NCBI RefSeq assembly: GCF_020463795.1
Contig: NZ_CP080025.1
Coordinates: 3,717,501-3,781,500 of the forward strand
Origin: Echinicola marina
Lineage (GTDB): Bacteria; Bacteroidota; Bacteroidia; Cytophagales; Cyclobacteriaceae
DNA: 64,000 nucleotides
Direction of reading: 5' to 3'
Notes under the pieces: model-generated
Database searches by the model: none
What the model saw: the letters and a program-made list of their open reading frames with translations, nothing else
What the model was told of the DNA's origin: nothing
Shown here: positions 1 to 64,000 of the stretch, piece by piece
How positions within the stretch are numbered: the first letter of the stretch is position 1
Layout of the letters: the number at the start of each line of letters is the position of its first letter
Program-made: the position numbers and the translations under genes

Positions 1-18
1 GCAGTAATTAGATTTAAT

Positions 19-477
19 TTATTGCTTTACGGGATAATCTTTATCGATCCAGTCCACCTTGATATTGGTCAGTAAGGCCAATAGTTGATGGTTTTTGAAG
101 CCCATTTCGTTCAAGGTGGAGAAAGCAGGTCTTACATTGGGACATTTGGTCAGTGGGCAGCAACCACAATAAAGAACGATTTCTTTGTCCTTAGGTAATT
201 TACTGACCAAGGCTTTAAGTTGAGTAATGTTCTTGGGGTTTTGTCCCGCACCTATATCCACGGAGTTCTTTATGACCGCTTGGGGGCCGATGCTGATGAT
301 AAGGGGTTGTTTGTCTTTGGGAAGTTTTAATTTTTGAACAAGTTCAGCAGGTGGTAACATTTGCTTGGCTGTCCAAGGCTCCTTTTGTTGGAATGCTACC
401 GTGATCAAAATGGCCAAGAATAAGAAAGGTAGCTTGCTTAGAAGGAATTTTTGGATCTTTGGAAGATTATTCATCAT
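19..477 (-). CDS. Exported rhodanese-like domain protein
   Basis: The protein has 152 residues. An N-terminal hydrophobic stretch (about residues 12-29) would act as a signal or membrane anchor, so the rest probably faces the periplasm. The C-terminal two thirds resemble a small rhodanese (sulfurtransferase) domain. In the position of the usual active-site loop there is a cysteine-rich segment with C104, C106, C107 and C112 (pattern CxCCP then a further Cys), followed by a segment like NVRPAFSTL. The extra cysteines are unusual compared with single-Cys rhodaneses and could bind metal or form disulfides; this is inference. There is no obvious operon partner. An in-frame second Met one codon downstream is an equally good start. 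Family assignment is moderate; substrate unknown. Confidence 0.6.
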   Translation of the reverse strand: MMNNLPKIQKFLLSKLPFLFLAILITVAFQQKEPWTAKQMLPPAELVQKLKLPKDKQPLIISIGPQAVIKNSVDIGAGQNPKNITQLKALVSKLPKDKEIVLYCGCCPLTKCPNVRPAFSTLNEMGFKNHQLLALLTNIKVDWIDKDYPVKQ

Positions 478-651
478 GGGATAAATGAGTAAGCTAGAAG
501 TATGTTTTTATTGCAAGATGGCTTTTTTACTTTGTTTTGGAAACAAAAGACCAGAATTTTCAGGGGAGTGAAGGAAAGCTTAATGTTCACAAGGTAAATT
601 TTTTTAATGGATAAGTAGGTGGATTGATAGCAGTAATATTTATGATATAGC

Positions 652-1095
652 TTAATTTTCAATTGTATGATGATAAAGCCACTCAAACTCTTGCCAAAAT
701 TCCTGAGCTATTTTGTGCTGTATCAAAAGAGGAACAGCACTACTGTCATTTCCTAAAACTTGTATGTTAAGGGATGGCTTTTGGTCTGGATCCTCGACCT
801 GTATAAAAATATATTGGTTCTGCAAGAAATAGATTCCCGCCCATTTTATGATTTTTGTATCAAGGTCAGATAATCCATATTCAAGGACTGAGGAATCCAT
901 AACTGACCTAACAAGCTCAAAATGGGTGATTTTGACTTCAATTATGGCTTGTTTAGGACTGGAGAGCAATTTTGCCAATTCAGCAATTTCCAAGGATTCA
1001 AAGGAAGTAGGGCTCCTTTGATATTTTGACTGGAAATTGTAAAGCAGTTGTTTCAATAGGCCTTGATCTCTCGGCTTTTTGGGCTGATGCTTCAT
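652..1095 (-). CDS. Hypothetical protein (147 aa)
   Basis: I do not recognise the family. The protein is 147 residues long, soluble, with no signal peptide or membrane segment. It starts with a basic stretch (KHQPKKPRDQ) and ends in an aromatic-rich helix (FWQEFEWLYHH). Codon use and composition fit a real gene, and it starts cleanly at an ATG. It is transcribed away from the insertion-sequence region to its right. No neighbour suggests a role. A smaller frame at 474-686 on the same strand overlaps its 3' end and looks spurious. Confidence 0.5.
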   Translation of the reverse strand: MKHQPKKPRDQGLLKQLLYNFQSKYQRSPTSFESLEIAELAKLLSSPKQAIIEVKITHFELVRSVMDSSVLEYGLSDLDTKIIKWAGIYFLQNQYIFIQVEDPDQKPSLNIQVLGNDSSAVPLLIQHKIAQEFWQEFEWLYHHTIEN

Positions 1096-1429
1096 ATAGA
1101 TTAAAGGGATACTTTTTTTGCCAAAGAGGAATAGCTGTAAGGGGATAGGGTGATGATAAACTATTTTTTCTAAATCAATTGTTAAAATGAGAATTTGTAA
1201 TTGATGATTTGGTATTGGTGACTAATCTATGAACAGACAAATACGGTGTTTTGTTTAATATTGGATCATATTATTCTAAAAAATAGTTTTTTAATGTTCA
1301 AAAAGGCTGGATTCTTGTTTTTTAGGTCTTTTGTGCTAAATTTGATAAAGATGGCTGCCAACAAAGAGAAAGTCGTATTCCTGCCCATAATAATCCACTT
1401 GCTTGTAAAAAGCATTTATTGCTAGATAT
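1096..1429. other. Intergenic region, promoter area of interrupted sigma gene
   Basis: This 334-bp stretch is AT-rich and holds no gene that I can support. It separates the leftward hypothetical gene from the original rightward start of the ECF sigma gene at 1430, so it should contain both promoters. I see no clear hairpin terminator or RNA gene. Confidence 0.4.
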
Positions 1430-1459
1430 ATGAATCCAATTAAGTTAAACAATATTTTA
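1430..1459 (+). pseudogene. 5' fragment of ECF sigma factor gene (codons 1-10)
   Basis: An ATG at 1430 opens a frame reading M-N-P-I-K-L-N-N-I-L and is cut at 1459 by the left end of the IS1595-type element. When the element and one copy of its 8-bp target duplication are removed, this frame joins without shift to codon AGA at 2503 and continues into the sigma factor body (R-K-I-V-E-D-N-D-Q). This is therefore the displaced true N-terminus of the downstream sigma gene. The join was read directly from the sequence; that it was the native start is inference, supported by the frame match. Confidence 0.8.
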
Positions 1460-2494
1460 TATGTGTATCCGTAAGAGTGCACGTAATAAAATATGACAAT
1501 ACGTGTCATTAAATTTCAAGGTATCAGGATAGTTGTTTTCTTGCATAAAAACAAGAAAAGCTATGAACCTTATAGAATTTACGGGCCATTTCCCAGATGA
1601 GGAAAGTTGTGAACAATACATCAAGAAATACCGTGAGAAAAGCGGTATACGGTGCAAAAACTGTGAGAAGATAACCCGACACTATTGGTTTGCCAACGGC
1701 AGGTTTTTCGAATGCAGCAGTTGTCGGAGACGTTCTTCTCTTAAATCAGGGACGGTAATGGAAAACAGCAAGCTTCCGCTCCGTATCTGGCTATTGGCCA
1801 TGCTGTTTATGTCGGCGACCAAGAAAGGGTTTTCCTGCCTTGAGCTCCAGCGGCAACTGGGGCTTAGCCGATATGAGACCACTTTCCGTCTGATGCACAG
1901 GATACGGTCAGCCATGGGACAACGAGATGAGCTTTATATCCTCAGTGACATGATTGAATATGACGAGTGTTATATGGAAACCGTACAGGAGAACCAGATC
2001 TTGGGTCAGCTTAAACGTGGAAAAGGCAGCCAGAAACAGACCGCAGTAGCGGTGGCGGCCGAATCGGTACCCTTGGAAGACCTGGATTCCGGGCAGAAAA
2101 CAAAGCGCTGTGGCTATTTCAAAATGAGGGTCATGGACAAAGTGGACTGCGAGAGTGTCAATGCCTTTATCCGGGCCAATACCGTAGGGGATGTGGTACT
2201 GTTTACAGACAAGAACACGGCCTACTCGAAAATAGAGGAAGTGGTGGCCACCCATTTGGCCGTTCCATCGGGAAAGGAGTCCGTAAACGACACCTTAAAA
2301 TGGGTACACAAAGCAATCAGTAATCTTAAAAGAACCCTGTTGGGGGTATATCACATGATAACTTATAAATATTTACAGAACTATTTAAATGAGTTTGTTT
2401 ACAGATTGAACCGAAGATATTTTGGCAAAGGACTCTTTGAAAGGCTCGTTATTGCGGGCACTTACCCATACGTGCAGTAAAACGGATACACATA
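1460..2494 (+). mobile_element. IS1595-family (ISXO2-like) insertion sequence, complete
   Basis: The element is 1035 bp and bounded by inverted ends TATGTGTATCC (1460-1470) and its complement (2484-2494). The similarity continues inward, with a shared TGCACGTA block at about 1478-1485 on the left and its complement near the right end. A perfect 8-bp direct repeat ATATTTTA flanks it at 1452-1459 and 2495-2502. Eight-base duplications are typical of IS1595-family transposition. It carries one transposase gene on the + strand and looks intact, so insertion may be recent. It has landed inside codons 10/11 of an ECF sigma gene. GC content and codon use of the element are visibly higher than in its AT-rich surroundings. 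Confidence 0.92.
1563..2480 (+). CDS. IS1595-family transposase (ISXO2-like)
   Basis: The protein has 305 residues from the ATG at 1563; a start ten codons upstream is open but less likely. An N-terminal zinc ribbon is visible with C31, C34, C51 and C54, as in the IS1595/ISXO2 group. A helix-turn-helix-like segment follows (LELQRQLGLSRYETTFRLMHRI). The DDE-type nuclease core includes acidic residues in IEYDECYME and LFTDKN, and the C-terminal block NLKRTLLGVYH followed by KYLQNYLNEFVYRLNRR is characteristic of the family. It catalyses DNA strand cleavage and transfer of its own element. No frameshift or stop is present, so it is probably active. The gene ends only 14 bases before the right end of the element. 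Confidence 0.93.
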   Translation: MNLIEFTGHFPDEESCEQYIKKYREKSGIRCKNCEKITRHYWFANGRFFECSSCRRRSSLKSGTVMENSKLPLRIWLLAMLFMSATKKGFSCLELQRQLGLSRYETTFRLMHRIRSAMGQRDELYILSDMIEYDECYMETVQENQILGQLKRGKGSQKQTAVAVAAESVPLEDLDSGQKTKRCGYFKMRVMDKVDCESVNAFIRANTVGDVVLFTDKNTAYSKIEEVVATHLAVPSGKESVNDTLKWVHKAISNLKRTLLGVYHMITYKYLQNYLNEFVYRLNRRYFGKGLFERLVIAGTYPYVQ

Positions 2495-3009
2495 ATATTT
2501 TAAGAAAGATTGTTGAAGACAATGATCAGCGAGCATTTGCGACTTTTTTTGATCATTACCATACCAGACTGATCAATTTAGCCTTATTGTTTTTACCAAA
2601 TTATCAAATGGCAGAGGAGGTGGTTTCAGATGTGATTTTGCAGCTACTTCAGAAGAGAGAAGGCTTACTCCAAATTCAAAATTTTGAAGGATATCTTTTC
2701 AAAATGGTTAAAAACCGGGCACTGAATATGCTTAAGGTTTCTTCAAAAGAAAAGGGAAAAATCAGTATTGATGATATACAAGATTATCTTATTCCGGATG
2801 TTTCAGATCCTGAAAAGAGGATGATCAATAGTGATTTAAGAAGGGAACTTAATCGGGTAATTGAAAACTTGCCACCAAAAAGAAGGTTGGTTTTTAAAAT
2901 GGTAAAGGACGAAAATATGTCTTATAAAGAGGTGGCTGAGATATTGGAAATATCAGAAAGAACTGTTGAGGTTCATTTAAAATTGGCCATTTCAGATTTA
3001 ATCTCTTAG
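2422..3009 (+). CDS. ECF sigma-70 factor (FecI-like), both ends replaced by IS DNA
   Basis: The surviving frame encodes 195 residues. Native sequence runs only from codon 2503 to 3000 (166 codons). The first 27 residues come from the right end of the upstream IS, and the last two residues and stop come from the left end of the downstream IS. Region 2 (from RAFATFFDHYHTRL through VVSDVILQLLQKRE to FEGYLFKMVKNRALNML) and region 4 with its helix-turn-helix (YKEVAEILEISERTVEVHLKLAISDL) are both intact. The family directs RNA polymerase to SusC/SusD promoters under control of a FecR partner, which lies downstream at 3779. Whether it is still translated depends on a start inside the IS end, so activity is uncertain. 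The ancestral protein would have been about 203 residues. Confidence 0.85.
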   Translation: MAKDSLKGSLLRALTHTCSKTDTHNILRKIVEDNDQRAFATFFDHYHTRLINLALLFLPNYQMAEEVVSDVILQLLQKREGLLQIQNFEGYLFKMVKNRALNMLKVSSKEKGKISIDDIQDYLIPDVSDPEKRMINSDLRRELNRVIENLPPKRRLVFKMVKDENMSYKEVAEILEISERTVEVHLKLAISDLIS

Positions 3010-3555
3010 GGTCAAATTCCCCGAGGCTAGCCTCGTTTTACTATCTTGTGACTCGATGTCGCAAGAAAGTAAGTATATCCATAAGAGTCATAATGTATCA
3101 GTTTTGCTGTACCATATAGTTTGCTCAGCAAAATATAGACGAGTAGTGTTCAGTAAAGAGGTTGATAAAGTTCTGACATCGACGTGTGAACAGATAGAAC
3201 TAAGATATGAGATTAAATTTCTGGAAATCGGTACAGATGCTGACCATGTACATTTTCTGATCCAATCGGTTCCAACGTATAGTATAACCAAAATAGTGAG
3301 AAAGATAAAGAGTTTAGTGTCACGAGAGGTGTTTAAAGAATGCCCAGAGGTGAAAAAACAGCTCTGGGGAGGGGAGTTTTGGGGTAAGGGATATTTTGTC
3401 AATACGGTAGGCCAACATGGAACAGAGGAAAAGATCGCTAATTATGTAAAGAGTCAAGGGCTGGAAAAAGGATATAAAAAACTGAAGACCAATTATCAAT
3501 TAAAAATATTCGATTGACCAATAATGCCTCGTGGGCTTGCCCCGAGGATTATTTA
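3001..3555 (+). mobile_element. IS200-type element of the IS200/IS605 family
   Basis: The element is about 555 bp and carries only tnpA. It has no terminal inverted repeats. Instead each end bears a hairpin: CGAGGCTAGCCTCG at 3022-3035 on the left, and a stem with a bulged T at 3527-3547 (CCTCGtGGGC / GCCCCGAGG) on the right. Subterminal hairpins recognised by the Y1 transposase are a hallmark of this family. ATTTA occurs just before the left boundary (2996-3000) and at the right boundary (3551-3555). Boundaries were set by restoring the sigma-factor frame, where GAT-TTA at 2995-3000 continues as CGG-GCT at 3556, so they may be off by a few bases. Confidence 0.85.
3056..3517 (+). CDS. tnpA: IS200/IS605 family Y1 transposase TnpA
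   Basis: The protein has 153 residues, normal for TnpA. The HUH metal-binding motif is seen as H64-V65-H66 in DADHVHFLIQ, and the catalytic tyrosine is most likely Y130 in EEKIANYVKSQG. It cuts and joins single-stranded DNA at hairpin-bearing ends and needs no target duplication. The frame is intact. No tnpB partner is present, so this is the IS200 subtype. The gene sits between the 3' part of the sigma gene and its displaced tail. Confidence 0.93.
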   Translation: MSQESKYIHKSHNVSVLLYHIVCSAKYRRVVFSKEVDKVLTSTCEQIELRYEIKFLEIGTDADHVHFLIQSVPTYSITKIVRKIKSLVSREVFKECPEVKKQLWGGEFWGKGYFVNTVGQHGTEEKIANYVKSQGLEKGYKKLKTNYQLKIFD

Positions 3556-3639
3556 CGGGCTATCCTTCAGCAATTTTATGATGAATATAAGGGCAGGATT
3601 TCAGTTTCAAATCAGCGGTTTCTGTCTTTATTGTTTTAG
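3556..3639 (+). pseudogene. 3' fragment of ECF sigma factor gene (last 27 codons)
   Basis: Reading from 3556 in the frame of the sigma gene gives R-A-I-L-Q-Q-F-Y-D-E-Y-K-G-R and on to a TAG at 3637-3639. Joined to the sigma body before the IS200 element it restores an uninterrupted C-terminus (AISDL + RAILQQF). A free 27-codon tail in exact frame is unlikely by chance and shows that the element inserted inside the coding sequence. It can no longer be translated with the rest of the gene. Confidence 0.8.
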
Positions 3640-3778
3640 GGTATACTGACTGAGATATTTTTTGGTATTATATCCATCATTGAAATATTTTTTTTGAAAA
3701 AGTAAAAAAAGTCAAATAATCATTACGGGTTTTTAGAAGAACTGTTGTCTTTATTATTGATCGAGATAATGTGACTTC

Positions 3779-4801
3779 ATGGATAAGAACCAAGATATAG
3801 AAATTTTATTAATCAGATTTTTTCAAGGAAGTGCTTCTGCTTCTGAAAAGAAGGCTGTGCATGAATGGCTGAAAAAGGATCATAGAAACCAGTATGAATT
3901 CGAAAAACTCCAGTCTTTTTGGGAGGATGACATTGAGGACCATAAGTTAATTAACCACGAGGATCAAAAAAGTAAGATTTGGGAAAAGTATTTGAGAGAT
4001 GCTCCAAATGAATCAACTAAAAGATGGAATATAAGAAGGATTAGTTATGGACTAGTAGCATCACTGGTGACTATTTTGGTGTTGTCCCTTATTTTTTTTA
4101 GTAAACAAGAAGTAGTAGTTCAGCCTACTTCAGTTGCTATGGTTGATAAAATGAACCCCTTAGGACAAAAGTCTCAATTTCAGTTACCTGATGGATCAAA
4201 AGTTTGGCTGAATGCAGACAGCAAAATTTCTTTTCCGGAGAATTTTTCGGACTCAAGTCGTTTAGTGAATTTAGAGGGCGAAGCATTTTTTGAGATTGTT
4301 ACTGACAAAACAAGGCCTTTTACTGTCAAAACAAATGAATTTGATATTCAAGTGTTAGGGACAGCATTTAATGTCCATGCATTTAAGGAAGAAGGTCAGT
4401 CGAGTGTGGCTTTGCTAGAGGGATCGGTCAAGGTCATCAATCAAAATGAGGGACAAGATAAAGAACTATTTTTGAGTCCAGGAAAGGGGCTAACTTATAT
4501 CAAGTCACTTGACGCATTTCGTGAGTTCAGCAGAGAAAAGGATCCAAACACATTTAATAAAGCGATTTATTGGAAAAATGGAGAGCTGATATTTAATGGT
4601 GTGGATCTTTCGGGATTTGTAAAGGAAATCAGTCGATGGTACGGGGTAAGCGTAGATATTCATGGCGTACCCAATCAAACCTGGCATTTAAAAGGAACTT
4701 TTAAGAATGAATATTTATCCAATATTCTTGATGCTGTATCTTATAATAAAGGGTTTCAATATGAATTAAAAGATAAGAAATTGATCATCACATTTAACTA
4801 A
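3779..4801 (+). CDS. FecR family anti-sigma factor (DUF4974)
   Basis: The protein has 340 residues. The N-terminal cytoplasmic segment (about 1-85) would bind the ECF sigma factor, one membrane helix spans about 89-107, and the periplasmic part holds a FecR domain (LPDGSKVWLNADSKISFP ... EGEAFFEIV ... FTVKTNEFDIQVLGTAFNVHAF). The C-terminal region (about 260-340) matches the DUF4974/STN-like pattern common in Bacteroidota. It should transmit a signal from the STN domain of the SusC encoded next to the sigma factor. Its partner sigma gene immediately upstream is interrupted by two insertion sequences, so this protein may lack a functional target or may control a truncated one. Confidence 0.9.
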   Translation: MDKNQDIEILLIRFFQGSASASEKKAVHEWLKKDHRNQYEFEKLQSFWEDDIEDHKLINHEDQKSKIWEKYLRDAPNESTKRWNIRRISYGLVASLVTILVLSLIFFSKQEVVVQPTSVAMVDKMNPLGQKSQFQLPDGSKVWLNADSKISFPENFSDSSRLVNLEGEAFFEIVTDKTRPFTVKTNEFDIQVLGTAFNVHAFKEEGQSSVALLEGSVKVINQNEGQDKELFLSPGKGLTYIKSLDAFREFSREKDPNTFNKAIYWKNGELIFNGVDLSGFVKEISRWYGVSVDIHGVPNQTWHLKGTFKNEYLSNILDAVSYNKGFQYELKDKKLIITFN

Positions 4802-4826
4802 AAAATCTGCGTATGAGAGAAAAGAA

Positions 4827-4854
4827 ACCGTATTGATCCGCCAATCAATACGGT
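4827..4854. promoter_or_regulatory. Perfect 11-bp inverted repeat between fecR and susC
   Basis: Arms ACCGTATTGAT (4827-4837) and ATCAATACGGT (4844-4854) are exact complements around a 6-base loop. The repeat lies 25 bases after the fecR stop and about 50 bases before the preferred susC ATG. No T-run follows, so it is not a standard terminator. It could be an operator, an mRNA-processing or stability hairpin setting the fecR to susC expression ratio, or an attenuator. Structure is seen directly; function is inference. Confidence 0.55.
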
Positions 4855-4904
4855 TAAAGAGAAGTTTAATTGCCTATGTTTTAAACAATAAACCACTTAA
4901 AAGT

Positions 4905-7900
4905 ATGAAAAAACGAGTACTAAAACTATTGCTCATGGGATTTACCTATTCTATAATTGGGCTAATCACTCAGATTTTATTTGTGAACATGTTATGGGCT
5001 ACGGATACCAATGCCCAAAGTGTGAAAAGCATGAAAGAAGTAAGTGTCAATGTCGGCTTTGATAACAAGAAGCTTGTTGATCTATTTGGGGAACTGGAAT
5101 TGAAGACCCCTTTTGTGTTTGTCTATGATAAAGATGATCCGTTTTTATCAGAAAGAATTAGCCTTGTGAAGAAGAAGCAAAGCGTTGAAGATGTTTTGAT
5201 CGAAATAGCCAGAGAGAAAAAACTCAGATTTAAGCAGGTTAACAATAATATCAGCGTAAGCAAGGCTTCTTCCGAGGAGAAAATAATTGAATATGCCATT
5301 AGGGAATTTACTGTAAGTGGAACAGTCCTTTCGAATTCCGATGGGCAGCCCATTCCTGGCGCAACGGTAATAGTAAAGAATTCTACCAAGGGGACCGTTA
5401 CTGATATAGATGGTAACTTCTCGATTGAAGTGCCTGATGTAGGAGCTGTATTGGTCATTTCTTTTGTGGGTTACAAGGCTCAGGAAATTTCAATTACTAG
5501 TCAAACTATACTGGAAGTCAGTTTGGAAGAAGACTACCAAAATATGGATGAAGTAGTAGTAATTGGATATGGAACACAAAAGAAAAGTGATTTAACTGGA
5601 GCTGTTGTTTCAGCTAACGTAGAATATTTGACTCAAATGGGAAATGTATCCGCTTTTCAAGGGCTTCAAGGATCTGTCCCTGGACTAAATATTGGAGCTG
5701 TAGATGTAGCTGGAGAAAATCCCTCATTTTCGATAAGGGGGCAAAATACGATTTCGAGTAGCCAAGGTGATAATCAACCATTGATTGTTGTAGATGGAAT
5801 GATATATAGAGGTAATATTATTGATATCAATACCGCTGATATAAAATCAATAGATGTATTAAAAGACATCAGTTCAACTGCTATCTATGGATCTCAAGCC
5901 TCTAATGGTGTAATACTTATTACAACAAAAAAAGGAGGAGAGTCGAAAAAGCCTGTAATTAATTATAGTGCTAGTTATTCTTTACAGATTCCTTCCAATA
6001 AACTAGAACCAATGGAAGGAGAAGAACTCGATATGTTTTTACATGATGTTTTTTGGGACAATGGTAGCCGTATTGGGCCTGATTATTTAGAGAGCAATCC
6101 TGATTTTACTTTAACTCCATATTTTAGAAATGGTGCCATTGCTGATAATTATTCTGCTGGAATAGAAAATGATTGGTGGGGATCATTGACCCATAACGGA
6201 AGTACGAACAACCAAAATGTAAGTATTAGAGGTGGAGATGAATGGGTTAGCTATTTTCTATCAGGAGGATTTACAGATGTTAAAGGTTTTATGGAAAATG
6301 AAGCTTTTAAAAAATATAATTATCGAGCAAATCTAAAGGGAAAGATAAATAATTGGCTTAGTGTAGGTTTAGAGTCTTTCTTAACCACCAGTGATTATTC
6401 AGGAATTTCACCGAATATATCAGATACGTTTGTGATGTATCCATGGGCTCCTGTTTATGATGAGAACGGGGATTATGCATTAACCCCTGATAACCGAGGC
6501 CTGAATCCGTTTTTGCAAATTCAACAAGATAATTCAGATAAGCGATTTAATCTGTTTGGAAAAGTTTTTGCCGAAGTAAGCCTTCCTTTTTTAGAAGGAT
6601 TAACATATCGACTTAATTTTTCCCAGAACTATAGAAGGACTGATCAATTTACTTTTAATCCTTGGGGTGCTAGCTATACGGGAGCTGGTTCTAAATTTCA
6701 TAGCCAAGATTATGATTGGATATTTGACAATATTGTTTCCTATAAAAGGACATTTGAAGAGGATCATAAGTTGGATGCAACATTCCTATATGGAGTAGAG
6801 GAAAGAAATGTGTCTAACACTAATACTAATGCCCAGAATTTTGTAAATGATTTGTTGGGTTATGATAGACTTCAGGCAGGAGATCCAACATTGAACGGTA
6901 TTTCTACTGGGCACGAAAAAGAGACCAGCTTATATATGATGGGCAGATTGTTTTATAGCTTTAAAAACAAATATATGATTACTGGTACAGTAAGAAGAGA
7001 TGGTTTTTCAGGGTTTGGTAGTCAAAATAAAGTTGGGGTGTTTCCATCAGTTGCTTTGGGCTGGGTTCTTAGTGAAGAAGATTTTTTTGGCGGACTTTCC
7101 ACAACTGTAGATTATTTAAAGCTTAGAGCTTCTTATGGTAAATCTGGAAGAAGAGGTGTTGGGAGGTATCAGACGCAGTCAACGGTAGATTCACATCCTA
7201 GTGTGGTTTTTGGTGATGGAGGTTCAGCTACACAAGGTCAGTGGATTACAACCCTTGCAAATGATGAATTAGGGTGGGAAACTACGACAGGTCTCAATTT
7301 GGGGATAGACTTTGGTATTATAGGCTCTAGAATCAATGGTAACATAGAATATTACAATAACAATACTAGAGATATTCTTTACAATGTTCAGTTGCCGGTA
7401 GCTACTGGATTTACATCTATTGCTACGAATATTGGTAAAGTAAATAACTGGGGAGTAGAATTGGGACTAAATGCAACCGTTCTTAACCAAGAAAAATTTA
7501 AATGGAAAGCCGGTTTAGTTTATTCAAGGAATAGGAATGAAATAGTTTCTATCCTTGGAAGTGCTAACGATAATGATGGAGATGGTAAGGAAGATGATTT
7601 AGTGGCCAATGGATTGTTTATAGGCCAGCCTCAAAGTGTTAATTATAATTATGAAATTGAAGGGATGTGGCAAATAGCAGATCAAGAGGCTGGTAATATT
7701 CCTAGTGGGTTTTTGCCTGGAACTTACCGACTTGCAGACTTGAATGGAGATGGAAAAATAAGTGCCTCTGATGATCGGAAAATTTTGGGCTATCAAGACC
7801 CTGCATATAGAGTTGGGCTAACAAATAATTTTACTTACAAAAACTTTAACCTCTATGTATTCATTAATTCCATCCAAGGAGGAAAGAATTATTATCAAGC

Positions 7901-8285
7901 AAATCTAAGTTTTGGAACCAATCCATGGCATAAACTTGATCAATTAGTTTATTCCAACCCGCCAAAGGGAGCTTGGGATTATTGGATGCCAGAAAATCCT
8001 AATGCGAAATTTAGAAGACCAGATACCTATTCTCAATTGGGACAGTATGCAGGACCTCACCAACAACGAAATTTTATTAGGGTTCAGGACGTTTCGTTGT
8101 CTTATACCTTTGACAAATCTATCTTAGAAAGAATTGGAGTGAAAAATTTGAAGCTCTTTTTGAGTGGCAAAAATCTTTTCACTTTTACGAAGTGGGACGG
8201 TTGGGATCCTGAAACAGGTGTTGGTTTTGTGCCGGGACGCCCTGTTATGACAAGCTATACCCTAGGCCTTAATCTTGATATTTAA
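4905..8285 (+). CDS. SusC-like TonB-dependent transporter with STN domain
   Basis: The preferred ATG at 4905 gives 1126 residues with a signal-type hydrophobic segment (LLLMGFTYSIIGLITQILFV). A TTG 24 codons upstream lies within a hairpin and is less likely. Order of domains: STN signalling domain (about 50-115, NVGFDNKKLVDLFGELELKT), carboxypeptidase-D regulatory-like domain (about 130-210, PIPGATVIVKNSTKGTVTDIDG), plug with DEVVVIGYGTQKKSDLTGAV and VLKDISSTAIYG, then the outer-membrane barrel ending in SYTLGLNLDI. SusC proteins import oligosaccharides with SusD as lid. The STN domain indicates signalling to the FecR/sigma pair encoded upstream. It is followed after 11 bases by susD, which is frameshifted, so the transporter may lack its lid. 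Confidence 0.93.
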   Translation: MKKRVLKLLLMGFTYSIIGLITQILFVNMLWATDTNAQSVKSMKEVSVNVGFDNKKLVDLFGELELKTPFVFVYDKDDPFLSERISLVKKKQSVEDVLIEIAREKKLRFKQVNNNISVSKASSEEKIIEYAIREFTVSGTVLSNSDGQPIPGATVIVKNSTKGTVTDIDGNFSIEVPDVGAVLVISFVGYKAQEISITSQTILEVSLEEDYQNMDEVVVIGYGTQKKSDLTGAVVSANVEYLTQMGNVSAFQGLQGSVPGLNIGAVDVAGENPSFSIRGQNTISSSQGDNQPLIVVDGMIYRGNIIDINTADIKSIDVLKDISSTAIYGSQASNGVILITTKKGGESKKPVINYSASYSLQIPSNKLEPMEGEELDMFLHDVFWDNGSRIGPDYLESNPDFTLTPYFRNGAIADNYSAGIENDWWGSLTHNGSTNNQNVSIRGGDEWVSYFLSGGFTDVKGFMENEAFKKYNYRANLKGKINNWLSVGLESFLTTSDYSGISPNISDTFVMYPWAPVYDENGDYALTPDNRGLNPFLQIQQDNSDKRFNLFGKVFAEVSLPFLEGLTYRLNFSQNYRRTDQFTFNPWGASYTGAGSKFHSQDYDWIFDNIVSYKRTFEEDHKLDATFLYGVEERNVSNTNTNAQNFVNDLLGYDRLQAGDPTLNGISTGHEKETSLYMMGRLFYSFKNKYMITGTVRRDGFSGFGSQNKVGVFPSVALGWVLSEEDFFGGLSTTVDYLKLRASYGKSGRRGVGRYQTQSTVDSHPSVVFGDGGSATQGQWITTLANDELGWETTTGLNLGIDFGIIGSRINGNIEYYNNNTRDILYNVQLPVATGFTSIATNIGKVNNWGVELGLNATVLNQEKFKWKAGLVYSRNRNEIVSILGSANDNDGDGKEDDLVANGLFIGQPQSVNYNYEIEGMWQIADQEAGNIPSGFLPGTYRLADLNGDGKISASDDRKILGYQDPAYRVGLTNNFTYKNFNLYVFINSIQGGKNYYQANLSFGTNPWHKLDQLVYSNPPKGAWDYWMPENPNAKFRRPDTYSQLGQYAGPHQQRNFIRVQDVSLSYTFDKSILERIGVKNLKLFLSGKNLFTFTKWDGWDPETGVGFVPGRPVMTSYTLGLNLDI

Positions 8286-8296
8286 TTCCAGAAGCT

Positions 8297-9959
8297 ATGA
8301 AAAAAACACTATATATATTTGCTTTGATCTTGATGGTTACTGTTTCATGTAATGAATCTGATTGGCTTGCTGAAGAGACTTTTGATTTTTATTCAGCGAA
8401 TAATTCTTATAATACTGAGGATCAGTTTAATGCTGCTGTAGCAAGACTGTATGAGAAAGTAGAGCCTTTTTACACCTTTTGGCCCCCGTATTTAGGGAAC
8501 GCGTTTTTTTATACGTCTGATATTGCATATGACGCCATTTCAGTTACTCATCAGCTCAATTCTTATGAAGATAAATTGATTCCTGAAGCAACTATGGTTA
8601 GTACTTATTGGCAAAGATTTTATTCAAATATTTATGATGCCAATGTAATTATTAACAGGATAGAAGGTGAGAATACCCAGTTTTCTTCGGAAGCATCTAG
8701 AAATGCATTAAAGGCAGAAGCCATGTTTTTCAGGGCCTATAATTATCGCTTCTTAAATATTTTGTTTAAAGGAGTCCCGCTGGTTACTGAGGAAATTCGG
8801 GCCCCAAAGAGAGACTTTGTTCGAGCTTCAGAACAAGAAATTTGGGACTTGGTAGTTAGTGATTTGCTCTTCGCTGAAGAGAATTTGCCTAACGTGACCG
8901 AATTGGAAGAGGATGGGCGATTAACGAAGGCTGCAGTTAGACATTTATTAGCAGAAGTGTATATCTCCAAAGGCGAATATGATAAAGCTATTGAGAAAGC
9001 GACTGCTGTAATAGATGATCCCAATTATGCCTTGATGAAAACACGATTTGGTACTCGACAAAATGAGGAAGGAGATGTTTATTGGGATTTGTTTAGAAGA
9101 GGCAATCAAAATCGAAAGAGTAGTGGAAATACAGAAAGTATCTGGGTCAAGCAATATGAATATTTGGTAGAAGGTGGAGGACAAGATTATCGTCTAACAT
9201 GGGTATATGTTCCCAATTACCCTTTATTAAAAGATGAAGATGGCAAGTCCTTATTTATTGGACCAACTTCCCAAAATGGAGGAGATGGTGGGGGGGGGTG
9301 CAACTGATTATCTTTTACATGAAGTATGGTCTTCAAGTCAAAATGATGTGCGAAACTCTACAAATAATATTATAAGGGATATAAAAGCTGATAATCCAGA
9401 TTCAAAATACTATGGACAAAATATTGTTGAAAGTGGTGCAATAAACTCTTTTCCTAATGCCTTAAGTAGGTGGTGGTCCGCCATATTTGCCAAAACGACC
9501 CCCATTAATAATTTTCCAGATGAAGTAATACTTGATAAATCTACTGGGCTCGTCTCAGGAGGCGCTGCTTTCACTTACAGAGATCATTATATATTTCGAC
9601 TGGCTGAAACTTATCTTTTAAGGGCGGAAGCATATCTAGGAAAGGGAGATATGGCAAATGCTGCAAATGACATTAACATCATTAGAGCTAGGTCAAATGC
9701 GGAACCAGTATTACCTTCGGATGTTGATATAGATTATATATTGGATGAACGGGCAAGAGAGTTGCATTTTGAGACACCTAGACTCTTGACTCTAATGCGT
9801 TTGGGAAAACTAGCAGAAAAAGTAAAAGAAAGAGACCCGATGCATAATGGGAAATATGCAAATCATGGCGTTTCGGAAAAGCACAACAGGTGGCCGATTC
9901 CTCAAAGTGAAATAGAGCGTAACACTGAAGCAGTACTGGAACAAAATCCAGGATATTGA
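8297..9959 (+). pseudogene. SusD-like glycan-binding lipoprotein, frameshifted at a G9 run
   Basis: Two overlapping frames (8297-9307 and the frame ending at 9959) together encode one SusD of about 553 residues. The first frame begins with a lipoprotein signal (lipobox Cys18) and contains SusD helices; it stops shortly after a run of nine G at 9290-9298. The second frame, one base over, carries the C-terminal RagB/SusD part (YIFRLAETYLLRAEAYLGKGD ... RELHFETPRLLTLMRLGK ... RWPIPQSEIERN). Removing one G joins them perfectly (GGDGGGGATDYLL). The lesion could be a real slipped-strand switch, a fixed mutation, or a sequencing artefact in the homopolymer. An intact form would bind glycan at the cell surface with the SusC just upstream. 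Confidence 0.88.
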
Positions 9960-9967
9960 TGGAAAGA

Positions 9968-9996
9968 GGTCAGCCAACTATTAAGGCTGGCCTTTT
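9968..9996 (+). terminator. Intrinsic terminator after susD of PUL 1
   Basis: Stem arms GGTCAGCC (9968-9975) and GGCTGGCC (9985-9992) pair with one G-T wobble and are followed by TTTT and an AT-rich run. It begins 9 bases after the susD stop, so the sulfatase at 10210 probably has its own promoter. Confidence 0.7.
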
Positions 9997-10209
9997 AATT
10001 ACAGAATGAAAGGTCCAAATATGTATGAATCTCCTTTTATATAAAGAAGTGGGTTTATACATATTTTTGTTGTTCGCAAGTAGATAGGGTTGTTGAATAT
10101 TATCAAGGAATAGATGATTCCAAATGTTTTAGTAAAAAGATATTACAGTCTTTAAAAAGGTTCTTAATTAAACTAATACCATAAATTTCAAAATCATTTT
10201 AATTTACAC

Positions 10210-11667
10210 ATGAAAAAAAGTTTGTTGTTCTTTTTGCTTCTTGGGATTTCAATAAACGCTTTTTCGCAAAAGGAAAAGCAGTCAAAACCCAATGTTATCT
10301 TTATTATGGCTGATGATATGGGGTATGGAGACCCCCAATGCTATAATAGTGATTCTAAAATACCTACGCCAAACATGAACCGTTTGGCAAGTGAAGGAAT
10401 GATGTTTATGAATGCTCATACAGCCTCATCGGTTTGCACCCCTTCACGGTATAGTTTTATTACCGGTAAATATGCATGGAGGTCAAATTTGAAGCGGGAG
10501 GTGCTTTGGTCCACCTATAATGACCCTTTGATCGATAAATCAGAGGTGACCATTGCCGATATGCTTAAAGATCAGGGTTACGCTACGGCGGTGGTTGGAA
10601 AATGGCATCTAGGAATAAATTTCCTTAAAAATCAGGGATTTGGATATGTTCAAGCTAAAGATTGGCATGAACAAGGATTGAAAGGTACGCGTGATGTGAA
10701 TTTTATGAACCCTTCATACGGTGGGCCAAATGATTTAGGTTTTGACTATTTTTTTGGATCAGGAGGAGGCCACAATATGGAACCTCATGTTTTTATAGAA
10801 AATCGGTATACCTATGGTTTGCCTACAATATGGAGAGAAAAGGGACAGCCGTCCAAAGAAGGGATTTCGGCTAGTGAAGTACATGAAGGCTGGATGGTTG
10901 AAGGCTGGGATGATACGGAGATAGGTCCTACACTTACAGAAAAATCACTTCAATTTATTGAAGAAAATACAGCACTAGGGAAGCCCTTTTTCTTATACCT
11001 TCCAACAGTTGCTCCTCATAGACCTTGTACCCCTGCTGATTTTGCCAAAGGCAAAAGTCAGGCAGGAGAAAGAGGAGATATGGTTTATGAGTTTGATTGG
11101 TCAGTAGGACAAATTATGGAAAAGTTAGAAGAATTAGGAATTGCTGAGAATACGATACTGATTGTTTCGAGCGACAATGGTGCAACTCCGACCAGTGATG
11201 ATGGTAAAAATTACGGGCATAATTCCTGTGGGGATTTAAAAGGTTTCAAGGCTTCCTTGAATGAAGGAGGACATAGGGTGCCTTTTATTGTAAGATGGCC
11301 TAGTGAAGTTAAACCAAGTACCCAAAACAATGGAATGATAAGCTTAATGGATATATATGCTACCTTATCAGAAGTTTTAGGTACTGAGGATCCTAATGGT
11401 GACGGTATAAGTTTTTTATCCTCATTGAAAAATGAAAGAGCGCCTGCTAAAAGGACGGAAATGGTTCATCATACTTATTCGGGAGGCTTTGCTTTAACAG
11501 ATGGTGATTGGAAAATAATTCCGCATAGATCCAATAAGGATGGATCTTGGGATTTTGAACTATATAATATCAAAGAAGATCCTAATGAAAAGAATAATTT
11601 ATCCAGTAAGATGCCTGAAAAAATTAAGGAGTTGATGGACAAACTCAATGAGAATATTTCCAGTTAA
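10210..11667 (+). CDS. S1 family sulfatase (arylsulfatase A-like), exported
   Basis: The protein has 485 residues with a signal peptide ending near residue 20 (INAFSQ). The N-terminal metal-binding segment contains D35 and D36 (FIMADDMGYGD). The formylglycine motif C76-T-P-S-R80 marks the catalytic cysteine that a maturase must oxidise. Further family features are GKWHLG (residues around 132-137), PTVAPHRP and the SSDNGA segment. It hydrolyses sulfate esters from a glycan in the periplasm. Its place after an SusC/SusD pair implies that the PUL 1 substrate is sulfated, as in many marine polysaccharides or glycosaminoglycans. The exact S1 subfamily cannot be fixed by eye. No maturase gene is visible in the window. 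Confidence 0.92.
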   Translation: MKKSLLFFLLLGISINAFSQKEKQSKPNVIFIMADDMGYGDPQCYNSDSKIPTPNMNRLASEGMMFMNAHTASSVCTPSRYSFITGKYAWRSNLKREVLWSTYNDPLIDKSEVTIADMLKDQGYATAVVGKWHLGINFLKNQGFGYVQAKDWHEQGLKGTRDVNFMNPSYGGPNDLGFDYFFGSGGGHNMEPHVFIENRYTYGLPTIWREKGQPSKEGISASEVHEGWMVEGWDDTEIGPTLTEKSLQFIEENTALGKPFFLYLPTVAPHRPCTPADFAKGKSQAGERGDMVYEFDWSVGQIMEKLEELGIAENTILIVSSDNGATPTSDDGKNYGHNSCGDLKGFKASLNEGGHRVPFIVRWPSEVKPSTQNNGMISLMDIYATLSEVLGTEDPNGDGISFLSSLKNERAPAKRTEMVHHTYSGGFALTDGDWKIIPHRSNKDGSWDFELYNIKEDPNEKNNLSSKMPEKIKELMDKLNENISS

Positions 11668-12000
11668 TTTTGCTTACTGAGTTATTAATCGAAGATGAAA
11701 TCTTAATTTTTGAGACTCAAAGTTTACTTATGTCAAAGGATTTATATGATGAAAGTAATACATAAAAAACTCAAGCGATCTTATGAGTATCGACCAAGTG
11801 CAAATCAAAAATAAGGTGAAGGGCTAATGTGAAGCTTGTAGAGATAATAGATTTGCGCAAATTTTGATCACTTTTTTGCTTTAGGCAAATTTAGTATTGG
11901 TTTTAGGTAAATAAATTAGTGTAAATGTCCTAATAAATTGCCTAATTTGCTGTTATAGAATCGTTTAATAGGTTATAATTAGGGTTTGAAAAGGTTAAAT

Positions 12001-12030
12001 TTCCCGGGAGTATTTCCGGGAATTTTTTTT
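12001..12030 (+). terminator. Intrinsic terminator-like hairpin with T8
   Basis: Arms TTCCCGG (12001-12007) and CCGGGAA (12016-12022) form a 7-bp GC-rich stem followed by a run of eight T. It lies about 330 bases after the sulfatase stop, so it either ends a long sulfatase 3' UTR or a separate small RNA. Confidence 0.6.
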
Positions 12031-12187
12031 ATAAGAATTCTGGACATAAGAAATCAATATTTAGTAGGCCGATTTACGCGTTTGTTAATTAGACATTACT
12101 GAAGCAGCATGATAAAGGTCATCAATAATGTCAAAATTGGTCATTTTTTCTCTCTCATAACTTTTTGATATTAGCAATTATTAAAGC

Positions 12188-12228
12188 AAAAAGGTTGATG
12201 AAGAATAGTAGTTTCAATCAACTTTTTA
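12188..12228. promoter_or_regulatory. Imperfect inverted repeat upstream of the universal stress protein gene
   Basis: AAAAAGGTTGAT (12188-12199) and ATCAACTTTTT (12217-12227) are near-complementary with one mismatch, separated by 17 bases. The TTGAT/ATCAA half sites resemble FNR/CRP-type half sites but the spacing is much wider than the classic 4-6 bases. It lies about 35 bases before the ATG and could be an mRNA hairpin or a regulator site. Confidence 0.35.
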
Positions 12229-12261
12229 AGGCTTGAATGTCTAATTATATGCCTAATAATC

Positions 12262-13089
12262 ATGAAAAAGATACTTGTTCCTGTTGATTTCTCTAAATAT
12301 TCAGAAAATGCCTTTTTAAGTGCTTTAAAAATAGCCGAAAAACTGGATGCCCGGCTAAGTTTGGTGAATGTGGTCAACACCATGTTGGAATGGGATAAAC
12401 TTTCGACGGATGAAAAGACCAAATATAAGGATATCATTGACCAAGAAGTGGAGGCAAAAGAAAAATTGGAGGCTTTTGTACAAGGCCATCATATAGGAAA
12501 AGTTCCTGTTGATATAGTCATTAAGGTAGGAGTGCCTTTTGAGGAAATCTTGTCATTGGCCCAAAAAGAGGAAATTGAATTGATTGTGATCGGTGCATAT
12601 GGTAGGGGTACTGAAGGAGAGAAATTTATAGGTTCTAATATCCAAAAAGTCATCAGGAAAGCCTCTTGTCCTGTTTTGGCCGTGAAGCATGCACTTGACG
12701 GTAATTCTTGGAGGAAAATGGCCATCACTACCTCTTTGAATAGCCAACTTGATGAGAATCTGGATAAGTTGATCCCTCTTTTCGATGGTTTTCATCCTTC
12801 GCTCCACCTGCTGTATATCAACACACCGGAACACTTTATGGCAGATAGTAAAACAGAAATTTTATTGGAGGAATTGGCCCAAAAATTCAATGGATTTACC
12901 GTACATCAGCATATATATAATCATCCCCAAGTCGAAAATGGAATAGTGGACTTTTGTAAGTCTAGAAATATAGGTTGGATTACGATTGTTTCAGATCATA
13001 AGGGAGAAAACAGTAGCTATCAGATAGGCGTTACCGACACGGTGTTATTTAAAACAGCGCTTCCTGTTTTAAGTCTACATGCTGGATGA
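12262..13089 (+). CDS. Universal stress protein, tandem UspA domains
   Basis: The protein has 275 residues and two UspA-like domains. The first (1-142) has ILVPVDFSKYSENA at the start and VIGAYGRGTEGEKFIGSNIQKVIRKASCPVLAV at its end, which fits the ATP-binding G-x2-G-x9-G(S/T) loop of the family. The second domain (about 150-275) is more divergent and lacks the full glycine loop. It is cytoplasmic and probably binds nucleotide. The next gene, 71 bases downstream on the same strand, is a P-type cation ATPase; together with the Hsp20 and PPOX genes this suggests a stress or low-oxygen programme. Confidence 0.9.
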   Translation: MKKILVPVDFSKYSENAFLSALKIAEKLDARLSLVNVVNTMLEWDKLSTDEKTKYKDIIDQEVEAKEKLEAFVQGHHIGKVPVDIVIKVGVPFEEILSLAQKEEIELIVIGAYGRGTEGEKFIGSNIQKVIRKASCPVLAVKHALDGNSWRKMAITTSLNSQLDENLDKLIPLFDGFHPSLHLLYINTPEHFMADSKTEILLEELAQKFNGFTVHQHIYNHPQVENGIVDFCKSRNIGWITIVSDHKGENSSYQIGVTDTVLFKTALPVLSLHAG

Positions 13090-13160
13090 TAGATCATTAT
13101 GTGATAAAATGGAATGGATAAAATCAGTATTTTGCTTAGGAATAAACAGCAAATGCTGAT

Positions 13161-15878
13161 ATGAAATATTATCACCAACTTTCGACCGATGAAGTTTTAA
13201 AGGAACTGAACAGCTCCCAGTACTCAGGCCTGTCCGAAGAAGAAATTTCAAATCGAAGAGCAATCTATGGTTGGAATGAATTTGCTCAAGGGAAAAGGAT
13301 TTCATTGATAGGTTTATTTTTCAAGCAGTTTAAAAGTTGGCTGGTCATTATTTTGCTTATCGCAGCGGCCATATCTTATTTAACAGGCCATAGTATAGAT
13401 ACCTATGTGATTTTATTTGTAGTTCTGGTGAATGCACTGATTGGATTTGTACAGGAGTTCAGGGCTGAAAGAGCGGTGCATTCCCTCAGGGAAATGTTAG
13501 TACCACAGGCCAGGGTAATTAGGCATGGTCAGACTTCAATAATCCCCTCAAGGGAATTGGTTCCGGGGGATATTTTGATTTTGGAGGAGGGGGGGAGTAT
13601 TGCGGCGGATGCTCGGATAATTGAATCCAATAGTTTAAGGGTAAATGAATCAGCTTTGACTGGGGAGTCCATACCTGTGGAGAAAGTCATTGGTGTATTG
13701 CCTGCTGGTACTGTTCTCCCCGATAGAAATAATATGCTTTGGAAGGGGACATTTGTGTCTGCAGGTTTTGGAATGGGGGTTGTAACTGAAATAGGGAGTA
13801 AAACTGAGTTGGGGAAAATCGCCCAGACGATCTCTGAGATAAAAGTAGAAAAAACCAATTTCCAGAAAAAGACAGATAAGCTGGCCAGCCAAATGGCCAT
13901 GTTAGCAATCGGAGGCACCCTGTTTCTCTTTTTTGTAGGTTATTTTTTTAGTGATTTTGAGTTGGGAGATCTAGCGATGGTTTCACTGGCCATGATGGTT
14001 TCTGCTGTACCTGAAGGCTTACCGGCTGTACTTTCCATTGTTTTGGCCATTGGTTCGCATAGGATGGTCAAAAGAAATGCCATCATAAGGGAAATAAGTT
14101 CAGTGGAAACCCTAGGGGCTGTAACATCGATCATCACGGACAAAACTGGTACTTTGACCCAAAATACCTTAACGGCTAGAAAAATATATATGATTGGGCA
14201 AGAGGAGTTTATGGTGGAAGGAGATGGGTGGACTTCTAAAGGAGGGCGTTTAACCTCGAGTCAAGGAGCTGGTAATATGTCCAATCAACAACTAAAAAAG
14301 CTGATTCAGGTAGTAGCAATTTGTAATAACGCCGCTTTCAAAGAAAATGGATCAAGAGATGCGGAGGAGATTATAGGTGATCCTACAGAAGGAGCTTTAT
14401 TGGTATTGGCAAAAAAATCCGGGATGCTGGATACCAATGAATTTGGTTCAATCAGGCAACTTAAGGATTTTCCTTTCAACTCAAGTAATAAGTTGAGAGC
14501 AAGTCTATGTGAGGTAGATGCGTCCAATGAGCTTTTTGTAGTCGGGGCAGCAGAAAAAATTGTAGCATTATCCAATAGTGTTTTACGCAGTGAAGGCATA
14601 GATGATCTCGGTACTGAGGAGAAAAACTCCATCAACCAAAAGATCAATATTTGGTCCAGTGAAGCTATGAGGGTAATCGGTGTCGCGTATAAAGGGCAGG
14701 TAGCCCAGTTTACAGCGCTAAATCCCGAAGTATTGGATGAGCTGATATTTGTTGGGATCGTTGGAATAGTAGACCCACTTAGGCCTGGGGTTCATGAGGC
14801 TATCCAAAAATGTAAAGCAGCGGGAATAAGGGTGGTGATGGCCACAGGTGATCATATTAATACAGCTACAGCCATTGCAAGGGCTGCGGGGATCACAGAC
14901 CAAAGGGGAGGAGAAACCTTGGCCTTATCAGAAACTGAGTTGGAAAAATTGGATGAAGGAGATTTTCAAAAGGTAATACAGGAAGTGAATGTTTTTGCGC
15001 GACTCAGCCCATTGATGAAACTGAAAATAGCCCAAAGCCTTCAGGATTCAGGGGAACTGATCGCAATGACCGGGGATGGGGTTAACGATGCTCCAGCTCT
15101 CAAAAAGGCCGATGTGGGTGTTTCTATGGGCATCATGGGAACCGATGTGGCCAGGGAAGCCTCAAAAATGGTCTTGGTAGATGATAATTTTAGTACGATT
15201 GTCAGTGCGATAGAAGAGGGAAGAATAGTCTTTAATAATGCCCGCAATACCAGCTTCTTTTTGGTAACGACCAATTTTGCAGAGGTAGTGACCATGGTTA
15301 TTTTGATCTTATTAGGCTATCCCTTACCCTTGACCGCTATCCAGATTCTTTGGCTCAATTTGGTGACAGATGGATTTGGTGACTTGGCATTGGCCGCCGA
15401 AAAAGGCCATGGGGATGAATTGAAAAAAAATCCGATTTCTAAAGATGAAAATATCCTTAACCAGAAAGTGCTCCCATTTCTATTGATGATGTCAATTATC
15501 ATGGTGGGACTGTGTATATTGATTTATTTTTGGAATATGAATGAAGGCATAGAAAAAGTCCGGACAGCGGTATTTGTAACCATGTCCACTACCCAGTTAT
15601 TTAACCTGTTCAATATGAGATCGCTCGATAGATCTGTTTTTAGTATTGGTTTTTTTAGTAATCGATGGGTGCATTTAAGTTTTATATTGTCTTTGGCAGT
15701 TGAAGTGTTGATTATTGAAATTCCATTTTTCCAAAGAATATTCGATTTTGTTCATTTAGGCTTCCTTGAATTTTTGGGCTTGATTTTGATTTCATCATCC
15801 GTACTTTGGGTTGGAGAATTATACAAACTATTTAGGAAACGCTATCCAAGCAATAAAATTGGTAGCTTATATCATTAA
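13161..15878 (+). CDS. P-type cation-transporting ATPase (P2A, Ca2+-type)
   Basis: The protein has 905 residues. It starts with the cation-ATPase N-terminal domain (YYHQLSTDEVLKELNSS). The actuator domain has the TGES motif (ALTGESIPVEK), the M4 helix has PEGLP (Ca2+ ATPase type rather than heavy-metal CPx), and the phosphorylation motif DKTGTLT places the phospho-aspartate at D327. The hinge TGDGVNDAPALKKADVG is present, followed by the C-terminal cation ATPase helices. It pumps cations, most likely Ca2+, across the inner membrane at the cost of ATP; ion specificity is inferred from family. A G7 run at 13589-13595 does not break the frame. It may be co-transcribed with the universal stress gene. 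Confidence 0.92.
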   Translation: MKYYHQLSTDEVLKELNSSQYSGLSEEEISNRRAIYGWNEFAQGKRISLIGLFFKQFKSWLVIILLIAAAISYLTGHSIDTYVILFVVLVNALIGFVQEFRAERAVHSLREMLVPQARVIRHGQTSIIPSRELVPGDILILEEGGSIAADARIIESNSLRVNESALTGESIPVEKVIGVLPAGTVLPDRNNMLWKGTFVSAGFGMGVVTEIGSKTELGKIAQTISEIKVEKTNFQKKTDKLASQMAMLAIGGTLFLFFVGYFFSDFELGDLAMVSLAMMVSAVPEGLPAVLSIVLAIGSHRMVKRNAIIREISSVETLGAVTSIITDKTGTLTQNTLTARKIYMIGQEEFMVEGDGWTSKGGRLTSSQGAGNMSNQQLKKLIQVVAICNNAAFKENGSRDAEEIIGDPTEGALLVLAKKSGMLDTNEFGSIRQLKDFPFNSSNKLRASLCEVDASNELFVVGAAEKIVALSNSVLRSEGIDDLGTEEKNSINQKINIWSSEAMRVIGVAYKGQVAQFTALNPEVLDELIFVGIVGIVDPLRPGVHEAIQKCKAAGIRVVMATGDHINTATAIARAAGITDQRGGETLALSETELEKLDEGDFQKVIQEVNVFARLSPLMKLKIAQSLQDSGELIAMTGDGVNDAPALKKADVGVSMGIMGTDVAREASKMVLVDDNFSTIVSAIEEGRIVFNNARNTSFFLVTTNFAEVVTMVILILLGYPLPLTAIQILWLNLVTDGFGDLALAAEKGHGDELKKNPISKDENILNQKVLPFLLMMSIIMVGLCILIYFWNMNEGIEKVRTAVFVTMSTTQLFNLFNMRSLDRSVFSIGFFSNRWVHLSFILSLAVEVLIIEIPFFQRIFDFVHLGFLEFLGLILISSSVLWVGELYKLFRKRYPSNKIGSLYH

Positions 15879-16040
15879 GCGGCACAAGATCAATCAATTG
15901 AAGGGTGCTCGCAGTGGTACTTTTTCTTTCATGATTTGGTCTTTAACCGTGTTTTTGGAAATTGACAGCTCCTCCGCAATTTCTTGCTATGATTTTTTAT
16001 AACAACCTCTTTTATACGTGGCCGGAAACAAAGACCTGGC

Positions 16041-17381
16041 TCAAGGGATAATACCGTTTTGGTCACAGCGGATGACCTGACTAGATAGGTAATAGCTTTT
16101 CCCTTCAGGACTTGTATAATGATAAGCAAGGTAAAATGCTTTTTGGCCTGTTTTTGGTAAAGGAACGATCATCTGGTCATTTTTTATTCTTCTGGATTTC
16201 CATACCTCTTCTCGAAAATCCATATCTTCCAGAGAGGAAGCTTCCCAAAATTCGATATAGTCTGCTTTTTTATTTCCAGCTATATTTATTAAGATGATTT
16301 CGTTCTCTTTTGATTTTTCTACAGATAAGGCCGGTTGAGGTAAAATTGCCCCGGTGCATTGATATTCAAGGAATGCGCTTAAATTTTGGAAAGCGGTCTG
16401 ACCGTTCCCCAAACCATGTTCTACATTGGGGATATAGATCAATCTATTGTCCCCAGGTATCTCATCCCAATAATTTTTTGCTGCATCGATGGGCCAGTAA
16501 GGATCATTGGTGCCCATAAAGACCATTTTGGGCATGGTCAGGAATTGTTTGTAAGCAAATGGGTCAACCATATTGGTGATGGACTGTCCAGCGGGGGTAT
16601 TGGATTGTTGAGGGATGCCCAAATCCACATAGTCCTGGATTTCTGGGCTGTAATTTTGCCACATTTCAATTTGGTATTGCAAGCTCTTGGCCATATTCAG
16701 TACATCAATTACCATAGGAGCTATCCCACTGACCCTTTTGTCTTTTACTCCTGTGAGCCAGGTCGTCCAGCCTCTTTTGGATAGGCCTGTGAGGACAAAA
16801 TCATTTATTTCAACCCCCAGTTGATATTGGGAGAATTTTGAGACCACATCCATGGCTTTTTGGACTGATTTTACCATGGGGAATAATAGTGGCCATTCTT
16901 CATTTCCGGTTTCTTGAAACTGATGTAAGGTAAGGGAGATGATTTCATCTTCGATTCTTCCGTCAAAGAGGGGTTGGTTAGGAACCTGAAAAACAGCAGC
17001 TACCACACATGCATTTTTATGGGCTATTTTTTCTAGTTTTTCTATGGTTTGATTTTCCCGGTCACTTTTTACGGGTTCTCCATCTTCTAGATTTCCGCCA
17101 CCAATGTATAACAGGGATTTATCATAATTGATGTTTGAAGGGGCAAGGATAACCAAACGATGTTTCCAAGTGTAATCCATCCACCTTTGTGAAGTAAGTG
17201 TTAATTCATACTGAGTGTGGTTTTTTAAATCAATTTTTTCGATACATTCCGCATAGAATTCCGGGGTGGCTTTGTTGAGGTATTTATCAATGGCCTGGTC
17301 AGGGTATTGAGCCTTTGCCTTGATGGAAAATAAGAAAAGAATGACAAAAGTTAATTTGAAAGCAGGTTTAAGCATTTTCAT
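16041..17381 (-). CDS. PhoPQ-activated pathogenicity-related (PqaA-like) exported protein
   Basis: The protein has 446 residues with a signal peptide (LTFVILFLFSIKAKAQ). It matches the PqaA/PhoPQ-related family, which has an alpha/beta-hydrolase fold: ITxQRWxxxxWKHRLVI-like start (TSQRWMDYTWKHRLVILAP), the nucleophile-elbow region FVLTGLSKRGWTTWLTG, then MVFMGTNDPYWPIDAAKNYWDEIPGDNRLIYIPNVEHG with a possible acid and histidine. In this family members are suspected hydrolases; no substrate is established. It is convergent with the ATPase gene; the two stops are about 160 bases apart. The name reflects its first description in Salmonella and says nothing on virulence here. Confidence 0.88.
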   Translation of the reverse strand: MKMLKPAFKLTFVILFLFSIKAKAQYPDQAIDKYLNKATPEFYAECIEKIDLKNHTQYELTLTSQRWMDYTWKHRLVILAPSNINYDKSLLYIGGGNLEDGEPVKSDRENQTIEKLEKIAHKNACVVAAVFQVPNQPLFDGRIEDEIISLTLHQFQETGNEEWPLLFPMVKSVQKAMDVVSKFSQYQLGVEINDFVLTGLSKRGWTTWLTGVKDKRVSGIAPMVIDVLNMAKSLQYQIEMWQNYSPEIQDYVDLGIPQQSNTPAGQSITNMVDPFAYKQFLTMPKMVFMGTNDPYWPIDAAKNYWDEIPGDNRLIYIPNVEHGLGNGQTAFQNLSAFLEYQCTGAILPQPALSVEKSKENEIILINIAGNKKADYIEFWEASSLEDMDFREEVWKSRRIKNDQMIVPLPKTGQKAFYLAYHYTSPEGKSYYLSSQVIRCDQNGIIP

Positions 17382-17488
17382 TATCTGTTAACATGATCCA
17401 ATAGTCCATTTAAATTATATTTTGGTGAATCGAAAAAATCTTCAATAAATATAGGTAATAGTCTTTTGAATAACATAAAAAAACCGTT

Positions 17489-18023
17489 ATGAAATATTAT
17501 ATTTTGTTAATATTCGGTCTTTTTTTGATGATGAGCTGCGAAAGTGAACTTTTTGCTTTTGATCAACAAGAAACATTTTACGAAGGCAGTTTGGTCCATG
17601 AGGATAATGCCCGTATGCTGCCCGATGTAAAACCAGATTATAATAATGATGATATGCAGGACTTTATACGTCCAATTATTGAAGAATTTAATGTAGATTT
17701 GGTATTACAAGGTCATGCCTATGCCCGTGGCGGGTGTTTTATGATGGGGCAATGAAATTTTAGGAGATGGGCCCATGTATGTGGTTTCAGTAAGTGGACC
17801 ATAAATGTACGATATAGGCGATGATCCTTGGATGGAGAGGAGAGCTTATGACACCCCACTTTTTCATTGGGAGGAAGTAAGTGATGATAAACTAGCGTTT
17901 AAAGCTTTTACAGTTACAGGGGAACTATTCGATGCTTTTGATTTGGTGAAAGAATCCTCTGTAAGAAAAAAATTGGTCGATCATATACCAAGAACAACGG
18001 AAAGAATTCTAGTGATAAAATAA
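17489..18023 (+). pseudogene. Decayed metallophosphatase (calcineurin-like) lipoprotein
   Basis: Two frames (17489-17755 and 17805-18023) resemble pieces of one calcineurin-like phosphatase. The first has a signal/lipobox (LMMSCESE), jumps directly to the C-terminal part of the catalytic domain (EEFNVDLVLQGHAYARGG), and lacks most of the metal-site motifs. The family normally has GHDHxYAR, so two residues are missing at that point as well. A frameshift follows near 17745-17755. Then the downstream frame reads GPMYVVSVSGP, an in-frame TAA at 17802-17804 and MYDIGDDPW. At least three lesions (large internal deletion, frameshift, stop) make function very unlikely. It lies 7 bases upstream of the GDPD gene, with which it once probably formed a phosphorus-scavenging pair. 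Confidence 0.75.
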
Positions 18024-18030
18024 TTTTGTT

Positions 18031-18888
18031 ATGCTCAATCTTAGAAATTTAAGAGGACTCGCGCTATCTTTTTTTGCGTTTTTGATCGTATGTTCCAGTC
18101 AGGCCCAAGTAGAGGCAATTAAGGAGCGTTTTCATAAGTCAGATGAATTGATGGTGGCAGCGCATAGGGCTGCACATCGGTACCATCCAGAAAACAGTTT
18201 GGGAGCTATTCAGGAAGCTATCCGCTTGGGTGTAGATATTGTAGAACTTGATATAAGGGTAAGCAAAGATGGCATGCCTTTGATCATGCATGACCAAACA
18301 GTGGACAGGACTACCACAGGAACTGGAGATGTGGAATTGTTGAATTGGGATTATCTGAAAAGTCTTAACCTTAAATTTGATGGGACACCAAGTTCTGCCA
18401 AAATCCCTACTCTGAGAGAGGCCTTGCTGGTCTGTAAAGGTAATATAATGGTGGATATGGATATGAAAACAGATCAGGTTGATGCAGTATTAGAGGTGGT
18501 CAAAGAACTGGAGATGGAAGAGGATTTGATATTTTTTGATTCAGATTGGGAAATATTGGCAGCCATACAAGCATCCATTCCCGAAGCTATATTGATGCCA
18601 AGAGCATATAAAGCGGGAGATATCAAGAAACTGGCCAAAAAGTTCAAGCCAAGCGTTATTCATATAGATCCCAGTTTTTATAGTACCAAGACCATAACAA
18701 TGGCCGATAAATACCAGCTGAGAATCTGGATCAATTCTCTTGGGGACTTGGACCAGGAATTGGATAAATCCAAAGATAAGGAAAAAGCAGCAGCATGGAT
18801 CAGCAAAGGTGCCAATATCGTCCAGACAGATCTGCCCGCCTTTTGGGTGGGCATCAATTCAAAAGCTTCCAGTTTAGCAGCATATTAG
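18031..18888 (+). CDS. Exported glycerophosphodiester phosphodiesterase (GDPD)
   Basis: The protein has 285 residues with an N-terminal signal (LALSFFAFLIVCSSQAQ). Catalytic signatures are visible: H45-R46 and E54-N55 (AHRAAHRYHPENS), E72 and D74 (VELDIRVSKDG), and H87-D88 (LIMHD). Length and order fit the family. It cleaves glycerophosphodiesters to glycerol 3-phosphate plus an alcohol, probably in the periplasm. It starts right after the decayed phosphatase, which suggests former co-transcription for phosphate or glycerol supply. Confidence 0.92.
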   Translation: MLNLRNLRGLALSFFAFLIVCSSQAQVEAIKERFHKSDELMVAAHRAAHRYHPENSLGAIQEAIRLGVDIVELDIRVSKDGMPLIMHDQTVDRTTTGTGDVELLNWDYLKSLNLKFDGTPSSAKIPTLREALLVCKGNIMVDMDMKTDQVDAVLEVVKELEMEEDLIFFDSDWEILAAIQASIPEAILMPRAYKAGDIKKLAKKFKPSVIHIDPSFYSTKTITMADKYQLRIWINSLGDLDQELDKSKDKEKAAAWISKGANIVQTDLPAFWVGINSKASSLAAY

Positions 18889-18991
18889 TCCTGTTTTTCG
18901 AATTAAGCTGTTTCTTAGCCCATATAAAAATATATTACTCAATATATTTTGCTAAATTCCTTTGGCTAATGTGCAAAATATGAACTGATTA

Positions 18992-18999
18992 TATTTTTG
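18992..18999 (+). promoter_or_regulatory. Bacteroidota -7-like box before histidine kinase gene
   Basis: TATTTTTG fits the TAnnTTTG -7 consensus of Bacteroidota and lies 20 bases before the kinase ATG, with a GAGGAAAG ribosome-binding-like stretch between. No well-spaced -33 TTTG is evident, so the call is tentative. Confidence 0.4.
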
Positions 19000-19018
19000 T
19001 GCAGCACAGAGGAAAGAA

Positions 19019-20587
19019 ATGTTTAAAGAAAAGAAAAGATGGTATCAACATATTTTAGTTGGGCTTATGCTCAATTTACTGATACTACTTGCTATTGTCT
19101 TTTTTGGAAAAACTGAGCAACCTTGGTATGCATTTTTCTTTTTGATGCTGCTTTATCCTGTATGGATACCGCCTAAGAAGCGTCATTTTGGTATTTATGC
19201 CCTTAGTTCAAGCGCAGTGATTTTTATCGCTTACCTGTGGATGTATGAGGAAAATGGTTTAGAAGCTGTCGCCCTTTATCCTGCATTTACATGGATCATA
19301 TTGATATTTATGGTTCTCTATTTTCACTTTAATTACAAAAAGAAAATCCAAAACATACAGCAAGAGCGAAAAAGACTGTTTGCTATGTTTGAAAATGTTT
19401 CAGAGGCTATTCTTATGGTAAATGAAGCAGGCGAAATAGAAATGGCCAATAAACATTGCTTGAAATTATTCAAATATGATGAGGCCGCATTGCTGGGTAA
19501 ACCGGTGGAGGTTCTGATCCCGGGCAAATATTCCCAAAGTCATATATATGCCCGAAGGAAATATTTAAAATCGCCAAAGAATCGACCAATGGGGGAAGGC
19601 TTGGAGCTTTTTGGCCTAGACAAAGAAGGGGTAGCTTTCCCTGTGGAGGTAAGCTTGGGCTATTTCAGAGAAAACAACAGGACTAAGGTAATTGCTTTTA
19701 TCATAGACATTACGGCAAGGAAACAAGCAGAAACACAGTTGCAAAAAATAAATGCTGTGCTTGAATCAAAGGTTAGGGAAAGGACTGCTGATTTGGAAGA
19801 TGCTTTGAGGGTTTTAGAGGGAAATAATGAGGAATTTAAAAAGATGGAGGTGGAACTAATAAAGTCCTTGGAGAAAGAACGCGAATTGGGTGAGTTAAAA
19901 TCCCGGTTCATGACCATGGCTTCCCATGAGTTTCGTACCCCTCTAAGTACCATACTTTCATCTGTGTTTTTATTGGAAAATTTTGTAAAGGAAGGAAATC
20001 CAGATGATAAGGGAATCCACTTACAAAGGATAAGGAGATCGGTCAATAACATGACTGCTATTCTCAATGATTTTTTCTCCTTGAGCAAGTTGGATGAGGG
20101 GCGTATTGTCCCTCATTTAAGCGACACCAATGTCAGAGAGTTTGTCGATGGCGTATTGGAGGACGTTGAAAACATTAAGAAAAAAGGACAGGAAATTATG
20201 GTAGATTATAAAGATTTAGAATCTCTACTGCAAGTCGATCAACAGAGTTTAAGGCATATCATCACTAATTTGCTGTCCAATGCGATCAAATTTTCTGACA
20301 AAAACGGTAAGGTGGAATTGAAAGTATATTGTAGGGATAATTACTTAGAACTGGAAGTAAAAGATTCAGGGATTGGGATTCCCGAGGAGGACATGAAACA
20401 TTTGTTCAACAGGTTTTTTAGGGCTAAAAATGCCACCAATATAGAAGGGACCGGTCTGGGACTTAGTATAGTCAAAAGGTATGTGGAAATATTGAAAGGG
20501 CGAATACAGGTCGAGAGTAAACTGGATGAGGGCACGGTCTTCAAAGTTCAGGTTCCATTGCAACATGAGCAACATGATTATACATGA
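19019..20587 (+). CDS. Membrane PAS sensor histidine kinase
   Basis: The protein has 522 residues. About four hydrophobic segments lie in residues 10-105. A PAS domain follows (about 120-235, FENVSEAILMVNEAGEIEMANKHCLKLF), then a coiled coil (about 240-295) and a HisKA domain with the H-box MASHEFRTPLS. The HATPase_c domain contains the N box (HIITNLLSNAIKFS), DSGIGIP and GTGLGLSIVKRYVE. It autophosphorylates on the H-box histidine. No response regulator is directly adjacent. The receiver-CRP fusion at 22095 on the same strand is the nearest candidate partner; this pairing is inference. Confidence 0.92.
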   Translation: MFKEKKRWYQHILVGLMLNLLILLAIVFFGKTEQPWYAFFFLMLLYPVWIPPKKRHFGIYALSSSAVIFIAYLWMYEENGLEAVALYPAFTWIILIFMVLYFHFNYKKKIQNIQQERKRLFAMFENVSEAILMVNEAGEIEMANKHCLKLFKYDEAALLGKPVEVLIPGKYSQSHIYARRKYLKSPKNRPMGEGLELFGLDKEGVAFPVEVSLGYFRENNRTKVIAFIIDITARKQAETQLQKINAVLESKVRERTADLEDALRVLEGNNEEFKKMEVELIKSLEKERELGELKSRFMTMASHEFRTPLSTILSSVFLLENFVKEGNPDDKGIHLQRIRRSVNNMTAILNDFFSLSKLDEGRIVPHLSDTNVREFVDGVLEDVENIKKKGQEIMVDYKDLESLLQVDQQSLRHIITNLLSNAIKFSDKNGKVELKVYCRDNYLELEVKDSGIGIPEEDMKHLFNRFFRAKNATNIEGTGLGLSIVKRYVEILKGRIQVESKLDEGTVFKVQVPLQHEQHDYT

Positions 20588-20713
20588 ACCAATTTTTTAA
20601 GACAAGCAATGTGATCACTTTTCATATCATTCCCTTTGATTAAAATCATCAATTGACCGTGTTGTTGATCACTGACTTAAAGTGGATTATGCGCTATCTT
20701 CAATAAAAAAATC

Positions 20714-20932
20714 ATGAAATCTAACATGGGAATATTAGATAGAGGAATCAGGATGTCCATAGCTATTGTACTTATCATACTGGCATCAGGAGGTTTTGTT
20801 ATTGGCTTTTGGAGCACCATACTGATTATCCTTGGAGGTATATTATTATTTACCGGAGCATTTGGATACTGTCCCCTTTATTCAGTTTTGGGTATTTCTA
20901 GCTGCGCAAGAGGGAAAACAGAAAGCAGGTGA
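20714..20932 (+). CDS. DUF2892 (YgaP-like) small inner-membrane protein
   Basis: The protein has 72 residues, beginning NMGILDRGIRMSIA and containing two hydrophobic helices (about 13-31 and 33-50), followed by GYCPLYSVLGISSC. This pattern is typical of the DUF2892 family, often found as the membrane part of YgaP rhodaneses or as a free protein. Role unknown; the conserved C-P-x-Y region suggests a link to sulfur or redox chemistry. It lies just upstream of the Hsp20 gene. Confidence 0.85.
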   Translation: MKSNMGILDRGIRMSIAIVLIILASGGFVIGFWSTILIILGGILLFTGAFGYCPLYSVLGISSCARGKTESR

Positions 20933-21011
20933 AGTTTTAAAATAAAAAAATCACTTGTCAGGTACACTTAAAATCATTTAACAATTAAATTATTAAAACA
21001 AGGAGGTAGTC

Positions 21012-21470
21012 ATGTTACATGCACTGAAGAAAAACAATGGAAGTCATTCGGTTTTCTCCGACCTATTACAGCCCTTATCTTGGTTCAATAGGGACCTGTT
21101 TGACTTTGATACCAGTTTGATGCCATCCCGATTAGGCATCAATATGCCCACTGCCAATATCACAGAGGGACCAAAAGAATACAGGATTGACCTGGCAGCA
21201 CCGGGATTGGAGCAAAAAGACTTCAATATCGAAATAGAAAATGGTTCATTATGTATCAGCGCAGAAAGGGAAGAGGAAAAGGATGTAAAAGAAGAAGAAT
21301 TTTCCAGAAAGGAATATTCCTTTAATTCTTTTTCCAGGTCGTTTGCATTGCCTGAAAATATAGATGAAGGAAAAATTGAGGCAAAATACAATAAGGGTGT
21401 TTTGAAAATCACCATTCCAAAAGTAAAAGAAACTCCAGCAAAACCAGTTCATAAGATAGAAGTTAAATAA
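21012..21470 (+). CDS. Small heat shock protein, Hsp20/alpha-crystallin
   Basis: The protein has 152 residues. The alpha-crystallin domain occupies about 45-140 (MPTANITEGPKEYRIDLAAPGLEQKDFNIEIENGSLCISAER ... YNKGVLKITIPK), with the conserved A-x-x-x-x-G-v-L-like motif as YNKGVLKITIP and a short C-terminal tail ending in VHKIEVK. It is an ATP-independent holdase for unfolded proteins. An AGGAGG Shine-Dalgarno sequence at 21001-21006 is unusually strong for a Bacteroidota gene and suggests high translation. A terminator follows at 21498. Confidence 0.95.
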   Translation: MLHALKKNNGSHSVFSDLLQPLSWFNRDLFDFDTSLMPSRLGINMPTANITEGPKEYRIDLAAPGLEQKDFNIEIENGSLCISAEREEEKDVKEEEFSRKEYSFNSFSRSFALPENIDEGKIEAKYNKGVLKITIPKVKETPAKPVHKIEVK

Positions 21471-21497
21471 GTGATAATCTGGTAACAATGGAAAAAG

Positions 21498-21538
21498 GAT
21501 CAGTTCCAAGATTAAGGTATTGACTGGTCCTTTTTTTA
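21498..21538 (+). terminator. Intrinsic terminator after hsp20
   Basis: GGATCAGT and ACTGGTCC pair with one wobble around a loop of about 18 bases, followed by T7. It lies about 30 bases after the Hsp20 stop and argues against a start of the next gene at 21520. Confidence 0.65.
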
Positions 21539-21588
21539 TTGATACTGCTAGAAAACATGATTTGTATCATCAGTTATATAATTTGAAA

Positions 21589-21816
21589 ATGGAAAATGCA
21601 GTAACCAAGAGGCAAGTCGCTCAAATGCTGGGCACCCTCAATTTGGCAGAGCCAAACTATGTGCATATTGAGATCAATGAGGGAAATTTATTCCTAAAAG
21701 GCTATGTGCAATCATGGATGGATAGGGACAATATCGAAGATTCGGTCAGAAGTATTCCAGGTATAGAATCTATAGTGAATGATCTTGAGGTAAAAGTCAT
21801 TCCTCAGTCAGATTAA
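21589..21816 (+). CDS. BON domain protein
   Basis: The preferred ATG at 21589 gives 75 residues; an upstream ATG at 21520 lies inside the preceding terminator and is less likely. The sequence is one BON (OsmY-like) domain: NAVTKRQVAQMLGTLNLAEPNYVHIEINEGNLFLKGYVQSWMDRDNIEDSVRSIPGIESIVNDLEV, with the conserved central glycine in LKGYV. BON domains bind phospholipid or stabilise envelopes under stress. There is no signal peptide, so it appears cytoplasmic. Its neighbours are Hsp20 and the receiver-CRP regulator. Confidence 0.82.
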   Translation: MENAVTKRQVAQMLGTLNLAEPNYVHIEINEGNLFLKGYVQSWMDRDNIEDSVRSIPGIESIVNDLEVKVIPQSD

Positions 21817-22044
21817 TATAGACTTTACAGTGGGGAAATGATTTTTTAGGTTAGTTTGTAATCTTCCCAGCTGTAATTATGGATTAATATATGTGATTTT
21901 TATTTTTTGAGGCATACGACTTTTACTGTGAATTATTTGTGTCTTGCTTAATTTGCCGTGATTGCTTAAATTATATTAGGTAAGTCCAAGGAATTCAATC
22001 GAATAAGAACCCAGAATCATCAGCCAATACCTGACCAAAGTCAT

Positions 22045-22061
22045 GATTTGTTCATCAAATC
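22045..22061. promoter_or_regulatory. Short inverted repeat upstream of receiver-CRP gene
   Basis: GATTTG (22045-22050) and CAAATC (22056-22061) flank five bases, 34 bases before the ATG. A second small palindrome TGAC-CAAA-GTCA lies just before it at 22032-22043. Either could be an autoregulatory site for a CRP/FNR-type protein; statistical support is weak. Confidence 0.3.
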
Positions 22062-22094
22062 CTGCTTAAATTGTTTTGAAGTCAAAAAACAAGC

Positions 22095-23159
22095 ATGATG
22101 AATCACAAAATTCTTTTGATAGAAGACCATATGGAGATGGCTGAAAATATTTCAAGTATCTTGCAATTTGCCCAATATCAGGTAGAGGTGGCAAAGGATG
22201 GGAAATCAGGAGTGGAGATGGCCCAAAAGTCCCCACCTGATTTGATTTTATGTGATATTATGATGCCAGAATTGGATGGGTACAGTGTGTTGCATATTTT
22301 ATCGCACGACCCCAAAACGGCTGATATACCTTTTATCTTTCTCACGGCCAAGGCGGACAAAAAAGATTTTAGGGAAGGGATGAACCTAGGGGCAGATGAT
22401 TATATCACCAAGCCTTTTGAAGGTTTGGACCTTTTGAAGGTGGTCGAAATGAGATTGAAAAAGAGAGATGCTTCGTTATCCCCAGAAGAGGAAGGTAAGG
22501 ATGAGCAAATAATAGCAGGAACTTCGAAAGAAGTAAACCTAAATTTAGAGGATTTATCAGTAAAACTACAAAGTAGGAAGTTCAGGAAGAAAGACCTGAT
22601 ATATATGGAAGGTCAGCATCCCAATGTGCTTTTCCAGATCCGAAAAGGTTGTGTGAAGACATTCAAAATAAATTCCTTTGGCAAGGAGCTAATAACCGGT
22701 TTTCATCGACCAGGAGATTTTTTGGGATATGTGGCATTACTGGAAAACGGAAGCTATGTGGAAAATGCGGAGGCACTAGAAGAGCTGGAATTGGACGTTA
22801 TCTCCAAGGAAGATTTTTTGACAATGGTATATGGCCACAAGGAGACAGCCCAAAGGTTTTTCAAATTACTTTCAGGCAGAATAGATGAACTAGAGAAACG
22901 GTTATTGGAAATCGCCTATCATTCTGTAAGGCAGAGGGTCGCCAGTGTGCTGCTGCTGCTCAGTCAGGAGACTGCTGGAAATCGAGGCGAATATATCATT
23001 AAGATTGCCAGAAAGGACATTGCCAATATTGTAGGGACGACTACTGAAACCCTCAATCGTACTTTGGCGGATTTTAAGGATGAAAAGTTAATAGATATAA
23101 GGGTAGAGGGATTGGCAATGTTGGATCGAGAAAAGTTGATCCGTATACAATATCAATAA
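22095..23159 (+). CDS. Response-regulator receiver fused to CRP/FNR-type regulator
   Basis: The protein has 354 residues. The receiver domain (about 1-125) has the acidic pocket (LLIEDHMEM), the phospho-acceptor Asp in LILCDIMMPELDG, and FLTAKADKKDF and ITKPF. After a linker of about 40 residues comes a cNMP-binding fold (about 165-265, RKKDLIYMEGQHPNVLFQIRKGCVKTF ... FHRPGDFLGYVALLENG) and a Crp-type helix-turn-helix (IARKDIANIVGTTTETLNRTLADFKDEKLI). No FNR-type N-terminal cysteine cluster is visible. The architecture couples phosphorylation to a CRP-type DNA-binding output, and it probably controls the surrounding stress genes; the kinase at 19019 is a plausible partner. Confidence 0.92.
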   Translation: MMNHKILLIEDHMEMAENISSILQFAQYQVEVAKDGKSGVEMAQKSPPDLILCDIMMPELDGYSVLHILSHDPKTADIPFIFLTAKADKKDFREGMNLGADDYITKPFEGLDLLKVVEMRLKKRDASLSPEEEGKDEQIIAGTSKEVNLNLEDLSVKLQSRKFRKKDLIYMEGQHPNVLFQIRKGCVKTFKINSFGKELITGFHRPGDFLGYVALLENGSYVENAEALEELELDVISKEDFLTMVYGHKETAQRFFKLLSGRIDELEKRLLEIAYHSVRQRVASVLLLLSQETAGNRGEYIIKIARKDIANIVGTTTETLNRTLADFKDEKLIDIRVEGLAMLDREKLIRIQYQ

Positions 23160-23178
23160 TGATCCCTTATTAGGTGCA

Positions 23179-23640
23179 TTAATGGATGTGTTTTTCATAT
23201 TTGCCAGTTTGTTCTAGTATTCTAATTCTAAAAACGATGGGCCGGGTACTTTTTTCCATAATTTCGGGTTGGCTATGTTCTTTTTCAGGGAGAGATTGAA
23301 CTGCAGTGCTCGGTATAAATGGGGCAAGTTTATCTTCGAGGAGTTTAATACCGTACTGATAACTGCCTTCATCTGATAGCTCTTCATATTCTCCCCAGAT
23401 GATCACACTTCTCCAATTGGTCATATTGTCGATGGAATCTACCTGGAAACATACTCTCGGTTCCTCTCGCATCATTTTAATTTTCTTACCCAATTTGGAG
23501 TGTCCATAGATATAGCCTTTATCGAAGGCATAAGAAATGGGGACCATATATATTTTACCCTGATTTTGACAGGCAATTCGGCCTATATTCTGTCCATACA
23601 GTACATGACTGATTTGGTCGTTTGTTAATGTTCCTATCAT
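23179..23640 (-). CDS. Pyridoxamine 5'-phosphate oxidase-like flavin protein (PPOX)
   Basis: The protein has 153 residues of the split-barrel FMN-binding type: MIGTLTNDQISHVLYGQNIGRIACQNQGKIYMVPISYAFDKGYIYGHSKLGKKIKMMREEPRVCFQVD. This matches small PPOX/NimA-like proteins that bind FMN or related cofactors; the substrate is unknown. It shares its strand and a 13-base spacing with the Gre-like gene, so they likely form an operon. Such proteins are frequent in hypoxia or nitrosative stress regulons. Confidence 0.85.
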   Translation of the reverse strand: MIGTLTNDQISHVLYGQNIGRIACQNQGKIYMVPISYAFDKGYIYGHSKLGKKIKMMREEPRVCFQVDSIDNMTNWRSVIIWGEYEELSDEGSYQYGIKLLEDKLAPFIPSTAVQSLPEKEHSQPEIMEKSTRPIVFRIRILEQTGKYEKHIH

Positions 23641-23653
23641 GATTCATTCAATT

Positions 23654-24121
23654 TTAAAATACATCATTGATGCGGTATTCCTTTCCTTCGTATTGGAATT
23701 GGTCTCCGGGTTTTAAGCCTCGCATAGCGATGAATAAAGGGCTATGTGTAGAGATACCGAGATAATCTATGTCATTTGATGAAAATTGTTCTATGCTTAC
23801 GGACACAAAAAATGTAGCCAAATTTGTGACCACTACCGAACCAAGTTCAATTGCTTCGCATAGCTTTTCATCTTTAGACGATAGATAAGATAATATTCCC
23901 ATTTCTGCTTCAGCAAAGTCCAAAGCTTGAAAAAGGGAATTATATTCTGATTGATCAAAGGCTCTTCTATTGCCACTATTGATATCTTCATCATCCAAGT
24001 CCCTGATTCCTTTGAGTTCATGTAACCGAAACTGAAAATCATCGATCAAGGATTGCTGTTTTTTTCTACATTCTTCCAGCAATTCCTTTTTAAGTTGGAT
24101 TTTATATTCCATCGTTTCCAT
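23654..24121 (-). CDS. GreA/GreB-like C-terminal domain protein
   Basis: The protein has 155 residues. The N-terminal half is helical and charged (KIQLKKELLEECRKKQQSLIDDFQFRLHELKGIRD), and the C-terminal half has the Gre FKBP-like pattern (AIELGSVVVTNLATFFVSVSI ... LGISTHSPLFIAMRGLKPGDQFQYEGKEYRINDVF). True GreA has a long coiled-coil finger with two acidic tip residues; here the N-terminal region is short, so it may bind RNA polymerase like Rnk or be a stress-specific relative. It is the first gene of a probable two-gene operon with the PPOX gene and diverges from the kinase-like gene at 24327. Confidence 0.72.
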   Translation of the reverse strand: METMEYKIQLKKELLEECRKKQQSLIDDFQFRLHELKGIRDLDDEDINSGNRRAFDQSEYNSLFQALDFAEAEMGILSYLSSKDEKLCEAIELGSVVVTNLATFFVSVSIEQFSSNDIDYLGISTHSPLFIAMRGLKPGDQFQYEGKEYRINDVF

Positions 24122-24326
24122 AAGACGATAATACCCATAATTTCTTTAAATTAAGATGTTGGCTATCATGGGGATAATATGATTGTTATCACTTGAATTG
24201 ATATAGCCAAATGATGGAATAATAGGTGCTCTTCAGTGATATTCAAGTGATTTGGTATATAAGAATGGGATGTATGAATCAGGGAAGGGAATGGGACATA
24301 AACGAGAAAATTTTTAAAAAGGAAAT

Positions 24327-25337
24327 ATGAGTGAAGATCAAATATTATTATTGTCAAAGGAGGGGAAATTTCATGGAAAACCTCTGGAGGGGGAATTGGT
24401 AGAAACCCATATTTCTTGGGTGATTTTGTCTGATGGTTATGCATTTAAGATTAAGAAACCGCTAAAACTTTCATTTTTGGATTACAGTAGTTTGGATAAA
24501 CGAAAAGAAAATGCCCAAAAAGAAATTAAGCTTAATAGTCGGTATTCGGATATTTATTTGGGCTTATGTCCTGTGTATTTTGATAATGGAAAATGGTTTT
24601 TAGGAGAAGAAAAGGGCCTGTTGGTCGATTATGCGGTGAAAATGATCCGTTTGGATGAAAGTAGGAAAATGGATTGTTTACTTATGAAAGAGGACTTAAA
24701 TGCCGGTCAAATCATGCAATTGGCAGATAGGATCGCCCAGTTTCACCAAACTGCCCAAATTATCAAACGACCATTTGATCTGGAGAAAGCTATGGGTACT
24801 TTTGATGATATAGAGGAACTGATTCCAAATACCATGATTTCAGAAAAAGAAATTTATGATTTTTCTAATTGGAGTGGACACTTTCTCCGCCAACATTCCA
24901 GACATATTCAAGGAAGGATTAAAGATGGTTTTTATAGGGATGTTCATGGTGATTTGCATTTAGGAAATGTGTTTCTGGAGCATGAGCCTATTATTTTTGA
25001 TTGTATAGAATATAATGATGTGTTCAGGCAAATTGATGTTTTGTACGAAATAGCGTTCGTTTGTATGGATTTGGAAGCAGTAGGAAGAGAAGACTTATCC
25101 GATTGTTTTTTGGATGCGTACAGTAGGCATACCCCAGTGATACGGGGAGTAAACGACCATTTGCTTTTTGTTTATTATAAATGCTTGAGAGCGAATATTA
25201 GGGCCAAAATTCATGGACTTAGGGCAAAGCAGCTTATATCGAGGTCATCCTGCTTGGTTGAGGAAGGCTTATTATTGAGATATTGGAATCTAATGCGCCA
25301 TTATAGGGCACAGATCAGTTCTGATATTGGGGATTAA
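24327..25337 (+). CDS. COG2187-type aminoglycoside phosphotransferase-like protein
   Basis: The protein has 336 residues with a protein-kinase-like/APH fold. The catalytic loop is seen as DVHGDLHLGNVFLEHEPIIFDCIEYND (Brenner-type H-G-D-x-H-x-x-N followed by a metal-binding D). N-terminal features are THISWVILSDGYAFKIKKPLKLSFLDYSSLDKR with the ATP-binding lysine in FKIKKP. In many bacteria this family is fused to an AAA kinase domain; here the fusion part is absent. Members often sit in stress or dormancy regulons with universal stress proteins, and a role in antibiotic resistance is not indicated. Confidence 0.85.
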   Translation: MSEDQILLLSKEGKFHGKPLEGELVETHISWVILSDGYAFKIKKPLKLSFLDYSSLDKRKENAQKEIKLNSRYSDIYLGLCPVYFDNGKWFLGEEKGLLVDYAVKMIRLDESRKMDCLLMKEDLNAGQIMQLADRIAQFHQTAQIIKRPFDLEKAMGTFDDIEELIPNTMISEKEIYDFSNWSGHFLRQHSRHIQGRIKDGFYRDVHGDLHLGNVFLEHEPIIFDCIEYNDVFRQIDVLYEIAFVCMDLEAVGREDLSDCFLDAYSRHTPVIRGVNDHLLFVYYKCLRANIRAKIHGLRAKQLISRSSCLVEEGLLLRYWNLMRHYRAQISSDIGD

Positions 25338-25378
25338 TGGATTTTAGTTGTAATGAAGTTGATCATTTTTATTAATGT

Positions 25379-25533
25379 ATTATGTATATCCGCAATTGCA
25401 CCAGTAAAGGTTAAAAGCGAATCGAAATGTTGGTTTTAGTTAAAATATCAACTGCTTCGGTCTTCAGTCTTCAAACTCCCGACCACTTAAGCAAAGGATT
25501 TAAGGTTACTGGCATCATTGCGGATAATCAGAT
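25379..25533 (+). repeat. 155-bp MITE-like repeat, copy 1
   Basis: A near-identical copy lies in reverse orientation at 42280-42434. The element has imperfect inverted ends (ATCCGCAATTGCACCAGTA on the left, complement of ATCCGCAATGATGCCAGTA on the right) and no coding capacity. It fills the gap between the COG2187 and PEBP genes. The remaining DNA of this gap (25534-25768) shows nothing I can name. Confidence 0.75.
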
Positions 25534-25768
25534 AATGTATTTTGGAGATTTATTGATAAAATAAAGACCTCGGTAAACTTATATAAATATTTTCTGTCTT
25601 TTGCTTTTAGGTAAATCGATAAAGGAATAAAAGACGCATGGGGAGCATTTGAATATATAAAATAATAGTATAAATTAGAAAGTGTTAATTACATGATATT
25701 CATCATATTAAAACATTTTTTAAGCGCGTACCTTTATTTCATATTGACCATTATAAACCCTGCTAACC

Positions 25769-26248
25769 ATGAAAAGACACGCCCTAAATATTTCATGTTC
25801 AAAAATTTTGAATGATCAAAGAATTCCTGGCATCTATACTTGTGATGGAAAGAATATCAACCCTCCCTTGAAGACAGGCAATTTACCCAAAAAGACCAAA
25901 TCCATAGCGGTGATTATGGAAGACAAAGAAATGTCCGCAGCAGGCTCTGTTCATTGGCTGGCCTATAATATTCCCGCCACGGGAATGATAAATGAAAATG
26001 AGCAAAACTGTTTATATGGCCTGAATGATTTCAACCAAAAATGTTATACAGGACCTTGTCCGGATCATGGTCTACATAAATACTTGTTTAGGGTTTATGC
26101 TTTGGATGATTTTTTATATTTCTACCACGAAAATGTTTCACGTCTGGACGTAGAAGAAGGCATTAGATATCATATTGTAGGCTATGGGGAACTGATAGGC
26201 TATTATAAAAGATCTAAGCAGTTTAATTTGGTAAAAATTGCCGGATAA
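25769..26248 (+). CDS. YbhB/YbcL family PEBP-like protein
   Basis: The protein has 159 residues of the phosphatidylethanolamine-binding-like type: RIPGIYTCDGKNINPPLKTGNLPKKTKSIAVIMEDKE, then SVHWLAYNIPATG and GPCPDHGLHKYLFRVYALD. These carry the conserved D-x-D-A/W-H-W and GPCPPxGxHRYxFxxYALD signatures with small changes (MEDKEM instead of DPDAP). No signal peptide. Function in bacteria is not settled. It is the last gene of the stress island. Confidence 0.88.
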   Translation: MKRHALNISCSKILNDQRIPGIYTCDGKNINPPLKTGNLPKKTKSIAVIMEDKEMSAAGSVHWLAYNIPATGMINENEQNCLYGLNDFNQKCYTGPCPDHGLHKYLFRVYALDDFLYFYHENVSRLDVEEGIRYHIVGYGELIGYYKRSKQFNLVKIAG

Positions 26249-26421
26249 ATAACGTGTTTGTTCCAAAATCAGGATGAAATAGCTGAATAAAAGAACCAAG
26301 AACTATGACCTAAATTGTATGGTTCCGTGCACCATTACGGATACGAATATTAATTTAAAAGTAATAGTTGTGAAAAGAAAAAAGCCCAGATATGTTTTGC
26401 AATACTTTGCTTAACAGATAT

Positions 26422-26591
26422 AAGAGGCTGTCTCATAAGTCCGTGCTGGATATATGATTTAACAGGATGATCAGGTTCAAAGCTTAGTCTCCATATCTAA
26501 TGGGAGATACTACCAATTAATTGTCTTTCAATAAAGAGCAGTATTAGACTCCTTCTATGACCAAAATGATAAATGCTGGGACAGCCTCTTT
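26422..26591. repeat. 170-bp element bounded by AGAGGCTGTC inverted ends
   Basis: AAGAGGCTGTCTCA at the left and the complement of AAGAGGCTGTCCCA at the right (TGGGACAGCCTCTT) bound a non-coding stretch of about 170 bp. A second element of nearly equal length with the same terminal motif lies at 55536-55708, but with a different interior. Such ends are common in insertion sequences and their internally deleted derivatives. No target duplication is evident. The right end lies 10 bases past the histone-like gene and may serve as its terminator. Confidence 0.55.
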
Positions 26592-26601
26592 TCAGCAATA
26601 A

Positions 26602-26781
26602 TTATTTTTCACCGTTTTTAATGGCACTTACTTCATTCCTAACATCTTGAGCTAGGTTTTTGAGGTCTTGCATTCCTTTTCTGATTCTGGTTCCTGCGGC
26701 TTTGTTACCTTGCTCATAAAATTTCGTGAAATCTGCTTCTAAAGCTTCTACTAGTTCTTTTGCTTCTGAAAATCTGCTCAT
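26602..26781 (-). CDS. Histone H1-like small protein (59 aa)
   Basis: Reading the minus strand from ATG at 26781 gives 59 residues: MSRFSEAKELVEALEADF, then TKFYEQGNKAAGTRIRKG, then MQDLKNLAQDVRNEVSAIKN and GEK, ending in TAA. The pattern (helix, GNKAAGTRIRKGMQDLK, helix) matches the short histone H1/Hc1-like proteins widespread in Bacteroidota, which bind DNA and compact the nucleoid. It is not especially lysine-rich for a histone. It is a stand-alone gene with AT-rich upstream DNA. Family recognition is good; the in-vivo role is inferred. Confidence 0.85.
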   Translation of the reverse strand: MSRFSEAKELVEALEADFTKFYEQGNKAAGTRIRKGMQDLKNLAQDVRNEVSAIKNGEK

Positions 26782-27273
26782 TTTTGTTGATATTTTTGGT
26801 TTTAAAATTCCAATATATTTAAAAAGTATTTCAATTTATAAATAATCTCAGGTAAAATTTTTTAATAACTACAAGTGAATGTGTTAAATATTATAATTCA
26901 CAGGAAAAATATCATCTGTATTTCGATGATTATATCAATTTTTATTTCTCCATTTAATTAGCTCAAGATAAAGAAGAAATCAAAATTTCACATGATAGTT
27001 TTTTTTATAGCCTGGTCATTGGCAAAAGACTAAGGGCAGTTTATCGATCTTTATTTATTTCGTAACCATTTTTTCAATTCTATTATTTCTCGATGGCATG
27101 GTATATGAAACGATAGGAATAAAGATACTTATTAATAGGCTTTATCATAGGTATAAGGGCCTAAAGTGTCATTGAAAGTAATGTATAGATTGTCATCTGT
27201 AGAATAAACTGTGGTTTTAATCTACAATGTGAAAATAGAATTAGACAAGATGGCTTAAACATTAATTTTTATA
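26782..27273. other. AT-rich intergenic region
   Basis: About 490 bp between the leftward histone-like gene and the rightward lipoprotein gene. It must hold both promoters. I see no reading frame, RNA gene or clear hairpin that I could support. Confidence 0.35.
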
Positions 27274-27861
27274 ATGATGAGAAGAAATAGCATATTTTCA
27301 GCGGGTTTATTCGTGTTTTATTTGTTGGGTACAACAAGCTGTATACCTGAATTTGATATTGATATTATCAATAATAAAGAGGAGAAAATCACCTGCAAGC
27401 TAGATGGAGCAGATTTTGCCGCTGATAACAATGAATCCATGCTTGATTTAGTGAAAGGAGAGCTTATAGAAAAGGAACAATATTTTCTTTTGACAGTTTA
27501 TGGCGCTGAATTACAGGATAATGGTGGTGCCAAGGCTGTGGGATTTAAGATAGGTGGATCATCTATTGAAGAATTACAAGCAGGTAATGTTTATGATTCA
27601 TGGGAAGAATTAGAAAGCAGTCCTGGGAATTTTGTAGGAGCCATGGGAGCAGTGGAAGAGCGTCCTTCTGTTCAGAGTGATGAAAGTATCTATAAAGCCG
27701 GTTCCAACCATACCAAGGAGATTACCTTGGAAATAACAGCAGTGGATCACGAAGCACAAACATTTTCAGGTATTTTTTCCTTTGAAGCATTAGATGATGA
27801 GAAAGGACTCCGTATCAGTGTGACCGAGGGAAAGTTTGAAGATGTTAAATGGAAAAAATAG
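27274..27861 (+). CDS. Lipoprotein of unknown function, DUF6252-like
   Basis: The protein has 195 residues with a lipoprotein signal (GLFVFYLLGTTSC, Cys at about residue 23). The mature part begins with an acidic segment and continues as a beta-rich domain (ITCKLDGADFAAD ... FLLTVYGAELQDNGGAKAVGFKIGG ... HEAQTFSGIFSFEALDDEKGLRISVTEGKFEDVKW). The pattern of a small immunoglobulin-like or calycin-like domain ending in V-T-x-G-x-F resembles DUF6252 proteins. Function is unknown. It is 96 bases upstream of another lipoprotein, probably in one transcript. Confidence 0.6.
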   Translation: MMRRNSIFSAGLFVFYLLGTTSCIPEFDIDIINNKEEKITCKLDGADFAADNNESMLDLVKGELIEKEQYFLLTVYGAELQDNGGAKAVGFKIGGSSIEELQAGNVYDSWEELESSPGNFVGAMGAVEERPSVQSDESIYKAGSNHTKEITLEITAVDHEAQTFSGIFSFEALDDEKGLRISVTEGKFEDVKWKK

Positions 27862-27957
27862 TGAATCAATGGTCCAAGAATAAACCCTGAAAAAATCAGG
27901 TATCAATATTGTAATAGTTCAACCAAGTTTTATATAAATCAACTAAAATTTACAACT

Positions 27958-28695
27958 ATGAGGCGTAAAAACACTTTTAAACATCTATTGATGGCATTTT
28001 CAATCACCACATTTGTGGCATCATGTTCACAAAATGATGAAATGCCTGACACACAAGAGAGCCAGGTGACTGTATCAGCCACCGTGGCCAACAGTTCAGA
28101 TCCTAATGCTAGAATGACTAGTTTAGGTTATGGTAATTTGGTCATTTCAGACATTACCATGTCAGTGGATAGAGTACTTCTTAACCTGAGAGCAACTAGC
28201 GAAGACAGTAAAAAACCAACTATTGTCCATGTGAACAGTAATGGACAAAAAATCATCAAGTTAGTTGAAGACGGGGAGGTTATGGTAAGTCCTCTGGGAA
28301 GTGTGAGTGCTGCTAATGGTATCTATGGTAAACTTGATTTTGATCTAGTGAAAGCCATGAATGTACCTGAAGATGACGAAATGTATGGGAAATCGGTACT
28401 AGTTAAGGGGGATTGGTTTGATACACCTGCTACCATGTATATCGATTTGGAAGAGACCTTTAAGATTTTATATCCACAAGGTATAGAAGTAGATGGTGCC
28501 CAAGAAGTCGTATTTGGACTTTATCTAGACAAATTCTTTGAAGGAGTAGATCCAAGTATCATTTCAGATGGTGATGGCGATGGAACCATCGAAATTGGTC
28601 CTTATGGTGAAGATGGCAATGATGAAACATATGCTAGCTTTATGGCCAATATAGAATCAGCGCTATTCTTAAAGGACGGAGAATTTAAAAATTAA
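27958..28695 (+). CDS. Lipoprotein of unknown function, DUF4382-like
   Basis: The protein has 245 residues with a lipoprotein signal (MAFSITTFVASC). The mature domain has SLGYGNLVISDITMSVDRVLLNLRATSE, then VMVSPLGSVSAANGIYGKLDFDLVKAMNVPEDDEMYGKSVLVKGDWFDTPATMYIDLEETF. A stretch of SDGDGDGTIEIGPYGEDGNDE is acidic and could bind Ca2+. The layout recalls DUF4382 proteins but I cannot confirm this. It is followed by a clear terminator at 28754. Confidence 0.5.
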   Translation: MRRKNTFKHLLMAFSITTFVASCSQNDEMPDTQESQVTVSATVANSSDPNARMTSLGYGNLVISDITMSVDRVLLNLRATSEDSKKPTIVHVNSNGQKIIKLVEDGEVMVSPLGSVSAANGIYGKLDFDLVKAMNVPEDDEMYGKSVLVKGDWFDTPATMYIDLEETFKILYPQGIEVDGAQEVVFGLYLDKFFEGVDPSIISDGDGDGTIEIGPYGEDGNDETYASFMANIESALFLKDGEFKN

Positions 28696-28753
28696 TTATA
28701 GTAGTGCTTTTAGTTAATCACCAAGTATTTTTTGATGTAGATTTATCACGGAG

Positions 28754-28781
28754 GAGCCAGTTTGTACTGGCTCTTTTTTTT
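28754..28781 (+). terminator. Strong intrinsic terminator after lipoprotein gene
   Basis: GAGCCAGT (28754-28761) and ACTGGCTC (28766-28773) form a perfect 8-bp stem with a TTGT loop, followed by eight T. It ends the lipoprotein operon; the rest of the gap to 28997 holds the LacI promoter region and no gene. Confidence 0.85.
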
Positions 28782-28996
28782 GTCTCAATGGGATGAATGA
28801 CAAGACTGTTTATTATGTCTTTTAGGATTTTTTTCTTGATCCGCACCTACCTGTTTTCTTATTTAACAGGAAAAAACTGGGGAGTTTTATGGTACCATTT
28901 GTAAATATATTCCCCAATACAGCAGCTGTAATTCACAGAAATAAATGATTTATGCATCCTTTGGAATTGGAATTTATTCCTAAATTGCTTGTGAGC

Positions 28997-30040
28997 ATGA
29001 AAAAGAGACCCAGCACCATTACCGATATTGCCAAAGCCCTAAATATTTCCGCTTCTACCGTTTCAAGGGCCCTGCATGATAATCCTTCCATAAGTTTAGA
29101 AACAAAAAACAAGGTGCTGTCATTGGCCAGAGAACTCAATTATCAACCGAATATGTTGGCTTTGAGTCTTTTGAAAAAGAAAACCAAAACCATAGGGGTG
29201 ATTGTGCCAGAAATAACAAGCTATTTTTTTGCCATGGTGATCAACGGCGTACAGGATATGGTGGATGAGGCGGGTTATAAATTGATCATTAGCCAATCCA
29301 ATGAATCTTTTGAAGAAGAGGAAAAACTGATAGAAACACTTTCCTTGGGCAGGGTAGATGGTTTTTTGATTTCTCCATCTTCCAAAACAATGAGTTACGG
29401 ACATCTGGAAAAGCTACGTGCTTCGGGTATTCCCATAGTGGTTTTTGATAGGGATTGTCCCAATTTTGAAGCAGATAAGGTTTTGGTGGATGATTTTGAT
29501 GGGGCTTATCAGGCGGTGGATTATTTGGTAAAAACAGGTTGTAGACGGCTTGCACACATTGCTGGTCCAGAGAGCTTGACCACGAGTCAACATAGAAAAG
29601 CAGGTTATTTAAAAGCCTTGGAGAGGAATAATTTGGATATTGAGGAAGAGCTTATCCAAACTGTGGGGGGATTTACCTCGGAATTTGGAGAGGAAGCAGC
29701 CAAAGCACTTTTGGATTTGCCCAATCCTCCCGATGCTATCTTTGCGATTAATGATGCAGTGGCCATTGGGGCCATGTCAGCGATTTTTGAGCGTGGACTT
29801 CGAATACCTGAGGACATTTCCATTGTTGGTTTTGATGATGAGCCCTATAGCAAATATTTTCATCCTTCACTCAGTTCCGTATGGCAACCGGTTTATGATC
29901 TAGGAATGCTTTCCTCAAAAATATTGATGAACCAGTTGGATAAGGAGGTGGAGGATAATGATTACCGTTATGAAATATTAAAGCCCGAATTGGTCATAAG
30001 GGAATCATCTAAACCCTTGCCAGATTTTTATAGGCTATAG
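28997..30040 (+). CDS. LacI family transcriptional regulator of PUL 2
   Basis: From the ATG at 28997 the protein has 347 residues; an ATG 15 codons upstream is open but places extra residues before the DNA-binding domain. The LacI helix-turn-helix is clear ([50 protein letters not shown]), followed by the periplasmic-binding-protein-like effector domain ([24 protein letters not shown] ... [11 protein letters not shown] ... [18 protein letters not shown] ... [25 protein letters not shown]). It should bind palindromes of the TGCAAA-CG-TTTGCA type seen upstream of the symporter and susC and release them on a sugar ligand. The ligand is unknown. Confidence 0.93.
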
Positions 30041-30111
30041 ATAGTTGCAGATAAAAGTGCAAGAGCAAAGAAAATATGGTTTTTTAAACTAATCTAGTAA
30101 AATTAATTTTG

Positions 30112-30125
30112 TGCAAACCTTTGCG
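30112..30125. promoter_or_regulatory. LacI-type operator before the symporter gene
   Basis: TGCAAACCTTTGCG, a near-perfect palindrome, lies 196 bases before the symporter ATG. The same core occurs at 32162 and 41890, each followed by a similar AT-rich promoter-like segment (here ATTGTGTAACAC). LacI-family proteins commonly bind such 14-bp palindromes. Confidence 0.7.
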
Positions 30126-30321
30126 TAATGATAAATTGTGTAACACTTTTATTTCAGGTCAAATTAATTGATTATTGGGATACATAAGTGTTTGGAGTCT
30201 ATTTCAAAGTATCTCATTGGTTTCTTGATTGAACCAATTCCTCCTTTGTGATGGACAAATATTGATCATTGCTTTGTCATTTTAGGCCGAGCAATACACC
30301 CAAAATAAACCTGTTTGCCTC

Positions 30322-31902
30322 ATGTTGACTTCTGTTTTATCATTTGTTGCCTTTACACTTTTTGTGGCATTTTATGCTTGGCGCAAGACCAGAAAAGAAA
30401 ATTTGGATACGGAAGATGGCTATTTTCTAGGTGGAAGAAGCCTCACGGGAGTGGTCATAGCTGGTTCTATGATTATGACCAATATTTCCACCGAACATTT
30501 GGTAGGAATGAATGGCTCTTCTTATAGAAATGGTTTTGTGATCATTGCTTGGGAAGTTACTTCTGCATTGGCACTTATCGTTGCTGCAGTTTATTTTGTG
30601 CCTAAATACCTGAAAATGGGCTTGACCACTATTCCTCAATATTTGGAGTCCCGGTATGATGCAGGTACACGCTCAATGGTGGCTCTATTCTTATTGGTTT
30701 CTTTTGCTGTGACTTTGTTGCCCATTGTACTTTATACAGGAGCTATTAATTTAGAAAGTCTATTTAATGTGTCCGAAGTATTGGGAGTAAGCAGGGAAAC
30801 AGGACTTTGGTATACCGTATTGGTTGTGGGAGGAATTGGTTCTATTTATGCGATTTTTGGTGGTTTAAAGGCTGTGGCAGTGTCTGATACCATTAATGGC
30901 TATGGTTTGCTGATTGCAGGATTGCTGGTGCCTTTGATTGCATTATTTATGATAGGTGATGGAAACCCCTTTAGTGGAATGGCAAAAGTGTTTGAAAATA
31001 GCCCGGAGAAGTTCAATGTCATTGGAGCAAAGGATTCTGTTTTGCCGTTTAGTACATTATTCACGGGATTGATCATCAATCAGCTGTATTTCTGGTGTAT
31101 GAATCAAACTATCATACAGCGAGCTTTGGGGGCAAAAAACCTGAAGGAAGCACAAAAAGGACTATTGTACACAGGTGCTCTGAAGCTCCTGGTTCCTTTT
31201 ATAATTGTTTTACCGGGTGTCATAGCTTATTACTATTTTGGAAACCAGTATTTTGATAGCCAGGATATGGTATATCCTGAATTGGTCAAAAAGGTTTTGC
31301 CAGTAGGCTTAACTGGAGTTTTTGCGGCAGTAATTATGGGAGCAGTGTTAAGTACATTCAATAGTGTACTGAACAGCGCATCAACGATATTCAGCATTGA
31401 CATATATAAGCGGCTTATCAAACCTTCTGCCAGTCCACATAAATTGGTGCTTGCAGGTAAACTGTCCGCTACTTTTTTAGCAGTGACTTCTATAGTTGCT
31501 GCTCCTATGGTAGCCAATGCTCCAGAAGGTTTATTTCAGTTACTACAACAACTGAACGGAATATTCTTCATTCCTATTGCTTCGATTATGATTGCAGGGT
31601 TTTTTACCAAAAATATTACTGCAACTGCTGCCAAGGTGGCCTTGGTGACAGGCTTGATCTTTTATGTGTTAGCGACTTTTATATTGGATATTAATATTCA
31701 CTTTGTACATGTTTGGGGAATTGAATTTCTATTGAACATGGGAATTATGTTCTTGATTTCCTATTTCTGGCCCAAGGCGGTAAAAGAAGTGACGGAAGAT
31801 CGTGAAGGGGGAAATTTTTACAAATGGAAGTATGCTGGGATCGTGTCCATTAGTTTGGTGATCATTACCTTGACCATATATATATGGTTGGGAAATGTCT
31901 AG
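30322..31902 (+). CDS. Sodium:solute symporter (SSS/SLC5 family), sugar type
   Basis: The protein has 526 residues with about 14 hydrophobic segments. SSS hallmarks are seen: DGYFLGGRSLTGVVIAGSMIMTNISTEHLVGMNG near the N-terminus, GLTTIPQYLESRYD, and GAVLSTFNSVLNSASTIFSIDIYKR in the region of the family signature. The type resembles SGLT-like transporters in Bacteroidota PULs and probably carries the monosaccharide or uronate freed from the PUL 2 glycan. It has its own operator and promoter and follows the LacI gene in the same direction. Confidence 0.9.
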   Translation: MLTSVLSFVAFTLFVAFYAWRKTRKENLDTEDGYFLGGRSLTGVVIAGSMIMTNISTEHLVGMNGSSYRNGFVIIAWEVTSALALIVAAVYFVPKYLKMGLTTIPQYLESRYDAGTRSMVALFLLVSFAVTLLPIVLYTGAINLESLFNVSEVLGVSRETGLWYTVLVVGGIGSIYAIFGGLKAVAVSDTINGYGLLIAGLLVPLIALFMIGDGNPFSGMAKVFENSPEKFNVIGAKDSVLPFSTLFTGLIINQLYFWCMNQTIIQRALGAKNLKEAQKGLLYTGALKLLVPFIIVLPGVIAYYYFGNQYFDSQDMVYPELVKKVLPVGLTGVFAAVIMGAVLSTFNSVLNSASTIFSIDIYKRLIKPSASPHKLVLAGKLSATFLAVTSIVAAPMVANAPEGLFQLLQQLNGIFFIPIASIMIAGFFTKNITATAAKVALVTGLIFYVLATFILDINIHFVHVWGIEFLLNMGIMFLISYFWPKAVKEVTEDREGGNFYKWKYAGIVSISLVIITLTIYIWLGNV

Positions 31903-32351
31903 ATTCTATTTGGTAAAGAAAGGGGTATTTTATGCCTTTTTTCGTTCTCTTATTTTTTGACTTTTTCAAGTTGTTTTGTGAGATTTTTTTTGTTTTTCAT
32001 TAGTGTATCTTTCGATTGTTCAGGTTTAAGGTTGTTGGTTGGGTCATAGCTATAATTAGTGCTTTTTTGGGTCTTACGAAAGTCGCTACTTTATTTTCGG
32101 ATGAGTTTTTTGACCATATATAATTGTTTAAAAATCCCTAAAAATTTCTTTTTCTAATCCGTGCAAACGTTTGCGCAAATATTTTTGTAAACGTCGATTT
32201 AACACTTTTTATTTACAGAATAACAATATTGTTAATATTTCAAATGCAGAATCAAATATTAATAATTACTATTAAAGTAGTTTAAAGTTTGTTTTTCCTG
32301 CTATGTGAATCGCATAGGGAAATTATCTGTTTCAATCCAAAATAACATTTT
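31903..32351. other. Promoter region of susC of PUL 2
   Basis: These 449 bp hold no gene. They contain the perfect LacI-type operator at 32162-32175 and a -7-like box TATTTTTG at 32180-32187, leaving an untranslated leader of about 160 bases before the susC ATG. The first 200 bases after the symporter show nothing I can name. Confidence 0.5.
32162..32175. promoter_or_regulatory. LacI-type operator before susC of PUL 2
   Basis: TGCAAACGTTTGCG with a perfect 12-bp palindrome GCAAACGTTTGC at 32163-32174. It abuts TATTTTTG (32180-32187), which fits the Bacteroidota -7 box, so a bound repressor would occlude RNA polymerase. It is the best match of the three operator copies. Confidence 0.78.
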
Positions 32352-35300
32352 ATGAACCAATTTTCACTCCAAAAAACCAAATGGCTAAATAAGTCCCTAA
32401 AGGGAATGATGATAGGTCATTTGAAGAAAGTCACAATGATGATTTTATTCGTCATTTGTGCAAAATTCAGTTTCGCACAGAGCAATATCACCGGCAAAGT
32501 AATTTCTGGAGAGGATGAACAACCGATCCCTGGCGTAACGGTATTGGTAAAGGGTACTGCTAATGGTACTGTAACGGATTTAGATGGTAACTATTCCATT
32601 AGTGTCCCAGATGCTTCTACTTCTGAGCTTTCATTTTCCTTTGTTGGCTATATCACCAAGTCGGTAGCCATCAATAATCAATCCCAGATTAATATCACTT
32701 TAGAACCAGATGTAGCCCAATTGGATGAGGTAGTTGTAGTGGGTTACGGTGAAACCAAAAAGAAAGATTTGACCGGCTCCGTTGTTTCTATGGGAAGTGA
32801 ATCCATTAAGGAAACCAATAAGGTGAATGCCTTTCAGGCCATGCAAGGCCAAGTGGCCGGTGTCAATATTCAGGCAGCTGATAATAAGCCTGGAGGAGGT
32901 TTCAATGTGCGGATAAGAGGTTCCAATACCATTAACGCCAATGAAACAGTGGAGCAAGGAGGTTTTAACCCTGGTCAAAACCCTTTATTTGTCGTGGATG
33001 GAATATTTGTGAATGATATATCCTTTTTGAACCCAGCGGATATAGAAAGAATGGATGTACTGAAAGATGCTTCCGCCACAGCTATCTACGGTTCTAGAGG
33101 TAGTAATGGCGTGGTAATCATCGAAACTAAGAAGGGTAGTGAAGGTAAAATGACCGTTCAGTATGACAACTATATAGGGGTAAAACAAGCTTATAATATT
33201 CCAGATATGCTTCAGGGAGAAGAGTTTGTGGAATATTTCAAGGATGCCGTAGTTGGAAATTTCTATGCATCAGGAAATTTTGATGTGTCTAGGGATGATG
33301 TGGATTTGGCTGATTATATGCGCCCCAATGAACTGGAAAACATTGCCAATAATGATTATGTAAACTGGATAGATTTGGTCAAGCACAACGGGATGCAGCA
33401 AAACCATACACTCAGTTTAAATGGCGGTAACAGCAAAACGGTTTATGGGATTGGTGTGGCTTATACACAAGATGAAGGGACCTTTGAAGGGGAAGATTAT
33501 GAGCGATATACGATTCGAGGTAATTTAAGTAGTAAATTATCTGATTATGTGAGTTTAAGCATGAGTAATTATGCTTCATTTTCCATCAGAAATGAGGGAA
33601 GCCGTGAAGGTCTAAGAAGTGCTTATCGACTTCGCCCTACAGGTAGTCCATATGATGAAAATGGAGACCCACAGTTTTTTCCATTGGAGGGCGAGACCTT
33701 TATTACCAATCCACTTTTTGAACCTGATAATATTACCAGAGAAACAAGGACCTTAAATTATTTGAGTAATCTTTCTTTGGCAGTGACCCCTGTCAAAAAC
33801 CTTAAGATCAGCTCTAATTTCTCTCCAAATATAGAATTTAACCGCTACGGAGAATATCGGGGAAGATATGCCAAATCAACTAGTGGGAATATTGAAAACA
33901 GACGGGCGGATGTGACCAATGGCAATAGGATTTCTTATACATGGGACAATATTGTGAACTATAAATGGGAGGCCAGTGAAGATCACATCATCAATGCCAC
34001 CTTTGTTTATTCCCTATTTATGGACCGGTATGAGAATTACAGGATGCAAAGAAGAAATTTCAATACGGACGATTATCTGTTTTATAATATTGATGCTGGT
34101 TCCGATATCCGAAATGTAGAAAGCGGTTTTTCAAAACAAACGCTTGAATCATATACTGGTAGGATTAATTATGCCTTTAGGGACAAATACCTATTGACCT
34201 TGACAGGGAGGTATGATGGATCTTCCATATTGGCAGAGGACAATAAGTGGGCATTCTTCCCTTCTGCCGCCTTTGCTTGGAGAGTGATTGATGAAGGGTT
34301 TATGGGACAACAAAACCTTTTTGATGAACTGAAATTACGCATCAGTTATGGGCAGACTGGAAATAATGGTGCTGGCGGAGGACTTAGGCCTTTAGGGTCC
34401 CAGTCATTGATCGGCAATGGTTTTACTAATTTGGGAGGGAATGTGACTCAAACAGCTTTTGTGAGCAGTTTAGCCAACCAAAATTTGACTTGGGAAAAGA
34501 CCAAAGAAATCAACTTTGGCTTGGATTTCGGTTTCTTCAATAACAGGCTTTACGGGTCATTGGATATCTATAACAGGAAAAACACTGGTATTATCTTCTT
34601 TAGGCCTACGCCGACGGTAACAGGCTTCACTGGAGTGTTTGAAAATGTAGGTGAGGCGACCAATAAGGGAATTGAACTGGGATTAAATTCAGTGAATTTC
34701 GATGGAAAGGATTTTAAATGGACTACTTCCTTGAACTTTGCCATGAATAAAAATGAGGTGACCAAATTATACGGTGACTTGAATGAAATATTATTTGGTG
34801 TTCAGGCAGGTTCCTTTATTCATAGGGTAGGGGAGCCGGTAGGTTCTATTTATGCTTATAAATTTGATGGGATCTGGCAATTGGATGAAACCGAGGAGGC
34901 GCAAAGTTATGGGCAGCAGCCAGGCCAAGTAAAAGTAAAGGATATCAATAATGACGGTCAAATAGATGCCGATGACAGAACTGTACTTGGCGCAAATATG
35001 CCTGATTGGACTGGGGGGATCTCCAATACTTTCAACTACAAAAACTGGGACTTTACTTTTTTTGTAAGAACGAGTCAAGGAGCTATTTCGCCAAGTTATT
35101 TCCATATTTCCCATTCTGGTGGATTTGATGCTACACCTGCCAGGTTTAACAGTCTTAAGACTAATTATTGGACCCCAGACAATCCTTCAAATGAATGGTA
35201 TCAGCCAAGCAATAATGGCCCCTTTGCAGAGGCATTGACCTATCACGATGTGTCTTTTGTAAAGGTAGGCTATATCACTTTGGGCTATAATTTTGATAAT

Positions 35301-35471
35301 GCGGTTTTGGAGGCACTTAAAATCGGTAGTCTTAGGTTATACTTTACCGCTCAAAATCCATTCACTTTTACCCAATATGAAGGCTGGGATCCGGAAAATG
35401 CTGCCCGAAATAGTTGGGGATCAGCCTATATGTCCAGAATCCTTATGGGAGGTCTAAATGTTAAATTTTAA
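32352..35471 (+). CDS. SusC-like TonB-dependent transporter of PUL 2
   Basis: The protein has 1039 residues. A signal segment (VTMMILFVICAKFSFAQ) is followed directly by the carboxypeptidase-D-like domain (ITGKVISGEDEQPIPGVTVLVKGTANGTVTDLDG), the TonB-box/plug region (LDEVVVVGYGETKKKDLTGSV ... IERMDVLKDASATAIYGSRGSNGVVIIETKKG) and the barrel ending in MSRILMGGLNVKF. There is no STN domain, consistent with LacI control instead of an ECF sigma/FecR system. It imports oligosaccharides with the SusD encoded 12 bases downstream. Confidence 0.95.
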   Translation: MNQFSLQKTKWLNKSLKGMMIGHLKKVTMMILFVICAKFSFAQSNITGKVISGEDEQPIPGVTVLVKGTANGTVTDLDGNYSISVPDASTSELSFSFVGYITKSVAINNQSQINITLEPDVAQLDEVVVVGYGETKKKDLTGSVVSMGSESIKETNKVNAFQAMQGQVAGVNIQAADNKPGGGFNVRIRGSNTINANETVEQGGFNPGQNPLFVVDGIFVNDISFLNPADIERMDVLKDASATAIYGSRGSNGVVIIETKKGSEGKMTVQYDNYIGVKQAYNIPDMLQGEEFVEYFKDAVVGNFYASGNFDVSRDDVDLADYMRPNELENIANNDYVNWIDLVKHNGMQQNHTLSLNGGNSKTVYGIGVAYTQDEGTFEGEDYERYTIRGNLSSKLSDYVSLSMSNYASFSIRNEGSREGLRSAYRLRPTGSPYDENGDPQFFPLEGETFITNPLFEPDNITRETRTLNYLSNLSLAVTPVKNLKISSNFSPNIEFNRYGEYRGRYAKSTSGNIENRRADVTNGNRISYTWDNIVNYKWEASEDHIINATFVYSLFMDRYENYRMQRRNFNTDDYLFYNIDAGSDIRNVESGFSKQTLESYTGRINYAFRDKYLLTLTGRYDGSSILAEDNKWAFFPSAAFAWRVIDEGFMGQQNLFDELKLRISYGQTGNNGAGGGLRPLGSQSLIGNGFTNLGGNVTQTAFVSSLANQNLTWEKTKEINFGLDFGFFNNRLYGSLDIYNRKNTGIIFFRPTPTVTGFTGVFENVGEATNKGIELGLNSVNFDGKDFKWTTSLNFAMNKNEVTKLYGDLNEILFGVQAGSFIHRVGEPVGSIYAYKFDGIWQLDETEEAQSYGQQPGQVKVKDINNDGQIDADDRTVLGANMPDWTGGISNTFNYKNWDFTFFVRTSQGAISPSYFHISHSGGFDATPARFNSLKTNYWTPDNPSNEWYQPSNNGPFAEALTYHDVSFVKVGYITLGYNFDNAVLEALKIGSLRLYFTAQNPFTFTQYEGWDPENAARNSWGSAYMSRILMGGLNVKF

Positions 35472-35483
35472 TCTGAGATAATC

Positions 35484-37085
35484 ATGAATAGATATAAGAT
35501 ATTATCCCTTTTTGCTGGTTTCACATTAGCTTTACAGTCATGCAGTAGCTTCTTAGATGAAGAAAACAGGGAATCACTTACTGATGAATTGTTATTTAAA
35601 GATCCTGCTTCTTTTAATCAATTAGTGGCAAATGGATATGATAAGCTAAGATTGGCCACCACCTTCTACGACCTTGATCACCAAGGTACAGATGTGTTTA
35701 CCAGAGGAGATATTATCTCCGGAATCAGTGAATTGAACGATTATGTGAACCTTAGACCTGCCAATGGATCTGTTAGAACCTATTGGACCAATTATTATGC
35801 TGTTGTTGCCGCGGCCAATACAGCAATAGATCGAGCAGATGAAATAGAGGGACTATCACAATCTGCCAAAGACAGGGGAATAGGTGAAGCTAAGTTTTTG
35901 AGGGCATTTTCTTATTTTCATTTGGTAGAAAATTTTGGAGGTGTGCCTTTGGTCTTGAATGAAATAAGAAGTGCACAATCAGACTTTACCCGAGCTTCAG
36001 AGCAGGAAGTATATCTGCAAATCCTTCAGGATATTGAAGAAGCGCTTGGAGCAGTGGATGAAAGTACCGATGAATTTGGTCGTGTGACTAAAGATGCTGT
36101 GAGACACCTAAAAGCGAAGGTATTGCTTACCCAAGGATATAAAAGTTTCGGTGGTTCGCAGGATTTTGCAGAGGCTGCTTCCATCGCTGAAACGGTGATT
36201 GCTAACCATCCATTAGAAGAGACCTTCAGTTTGTTGATGGATGAGGAAAACCAGAGAAATGAAGAGGTCATTTTCTCTTTGCTATATGGAAGTAATCCTG
36301 TGTCAAGGGGATTAGGAAATAACAGGCACTTATTGTTTAAATTCAGTTATGATGTCTATCCTGGACAGACCCGTTCTACCTTGTACCACAGAGGGCTTGG
36401 AACGGCACCTACACCTTACTACTTCTCATTATTTGAAGAAGGAGATGAGAGAGAGTCTGCTACCATTAGAAGGTTGATGCTTGCTGAAGTGGATGGGCCT
36501 GATGGTGTAATACAGGCTGGTGATACCAGTATTTATTTTCCTAAAACTGCTTGGTCAGAAACAGTCATTGCCAGTAAAGATTATACTGTCATTAATCCTT
36601 CACTATATTTTGTTCCAGATGGTATTACCCAAGTGCATTACCCTATGTTTAAGAAATTTGATGACCCAGGTGTGCCTTATACCAATCCAGGTATCAATCC
36701 TGATGGGGAGCGCGATGCAATGATCATGCGTTCTGGAGAAACTAGGATTATTGCCGCGGAGGCTTACCTCCAGAGCGGAAATGTCGCAAAGGCAGCAGAG
36801 CATATCAATGCTTTGAGATTAAGAGCAGGCTTGGAGGAAATGGTTGAGACTGATGAAGTGGATATTGACCTTATAATGGACGAAAGTGCAAAGGAACTAG
36901 GAGGGGAAATCAGTAGATGGATGGAACTGAAAAGAAATGGGACGCTGATCGAAAGGGTTTTGGCCCATAACCCCCATGCGGCATTAAACAATGCCATCAA
37001 ACCATATCACCTTTTAAGGCCTATTCCGCAAAGCGAAGTAGATGTTAGTGGCGGTAGTATTTCGCAAAACGAAGAATATAATTAA
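35484..37085 (+). CDS. SusD-like glycan-binding lipoprotein of PUL 2
   Basis: The protein has 533 residues with a lipobox at Cys20 (LALQSCSSF). TPR-like SusD helices are present (AAANTAIDRADEI, AKFLRAFSYFHLVENFGGVPLVLNE, VTKDAVRHLKAKVLLTQGYKSF), and the C-terminal RagB/SusD part ends with the typical PIPQSEVD and N-E-E-Y-N. It sits on the outer surface as the lid of the SusC transporter. The gene is intact, in contrast to the SusD of PUL 1. Confidence 0.95.
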   Translation: MNRYKILSLFAGFTLALQSCSSFLDEENRESLTDELLFKDPASFNQLVANGYDKLRLATTFYDLDHQGTDVFTRGDIISGISELNDYVNLRPANGSVRTYWTNYYAVVAAANTAIDRADEIEGLSQSAKDRGIGEAKFLRAFSYFHLVENFGGVPLVLNEIRSAQSDFTRASEQEVYLQILQDIEEALGAVDESTDEFGRVTKDAVRHLKAKVLLTQGYKSFGGSQDFAEAASIAETVIANHPLEETFSLLMDEENQRNEEVIFSLLYGSNPVSRGLGNNRHLLFKFSYDVYPGQTRSTLYHRGLGTAPTPYYFSLFEEGDERESATIRRLMLAEVDGPDGVIQAGDTSIYFPKTAWSETVIASKDYTVINPSLYFVPDGITQVHYPMFKKFDDPGVPYTNPGINPDGERDAMIMRSGETRIIAAEAYLQSGNVAKAAEHINALRLRAGLEEMVETDEVDIDLIMDESAKELGGEISRWMELKRNGTLIERVLAHNPHAALNNAIKPYHLLRPIPQSEVDVSGGSISQNEEYN

Positions 37086-37103
37086 GATTGGGGTTTATAA
37101 ACT

Positions 37104-37137
37104 AGGAACTTTTTTCTTTTGGAAAAAAGTTCCTTTC
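37104..37137 (+). terminator. Hairpin after susD of PUL 2
   Basis: AGGAACTTTTTT (37104-37115) and AAAAAAGTTCCT (37123-37134) form a 12-bp stem, followed by TTCG and T-rich DNA. It may terminate or attenuate before the catabolic genes. It is preceded by ATTGGGGTTTATA, a string also found before the orphan terminator at 42073. Confidence 0.6.
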
Positions 37138-37191
37138 GTATTTTACATTCAATCTTTATAGTTTAATCATCGTATTTTAGAAAGAAGCAAA

Positions 37192-38970
37192 ATGAACAAT
37201 ATAACCCGAAAAACATTTTTGAAACAATCTTTTGGAATTGGGACTGCATTGTACTTCATGCCAGGCATGAGTATTCCAGGCTTTTCCAAAGCAAGGAATT
37301 TAAATAGTGCTGCATTAATGGATGAGATGATCAAAGCCAATGATGATCATGTTCATGCGCTGTTGACAAAGGGAGAGGCAGCCAACCGTCATGGAGGAAG
37401 AAGCAATGGATATAATTTTGCCAAATTTTCAGCAGCTTACTGTTGTAAGGATTCTAAGTTCTATGAGGATAAGGATGTTATCTCAGCATTGTTGGAAACT
37501 ACAGATAAACTGATTGCAAGTCAAAGGCCTGATGGTACCATCAATGCGGGAAACTTGGAATCCCCGCCAGATACAGGATTTATCATGAAGCCACTTTGTT
37601 CTGGGGTATATATTTTAAATCAAAAGAAGGATAAAGCCCTGGATGAGGTAAAAGCAAAAATTAAAACATTTATTCAAGATGCTGGTGAAGCGCTTGTAGT
37701 GGGAGGGATACATACGCCCAACCACAGATGGGTAGTTTGTCAGGTTTTGGCGATGATCCATAGGCTGTATCCTGACCAAAGGTATATAGACCGGATTGAT
37801 GACTGGTTGGACGAAGGGATTTATATGGATGAAGATGGGCATTATCCTGAACGCAGCATGAATTATTCCGATGTGGAGAATAGTGCCTTTTTAACCCTGG
37901 GAAGGATTTTGGATAGACCCGAGCTTTATGAAGCACCAAGAAAGAGCTTGGAAATGACCTATTATTATATGGAACCAAATGGAGATTTGGTCACCACTGA
38001 TTCGAGAAGACAGGATCAATATTCCCATAGAAGTATAATCGTACAGTATCTTCATTACCGGCATTTGGCGATTTTGGACCAAGACGGAAAGTTTGCGAAG
38101 ATTGTTAAAATGATTGAGGGCTTTCCGGGCTTTGAGGAATTGATCATTGAGGAGGAGCTTTACAGCTTTATGGATAATGAGTTACTTCAGGAAAAGCTAC
38201 CCCAGTTAGAATCGGTTCCCACCAATTTTGAGAAGCTTTTCAAAACCAGCAGCCTGGCAAGGATACGCAGAGAAGACACCACTGCCACTATTTTTGGAGG
38301 GGTAGACTGGCCACTGATCATTGCATCTGGGAGATCTGTTAGCCCAAATTTTTTTAGTTATAGAAAGGGAAAAGCCATACTATGGTATATGCGCATGTCT
38401 GCCAATTTCTTCAGTATGGGACATTTTAGAAGTGAAGGTTTAAGAAAAGAAGGTAATAAATATATCCTTCATAAAAAGTTGGATGTGCCTTATTACCAAC
38501 CATTGCCCAAGGAAGAAAGGAATAAGGAAGGAGATTATGCACATACGCCAAGTACTAATGACAGATTTTGGAGCAAAATGGCTTTTGATAAAAGACCTGT
38601 GAGCAATGTGAAAACATTAGAAAGTACGGTGACCATTGAGGAAAATGCTGGCAAAGTGGATGTTCATTTTGATGTCGGGGGACTAGAAGGAGTAACTGTT
38701 ACGATCGAATTGTGTTTTGATGAGCATGGCCAATTAAAAGGAGTAGAAAAAACAGCAGATGGGGAAAACTATTTTCTTCCCAATGGAAGTGGAAGTTTTG
38801 AAAATGGTGGGGATAAAATCACATTTGGTCCTGGGGTGAAAATGCATGAAAGAATTAGGAATTTGGATGGTGAAAAGTACAGTGTACATTTCGGAACTTT
38901 AAGAACTGAAGGAAATCATGTGTATCTTACAGGCATAACACCATTTACTCATACTTTAACCTTTGAATAA
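37192..38970 (+). CDS. Putative carbohydrate-active enzyme of unrecognised family (592 aa)
   Basis: The protein starts with ITRKTFLKQSFGIGTALYF, which resembles a secretion signal (the double-R pattern of a Tat signal is incomplete). The first 400 residues look like an alpha/alpha-barrel enzyme, with repeated helix pairs and invariant-looking polar patches (NRHGGRSNGYNFAKF, SQRPDGTINAGNLESPPDTGF, HTPNHRWVVCQVLAMIH, DEDGHYPERSMNYSDVEN, TTDSRRQDQYSHRS). The C-terminal part (about 470-592) is beta-rich. This two-part layout recalls polysaccharide lyases and related glycosidases (heparinase II/III-like or the GH154 type), but I cannot assign one. Its position between SusD and a DUF4861/GH105 pair supports a role in breaking an acidic glycan. 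Confidence 0.6.
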   Translation: MNNITRKTFLKQSFGIGTALYFMPGMSIPGFSKARNLNSAALMDEMIKANDDHVHALLTKGEAANRHGGRSNGYNFAKFSAAYCCKDSKFYEDKDVISALLETTDKLIASQRPDGTINAGNLESPPDTGFIMKPLCSGVYILNQKKDKALDEVKAKIKTFIQDAGEALVVGGIHTPNHRWVVCQVLAMIHRLYPDQRYIDRIDDWLDEGIYMDEDGHYPERSMNYSDVENSAFLTLGRILDRPELYEAPRKSLEMTYYYMEPNGDLVTTDSRRQDQYSHRSIIVQYLHYRHLAILDQDGKFAKIVKMIEGFPGFEELIIEEELYSFMDNELLQEKLPQLESVPTNFEKLFKTSSLARIRREDTTATIFGGVDWPLIIASGRSVSPNFFSYRKGKAILWYMRMSANFFSMGHFRSEGLRKEGNKYILHKKLDVPYYQPLPKEERNKEGDYAHTPSTNDRFWSKMAFDKRPVSNVKTLESTVTIEENAGKVDVHFDVGGLEGVTVTIELCFDEHGQLKGVEKTADGENYFLPNGSGSFENGGDKITFGPGVKMHERIRNLDGEKYSVHFGTLRTEGNHVYLTGITPFTHTLTFE

Positions 38971-38975
38971 AATTT

Positions 38976-40265
38976 ATGAATCAAACTAAGCAAGTATTAC
39001 TTTTCGGAATGGGCGCTTTGCTGTTTTCTTGTCAGCAAAATCAAGAAAAACTTAGGCAATTATCAGTAGAAAATCTATCAAATATTGACTTGACAGAGAA
39101 GTCAATAAAAGTTTCTTTGGAAGAATTGGGTGAGGAGGGGCTTTCCAATCAATTTCCAAGGCTCAGCGATGAGCGGGGGCAAATTGTCCCTAGCCAATTA
39201 ATTGATAATGATGGAGATGGGAATTTGGATGAGCTATTTTTTTTAATTGACCTTAAGTCAGGAGAAAAGAAGCAATTAGGACTTGATTGGGCAGAAAGTC
39301 CAGCAGAAATAGACCAGCGTACTTATGTTCGATTTGGTGTTCGACCCTCAGTCAACGATACCGTGAGACCTGCAAAGACAGACACCTTTTACCCAGATAT
39401 GTTGCCCGGAGTGATGGGATATCAACCTTATCAAACGGATGGCCCTTCATGGGAAAATGATAAAGTAGGATTTAGACATTATTTGGATGGAAGAAACTCA
39501 AAGGACGTTTTTGGCAAAAAGATCAAAGAAATGTCTCCGGTTAATGTAGGGATCAATGAAGAAGGAGTAACAGAGGATAATTACCATGTGATGGAAGATT
39601 GGGGCAGGGATATTTTATCTGTTGAAAAATCCCTTGGTTTGGGAGGATATTCTTTGAAGGTAGGAGAAGATCTGCTCAGACTGGGAGTTACCCAACAGGA
39701 CAGTCTCAATAATGTATCTGAAACCACCTTTAGTGTAAAAGAAAGTGGACCGCTTTTTTCCCTCATGCACTATGATTACAAAGACTGGAAACCTGAAGGA
39801 ACTGACCGGAATTATCAGGTTCATGAGGAGACAGAAATTTGGCCGGGAATGTATGCTTTTAAGAATACTTTCACAATGACAGGATTGCAAGGTGATGAAG
39901 AGGCCATTATTGGCTTGGTCAATAACCAGACAGATAAGGAATTGGGGATTTTAGAAGTGGGAGACTTTGTGGTGCTATTTACCCATGATAAGCAGACCTA
40001 TGATAAAGTCTGGTATATGGGCTTGGGACTGATACTTCCTAAGAATGTTTATTTGGGATGGATGGAAGCTCCTTCAACTGGGCAAATCACCGATACATTC
40101 CTAGCGAGAATGAAGGTCGAAAACAATAAGCCGATTAGTTATTATGCAGTAGCCTCGTGGGAATTATCAGATTCAGGGTTTACTGAGCAAGGTTATTTTA
40201 AAGAATATATTTTAGGGTTGGCAAAACAACTGGATGCAAAAGTGAAGGTAGAGGTCCAAAAATAG
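38976..40265 (+). CDS. DUF4861 family lipoprotein
   Basis: The protein has 429 residues with a lipobox (GMGALLFSCQQ). It matches DUF4861: VENLSNIDLTEKSIKVSLEEL, SQLIDNDGDGNLDELFFLIDL (possible Ca2+ loop), GPSWENDKVGFRHYLDGRNSKDVFGKK, and YHVMEDWGRDILSVEKSLGLGGYSL. The family is found next to GH88/GH105 enzymes in loci for pectin, ulvan or glycosaminoglycan-like substrates; its activity is not established to my knowledge. It begins 5 bases after the preceding stop, so the two are co-translated from one mRNA. Confidence 0.85.
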   Translation: MNQTKQVLLFGMGALLFSCQQNQEKLRQLSVENLSNIDLTEKSIKVSLEELGEEGLSNQFPRLSDERGQIVPSQLIDNDGDGNLDELFFLIDLKSGEKKQLGLDWAESPAEIDQRTYVRFGVRPSVNDTVRPAKTDTFYPDMLPGVMGYQPYQTDGPSWENDKVGFRHYLDGRNSKDVFGKKIKEMSPVNVGINEEGVTEDNYHVMEDWGRDILSVEKSLGLGGYSLKVGEDLLRLGVTQQDSLNNVSETTFSVKESGPLFSLMHYDYKDWKPEGTDRNYQVHEETEIWPGMYAFKNTFTMTGLQGDEEAIIGLVNNQTDKELGILEVGDFVVLFTHDKQTYDKVWYMGLGLILPKNVYLGWMEAPSTGQITDTFLARMKVENNKPISYYAVASWELSDSGFTEQGYFKEYILGLAKQLDAKVKVEVQK

Positions 40266-40337
40266 GAAAATCTAGTCTTGTCCTCTTGCATCTTCAAGGC
40301 ACCTGTCTTGATTCATTTAGATTAGAAAAAATAAAAC

Positions 40338-41720
40338 ATGAAATATATAAAGTACTTTAAGCATAGTGTAAGCTTATGGATGATTAGAAAAGTCTTTCTT
40401 GTATGGCTGGTAGTTGTGCTTTCTGTTATCAAGCTGTCTGCGCAAGAGAAAATCACCGATACCAATACCCCATTACACCTAATAAAACCGGATTATCCTG
40501 TTCCTTATGGTCAGGTTGGTCAAGAAGAAACAGAACGGACTTTGAGCAGGGTTTATGAGTATTTGAACAAAGTGACACCTGCAAAACTGGTAGAAGGCGA
40601 AGGGTTGACTCCTGTTCAAAACATTTCTAAGGCAAACGGTGATGTTCGATTGGCTCAAGGAGATTTTAGGTTGTTAAGTTATGAATGGGGGGTGACTTAT
40701 GCTGGTATGTTATCTGCGGCTGAGGCTACAGGAGATGCCAAGTTTAGAGATTATACCTTTGACCGTTTGGAATTTTTAAACACTTTATTTAATCATTACG
40801 CTAAGAAATCCCTATCAGCTGAAAATTCCAGTCCTATTGATAGGGTCTTGCATCCCCATGCTTTAGATGATGCAGGAGCCCTTTGTGCCGCCATTATCAA
40901 GGCCAGAAATGCAGGCTTGGATGAGGATGTCACGGCCATGGTAGATAATTTCATCGGTTTTATCATGAATAGGCAGTACCGCTTGGAAGATGGTACTTTG
41001 GCGAGGAACAGACCATTGAAAAACACATTATGGTTGGATGACTTGTTTATGAGTGTTCCTGCACTAGCGCAGATGGGGAAGGCAACTGGTGATAGAAAAT
41101 ATTTTGATGAGGCGACCAAGCAGGTGGAGTTGTTTAGGGAACGGATGTTCAATAAGGACAAAGGTATTTATATGCATGGCTGGGTGGAAGGAGCAGAAAA
41201 TTTCCCTCAGTTTCATTGGGGAAGGGCCAATGGTTGGGCATTCATGACGCTAGTGGAATTACTGGATGTTTTACCGATGGATCACCCTAAATATGATAAA
41301 ATGATGAGCTATTTTTTGGCTCATGCTAAGGGCTTGGCACAATACCAGTCAGGAGCTGGCTTTTGGCATCAATTGATAGACAGACCAGATAGTTATTTAG
41401 AAACTTCGGCCACGGCCATATATGCCTATTGTTATGCAAAAGCGATCAATCATGGGTGGTTGGACCATAGGGTGTTCGGTCCATTGACCGTATTGGCTTG
41501 GACAGCTGTATCTACTAAAGTTAATGATATTGGTCAAATAGAAGGAACTTGCGTGGGAACGGGCATGGGATTTGACCCCGGATTTTATTATTACAGGCCT
41601 GTAAATGTCTATGCTGCCCATGGATATGGCCCTGTACTATTGGCAGGAGCCGAAATCATCAAAATGCTAAAAAACACGCCTTACCAGATAGAAGAAACCG
41701 CTATACAATTTACAGAATAA
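40338..41720 (+). CDS. GH105 unsaturated uronyl hydrolase, exported
   Basis: The protein has 460 residues with a signal peptide (FLVWLVVVLSVIKLSAQ). The family is an alpha/alpha barrel; diagnostic stretches are YEWGVTYAGMLSAAEATGD, LWLDDLFMSVPALAQMGKATGD (with the catalytic-type Asp pair DD), MHGWVEGAENFPQFHWGRANGWAFMTLVELLD and GAGFWHQLIDRPDSYLETSATAI. GH105 enzymes hydrate and remove 4,5-unsaturated galacturonyl or glucuronyl ends left by polysaccharide lyases. This implies that the PUL 2 substrate is a uronic acid polymer such as rhamnogalacturonan or ulvan. It is the last gene of the catabolic run. Confidence 0.92.
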   Translation: MKYIKYFKHSVSLWMIRKVFLVWLVVVLSVIKLSAQEKITDTNTPLHLIKPDYPVPYGQVGQEETERTLSRVYEYLNKVTPAKLVEGEGLTPVQNISKANGDVRLAQGDFRLLSYEWGVTYAGMLSAAEATGDAKFRDYTFDRLEFLNTLFNHYAKKSLSAENSSPIDRVLHPHALDDAGALCAAIIKARNAGLDEDVTAMVDNFIGFIMNRQYRLEDGTLARNRPLKNTLWLDDLFMSVPALAQMGKATGDRKYFDEATKQVELFRERMFNKDKGIYMHGWVEGAENFPQFHWGRANGWAFMTLVELLDVLPMDHPKYDKMMSYFLAHAKGLAQYQSGAGFWHQLIDRPDSYLETSATAIYAYCYAKAINHGWLDHRVFGPLTVLAWTAVSTKVNDIGQIEGTCVGTGMGFDPGFYYYRPVNVYAAHGYGPVLLAGAEIIKMLKNTPYQIEETAIQFTE

Positions 41721-41889
41721 ATTTTCTCCTACATTTAAATGTTTATGATCACTGGAAGGTCCGGATATCATATGGGGCCTTTTTAAAAATGATGTAAAAA
41801 CTTGATTTTTGACTTATTACTATGATTTGATGCTAATATGTCGAAATAATAATTTGTTTAAATTATTAAGACCAATTATGGAGCGTATG

Positions 41890-41903
41890 TGCAAACCTTT
41901 GCA
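41890..41903. promoter_or_regulatory. Orphan LacI-type operator downstream of GH105
   Basis: TGCAAACCTTTGCA is the same operator as at 30112 and 32162. A -7-like box TAGATTTG follows at 41908-41915 and the sequence TTTGTGTAGCA resembles that after the other two operators. No gene starts behind it within 1 kb on this strand; the unit ends in a terminator at 42073. Confidence 0.65.
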
Positions 41904-42072
41904 TAAATAGATTTGTGTAGCATATATTTTAAGTATTTCTTTGGAGTATATATCGAGCAAGAGTAGCGGACTAAACGCTGCAATTTTACTAGCCTATAAA
42001 AGCAATTGTAATTATATGGGTATTTGTAAAAGATATAGAAAGGATAAAATTGAAATTGGGGTTTATAGACGG

Positions 42073-42108
42073 GGATCTTTTCTCTTATAGAGGAAAGATC
42101 CTTTTTTT
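42073..42108 (+). terminator. Strong intrinsic terminator with no upstream gene
   Basis: GGATCTTTTCTCT (42073-42085) pairs with AGAGGAAAGATCC (42089-42101) with one wobble and a TAT loop, followed by T7. It lies about 350 bases after the GH105 stop and about 185 bases after the orphan operator/promoter, so it may end either a long leader-like 3' UTR or a short RNA. Confidence 0.75.
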
Positions 42109-42279
42109 ATTCTAGATTAATCGGATCAGTCCTAAAAGTGGATCAGGCAATATTTTCTGGGGGTGAATAATTTCAAACTTAAATTTTGTCTCCCCTTGCC
42201 AGATTAAGCGTAGTTTAAGTCACAGGCCTGCCTAGACAGTCAATTGCGTAAAAGTATGAACTCAGATGTATTATAAATA

Positions 42280-42434
42280 ATCTGATTATCCGCAATGATG
42301 CCAGTAACCTTAAATCCTTTGCTTAAGTGGTTGGGAGTTTGAAGACTGAAGACCGAAGGAGTTGATATTTTAATTAAAACGAACATTTCGATTCGCTTTT
42401 AACTTTTACTGGTGCAATTGCGGATATACATAAT
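42280..42434 (-). repeat. 155-bp MITE-like repeat, copy 2 (inverted)
   Basis: The reverse complement of this stretch is nearly identical to 25379-25533, including the ends. Differences are scattered single bases. It is non-coding and has imperfect inverted termini. The 42120-42280 stretch before it shows nothing I can name. Confidence 0.75.
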
Positions 42435-42469
42435 AAATAAATATCCGTGTTCATCTTTATCCATCTGTG

Positions 42470-42742
42470 GTTAATAAATAGCGCACATCAAAGCTAAAAT
42501 AGACTGTTTTTCCCTAGTTTTTCGGCTTGGCCCAACTTTGCCCCAAACTAATACCAAAGTAATACCAAAGCTGGGGCAAAGCTATATCAAAGCTGGGGCA
42601 AAGCTGGGTTTAGCCCTCTTTTTTGTTCATAAACTCCCTTTCTGGTCCAGCTTTGCAAGCTGGATCCATAAATAAATGGCATTTAATAACTAGCGCATAT
42701 CAAAGCCAAAATAGATAGTTTTCCCCCAGCTTTTCGACTTGG
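42470..42742. repeat. Direct repeats and short tandem repeats in intergenic DNA
   Basis: A roughly 60-bp unit at 42470-42530 (TTAATAAATAGCGCACATCA start) recurs at 42683-42742 (TTAATAACTAGCGCATATCA start) with about 85 percent identity by eye. Between them lies a short tandem array built on CCAAAGCTGGGGCAAAGCT at about 42553-42610. No gene is present. The units could be remnants of mobile elements or regulatory repeats. Confidence 0.55.
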
Positions 42743-42791
42743 TCTAATTAATCTTGTCTAAAGTTGGATACAGTTTGAAATTCAAGTAAGA

Positions 42792-43436
42792 TCATTTGTT
42801 TTTCATGCCCAGATCGTAGATTTCCTGAATCTCCTTGAGTTTCTCAAAAAAATCGATCTTTAAATCAATTAGGTTACCGGTATGTATATCGAATACCCAT
42901 CCATGAACAGTAGGAAATCCTCTGTTGAGATAATGTCTCTGAACACAGGCCATTTTGATTACATTCAGGCACTGTTCTTCGACATTGATTTCTACTAAAC
43001 GGTTATATTTTTCGGTTTGATCCTTTATTGAATTAAGCTCATTCCTGTGCATGCGGTACACATCTCGGATATTTCTCAACCACGGATTTAACAAGCCCAA
43101 ATCTTTGGACTCCATGGCGGCCTTGACCCCTCCGCAGGAATAATGCCCACACACCACTATATGTTTGACTTCAAGGTGCGTCACCGCATATTCAATGACG
43201 GAAGCAGAACTGCTGTCATTATTAGGGACCAGGTTAGCTATATTCCTGTGAACAAACATTTGGCCGGGTTGGATTCCGGTCATTTCCTCAGCCGTAACCC
43301 GACTGTCGCTACAGCCTATATATAATAATTCAGGGGATTGTCCTTTGGCTAGATGTTCGAAAAATGCTTCCTCAGTGGCTTTTTTGCTATTGATCCATTC
43401 CTGATTATTTCTGAAAATCTGATGGTATAAGTTCAT
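42792..43436 (-). CDS. Beta-class carbonic anhydrase
   Basis: The protein has 214 residues, normal for the family. The zinc ligands are C42, H98 and C101 with the D44-R46 dyad (GCSDSRV ... VVCGHYSCGGVKAAM). It interconverts CO2 and bicarbonate in the cytoplasm. It stands alone, transcribed leftward into the repeat region, and diverges from the TonB receptor at 43809. Confidence in function is high. Confidence 0.95.
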   Translation of the reverse strand: MNLYHQIFRNNQEWINSKKATEEAFFEHLAKGQSPELLYIGCSDSRVTAEEMTGIQPGQMFVHRNIANLVPNNDSSSASVIEYAVTHLEVKHIVVCGHYSCGGVKAAMESKDLGLLNPWLRNIRDVYRMHRNELNSIKDQTEKYNRLVEINVEEQCLNVIKMACVQRHYLNRGFPTVHGWVFDIHTGNLIDLKIDFFEKLKEIQEIYDLGMKNK

Positions 43437-43808
43437 GGGGACTGGGCTTGCTTCGACAAAATTTTCTTTGAAGATATACTAAATTATTAATATCAAAGAT
43501 CATTAGTTTGGTTTTATGTAGATCAAGAGTCAAATAATTACTTGAATGCATCTCAAAATATAATTTAGTCAATGCATTATTTTCTGAAATGCCTTTTGAT
43601 CAATTAGGAAGTATTGATTTTTGCCTAATTTTTTCAATGAATCTAAAATCATCAAAACCGATTGATATATAGGTTGTTATCTATAGGGTATATGGGGTTG
43701 AAGACTTTCATTGTTTGATAAAGTTGAAATTAAATCAAAATATATTATTGTGATTTAAACATAAAGACCATTATAGGGTTGTCTTGTATTATAGATAAAG
43801 ATGGATAC
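43437..43808. other. Divergent promoter region, carbonic anhydrase / TonB receptor
   Basis: About 370 AT-rich bases with no gene that I can support. It must hold promoters for both flanking genes. No hairpin or repeat stands out. Confidence 0.35.
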
Positions 43809-46187
43809 ATGAAAAAATTATTGATTAGCACTTTTTTAGTCATATTATTTTTTGCTATGGTTTACCCTACGCATGGCCAGGAGCCAAGTGGAACAGTAGC
43901 AGGATATGTGAGAGAAGCCAAAACCCAAGAACCTCTGATAGGAGTGGCTGTAAAGCTATTGGGAACTGAACTGGGCGCGGTGACAGATATTAATGGTTTT
44001 TTTACAATCAATGAGGTCCCGCCCAAAACCTATACTTTGGAAGCATCCTATATAGGTTTTACCAAAAAACAAGTCTTTAACTTAGCGGTAAGATCAGGGG
44101 GAAATCCAGATGTGAACATTTTTCTGGAGGAAGAAGTCAGTGAATTGGAAGGAGTGGTGGTAGTTGCCAATGCCTTTGGTAAAGATGAAGAAACTCCTTT
44201 GTCAGTAAATAGGCTTTCGCTGGAGGAAATAGCAACTTATCCTGGCGGAAATAATGATATCGCCAAAGTGGTACAGGCATTGCCAGGTGTGTCCGGATCT
44301 GTAGGAGGTTTTAGGAATGATGTGATCATCAGGGGAGGAGCCCCCAACGAAAATGTGTATTACCTCGATGGCATTGAAATACCCAATATCAATCACTTTT
44401 CCACCCAAGGTAGTGCGGGTGGTCCTGTGGGCTTGCTCAATGTCTCCTTTTTTGAAGGCGTAAGCCTGTCTACCAGTGCTTTTACGGCCAATTATGATAA
44501 TGTGCTTTCAGGCGTCCTGCAATTTGACCAAAGAAACGGCAATAACAGGAAGTTTCATTCTAATGTTCGTGTAAGCAGCAGTGAGGCTGCTTTGACTTTG
44601 GAAGGGCCTTTATTCAAAGGGGACAAAGATGATTCAAGGACTTCTTTTATTGCTTCAGTGAGAAGGTCTTATTTACAGGTTTTGTTCAAAGCACTGGAAT
44701 TACCTTTTTTACCTGATTATTGGGATTTTCAATATAAAGTTTCCCACGAAATTGATAGGTATAATAGTTTGATATTTACTGGACTAGGTTCTATCGATGA
44801 TTTTGCCATTAATCAACCTGATGATATCGATGAGGAACAACAGGCCACGCTTGATCAGCTTCCCGTTATTAAACAATGGTCAAGTACACATGGTGCGGTG
44901 TGGAAAAGACGATTCAAAAATGGAAGTGGATATATGACCACTGCTTTGAGCAATAATATACTGAATAATAATTTCAGGCAATTTGAAGATGTGGCCAATG
45001 AAGAAGGGGAATACCTTACCAATGATGCTCAGGAACAGGAGACCAAGCTTCGGTATAATTTGACCAAGTTTATAGGAGCATGGACATTAAGTACAGGGGC
45101 TATCCTTCAGCGTGCAGATTATAAAAACAGTTCAGTAGACTTGGTGAACGATTTTGCTTATGAATCTCAGCTGGATTTTTTTCGCTATGGTTTTTATGCT
45201 CAGCTGACGCGTAATTTTTTTCAAGAAAAATTGAGTCTTTCTGCTGGCTTCAGGATGGATGGTAATGATTTTATGAATGAAGGAAATAAGCTGTATAAGA
45301 CTTGGAGTCCCCGGTTTTCCTTTGGATACGTGTTGGATAATGCTCGGAAATGGAGTTTTAACGGTTCCATAGGTAGATATTATAAAATTCCGCCCTATAC
45401 TGTTCTGGGCTTCCAAAATCTAGCTGGAAAGTTTGTCAATAAAAACACCCAATATATTCAAAGTGATCATTATGTGGCAGGATTTGAGTATTTGATCAAT
45501 CCATCCACAAGGATTACCTTAGAAGGCTTTTATAAAAAGTATGATAACTATCCAGTGAGCTTAAGCAAAAATGTTTCCTTGGCCAATTTGGGTGGAGATT
45601 TTTCAGTGTTGGGAAATGAACCAGTGGCAAGTGTAGGTAAGGGAAGGACCTATGGCACCGAGTTACTTATACAAAAAAAGTTTACCCGAAATTTTTATGG
45701 GATTTTGGCATTGACACTTTATAAAAGTGAATATACTGGTTTGGACGAAAATGTTTACCTGCCATCTTCCTGGGACAATAGGACTTTGTTGACCTTTACA
45801 GGAGGTTATAAGTTTGAAAAGAATTGGGAAATTAGTACACGCATAAGGTATTTGGGAAAAACACCAATTGCACCAGTGGATGAAGAGGCTACCTTGGAAA
45901 GTTATCCTGCTATTATCAAAGACTATAACAGGCAAGGTGAAATTCTTCTTAATCCATTTAACCAGACTGATCTAAGGGTGGACAAAAAGTGGAATTTCAA
46001 TAATTTCACCTTTAATGCCTTTTTGGAATTCCAAAATCTTTTTGGTCAAGATACTCCTTCCGAACCACTTTATGGATTGGATCGTGATGATGAAGGAAAT
46101 ATCACAGAACCAAGGACACTTAAGGAGATTCCTGCTATTTCCAGTGGATCTGTACTGCCTTCCATAGGATTGGTATTGGATTTTTAA
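43809..46187 (+). CDS. TonB-dependent outer-membrane receptor (not SusC type)
   Basis: The preferred ATG at 43809 gives 792 residues with a signal peptide (LLISTFLVILFFAMVYPTHGQ); an ATG ten codons upstream is also open. A carboxypeptidase-D-like domain (VAGYVREAKTQEPLIGVAVKLLGTELGAVTDINGFF) precedes the plug (NDIAKVVQALPGVSGSVGGFRNDVIIRGGAPNENVYYLDGIEIPNINHFS) and a barrel ending in GSVLPSIGLVLDF. It lacks a SusD partner, so it more likely takes up a siderophore, a metal complex, a vitamin or a small glycan. The gene is convergent with the hybrid sensor and separated from it by a palindromic hairpin. Confidence 0.9.
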   Translation: MKKLLISTFLVILFFAMVYPTHGQEPSGTVAGYVREAKTQEPLIGVAVKLLGTELGAVTDINGFFTINEVPPKTYTLEASYIGFTKKQVFNLAVRSGGNPDVNIFLEEEVSELEGVVVVANAFGKDEETPLSVNRLSLEEIATYPGGNNDIAKVVQALPGVSGSVGGFRNDVIIRGGAPNENVYYLDGIEIPNINHFSTQGSAGGPVGLLNVSFFEGVSLSTSAFTANYDNVLSGVLQFDQRNGNNRKFHSNVRVSSSEAALTLEGPLFKGDKDDSRTSFIASVRRSYLQVLFKALELPFLPDYWDFQYKVSHEIDRYNSLIFTGLGSIDDFAINQPDDIDEEQQATLDQLPVIKQWSSTHGAVWKRRFKNGSGYMTTALSNNILNNNFRQFEDVANEEGEYLTNDAQEQETKLRYNLTKFIGAWTLSTGAILQRADYKNSSVDLVNDFAYESQLDFFRYGFYAQLTRNFFQEKLSLSAGFRMDGNDFMNEGNKLYKTWSPRFSFGYVLDNARKWSFNGSIGRYYKIPPYTVLGFQNLAGKFVNKNTQYIQSDHYVAGFEYLINPSTRITLEGFYKKYDNYPVSLSKNVSLANLGGDFSVLGNEPVASVGKGRTYGTELLIQKKFTRNFYGILALTLYKSEYTGLDENVYLPSSWDNRTLLTFTGGYKFEKNWEISTRIRYLGKTPIAPVDEEATLESYPAIIKDYNRQGEILLNPFNQTDLRVDKKWNFNNFTFNAFLEFQNLFGQDTPSEPLYGLDRDDEGNITEPRTLKEIPAISSGSVLPSIGLVLDF

Positions 46188-46205
46188 GTATGGATAGAAC
46201 AATTT

Positions 46206-46231
46206 GAGGGCTTGTCACATGACAAGCCCTC
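46206..46231. terminator. Bidirectional hairpin between convergent genes
   Basis: GAGGGCTTGTCACATGACAA plus GCCCTC forms a long perfect palindrome (46206-46231). It lies between the stop of the TonB receptor and the stop of the hybrid sensor on the other strand, and would stop transcripts from both sides, although the T-run is weak. Confidence 0.6.
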
Positions 46232-46254
46232 CGCTAGAACCAGTGAAAAATCCA

Positions 46255-49200
46255 TTAGTAAGGTACTTGGCTTTTATATTTTGATGGACTGCATCCAAAT
46301 TGTTTTTGGAAGCATTTGCTGAAGTATTTGGGATTGTTAAACCCAACCATATAACTGATTTCAGCCACCTTGAAATCTCCTTGTAATAATAATTGAGCGG
46401 CTCTTTTTAACCGGATGATGTTTATAAAATCATTTGGGGTATGTCCGGTAATGGCTTTGATCTTTTCAAATAATAAGGTACGGCTTAGCCCCATTTCTTT
46501 TACAAAAGCGGCGATATCGAAATCAGCATCATCGATATGATTTTCGACCACTTCAATGGCAGTTTTCATCCATTCATTATCTTTATTGGAGACAGCAATG
46601 CCCGAAGGTTCCAGATCAGGCTTTTGTTTAAATGTATCGATTAAACTTTGTCTGGTGTTGAGCAAATTGCGGACTTTCGATATCAGCAGGTCCAATGGGA
46701 AGGGCTTACTGAGGTAATCATCAGCCCCGGAAGCATAGCCTTCTCTTTGATAATCGTAAGCGCTGCGTGCCGTAAGCAGTATAATTGGAATATGACTAGT
46801 CATCAGGTCCTGTTTGAGTAAGGAACACATGGCCACACCATCCATTTTGGGCATCATAACATCAGAAATAATAAAGTCAGGTTGATACACCTTGGACATT
46901 TCTAAGCCTTCCTCTCCGTTTTTTGCGGTGATCACCTGAAAATGTTGGGCCAACACTCCTTTCATCAGCGAGAGCAGTTCCACATTGTCTTCAACCAATA
47001 AGAGTTTTTTGCTCAGTAAGCTGGGATCTGGTTGAATCGATGTGCCTGTATTTTCAAGGGAACTTAGTAAGTGCCGGTCTATGCTATTCAGCTCTTGCTC
47101 TATCGGTAGGTTTTTGGACTCCTGATGGCTAGGGAATTCCTTAAAATCATGTGGAGCAAAATGCGCTTTTCCACAAGGAATCAAAACCGTAAAAGTAGTT
47201 TTTTTATTAGGCTGACTTTCCATGTAAATTTGTCCATGATGGAATTCCACGATGTTTTTGCTCAATGCCAAGCCTATCCCTGTACCCGCAGTTAATTTTC
47301 CATCTCCATTTTGTACTTGGAAGAATCTTTCGAATATTTTATCCTGATGTTCTGCCAGGATTCCCTTGCCATTATCTTCTACTTCTAGGGCCAATGCGCT
47401 TAAGTTTTCTTCCTTGAAAGGTAAAGACCCCTTATACAGATTTATGGCTATTTTTCCTCCATCGGAGGTGAATTTAAAAGCATTATAGATCAGGTTATAG
47501 CAGACTTTTTCCATTTGATCCAAATCAAACCAAACCGTTGCAGGAAGATGGGGGGCACAATTTAAACTAAAGTCAATATTCCTATGTTTGGCCATTGCTT
47601 CAAATGATGTGAAAATATTTTGTGAAAATTGCTTCGGATCAATTTCTTGGACCTCGAGTTTTACATGCCCTGTTTCTTGCTTCCTAAATTCCAATAATTG
47701 GTTGATCAGCCGCAACAATCTGGAGGCGTTATTATGGATGGAATTGAGCTGAAAATGTACTTGCTGAGATATATCCGTCCTGGATAATAACTGCTCCAAG
47801 GGGACTTTGATCAACATGAGCGGAGTCCTTAACTCATGGGAGATATTGGTGAAGAAGCGAAGTTTAAGTTGGTTGATTTCTTCTTGTTTTTGATGCTCCA
47901 AGCGTTCGAACCGTAGATCATTTTTTAACTTTATTCGGAAACTAATGATGGATTTAATGATGTAAGCTAATAAAATGCCCAGTAAGATATAAGCCAAATA
48001 GGCCGGAGTACTTTGGTACCAGGGAGGAAGCACAATCAATTGTAATATTCTTTCTTCAGAACTCTGTAGCTTGTTTTCTGAAGTGGTTTTTAGCCTAAAG
48101 GTATATTCACCAGCTTTTAGGTTGGTATAAGGAGCATACCTTCTATCAGCGTCCGTATAGATCCAATTATTGTCAAAACCATCCAATTTATAGGCATATT
48201 GGATTTTATCCTGCCCATTGAATTCTAATGAACTAAAAGCCAATTCAAAGCTATTATGTACATCATTTAGTACAAGTTTGTCACTGAAACTGATGCTTTT
48301 CTGCAGAAGTATTTTGTTTTCTACAGTATCTCCTGGGCTGACCAAGTGATTCAAAACCCTTAACTGCGTTAATTCAGGTGTCTTAGGTACCTGGGTTTGT
48401 CTTACTTGATCCGGCAAAAAGGCATTGAATCCATTGGTGCCACCAAAATATAATTTACCTGTGTTTTCATCCTTATAGGCAGCCCCGAGATTAAATTCAT
48501 CAGATTGAAGTCCGTCATCCGCAGTGAAGTTTTTGAAAGTTCCTTTTTCGGGGTTAAAAAGGGTAAGTCCTTTTACCGTGCTGATCCATAATTGCCCGGT
48601 ATTGTCTTCCAATACAGCCTTGATCACATCGCTTGGAAGACCATCTTTTTCCCTAAAATGTGAAAAATGTCCCGTATTAGGGTCCATCCTATTGAGGCCT
48701 CCCCCAAAAGTACCTATCCATAAATAGCCGTTTTTATCTTCATAGATGCTGGTGATGATATTGTGACTGATACTGTTGGCTTGGTTTTGATCATGTTGGT
48801 AATAGGTAAAATGGCCGTTGCTGAAATTATACTGGTTCAGGCCACCTCCATAAGTCCCTATCCATAATCTGTTTTGCCTGTCGAGTAGCAGCGATCTTAT
48901 ATCATTAAAACTTGGTGTCTTACGGTTATTGGCTTCATATAAAAAGTGTTTAAATTTTCCTGTCTTGGGATCAAATTGATTGAGACCACCTCCATTGGCA
49001 GTCCCAATCCACAGATGACCTTCCTGATCTTCTGTTATGGCCCACACCTCATTTTTGCTTAGTGAAGTAGGATCATTTTCTTGATATAAATAGGTACTGA
49101 ATTTTCCTGTAGCAGGATGGTAGCCGTATAGTCCGGAACCATCTGTGCCTATCCACAGTTTTCCATTCTGGTCTTCAAAGATGACTTGTACATTGGTCTG

Positions 49201-50568
49201 TTCAGGTTTATTGCTGCCATATTCCGGTAGTGCTATTTGTTCAAATTCAGTTTTTTGCTTTCTTTTTAGATTTAAACCGCCGTTAAACATTCCCACCCAA
49301 AGATGGCTTTCCCTGTCCTTCAAAATGGATTTAACCATTTTTCCAGAAAGACTACCTGGATGATTGCTTTGTGGCCGGTAATGTTCGAAATGTTGTGCTT
49401 TCGGATTGATTTTATTAAGCCCTTCCCCCGAATACATCCCAATCCATATATTGCCATCTTTATCTTCAAATAGCTTATAGACAGATCGTCCATTTAGGCT
49501 ATATGGGTCGGAGGGATTGTCCACATAATGAAACATTTTATCTGTTTGCTGGTCTAAAACAAAGAGGCCACCACCAAGGGTCCCAATCCATAGATGCCCT
49601 TGCTGATCCTCCAAAAAACCAGTAATGTTTTCTTTGACCATCTTGCGAGATAGGGAAGGGGACACAGGAATAAATTGTTGAAATATTTCTTCATCTTTTG
49701 ATCGTTTGAAGACACCGTGCTTCTCTGTTCCTACCCATATGGTACCTTCGCTATCTTCATAAAATGCTTTGATGGATTTGATTTTTTCTCCTTGATGATG
49801 AATGGGGACTTCAATAAATTTGCTTGCATTTGGTGCCAAAACCTGCATACCTGCCTCATAGGTACCTATCCAAATATTTCCTTTACTATCTTCAAAAACT
49901 TGCCAAATTTTATTATCATTAATACTTGAATTAAACTTATTTAAATAATTGAATTCTAGTGTTTTAAGATAGTTGTGTAAAGTGATTTCTTTAATGTGTT
50001 TTTCAGGGCATATTTTATAGATTCCATCAGATAATGTACTTACCCATATATTTCCACTCTTATCGATGATGAGATTATTGGTCTTTGCAGAATTAGTCAA
50101 ATCGGGAATTGGACGCTGTTCGTTTAGGGGAAAAAATTCTTCGGTTTTGGGATCAAATATATTGATGCCACCACCCTCCGTACTGATCCAAATGAATCCA
50201 TGTTTATCTTGGACCAAATCCCTGATCACATTATTTCTCAGGCTAGTATTATTATTAGGGGTATGTTTAAAAATGGTAAATTGGTAACCATCGTATTTGG
50301 CCAGGCCGTCATCGGTCCCAAACCATAAGAATCCTTTTTGGTCCTGCATGATGGCCAGAACGGAATTTTGTGGCAAGCCATCCTGTGAGGTATAGTGGGT
50401 GAATTTATAAAAAGGATGTCCAGTTCCTTGTGCCTGTAAATTCCAGGCGTTAGGAGAGAATGTCGAAACTAAAATACAAAGTAATGCCATAAAGGAATTT
50501 ATGCAGTAGTCTTTCCTTTTGCCAATACTTACAGCCTTTTGATCAATGAAACAATTAGGGAAAATCAT
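46255..50568 (-). CDS. Hybrid two-component system sensor/regulator (HTCS) of the sialate PUL
   Basis: The protein has 1437 residues. After a hydrophobic signal segment (about 27-46) comes a periplasmic beta-propeller of repeated Reg_prop units with W-I/F-G-T motifs (QDKHGFIWISTEGGGINIFDP and about a dozen others), a Y_Y_Y domain and a membrane helix (YLAYILLGILLAYIIKSII). In the cytoplasm follow HisKA (NISHELRTPLML), HATPase (NLIYNAFKFTSDGG, DNGKGI, GTGIGLALSKNIV), a receiver (FIISDVMMPKMDG) and an AraC helix-turn-helix ending in GFNNPKYFSKCFQKQFGCSPSKYK. HTCS proteins sense a glycan fragment and switch on their PUL. Its divergence from the SusC at 50846 marks it as the regulator of the sialate locus. 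Confidence 0.96.
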   Translation of the reverse strand: MIFPNCFIDQKAVSIGKRKDYCINSFMALLCILVSTFSPNAWNLQAQGTGHPFYKFTHYTSQDGLPQNSVLAIMQDQKGFLWFGTDDGLAKYDGYQFTIFKHTPNNNTSLRNNVIRDLVQDKHGFIWISTEGGGINIFDPKTEEFFPLNEQRPIPDLTNSAKTNNLIIDKSGNIWVSTLSDGIYKICPEKHIKEITLHNYLKTLEFNYLNKFNSSINDNKIWQVFEDSKGNIWIGTYEAGMQVLAPNASKFIEVPIHHQGEKIKSIKAFYEDSEGTIWVGTEKHGVFKRSKDEEIFQQFIPVSPSLSRKMVKENITGFLEDQQGHLWIGTLGGGLFVLDQQTDKMFHYVDNPSDPYSLNGRSVYKLFEDKDGNIWIGMYSGEGLNKINPKAQHFEHYRPQSNHPGSLSGKMVKSILKDRESHLWVGMFNGGLNLKRKQKTEFEQIALPEYGSNKPEQTNVQVIFEDQNGKLWIGTDGSGLYGYHPATGKFSTYLYQENDPTSLSKNEVWAITEDQEGHLWIGTANGGGLNQFDPKTGKFKHFLYEANNRKTPSFNDIRSLLLDRQNRLWIGTYGGGLNQYNFSNGHFTYYQHDQNQANSISHNIITSIYEDKNGYLWIGTFGGGLNRMDPNTGHFSHFREKDGLPSDVIKAVLEDNTGQLWISTVKGLTLFNPEKGTFKNFTADDGLQSDEFNLGAAYKDENTGKLYFGGTNGFNAFLPDQVRQTQVPKTPELTQLRVLNHLVSPGDTVENKILLQKSISFSDKLVLNDVHNSFELAFSSLEFNGQDKIQYAYKLDGFDNNWIYTDADRRYAPYTNLKAGEYTFRLKTTSENKLQSSEERILQLIVLPPWYQSTPAYLAYILLGILLAYIIKSIISFRIKLKNDLRFERLEHQKQEEINQLKLRFFTNISHELRTPLMLIKVPLEQLLSRTDISQQVHFQLNSIHNNASRLLRLINQLLEFRKQETGHVKLEVQEIDPKQFSQNIFTSFEAMAKHRNIDFSLNCAPHLPATVWFDLDQMEKVCYNLIYNAFKFTSDGGKIAINLYKGSLPFKEENLSALALEVEDNGKGILAEHQDKIFERFFQVQNGDGKLTAGTGIGLALSKNIVEFHHGQIYMESQPNKKTTFTVLIPCGKAHFAPHDFKEFPSHQESKNLPIEQELNSIDRHLLSSLENTGTSIQPDPSLLSKKLLLVEDNVELLSLMKGVLAQHFQVITAKNGEEGLEMSKVYQPDFIISDVMMPKMDGVAMCSLLKQDLMTSHIPIILLTARSAYDYQREGYASGADDYLSKPFPLDLLISKVRNLLNTRQSLIDTFKQKPDLEPSGIAVSNKDNEWMKTAIEVVENHIDDADFDIAAFVKEMGLSRTLLFEKIKAITGHTPNDFINIIRLKRAAQLLLQGDFKVAEISYMVGFNNPKYFSKCFQKQFGCSPSKYKSQVPY

Positions 50569-50684
50569 GGGTATTAATTCAGAATTCTAATCTAATTTTT
50601 TCCGTTGATATCTTCCGAATCAAATTTGGATAATATAGGAAATGGACGATTTTTTCCCGCTTTTCGGACTTTTATATCCCTGAT

Positions 50685-50715
50685 CGGATGATTTTTACCC
50701 TTTATCCGGATGATT
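50685..50715. promoter_or_regulatory. 22-bp-phased direct repeat, candidate HTCS binding site
   Basis: CGGATGATT occurs at 50685-50693 and again at 50707-50715, exactly 22 bp apart, i.e. on one face of the helix. Direct repeats two turns apart are typical for AraC-type dimers such as the C-terminal domain of HTCS proteins. A -7-like box TAGCTTTG follows at 50743-50750, about 28 bp downstream. The site lies between the HTCS and susC genes. Confidence 0.55.
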
Positions 50716-50742
50716 CTTTATCTCTTTGGTAAATACATTATC

Positions 50743-50750
50743 TAGCTTTG
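50743..50750 (+). promoter_or_regulatory. -7-like promoter box for the sialate susC operon
   Basis: TAGCTTTG fits TAnnTTTG. A TTTG at 50725-50728 is closer than the standard -33 spacing, which would fit an activator-dependent promoter. It would give a leader of roughly 90 bases before the ATG at 50846. Confidence 0.45.
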
Positions 50751-50845
50751 TTGTAAAGGTTATTGATATCATTTCTTGCTGTACAGCTGACTACTTGATA
50801 TGTAAAAGAGTTTTTATTTATAACAATCAACTTAACCCCAAAAAT

Positions 50846-53800
50846 ATGTATCTGAATAACTACATTAAAAAGTGGCTGATACTGTTTATGATATTTTTTT
50901 CCGGCCATGTGATGGCGCAGGAGATAAATATTAAAGGAACAGTGATAGATGCCAATACTGGTGAGAGTATTCCCGGTGTGAATATTTTGGTAGAAGGTAG
51001 TACCAAGGGAACCGTGTCGGATTTGGATGGCAATTTTGATATTACCGCAGATAAGGGACAGGTACTGGTATTTAGCTATATAGGTTATGTCTCCCAAAAT
51101 ATCACTATAGCCAATGAAACTACACTAACTGTCAGCATGGAAACGGATTCAAAGCAATTGGAAGAAGTGCTGGTCATTGGATATGGTGAACAGTCAAGGG
51201 AAACCTTAACCTCATCAGTGGCCAAATTGGATAAGAAGGTATTGGAAAATGTGCCTTTTGCCAACGCTGCTTCTGCCTTGCAGGGAACCGTTTCAGGAGT
51301 AAGGGTACAAACGACCACGGGCCAGCCTGGAGCTGCTCCAAGGATTATTGTACGAGGAGGTACTTCTATCAACAATCCCGATGGAGCCACACCTCTATAT
51401 ATTATAGATGGGGTCATTCGAAATGGGATGACTGATCTTAATCCTGATGATATTGAATCACTACAGGTGTTAAAAGATGCTGCTGCAACAGCCATATACG
51501 GTGCCAGAGGTTCCAATGGAGTGGTTATTATTACCACAAAGACAGGTAAAGTGGGCAAGACCTCGGTGACATATCGCTATAATATCAGTGCTTCAGAAAT
51601 GTGGAACCGCTATGATATGGCTTCCGCAAGGGATTATATTTATTTCAATAGGAAAGGGGTTTTAGCAACTGCTGAAAAGCACCCAGAGCATCTTTTCCGA
51701 CTTGATTTGGCCAGTGGTTTTGGTGTGGGTAATGACCTGAGCAATAATACGGCATTCACCCCCCAATACCTTACCGCTGAAAATGAATACAAGCTCAATG
51801 AGGGCTGGCAGCAAATGCCCGACCCAGTGGATCCTTCCAAGACCATCATTTTCGCTGAGACGGATTGGCAGGATGTCTTATTTCAAACCGCAATCAGCCA
51901 AAACCATTATATCAATGTCAGTGGTGGTTCCGAAAAAGCCCGTTTTGATCTTGGTGTTGGATATTTGGACAATGAAGGAGTGGCCATCAATACCGACTTC
52001 AAAAGATTTACCACCAGAATGAATGGAGATATTCAGGTGAATGATAAACTAGGTGTGTATGGTAGGCTGAATTTCTCTTCTAGCTCTGATAACCAAGTGT
52101 ACAGTGAGAATCAATTGTTCCAACGGGCCCTGGGATTGCCGCCTACGACCAAGTTATACTATGAAGATGGTTCTTTGGCTCCAGGACGGAACAGGAGCAT
52201 GGGAAATCCTATGTATCATCTCAATAGGAGAAAGGCCTTGAATGTCACCAACCGGGCAACACTCTCTGGAGGGGCCAACTGGGAAATCTTTAAGGATTTC
52301 ACCTTTGAACCGATGGCTTCATTGTACTTTGTTCAGGCGACCAATAATAGTTTCCAGAAATCCTACTATAACGGTCCCACCCAATTTGTGGATTCAAGGG
52401 AAGCTTCAAGTTCCAACTCGATCTATTGGCAAAAGCAATTTGACGGAGTGTTCAGCTATCATAAGGGCATAGGACTGCATAATTTCCAGTTTAAACTAGG
52501 AGGGTCTTATTTTGACAGAAAGGATTATGGCGCGTCTGCCTCTGGCAGAGGAGCAGCCTCTGACCTGGTCCCTACTTTAAATGCTTCAGCAGAACCTACA
52601 GCTGTTAGCAGTTCTTTGAGTCAGCAGGTAATTATTGGATATTTTGGAAGGGTGAATTATGATTTTGATAAGAAATACCTCTTTTCCTTTACCGCTAGAT
52701 ATGATGGAGCATCCAATTTGGGAGCCAATAACTATTGGGGATTTTTCCCTGGAGTTTCTGCCGGTTGGAACCTGCACAGGGAAGACTTTTGGTCCAATAT
52801 GCCAGAACAGTTATCCTCTTTAAAACTGCGTGCTTCCTATGGGGTAAATGGAAATATAGGTAATCTGTCTGATTTTCACGCCCAAGGACTTTATTCAGTG
52901 GGAAACCGCTATTATGACCAAGCTGCCATCCAAAATAACAGAATGGCCAACCAAGACCTAAAATGGGAACGGTCGGGTACATTTGACCTTGGTTTAGACA
53001 TGGGATTATTCAATGACCGTGTGACCTTGATTGCCGACTATTACAACCGCTTGACAGATAACCTGCTGACCAATTTGGAATTGCCACAGTCAACTGGTTT
53101 TAGCAGTATCTTGACCAATTTAGGTTCTTTGAGAAATGAAGGTGTAGAAATGGAGATTTTTGCTGCGATTATCCAAAACAAAGATTTTTCTTGGAACCTC
53201 TCTACTAATGCCTCTTATAATATCAATACGGTGGTGGAACTTCCAGAAAATGGCAATGAAAACAATAGAATTGGTGGAGTATTGGTCTATGATCCTGTAT
53301 TGGGACAGTATACATGGAAAGGTGGACTGCAGGAAAGTGGCAGATTAGGTGATCTATTTGCCTATCAACAGCTAGGTATCTACGCCACAGACCAAGAAGC
53401 TGCAGAAGCACCTTATGATGCCTTGATACCGGGGACAGATAAAAGTAAGTTTGGAGGAGATACCCATTGGGCAGACTTGGACCAAAATGATTCCATTGAC
53501 AGTCGTGACAGAGTATATGCCGGAAATATTTATCCAAAATGGACCGGAGGCTTTACCAATACTTTGAATTACAAAGGCCTTTCATTGACATTGCGTACAG
53601 ACTTTGCTTTGGGTCATACCATTTATCATGAGTCTCGTGCAAGGTTTAATGGCCAATATCAAGGTGATATTGGTATCCTTGAAGAGACTACTACATCTTG
53701 GCAGGAGCAAGGTGATGTGACCAATATCGCTAGGTATTATTGGGCTGATCAGTTGGCGCAGAACAATTCTTTCCGTGGGAATACTTTTTACTATGAAAAA

Positions 53801-54019
53801 GGGGATTATTTGGCGATTAGGGAGCTTACACTGAGTTACAATCTTCCCAAAGCGTGGACGGAAAAACTGAAAATTGGCCATATAAGAACCTATTTTACGG
53901 GGACTAACCTGCATTATTTTACGAGTTACACGGGATTGAACCCTGAAGATGGAGGAACCGATTCTGGCAGGTATCCTATTCCCAGAAGTTTTCTTTTCGG
54001 TGTGAATGTTAATTTCTAA
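50846..54019 (+). CDS. SusC-like TonB-dependent transporter of the sialate PUL
   Basis: From the ATG at 50846 the protein has 1057 residues with a signal peptide (WLILFMIFFSGHVMAQ); the open frame extends 40 codons upstream but overlaps the promoter. Domains: carboxypeptidase-D-like (IKGTVIDANTGESIPGVNILVEGSTKGTVSDLDG), plug (LEEVLVIGYGEQSRETLTSSV ... IESLQVLKDAAATAIYGARGSNGVVIITTKTG) and barrel ending in RSFLFGVNVNF. There is no STN domain, consistent with HTCS control. It would bring sialoglycan fragments into the periplasm. Confidence 0.95.
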   Translation: MYLNNYIKKWLILFMIFFSGHVMAQEINIKGTVIDANTGESIPGVNILVEGSTKGTVSDLDGNFDITADKGQVLVFSYIGYVSQNITIANETTLTVSMETDSKQLEEVLVIGYGEQSRETLTSSVAKLDKKVLENVPFANAASALQGTVSGVRVQTTTGQPGAAPRIIVRGGTSINNPDGATPLYIIDGVIRNGMTDLNPDDIESLQVLKDAAATAIYGARGSNGVVIITTKTGKVGKTSVTYRYNISASEMWNRYDMASARDYIYFNRKGVLATAEKHPEHLFRLDLASGFGVGNDLSNNTAFTPQYLTAENEYKLNEGWQQMPDPVDPSKTIIFAETDWQDVLFQTAISQNHYINVSGGSEKARFDLGVGYLDNEGVAINTDFKRFTTRMNGDIQVNDKLGVYGRLNFSSSSDNQVYSENQLFQRALGLPPTTKLYYEDGSLAPGRNRSMGNPMYHLNRRKALNVTNRATLSGGANWEIFKDFTFEPMASLYFVQATNNSFQKSYYNGPTQFVDSREASSSNSIYWQKQFDGVFSYHKGIGLHNFQFKLGGSYFDRKDYGASASGRGAASDLVPTLNASAEPTAVSSSLSQQVIIGYFGRVNYDFDKKYLFSFTARYDGASNLGANNYWGFFPGVSAGWNLHREDFWSNMPEQLSSLKLRASYGVNGNIGNLSDFHAQGLYSVGNRYYDQAAIQNNRMANQDLKWERSGTFDLGLDMGLFNDRVTLIADYYNRLTDNLLTNLELPQSTGFSSILTNLGSLRNEGVEMEIFAAIIQNKDFSWNLSTNASYNINTVVELPENGNENNRIGGVLVYDPVLGQYTWKGGLQESGRLGDLFAYQQLGIYATDQEAAEAPYDALIPGTDKSKFGGDTHWADLDQNDSIDSRDRVYAGNIYPKWTGGFTNTLNYKGLSLTLRTDFALGHTIYHESRARFNGQYQGDIGILEETTTSWQEQGDVTNIARYYWADQLAQNNSFRGNTFYYEKGDYLAIRELTLSYNLPKAWTEKLKIGHIRTYFTGTNLHYFTSYTGLNPEDGGTDSGRYPIPRSFLFGVNVNF

Positions 54020-54035
54020 TCCAAACAGCAAAGCA

Positions 54036-55529
54036 ATGAAAATTCTTAAAAATATAATAATGACAGGATTAGCAGGAGTGGGCCTTTTATTTGCTACGGC
54101 TTCCTGTACAGATAATTTGGAGTTGACTCCGACTAGTATCATTACGGTATCCGGTTTCTGGACTTCGGAGGATAATGCCAAAGGAGCCTTAAACGGCATG
54201 TACGTTCGCTTTAGGGATGAGGCAGCAGATAATCTCTTCATGTGGGGAGAAAGCCGGAGCGGAACGCTTTCCTATGGCCTACAGGCTTCACAGGGATTGG
54301 AGCGGTATTTTGAAAATACTTTGGATCCGAATTTTTCCGGACCTCAATGGCTAAGGATGTACACTGTAATTCATGATGCCAATCTGATCATCAAGTATGT
54401 GCCTGGAATAGATTTTACAGTAGTAGAAGATAAAAACAGGATGTTGGCAGAGGCTTATACCATGAGGGCTTATGCTTATTTCACCATGGCCAAGACATGG
54501 GGTGCAGTGCCATTGGTAACAGCCCCTACAGAAGGGTATGATGCGGAAACTACTTTTAGGGAAAGAGCAGCTGTAGAAGATGTATTTGTACAAATAAAGG
54601 AGGACCTTAATAATGCCTTGTCCCTTTATCCTGATAATTCCCTATCAGTAGGTAAAGCAAGTTGGTCTAAACCAGCCGCGAATGCGCTCAAAGGAGATGT
54701 TTATCTATGGACAGCCAAGAGATTGGATGGAGGAAATGCTGACATTCAAACCGCTTTAACTGCTTTGGAGGAAGCGGATGTAACAGCACTTAGCTTAGAG
54801 GAGAATTTTGATGATATTTTCCGATATGATAATAAAGGAAACGATGAGGTTCTTATGGCCGTACATTTTAGGGATTTGGAATCTGGTACCAATTATAATA
54901 ACAATATGTACATCCCAGATGAACAAATTCCCAATGATGCGAGTTCAGAAGTATTGGAGATCTTGGGACAAGGAGGGGGCCTTAACAGGTGGGGACCTTC
55001 AGCCTTGGTCACATCTGCTTACAGCGCTGAAGATCAAAGAAAGAATGCCACTTTTTTGAATATCACTACTCCTGGCGAGGGAGGACAAATGGAATCCTAT
55101 GCGCGGGTGGTGACCAAGCTGAGAGGTTATGTGGACGCTTCAGGAAGAAGGTTTTTGGATGATGTGGTGATTTATCGATATGCCGATGTGCTGTTGATGA
55201 TTGCAGAGGCAAAAAATGCACTTGGACAGGATCCTTCAGCCGAGATCAATTTGGTAAGACAGCGTGCCTATGGTGATGATTTTGAAGCCCACCGTTTTGT
55301 GGATATGGGAAAAGAGGCCAATGATGAGGCGATTTTACAGGAGCGCTTGCTGGAATTGGCTTTTGAAGGTAAAAGGTGGTGGGACCTGGTCCGCTTTGAC
55401 AAAGCATTTGAGCTGGTTCCTTCTTTACAAGGAAGGGAAAATAGCCAATACTTGTTATTATGGCCTATTTCGCTCAATACCATCAGTTTAAATTCTAAAA
55501 TTACCCAAAACCCAGGTTACGGAAATTAA
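54036..55529 (+). CDS. SusD-like glycan-binding lipoprotein of the sialate PUL
   Basis: The protein has 497 residues from the ATG at 54036, 16 bases after the susC stop; an upstream start that overlaps susC is possible but lacks the signal. Lipobox Cys24 (LLFATASCTDN). SusD features: EAYTMRAYAYFTMAKTWGAVPLVTAPTEGY, SKPAANALKGDVYLWTAKRL, VVIYRYADVLLMIAEAKNALGQ, and ERLLELAFEGKRWWDLVRFDKAF near the end. It is the surface lid and glycan binder of the SusC above. Confidence 0.95.
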   Translation: MKILKNIIMTGLAGVGLLFATASCTDNLELTPTSIITVSGFWTSEDNAKGALNGMYVRFRDEAADNLFMWGESRSGTLSYGLQASQGLERYFENTLDPNFSGPQWLRMYTVIHDANLIIKYVPGIDFTVVEDKNRMLAEAYTMRAYAYFTMAKTWGAVPLVTAPTEGYDAETTFRERAAVEDVFVQIKEDLNNALSLYPDNSLSVGKASWSKPAANALKGDVYLWTAKRLDGGNADIQTALTALEEADVTALSLEENFDDIFRYDNKGNDEVLMAVHFRDLESGTNYNNNMYIPDEQIPNDASSEVLEILGQGGGLNRWGPSALVTSAYSAEDQRKNATFLNITTPGEGGQMESYARVVTKLRGYVDASGRRFLDDVVIYRYADVLLMIAEAKNALGQDPSAEINLVRQRAYGDDFEAHRFVDMGKEANDEAILQERLLELAFEGKRWWDLVRFDKAFELVPSLQGRENSQYLLLWPISLNTISLNSKITQNPGYGN

Positions 55530-55535
55530 ATACCA

Positions 55536-55708
55536 TGAGGCTGTCGCAAATGTGTTAAGTTGTAAGTATTTGGACATTGAACATGTCGTAATGCCGAAAT
55601 GGGAAGCAGGATCATACATGGTATATGAGACTGTCAATCCCTTCTTCGTTGAACCTTCCTTCGGCAGAGAGCTTTGCATTGACTTAATATATATTGAGAC
55701 AGCCTCCA
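55536..55708. repeat. About 172-bp element bounded by GAGGCTGTC inverted ends
   Basis: TGAGGCTGTCGCAA on the left and the complement of GGAGGCTGTCTCAA on the right bound a non-coding stretch inserted between susD and the lyase gene. The terminal motif matches the element at 26422-26591, with nearly equal length but different interior. It may split what was one transcript and carries no obvious promoter. Confidence 0.5.
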
Positions 55709-55727
55709 TTAATCCCTGATTAATATT

Positions 55728-56648
55728 ATGAAATTTGATAAAATAAAAGGACTTGTAGCTGCTACATTCACACCATTCGATCAAAATGGTCAGCTAAATA
55801 CAAGCATGGTGCCGCAACAGGCCAAATCACTGCTAAAGCATCAAATTGCAGGCGCATTTATTGCAGGAACTACTGGTGAAGGAGCTGCGCTCACCTTGGA
55901 AGAAAAATTAGCCCTAATGGCTGCTTGGGCACCATTCTCCAATGGAGACTTTAAGGTAATGGCCATGCTTGGAGGAACCAACCAGGTTGAAGCCATAAGA
56001 CTAGCCGAAAGCGCTCATCAATTGGGACTTTATGGTATTTCACTTACCGCTCCCTATTATATGCGTCCAAATTCGGTACAGCAATTGGTGGATTATTTTG
56101 AGCCTATTGCAGCAGTAGCTCCTGATCAGGCTTTTTATTTTTATCACATTCCCCTTCTCAGCAAGGTGGAACTTCCAATGGAGGAATTTTTGAGAGAAGC
56201 CGGCCTTCGTATTCCTAATTTTGTGGGTATCAAATATACGCATAATGACCTGATGGAATTCAACAGGTGTCTCCGGTTTGCTGGTGGAAAGTACGATATC
56301 CTTTGGGGTTGGGATGAAACCATGCTGGCTGGTTTGGCAATGGGAGCACAGGGAGCAGTGGGGAGTACTTATAATTATGCGGCGCCTCTGTATCAAAGCA
56401 TATTAAAGGCATTTGATGAGAAAGACATCGTATTGGCCAAATCCCTGCAAGAAAAGTCCATAGACCTGATTAGCCTGTTCGGAAAATACGGTGGAGCAGC
56501 CTGTGGGAAGGCTATTATGAAATTATGCGGGTTGAACTGTGGTCAATTCAGACTCCCCGTGAAGCAATTGACTGAGGCGGATTATAGCAGTTTACAATCG
56601 GATTTAGAAAGAATAGGTTTTTTTGAATTTAGTATAAAGACTTTTTAG
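55728..56648 (+). CDS. nanA: N-acetylneuraminate lyase (DHDPS superfamily)
   Basis: The protein has 306 residues, normal for the class I aldolase family. The carboxylate-binding loop G47-T-T-G-E-G52, the catalytic Y139 (AFYFYHIP) and the Schiff-base lysine K169 (VGIKYTHNDLMEF) are all in place, and the YHIP/GIKYT context is that of sialate lyases rather than dihydrodipicolinate synthase. It cleaves N-acetylneuraminate to ManNAc and pyruvate in the cytoplasm. Its neighbours (symporter with mutarotase, sialidase, 2-epimerase) confirm the role. Confidence 0.93.
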   Translation: MKFDKIKGLVAATFTPFDQNGQLNTSMVPQQAKSLLKHQIAGAFIAGTTGEGAALTLEEKLALMAAWAPFSNGDFKVMAMLGGTNQVEAIRLAESAHQLGLYGISLTAPYYMRPNSVQQLVDYFEPIAAVAPDQAFYFYHIPLLSKVELPMEEFLREAGLRIPNFVGIKYTHNDLMEFNRCLRFAGGKYDILWGWDETMLAGLAMGAQGAVGSTYNYAAPLYQSILKAFDEKDIVLAKSLQEKSIDLISLFGKYGGAACGKAIMKLCGLNCGQFRLPVKQLTEADYSSLQSDLERIGFFEFSIKTF

Positions 56649-56693
56649 TCTTAAAAACGCTCAAAACTGAAAGGACCAATTAATTAGTTGTTC

Positions 56694-59402
56694 ATGAAAT
56701 CAAGTGTCTATATAAGTTGTATTCTAGTTTTTTTGTTTTGCGGGATAAATGTCCTTGGGCAAAGCTTTTCCAATGGTAATTTGGGAAGTTTTGCCTATGG
56801 GACATTACCTGAATTACCAGCAGAAAATGAAGGAGGGCCATCTTTGGGTCAAGCTGGTATGTTTGCAGGAGTTCATGAAGACGTATTGATCCTAGCTGGT
56901 GGTGCCAATTTTCCAGGTACAGCACCCTGGAAGGGAGGGACCAAGTATTATTCACAAAAAGTTCATGTGCTGGAGAAATCGAACGGGACATACCGTTGGG
57001 TAAAAGGCATCAACCTGCAATTGGCAACGCCCGTAGCCTATGGCACGAGTATTAGCACACCTGAGGGGCTTTTGTGTATAGGTGGGCAAAATCAAGATTC
57101 TGTTTTCAAAGAAGTTTTTCTATTAAAATGGAATAGTGAAAGTAGGCAGGTTGAACTCCAGTTTTTACCTGATTTACCTTTGGCACTCTGTAATGCCGCT
57201 GGCGGCTTAATTGGCAATCGGGTTTTTTTGGCAGGAGGAGAAGGTAAGGAAGTTTCTAACGCTTTTTTGAGTTTAGATCTGGAAGAAGAAAAACTGATAT
57301 GGGAGCAGCTAACAAGCTGGCCAGGAGAGGCCCGTTCCCACGCGATGGCAGCCGTCCAAAGTAATGGAGAATATGAGTGTTTTTATTTTTTTGGAGGAAG
57401 AAATAAGAAGGGAAATGGCATCAGTGACTTATACAGCAATGCCTTTTGTTATGATCCAATCAGGGCAGAATGGAAAAAAATTAGTCCGCTGCAGGATGGA
57501 AATGGGCAGGTATTGAGCTTTTCTGCCGGTACAGCAGCGGCACAGGGAGCAGGTCATATTGTATTTTATGGAGGGGTAAAGGGAGAAACCTTTAATCAAC
57601 TGGAGCATTATGCAGCAATACTTAAGTCTGCTACCGATAGCTTGACTATAAGTCAAATAATTGAGCAAAGGGATTCGGTTTTAGAAAACCATTCAGGATT
57701 TGATCAAAGTGTTTTATTGTACCATACGGTGACGGACAGCTGGCAAAATATGGGGGAATTGCCGTTCAAAACACCGGTGACTACCACTGCTGTAAAATGG
57801 GGGACGGATGTGATCCTACCTTCAGGGGAAATTGCCCCAGGGATTAGAACGCCGGAAATCCACAAGGTGGCTTTTGAAAAGGAAGCGGCCTTTGGTTGGA
57901 TCAATTATACCGTCTTGGGGATATATTTAGCTGCTTTGGTCTTGATGGGAATCTTGATTTCCGGTAAGCAGCATTCCACTGATGATTTCTTTAAAGCTGG
58001 TGGTAGGGTGCCATGGTGGGCTGCAGGAATCAGTATTTTTGGCACACAGTTAAGTGCCATTACATTCATGGCTATCCCTGCTAAAACTTTTTCTACGGAT
58101 TGGACTTTATTTTTCCTACTAATGACCATTATCATGGTGGCTCCGGTGATCATTTATATCTTTTTACCCTTTTTTAGGAGATTGAATATCACCACGGCCT
58201 ATGAATATTTAGAATTGCGATACAATAGAATGGTTCGATTGGTGGGAAGTCTGATATATATTGGTCTGCAATTAGGGAGGTTGGGGATAGTGCTATTATT
58301 GCCTTCATTGGCACTATCGGTAGTTACGGGCATTGATGTGAGCCTGTGTATTTTGATCATGGGCTTACTAAGTGTACTGTATACAGTATTAGGAGGAATA
58401 GAGGCGGTGATATGGACAGATGTGATTCAGGTGGTCGTACTATTGGGAGGAGCGATGGTTTGTTTGGCTTTTATATTTGTTGAAATCAATGAAAGCCCGG
58501 GGGACTTATGGGCGATGATACAGGATAATAACAAAACCAAGATCTTCGATATGGACTTTGACTTTACGGGGACAAGTTTTTGGGTAGTGCTTATTGGGGG
58601 AATAGCTTCCAATATTGTCCAATATGGAAGTGATCAGACTGTGATTCAGCGGTATCTGACGACAAAGGATGAAAAAACGGCTGCCAATGGCATCGCAACG
58701 GGAGCATTGATGGCCCTTCCATCTGCCTTGATATTCTTTAGTATTGGGACAGCTCTTTATTTGTTTTATAAGTTGCACCCGGCAGAACTTAGTCCAGCAG
58801 TCCAAAATGCGGATAGTATATTCCCCTTTTATATTGTCACTCAATTGCCACAAGGGATTTCTGGGTTGTTGATCGCGGCGGTTTTTGCTGCGGCCATGTC
58901 CAGTTTGGACAGTAGCATGAATTCCGTGGCCACGGTGGTGACCACGGATTTTTATAAGCAGCTTTTCCCAAAAGATAACCAAGGAAAAAATACTTTGGGA
59001 TTTGCGAGATGGGTGACCGTTATTGTAGGAGTGTTTGGGACAGGCTTTGCATTGATTATGGCCAGTTTGGGTCTGCCATCGCTTTGGGATCAGTTTAATA
59101 TGATCATAGGTCTCTTTGCTGGGGGCTTGGGCGGTATATTTTTGATTGGGATGCTTTCCAAAAAGGTAAATGGAAAAGGGGCTTTGTTGGGACTTTTGTT
59201 AAGTGCGGTGGTGCAAGTTACGGTGAAATATTCAAGTGATTTGAGTATCCATTTATATGCCCTTACGGGTTTAATAAGTGCCATGTTATGCAGTTATTTA
59301 TGCAGTTATTTATTTGATGATCAGAAGGATTTGACAGGTTTGACTATTCATACATTAGGCAAGGAAAAATTGTCACATAAAGAGGAACTAGAAAAAGTGT
59401 GA
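56694..59402 (+). CDS. Sialate mutarotase (kelch) fused to sodium:solute symporter
   Basis: The protein has 902 residues from the ATG at 56694. After a signal segment (ISCILVFLFCGINVLGQ) the first 390 residues form a kelch-type propeller of the cyclically permuted mutarotase/NanM kind (QAGMFAGVHEDVLILAGGANFPGTAPWKGGTKYYS ... FLAGGEGKEVSNAF ... FYFFGGRNKKGNGISDLY). From about residue 400 on it is an SSS transporter (STDDFFKAGGRVPWWAAGISIFGTQLSAITFMAIPAKTF ... SSLDSSMNSVATVVTTDFYKQLFP). The periplasmic domain would convert the alpha anomer of sialic acid to the form imported by the membrane part. Fusions of this type are known in Bacteroidota; the linkage here is plain from sequence. Confidence 0.93.
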   Translation: MKSSVYISCILVFLFCGINVLGQSFSNGNLGSFAYGTLPELPAENEGGPSLGQAGMFAGVHEDVLILAGGANFPGTAPWKGGTKYYSQKVHVLEKSNGTYRWVKGINLQLATPVAYGTSISTPEGLLCIGGQNQDSVFKEVFLLKWNSESRQVELQFLPDLPLALCNAAGGLIGNRVFLAGGEGKEVSNAFLSLDLEEEKLIWEQLTSWPGEARSHAMAAVQSNGEYECFYFFGGRNKKGNGISDLYSNAFCYDPIRAEWKKISPLQDGNGQVLSFSAGTAAAQGAGHIVFYGGVKGETFNQLEHYAAILKSATDSLTISQIIEQRDSVLENHSGFDQSVLLYHTVTDSWQNMGELPFKTPVTTTAVKWGTDVILPSGEIAPGIRTPEIHKVAFEKEAAFGWINYTVLGIYLAALVLMGILISGKQHSTDDFFKAGGRVPWWAAGISIFGTQLSAITFMAIPAKTFSTDWTLFFLLMTIIMVAPVIIYIFLPFFRRLNITTAYEYLELRYNRMVRLVGSLIYIGLQLGRLGIVLLLPSLALSVVTGIDVSLCILIMGLLSVLYTVLGGIEAVIWTDVIQVVVLLGGAMVCLAFIFVEINESPGDLWAMIQDNNKTKIFDMDFDFTGTSFWVVLIGGIASNIVQYGSDQTVIQRYLTTKDEKTAANGIATGALMALPSALIFFSIGTALYLFYKLHPAELSPAVQNADSIFPFYIVTQLPQGISGLLIAAVFAAAMSSLDSSMNSVATVVTTDFYKQLFPKDNQGKNTLGFARWVTVIVGVFGTGFALIMASLGLPSLWDQFNMIIGLFAGGLGGIFLIGMLSKKVNGKGALLGLLLSAVVQVTVKYSSDLSIHLYALTGLISAMLCSYLCSYLFDDQKDLTGLTIHTLGKEKLSHKEELEKV

Positions 59403-59426
59403 AGTTGAAATTAACTATTCAAAATA

Positions 59427-60995
59427 ATGATTAAACACAAGGAAATTAACAGTGCCCTATTGGCTGGTTTTTTATTGTTCATGTTTTTGACAGGCTGCGC
59501 CGGTTTGTATCCAAGTCAAGAAAATGAAATTAGGGTACAGGCAGAGCAGCACTATATCCCAGTGCTCAAAGGGAGAAATAACGATGTGGTTTCTTTGACA
59601 TTTGACCTGCAGGAAGAACAGCGGTTAAAGGAATTAACATTCCATATCGAAGGGGCTCATGTTTTGGAATCTTTGCTGGTTTATGAAGTCACGGGTGAAG
59701 GGAAAGCTGTTCAGCGGTCACCAGTGGCTGCATTGGTAGAGGTGGGCAAGAATGCAAAAATAAAGTTGGACAATGTTTTTGCAGCAGGATCCCACAAGCT
59801 CTTGATCAATGTTCAGCCCAAAGAGGAAGCTTCTTTATTGGAACAATTTCATATAAGCCCAAGCAAGGTAGCATTTGAGAAGGCCGAGACTATTCTTCAG
59901 CCCTTTGAAGAAAATCGATCTTTTAGATTGGCAACTAGTCTGAGGACTGCAGGGGATGATGGTATAGCTGCTTATCGTATTCCAGGACTGGCAACTACGG
60001 TCAAGGGTTCTTTGATCGCTGTTTATGATGCTAGATATAATAGTTCTGTGGATCTTCAGGAAGATATAGATGTGGGGATGAGTAGAAGTACAGATGGTGG
60101 AAAAAGCTGGGAGCCTATGAAAATCATTATGGATATGGGGGAATGGGGTGGAAAGCCTCAAATAGAAAACGGAATAGGCGATCCGGCTGTATTGGTGGAC
60201 CATAGTGACAATACCATCTATGTGGCAGCCTTGTGGGCACATGGAAAACCGGGGGAAAGAGCGTGGTTCAGTTCTGGAGAAGGCTTTAGTCCAGAAGAAA
60301 CTGGCCAGTTGATATTGGTGAAAAGCGAAGATGATGGGCAGACTTGGTCCCCGCCTATCAATATAACCTCGCAGATTAAGAAAAAGGAATGGAAACTGAT
60401 GTTTAACGGTCCTGGAAAAGGGATCACCATGAGGGATGGTACTTTGGTTTTTGCAGGCCAGTTTAAGGATGAAAATGATATGCCCCACAGCACCATTATT
60501 TACAGCAAGGATAAAGGAGAAACCTGGCAGATTGGAACTGGTGCCAAGTCCAATACTACTGAGGCTCAGGTAGTGGAATTAAATGATGGTAGTTTGATGC
60601 TTAATATGCGGGATAACCGTGGAGGGGCGCGTTCTGTATCCATTACCAAAGATATGGGGAAGACATGGGAAGAGCATGGTTCCAGCAGGTCTGCCTTGCC
60701 TGAACCCGTTTGTATGGCCAGTTTGATCACTTTTCCGGAAAATAGGGTAGAGAAAGATGCCCCCAAATTATTCTTTTCTAATCCTGCTGTTACTGATGGT
60801 AGGTACAATATGACCATTAAAGAGAGCAGTGATCAAGGCTTGACTTGGTCAAAAGGCTTATTGCTGGATGCTGGAAAGGGCTGGGGCTACTCTTGCCTTA
60901 CCGTGATTGATGAAGATCATTTAGGAATTCTTTATGAAAGTAGTCAGGCGCATATGACCTTTCAGATAATTCCCATTAAAGAGTTAGGCTTATGA
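59427..60995 (+). CDS. nanH: Exo-sialidase, GH33, surface or periplasmic lipoprotein
   Basis: The protein has 522 residues with a lipobox at Cys24 (MFLTGC). Residues 30-155 form a beta-rich N-terminal domain as in Bacteroides sialidases. The catalytic propeller begins with Y183-R-I-P186, R184 being the first residue of the arginine triad. Asp boxes are seen as STDGGKSWE, SEDDGQTWS, SKDKGETWQ, TKDMGKTWE and SSDQGLTWS. It removes terminal sialic acid from glycans. The stop codon overlaps the ATG of the sulfatase downstream by 4 bases (60992-60995), so they are translationally coupled. Confidence 0.96.
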   Translation: MIKHKEINSALLAGFLLFMFLTGCAGLYPSQENEIRVQAEQHYIPVLKGRNNDVVSLTFDLQEEQRLKELTFHIEGAHVLESLLVYEVTGEGKAVQRSPVAALVEVGKNAKIKLDNVFAAGSHKLLINVQPKEEASLLEQFHISPSKVAFEKAETILQPFEENRSFRLATSLRTAGDDGIAAYRIPGLATTVKGSLIAVYDARYNSSVDLQEDIDVGMSRSTDGGKSWEPMKIIMDMGEWGGKPQIENGIGDPAVLVDHSDNTIYVAALWAHGKPGERAWFSSGEGFSPEETGQLILVKSEDDGQTWSPPINITSQIKKKEWKLMFNGPGKGITMRDGTLVFAGQFKDENDMPHSTIIYSKDKGETWQIGTGAKSNTTEAQVVELNDGSLMLNMRDNRGGARSVSITKDMGKTWEEHGSSRSALPEPVCMASLITFPENRVEKDAPKLFFSNPAVTDGRYNMTIKESSDQGLTWSKGLLLDAGKGWGYSCLTVIDEDHLGILYESSQAHMTFQIIPIKELGL

Positions 60996-62527
60996 TACCT
61001 TTTAATTTTAGTAAGTTGATCCCTTGTGGATGGTTATGTATTGCCTTGGTCTTTTTTTCATGTTCAAAGGAGAGAAAAAATGGACAGACCACTGCTCAGG
61101 CCAGTAAGCCCAATATTCTATTCATTGTATCGGAGGATAATGGGCCTGAACTGGGTTGCTATGGAAACACCAATGTAAGCACCCCTCATATTGATCGGTT
61201 GGCAAAGGAAGGGGTGAAATTTGAGCATGCTTTTGTCACTTATTCTGTATGTAGTCCTTCCAGGGCTACATTGTTTACCGGCTTATATAGTCATCAGAAT
61301 GGACAGATCGGACTAGCCACACATAAATTCAGTATGTATGATTCACTCAAAACCTTGCCTACTTATTTGAAGGAGGTAGGCTATAAGACGGGAATTATCG
61401 GAAAACTACATGTGAACCCCGCCGCTAGTTTTTTCTGGGACTATGAGGAAATAAAGGGCTCAAATTTTGAAAAGAAAAACCTTGGTGATTATACCTCTAA
61501 AGCACTGGAGTTTATAGAAGCAGGTCCTGACAAGCCGTTTTTCCTTATGGTGAATTTTCCTGATGCTCATTTTCCTTTGCAAAGGCAAGTTGATGGGCTT
61601 CCAGAAAATCCCTTGGATGCAGATGATATTGATGGGGTTTTGCCTTTTATGGGCTTGGAAAGTCCAAGGTTGAGAGAGTTTACGGCCAATTATTATAACA
61701 GCATGAACAGATTGGATATAGGCGTGGGAATGCTTATGGATAAGATGGCAGAGAAAAATTTATTGGATAATACCATTATCATCTACATGGGGGACCATGG
61801 TCCTCAGTTTTCAAGGGCCAAATGTTCCAATTATGAAGCTGGTTTGCGAGTTCCTTTGATCATAAAAAATCCATTCACCCCCAAATCCGCTGGTTTGGTT
61901 AGGAAGGAGTTGATTTCTTCTGTGGATATATTTCCGACCATTCTGGATATAGCTGGCGTGAAACAGCCTGATGGGCTATCGGGCAAATCTATTATGCCCT
62001 TATTGCAAGCTGATATAAAGGGGGAATGGAGAGATTATGTATTTGCAGGCGGAAATGGTTCTACCTCTATGTTTTTTTATCCGAGGAGAAGTGTGAGAAA
62101 TCAGCGGTATAAATTGATTCAAAACTTATTGTATACTAGGGAAAACCCGAAATATTTATTTTATGCCAATCATCTCAATGAACATTTTGCTGGTGGAGTG
62201 GAAGAAACAGAGCTTGAAAATGCAATTCCAAGGGTGAAAGCAGCCTACGCAACTTGGAAACAACCTCCGGAATTTGAGTTATATGATCTTCAAAACGATC
62301 CCTATGAGTTTAACAACTTGATTGATGAAGGTGATTTTCAAATGGTAAAAGAAGAATTAATAGCGGCTTTGAAGAATTGGCAAATCGAAACAAATGACCC
62401 TTTGGCAAAACCCGAAGTTTTACAGCGATTTGTAGCAGAAATGGATTCGGTAAACGCCAACTATCCGAATCATTCCTACACAAAAGTTAAGGGCTTCAAG
62501 TGGAATTACCTGAAATATTTCAAATAG
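60992..62527 (+). CDS. S1 family sulfatase coupled to sialidase
   Basis: The protein has 511 residues with a lipoprotein-type signal (LCIALVFFSC). The formylglycine motif is C87-S-P-S-R91; metal-site residues lie in IVSEDNGPELGCYG and YMGDHGPQ. The overall pattern (SEDNGPELGCYGN, YSVCSPSRATLFTGLY, HQNGQIGL) resembles sulfamidase/heparan N-sulfatase-like members of the S1 family. The 4-base overlap with the sialidase gene argues that the enzyme acts on the same glycan, so either sialic acid itself or a neighbouring sugar is sulfated. Substrate assignment is inference. Confidence 0.92.
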   Translation: MIPFNFSKLIPCGWLCIALVFFSCSKERKNGQTTAQASKPNILFIVSEDNGPELGCYGNTNVSTPHIDRLAKEGVKFEHAFVTYSVCSPSRATLFTGLYSHQNGQIGLATHKFSMYDSLKTLPTYLKEVGYKTGIIGKLHVNPAASFFWDYEEIKGSNFEKKNLGDYTSKALEFIEAGPDKPFFLMVNFPDAHFPLQRQVDGLPENPLDADDIDGVLPFMGLESPRLREFTANYYNSMNRLDIGVGMLMDKMAEKNLLDNTIIIYMGDHGPQFSRAKCSNYEAGLRVPLIIKNPFTPKSAGLVRKELISSVDIFPTILDIAGVKQPDGLSGKSIMPLLQADIKGEWRDYVFAGGNGSTSMFFYPRRSVRNQRYKLIQNLLYTRENPKYLFYANHLNEHFAGGVEETELENAIPRVKAAYATWKQPPEFELYDLQNDPYEFNNLIDEGDFQMVKEELIAALKNWQIETNDPLAKPEVLQRFVAEMDSVNANYPNHSYTKVKGFKWNYLKYFK

Positions 62528-62717
62528 CACTAAAGTAAACCAACTTTCTAAAATTAGTTATTGGCTAGCACCTTCCCTTATTCAAGGGGATTGGGAAAAA
62601 GGCAGGAAGTCTCTTGACCAGTGTTTGGGTTAAAAACATCTGGGGGAATTCCTATGTCCTAAGTTTAGGATTTCTTTACGACCCCTTCAATCATCAATCG
62701 AAACAAAATTATATAAA

Positions 62718-63884
62718 ATGGATCAGGATAAATTAGAACACTATAGTCAGTTTTATCAAGAGGCACTTTTGGAAAATATCATTCCATTTTGGGAGCAAAA
62801 TTCTCCAGACAGGAAAAATGGTGGGTATTTTACTTGTTTGGACAGGAGGGGAAAGGTTTTTGATACAGACAAGTTTGTCTGGCTTCAGGGAAGACAAGCT
62901 TGGATGTTTGCTTCTCTTTATCAGAAAGTTGAACCAAGGGAAGATTGGTTAGAGCTTTCCCGATTGGGGATTGATTTTCTCGATAGATATGGTAGTGATC
63001 ATAATGGTCAGTTTTACTTTTCTTTGACCAGGGAAGGTAAACCTTTAGTGCAACCGTACAATATCTTCTCAGACTGTTTTGCTGCTATGGCTTTTGGGAA
63101 ATATGGTTTGGTTTCTGGTGATTTGCAATGTACTGAAAGAGCAGTGGATATTTTTAATCAGATTCTTTCTCGACAAGAAAACCCCAAGGGGATTTATAAT
63201 AAAGCATTTCCAGGAACGAGACCTTTGAAGAATTTTGCTTTGCCCATGATCTTAAGCAATCTTTGCTTGGAGCTCGAATCTCTGCTGAACAAAAGTCAAG
63301 TAGAAGAAACTTTAGATCATTGTATCAATGAAGTAATGGAAAATTTCCTTGACAATGATACTTTACTGGTATATGAAAACAGGACCATGGAAAATGGTTT
63401 TTCGGATAGTTTTGAAGGGAGACTGTTGAATCCTGGTCATGCCATTGAGGCCATGTGGTTTATGATGGACATAGCCAAGAGAAGGAGCAGCCAACAGCTT
63501 GCAGTCAAAGCAGTTGAAGTTATGCTTAAGCAATTGGAATATGGATGGGATGGGGAATTTGGTGGGATATATTACTTCTTGGATGCAAAAGGGCACCCTC
63601 TCCAACAACTGGAATGGGATCAAAAGCTTTGGTGGGTACATTTGGAAACCTTGGTGGCTTTGGCCAAGGGCTATAAAATGACCGGTGATACGCGCTGTGC
63701 CAAATGGTTTGTAAAGGTTCATGAATATGCATGGAACCGGTTTTATGACAAGGAAAACGGCGAGTGGTTTGGCTATTTGAACCGGAGAGGAGAAGTGTTG
63801 CTAGACCTTAAAGGTGGCAAATGGAAAGGATGTTTTCATGTTCCAAGGGCCTTGTTACAAGTATGGAAGACCTTGGAAAAGTAG
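62718..63884 (+). CDS. N-acylglucosamine 2-epimerase (AGE family)
   Basis: The protein has 388 residues and an alpha/alpha-barrel pattern: NIIPFWEQNSPDRKNGGYFTCLDRRGKVFDTDKFVWLQGRQAWMFA, QPYNIFSDCFAAMAFGKY, FEGRLLNPGHAIEAMWFMMDIA and KGCFHVPRALLQVW. Catalytic-type histidines are present in LNPGHAIE and FHVPRAL. It converts ManNAc to GlcNAc, the step after the lyase, replacing the phosphorylated NanE route. It is cytoplasmic; 190 bases separate it from the sulfatase, so it may have its own promoter. A mannose or cellobiose epimerase is less likely given the neighbours. Confidence 0.92.
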   Translation: MDQDKLEHYSQFYQEALLENIIPFWEQNSPDRKNGGYFTCLDRRGKVFDTDKFVWLQGRQAWMFASLYQKVEPREDWLELSRLGIDFLDRYGSDHNGQFYFSLTREGKPLVQPYNIFSDCFAAMAFGKYGLVSGDLQCTERAVDIFNQILSRQENPKGIYNKAFPGTRPLKNFALPMILSNLCLELESLLNKSQVEETLDHCINEVMENFLDNDTLLVYENRTMENGFSDSFEGRLLNPGHAIEAMWFMMDIAKRRSSQQLAVKAVEVMLKQLEYGWDGEFGGIYYFLDAKGHPLQQLEWDQKLWWVHLETLVALAKGYKMTGDTRCAKWFVKVHEYAWNRFYDKENGEWFGYLNRRGEVLLDLKGGKWKGCFHVPRALLQVWKTLEK

Positions 63885-64000
63885 CAAAAATAGGAAACAG
63901 TATTCAGTCCTAATTTTAAGATGTAAAAATTTGTTTTTCAGCTGGTTATTGTTGTGGTGCTTGGGAAGGGTGGAACGGATATCATATCAAGGATCGCCCG

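Follow-up and report, generated by a model that had tools for sequence, protein, structure and literature searches.

Has the FecI-like ECF sigma factor of Echinicola marina, whose gene is cut by two insertion elements, been silenced, or do the elements cap a regulator that still works? The window (the whole 64-kb stretch of DNA that was analysed) favors a recently silenced sigma regulator over an element-capped working one, with a probability of about 0.8; the loss of expression is what we infer from the state of the gene, its relatives and its operon.

Reconstruction of the Sigma Factor Gene

When the flanks of both insertion elements are rejoined, the FecI-like gene has 203 codons (1430-1459 + 2503-3000 + 3556-3639) and matches its relatives end to end, bearing out the two-element interruption with exact reconstruction that the initial annotation had proposed. 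Element 1 interrupts the gene after codon 10 and element 2 after codon 176, leaving it without an intact start-to-stop frame:

1430..1459, + strand: sigma codons 1-10 (MNPIKLNNIL), which now run on into YVYP and a stop in element 1
2503..3000, + strand: sigma codons 11-176, containing regions 2 and 4 (PF04542, 4.9e-9; PF08281, 8.4e-15)
3556..3639, + strand: sigma codons 177-203 and the native stop, stranded (alignment with relatives)

Regions 2 and 4 are the only sigma regions in this protein, and the matches to PF04542 and PF08281, both above the cut-off and both within 2503-3000, agree with the earlier claim that the two conserved regions had been retained. The native ATG now opens a frame of 14 codons that ends at the stop inside element 1; neither the sigma core nor the 27-codon tail has acquired a stop or frameshift.

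Orthologs and Selection

An empty-site alignment with five relatives was collinear across the sigma gene except for one extra codon in a Cytophagales metagenome-assembled genome (L011), where the orthologous sigma factor has 204 amino acids; it has 203 in four Echinicola genomes (E. shivajiensis, E. arenosa, G007 and G010). The sigma core shares 91% of its amino acids with E. shivajiensis and 87% with E. arenosa, the nearest named relatives, and the sigma factor of G010 is 63% identical to that of E. marina; in the other six of the ten congeners searched no sigma ortholog was seen, the best match there being at most 45% identical. None of the five closest relatives has a sigma factor that begins or ends as in 2422-3009, the frame that now spans the element junctions. 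The genome collections covered, which have one genome per species, contained no E. marina strain free of the elements. The homologs, too, have native ends as the reconstruction implies: among the best 80 of 223, at least seven residues precede the first insertion point in 75, and 11-40 residues follow the second in all 80. Homolog starts were set mechanically, those without an ATG being read from the preceding stop, and the five homologs scored with zero upstream residues are cases in which the open frame has its first ATG beyond the insertion point.

In comparison with the relatives, dN/dS was 0.05-0.07 for the sigma core and 0.12-0.15 for the stranded tail; the insertions look recent (see below), which would explain the still-low value of the core. 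Relaxed selection was uninformative as a test of silencing, since 11 replacement and 22 silent codon changes occur only in E. marina, and four and 13 only in E. shivajiensis (Fisher P = 0.53).

The Two Insertion Elements

Both elements lie where the initial annotation had placed them, element 1 after codon 10 with a perfect 8-bp duplication on its flanks and the IS200-type element 2 27 codons ahead of the ancestral stop:

1460..2494, + strand: IS1595-family element 1, 1,035 bp, ends TATGTGTATCCG inverted (Pfam match, copy comparison)
1563..2480, + strand: IS1595-family transposase gene (PF12762, DDE_Tnp_IS1595, 2.2e-22; PF12760, 1.4e-5)
1452..1459, + strand: target duplication, left copy, ATATTTTA (flank comparison)
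2495..2502, + strand: target duplication, right copy, ATATTTTA (flank comparison)
3001..3555, + strand: IS200-family element 2, 555 bp, target TTTA^C (Pfam match, copy comparison)
3056..3517, + strand: IS200-like Y1 transposase gene (PF01797, Y1_Tnp, 4.8e-37)
3022..3035, + strand: terminator-like hairpin followed by a T run, just within element 2 (four such sites in 1200-3800, 1.7 expected)

Element 1 resembles other members of the IS1595 family in its ISXO2-like transposase and zinc ribbon domains, its terminal inverted repeats and its 8-bp target duplication, which is the value for this family; nothing unusual was seen in it. The genome holds 17 full copies that are 99.5-100% identical, seven of the others being identical to the copy in the sigma gene, and one additional diverged copy (86%). 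An AT-rich 8-bp duplication flanks 15 of the 17 full copies and is missing from two; when the flanks are joined, only the sigma copy among the 17 splits an ATG-started open reading frame of at least 70 codons.

Two element-1 copies without the 8-bp duplication stand 3.8 kb apart elsewhere in the genome (L116, 3004-4038 and 6781-7815), next to another copy whose duplication is perfect; the pair has perhaps recombined.

Members of the IS200/IS605 family make no target duplication and insert beside a short fixed target. Element 2 conforms to the IS200-like type, with a Y1 transposase as its sole gene, a left-end hairpin, no duplication and the fixed target TTTA, and differs in that the bases on either side of the insertion are fixed: all nine full copies have TTTA to the left and C to the right. 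Because TTTA also forms the end of the element, the exact boundary of element 2 is uncertain by four bases. The nine full copies are 98.9-100% identical, with two others identical to the copy in the sigma gene, and a partial copy (93%) is also present; joined flanks indicate that four of the nine split an ATG-started frame of at least 70 codons.

The same IS200-family element also splits a hybrid two-component regulator (L120, 5940-7115 and 7749-9245) with periplasmic binding, kinase, receiver and AraC domains, located about 7-8 kb from a SusC gene with a G8 run; this is a probable second sugar-locus regulator hit by element 2.

Both insertions look recent, judging from near-identical element copies and from the lack of any full-length relative above 71% in the other genomes of the 118 family genomes searched (own included), where full-length matches reached at most 67% for element 1 and 71% for element 2; this search scored only the best three and five candidates per genome, and shorter matches of higher identity occur. 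As a caveat, gene conversion could also produce near-identical copies, which counts against recency. The closeness of the two insertions has a chance of about 0.03 under uniform placement of 17 and nine copies, a post hoc estimate; a gene that was already dead would tolerate a second hit, which bears on this closeness.

Promoter-Like Sites

Two stretches of noncoding DNA are relevant to expression of the sigma gene and of its putative target:

1337..1344, + strand: promoter-like TAAATTTG, 93 bp ahead of the ATG of the sigma gene (exact TANNTTTG, TTG upstream)
3640..3778, + strand: region between the sigma gene and fecR; CATTACGGGT at 3721-3730 lies within a shared block (relatives' alignment)

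The first site was assigned by TAAATTTG/TANNTTTG, which we take to be the promoter motif. An equivalent site lies 93-106 bp ahead of the sigma ATG in all three orthologs scanned; as a control, the plus strand of the window has 45 exact occurrences of TANNTTTG, nine of them with TTG upstream. The native sigma promoter is probably intact and would read into the co-directional element 1. At 2418, in the end of element 1, a weaker promoter-like site departs from the motif at one base and likewise has TTG upstream. The block around CATTACGGGT is common to E. marina, E. shivajiensis, G007 and E. arenosa and absent from G010 and L011; it may be a candidate target promoter of the sigma factor. A scan for sigma-70 promoters found 10 sites against 8.4 expected and was of no use here.

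The Fused Reading Frame

The sigma core is continuous with a frame that enters element 1 on its left and element 2 on its right:

2422..3009, + strand: fused open frame, TTG to TAG, 195 amino acids, with its start in element 1 and its stop in element 2 (reading of open frames)

The frame is open into the right end of element 1, as the initial annotation had noted, and covers 85 bases there. Such an in-frame run is unremarkable: at three of 17 copies this element-1 frame continues for 192, 170 and 159 codons beyond the element, and an in-frame join of element end and gene is expected by chance about once in six (1/2 for sense orientation, 1/3 for phase); a selected fusion of element and gene is not needed when a comparable frame of more than 150 codons occurs at three of 17 copies. 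The ATG that had been assigned to 2422 is a TTG. Further TTG codons occur at 2437 and 2452, and the element contains no ATG or GTG in this frame; the first ATG, at 2608, lies inside sigma region 2, at a codon position that specifies Gln in the three Echinicola orthologs compared. Of the proposed element-supplied ends, the stop is confirmed, since element 2 adds Ile-Ser and then the stop codon TAG (3007-3009), and the ATG start is not, element 1 offering only TTG codons.

AlphaFold2 models were built for the fused protein (33 sequences; mean pLDDT 79.5, pTM 0.52) and for the intact E. shivajiensis ortholog (32 sequences; mean pLDDT 78.5, pTM 0.47); a length filter retained 39 of the 80 homolog loci, and the alignments used 32 of these. 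In the fused protein, ten-residue block means of pLDDT reached 81-95 in region 2 and 83-92 in most of region 4, and were 47 and 49 in the two N-terminal blocks, whose 20 residues come from the element; the arrangement of the domains is uncertain at this pTM. In the E. shivajiensis model a helix spans residues 162-187, and pLDDT falls below 50 in the ten C-terminal residues. If made, the fused protein could fold, minus 11 residues of this long predicted helix.

The Downstream Operon

The sigma gene is followed by genes of a glycan-uptake operon:

3779..4801, + strand: FecR-like anti-sigma gene (PF04773, 2.8e-19; PF16344, 9.7e-14)
4905..8285, + strand: SusC-like receptor gene, residues 1-200 and the rest having different closest relatives (segment identities)
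8297..9307, + strand: SusD-like gene, N-terminal half, frame lost at a G9 run (PF14322, 1.2e-20)
9290..9298, + strand: G9 run at the SusD frame break (reading frames)
9234..9959, + strand: SusD-like gene, C-terminal half, in another frame (PF07980, 7.7e-28)
10210..11667, + strand: sulfatase gene (PF00884, 2.6e-53)

By its domain matches this locus resembles other Bacteroidota FecI/FecR/SusC-SusD loci, with a sigma factor, FecR, a SusC with an STN-like N-terminus, SusD and then a sulfatase; it differs from them in its doubly interrupted sigma gene and its out-of-frame SusD. The FecR and SusC frames are open. Plug and CarbopepD_reg_2 domains were matched in SusC, and the STN signaling domain only weakly (E 0.0033; 17.6 bits vs. 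a cut-off of 28.4). Four homologous SusDs have at most five G at the position of the G9 run and a frame that is open throughout; the break in E. marina could reflect slippage, phase variation or sequencing error. If the G9 length is right, the lesions affect both a regulator and a transporter component of this operon, as would be expected of a silenced locus.

Another SusC gene of the genome is out of frame as well (L176, 2523-3131 and 2-2548, minus strand), at a G8 run (2529-2536); its close homologs in G001 (L179) and in E. shivajiensis (L180) lack this run and are open. Genome-wide there are 18 runs of at least eight G. Two break a receptor gene (the G9 run of the window and the G8 run of L176), 10 lie in frames that are open through them, five have no open frame of 90 codons nearby, and one (L119) is close to the end of a 121-codon frame.

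Silencing or Capping of the Regulator

Recent silencing would have begun with a normal 203-codon FecI-type sigma gene ahead of FecR and SusC/SusD, disrupted twice as both elements multiplied. Transcription from the native promoter probably continues into element 1, the native ATG would start nothing longer than the 14-codon frame, and the sigma core would be left without an ATG start before region 2; little or no sigma protein would be made, and the adjoining operon would lose its specific activator. Silencing is favored by relatives that are intact at both insertion points, by the lack of an ATG upstream of region 2 in the fused frame, and by the broken SusD; the absence of separate lesions in core and tail, together with the dN/dS of the tail, argues against it, as does an open fused frame in which both sigma domains are predicted to fold. 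Where the initial annotation had allowed for either an IS-capped or a silenced regulator, the latter is preferred, the former having rested on a nonexistent ATG. A capped regulator that works would require a read-through or element-borne transcript and a TTG start, giving a protein of about 195 amino acids with a new N-terminus, a shortened C-terminus and perhaps altered control by FecR. Such a product is unlikely, even though the frame 2422-3009 is open, regions 2 and 4 are both recognized as sigma domains and fold in the AlphaFold2 prediction, the ten C-terminal residues of the intact E. shivajiensis ortholog also score below 50, the native promoter-like site is intact and a one-mismatch site with TTG upstream is available at 2418. 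TTG can start translation, yet such starts are regarded as uncommon in the host phylum; a start at the 2418 site would leave only the TTG codons at 2437 and 2452, and the element part of the frame offers no ATG. Moreover, in-frame read-through is expected in about 1/6 of insertions into a gene, element 2 removes 11 residues of the predicted helix 162-187, and the broken SusD leaves such a sigma factor little to run.

Translation from the ATG at 2608, which is in frame and replaces the Gln of the three Echinicola orthologs, might yield a leaky remnant, a fragment from approximately region 2.2 onward that may interfere by binding FecR or polymerase; it would do without the first helices of region 2, and its likelihood is distinctly below that of a capped regulator. 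The lowest probability of all goes to an assembly artefact. Multicopy elements are classic points of misassembly, whereas the genome is a single contig of 5,693,670 bp, of which the window takes up 3,717,501-3,781,500, and the E. marina SCS 3-6 genome was built from PacBio and Illumina reads according to an excerpt of its report (PMC8683446). The perfect site-specific 8-bp duplication, a TTTA^C site as in the other copies of element 2, and rejoined flanks that give a frame matching the relatives also speak against misassembly. Recent silencing would be gene loss of an ordinary kind, yet a clean case, with two young-looking elements, relatives that are intact at either site and another lesion in the operon; a glycan-uptake locus would have lost its regulator before its sequence decayed. 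In open-licence literature on Echinicola genomes, ECF sigma factors and SusC, SusC recombination, element fusions, insertions into sugar-locus regulators, the element families, and poly-G phase variation, no title or abstract opening described this sigma case or the receptor exchange considered below.

Apparent Exchange of the SusC Receptor

Relative to the same locus in sister species, the E. marina SusC is chimeric. Its residues 1-110 are 97% identical to the SusC at this locus in E. shivajiensis, 94% in E. arenosa and 79% in G007; the corresponding values for residues 110-200 are 88, 84 and 70%, and beyond residue 330 identity to the same locus in the sister species is 25-26%. This latter part is instead 58-59% identical to SusCs at other loci of E. 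arenosa, G007 and G005; in the first 110 residues the likeness to these SusCs is just 19-24%. Besides the window, the receptor comparison took in L109, L110, L111 and L157-L159. DNA similarity ends at window position 5486 for E. shivajiensis, 5572 for E. arenosa and 5607 for G007, corresponding to about residues 194-234, around a (D/E)EVVV(I/V)GYG stretch. An excerpt of a study of such SusCs (PMC7782687) names DEVVVTG as the Ton box, to which the stretch at the E. marina locus is similar, and places an NTE before the STN domain; here, the weak STN match precedes CarbopepD_reg_2. Judging from these segment identities, the E. marina SusC is a chimera that changes near the TonB box. Receptor parts differ among the other species as well: beyond residue 330, the SusCs of E. 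arenosa and G007, which are close relatives with a sigma dS of 0.14, are 30% identical, and that of G007 is 89% identical to E. shivajiensis. Behind one sigma-FecR module, the four species carry three barrel types that are mutually 25-30% identical; the unit of sigma factor, FecR and SusC N-terminus is conserved from species to species, and plug, barrel and SusD differ.

A tentative model, to which we give slightly less than even odds, is that the sigma factor, FecR and the SusC N-terminus up to approximately the TonB box form a conserved signaling socket, onto which Echinicola species recombined different plug-barrels and SusDs near the TonB box; the E. marina socket would just have been switched off by insertion into the sigma gene, perhaps with slippage in the G run of SusD. 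Such a receptor exchange would matter more than the gene loss, as it suggests that cell-surface signaling modules of Bacteroidota are re-usable with new transporters. The additional step, in which the element-capped sigma factor constitutively regulates the swapped receptor, is improbable.

The FecR gene shows 40 replacement and 52 silent changes found only in E. marina, vs. seven and 26 found only in E. shivajiensis (P = 0.035, on an unrooted tree); the many E. marina-only replacements are a hint, possibly of fit to a new receptor or of relaxed selection.
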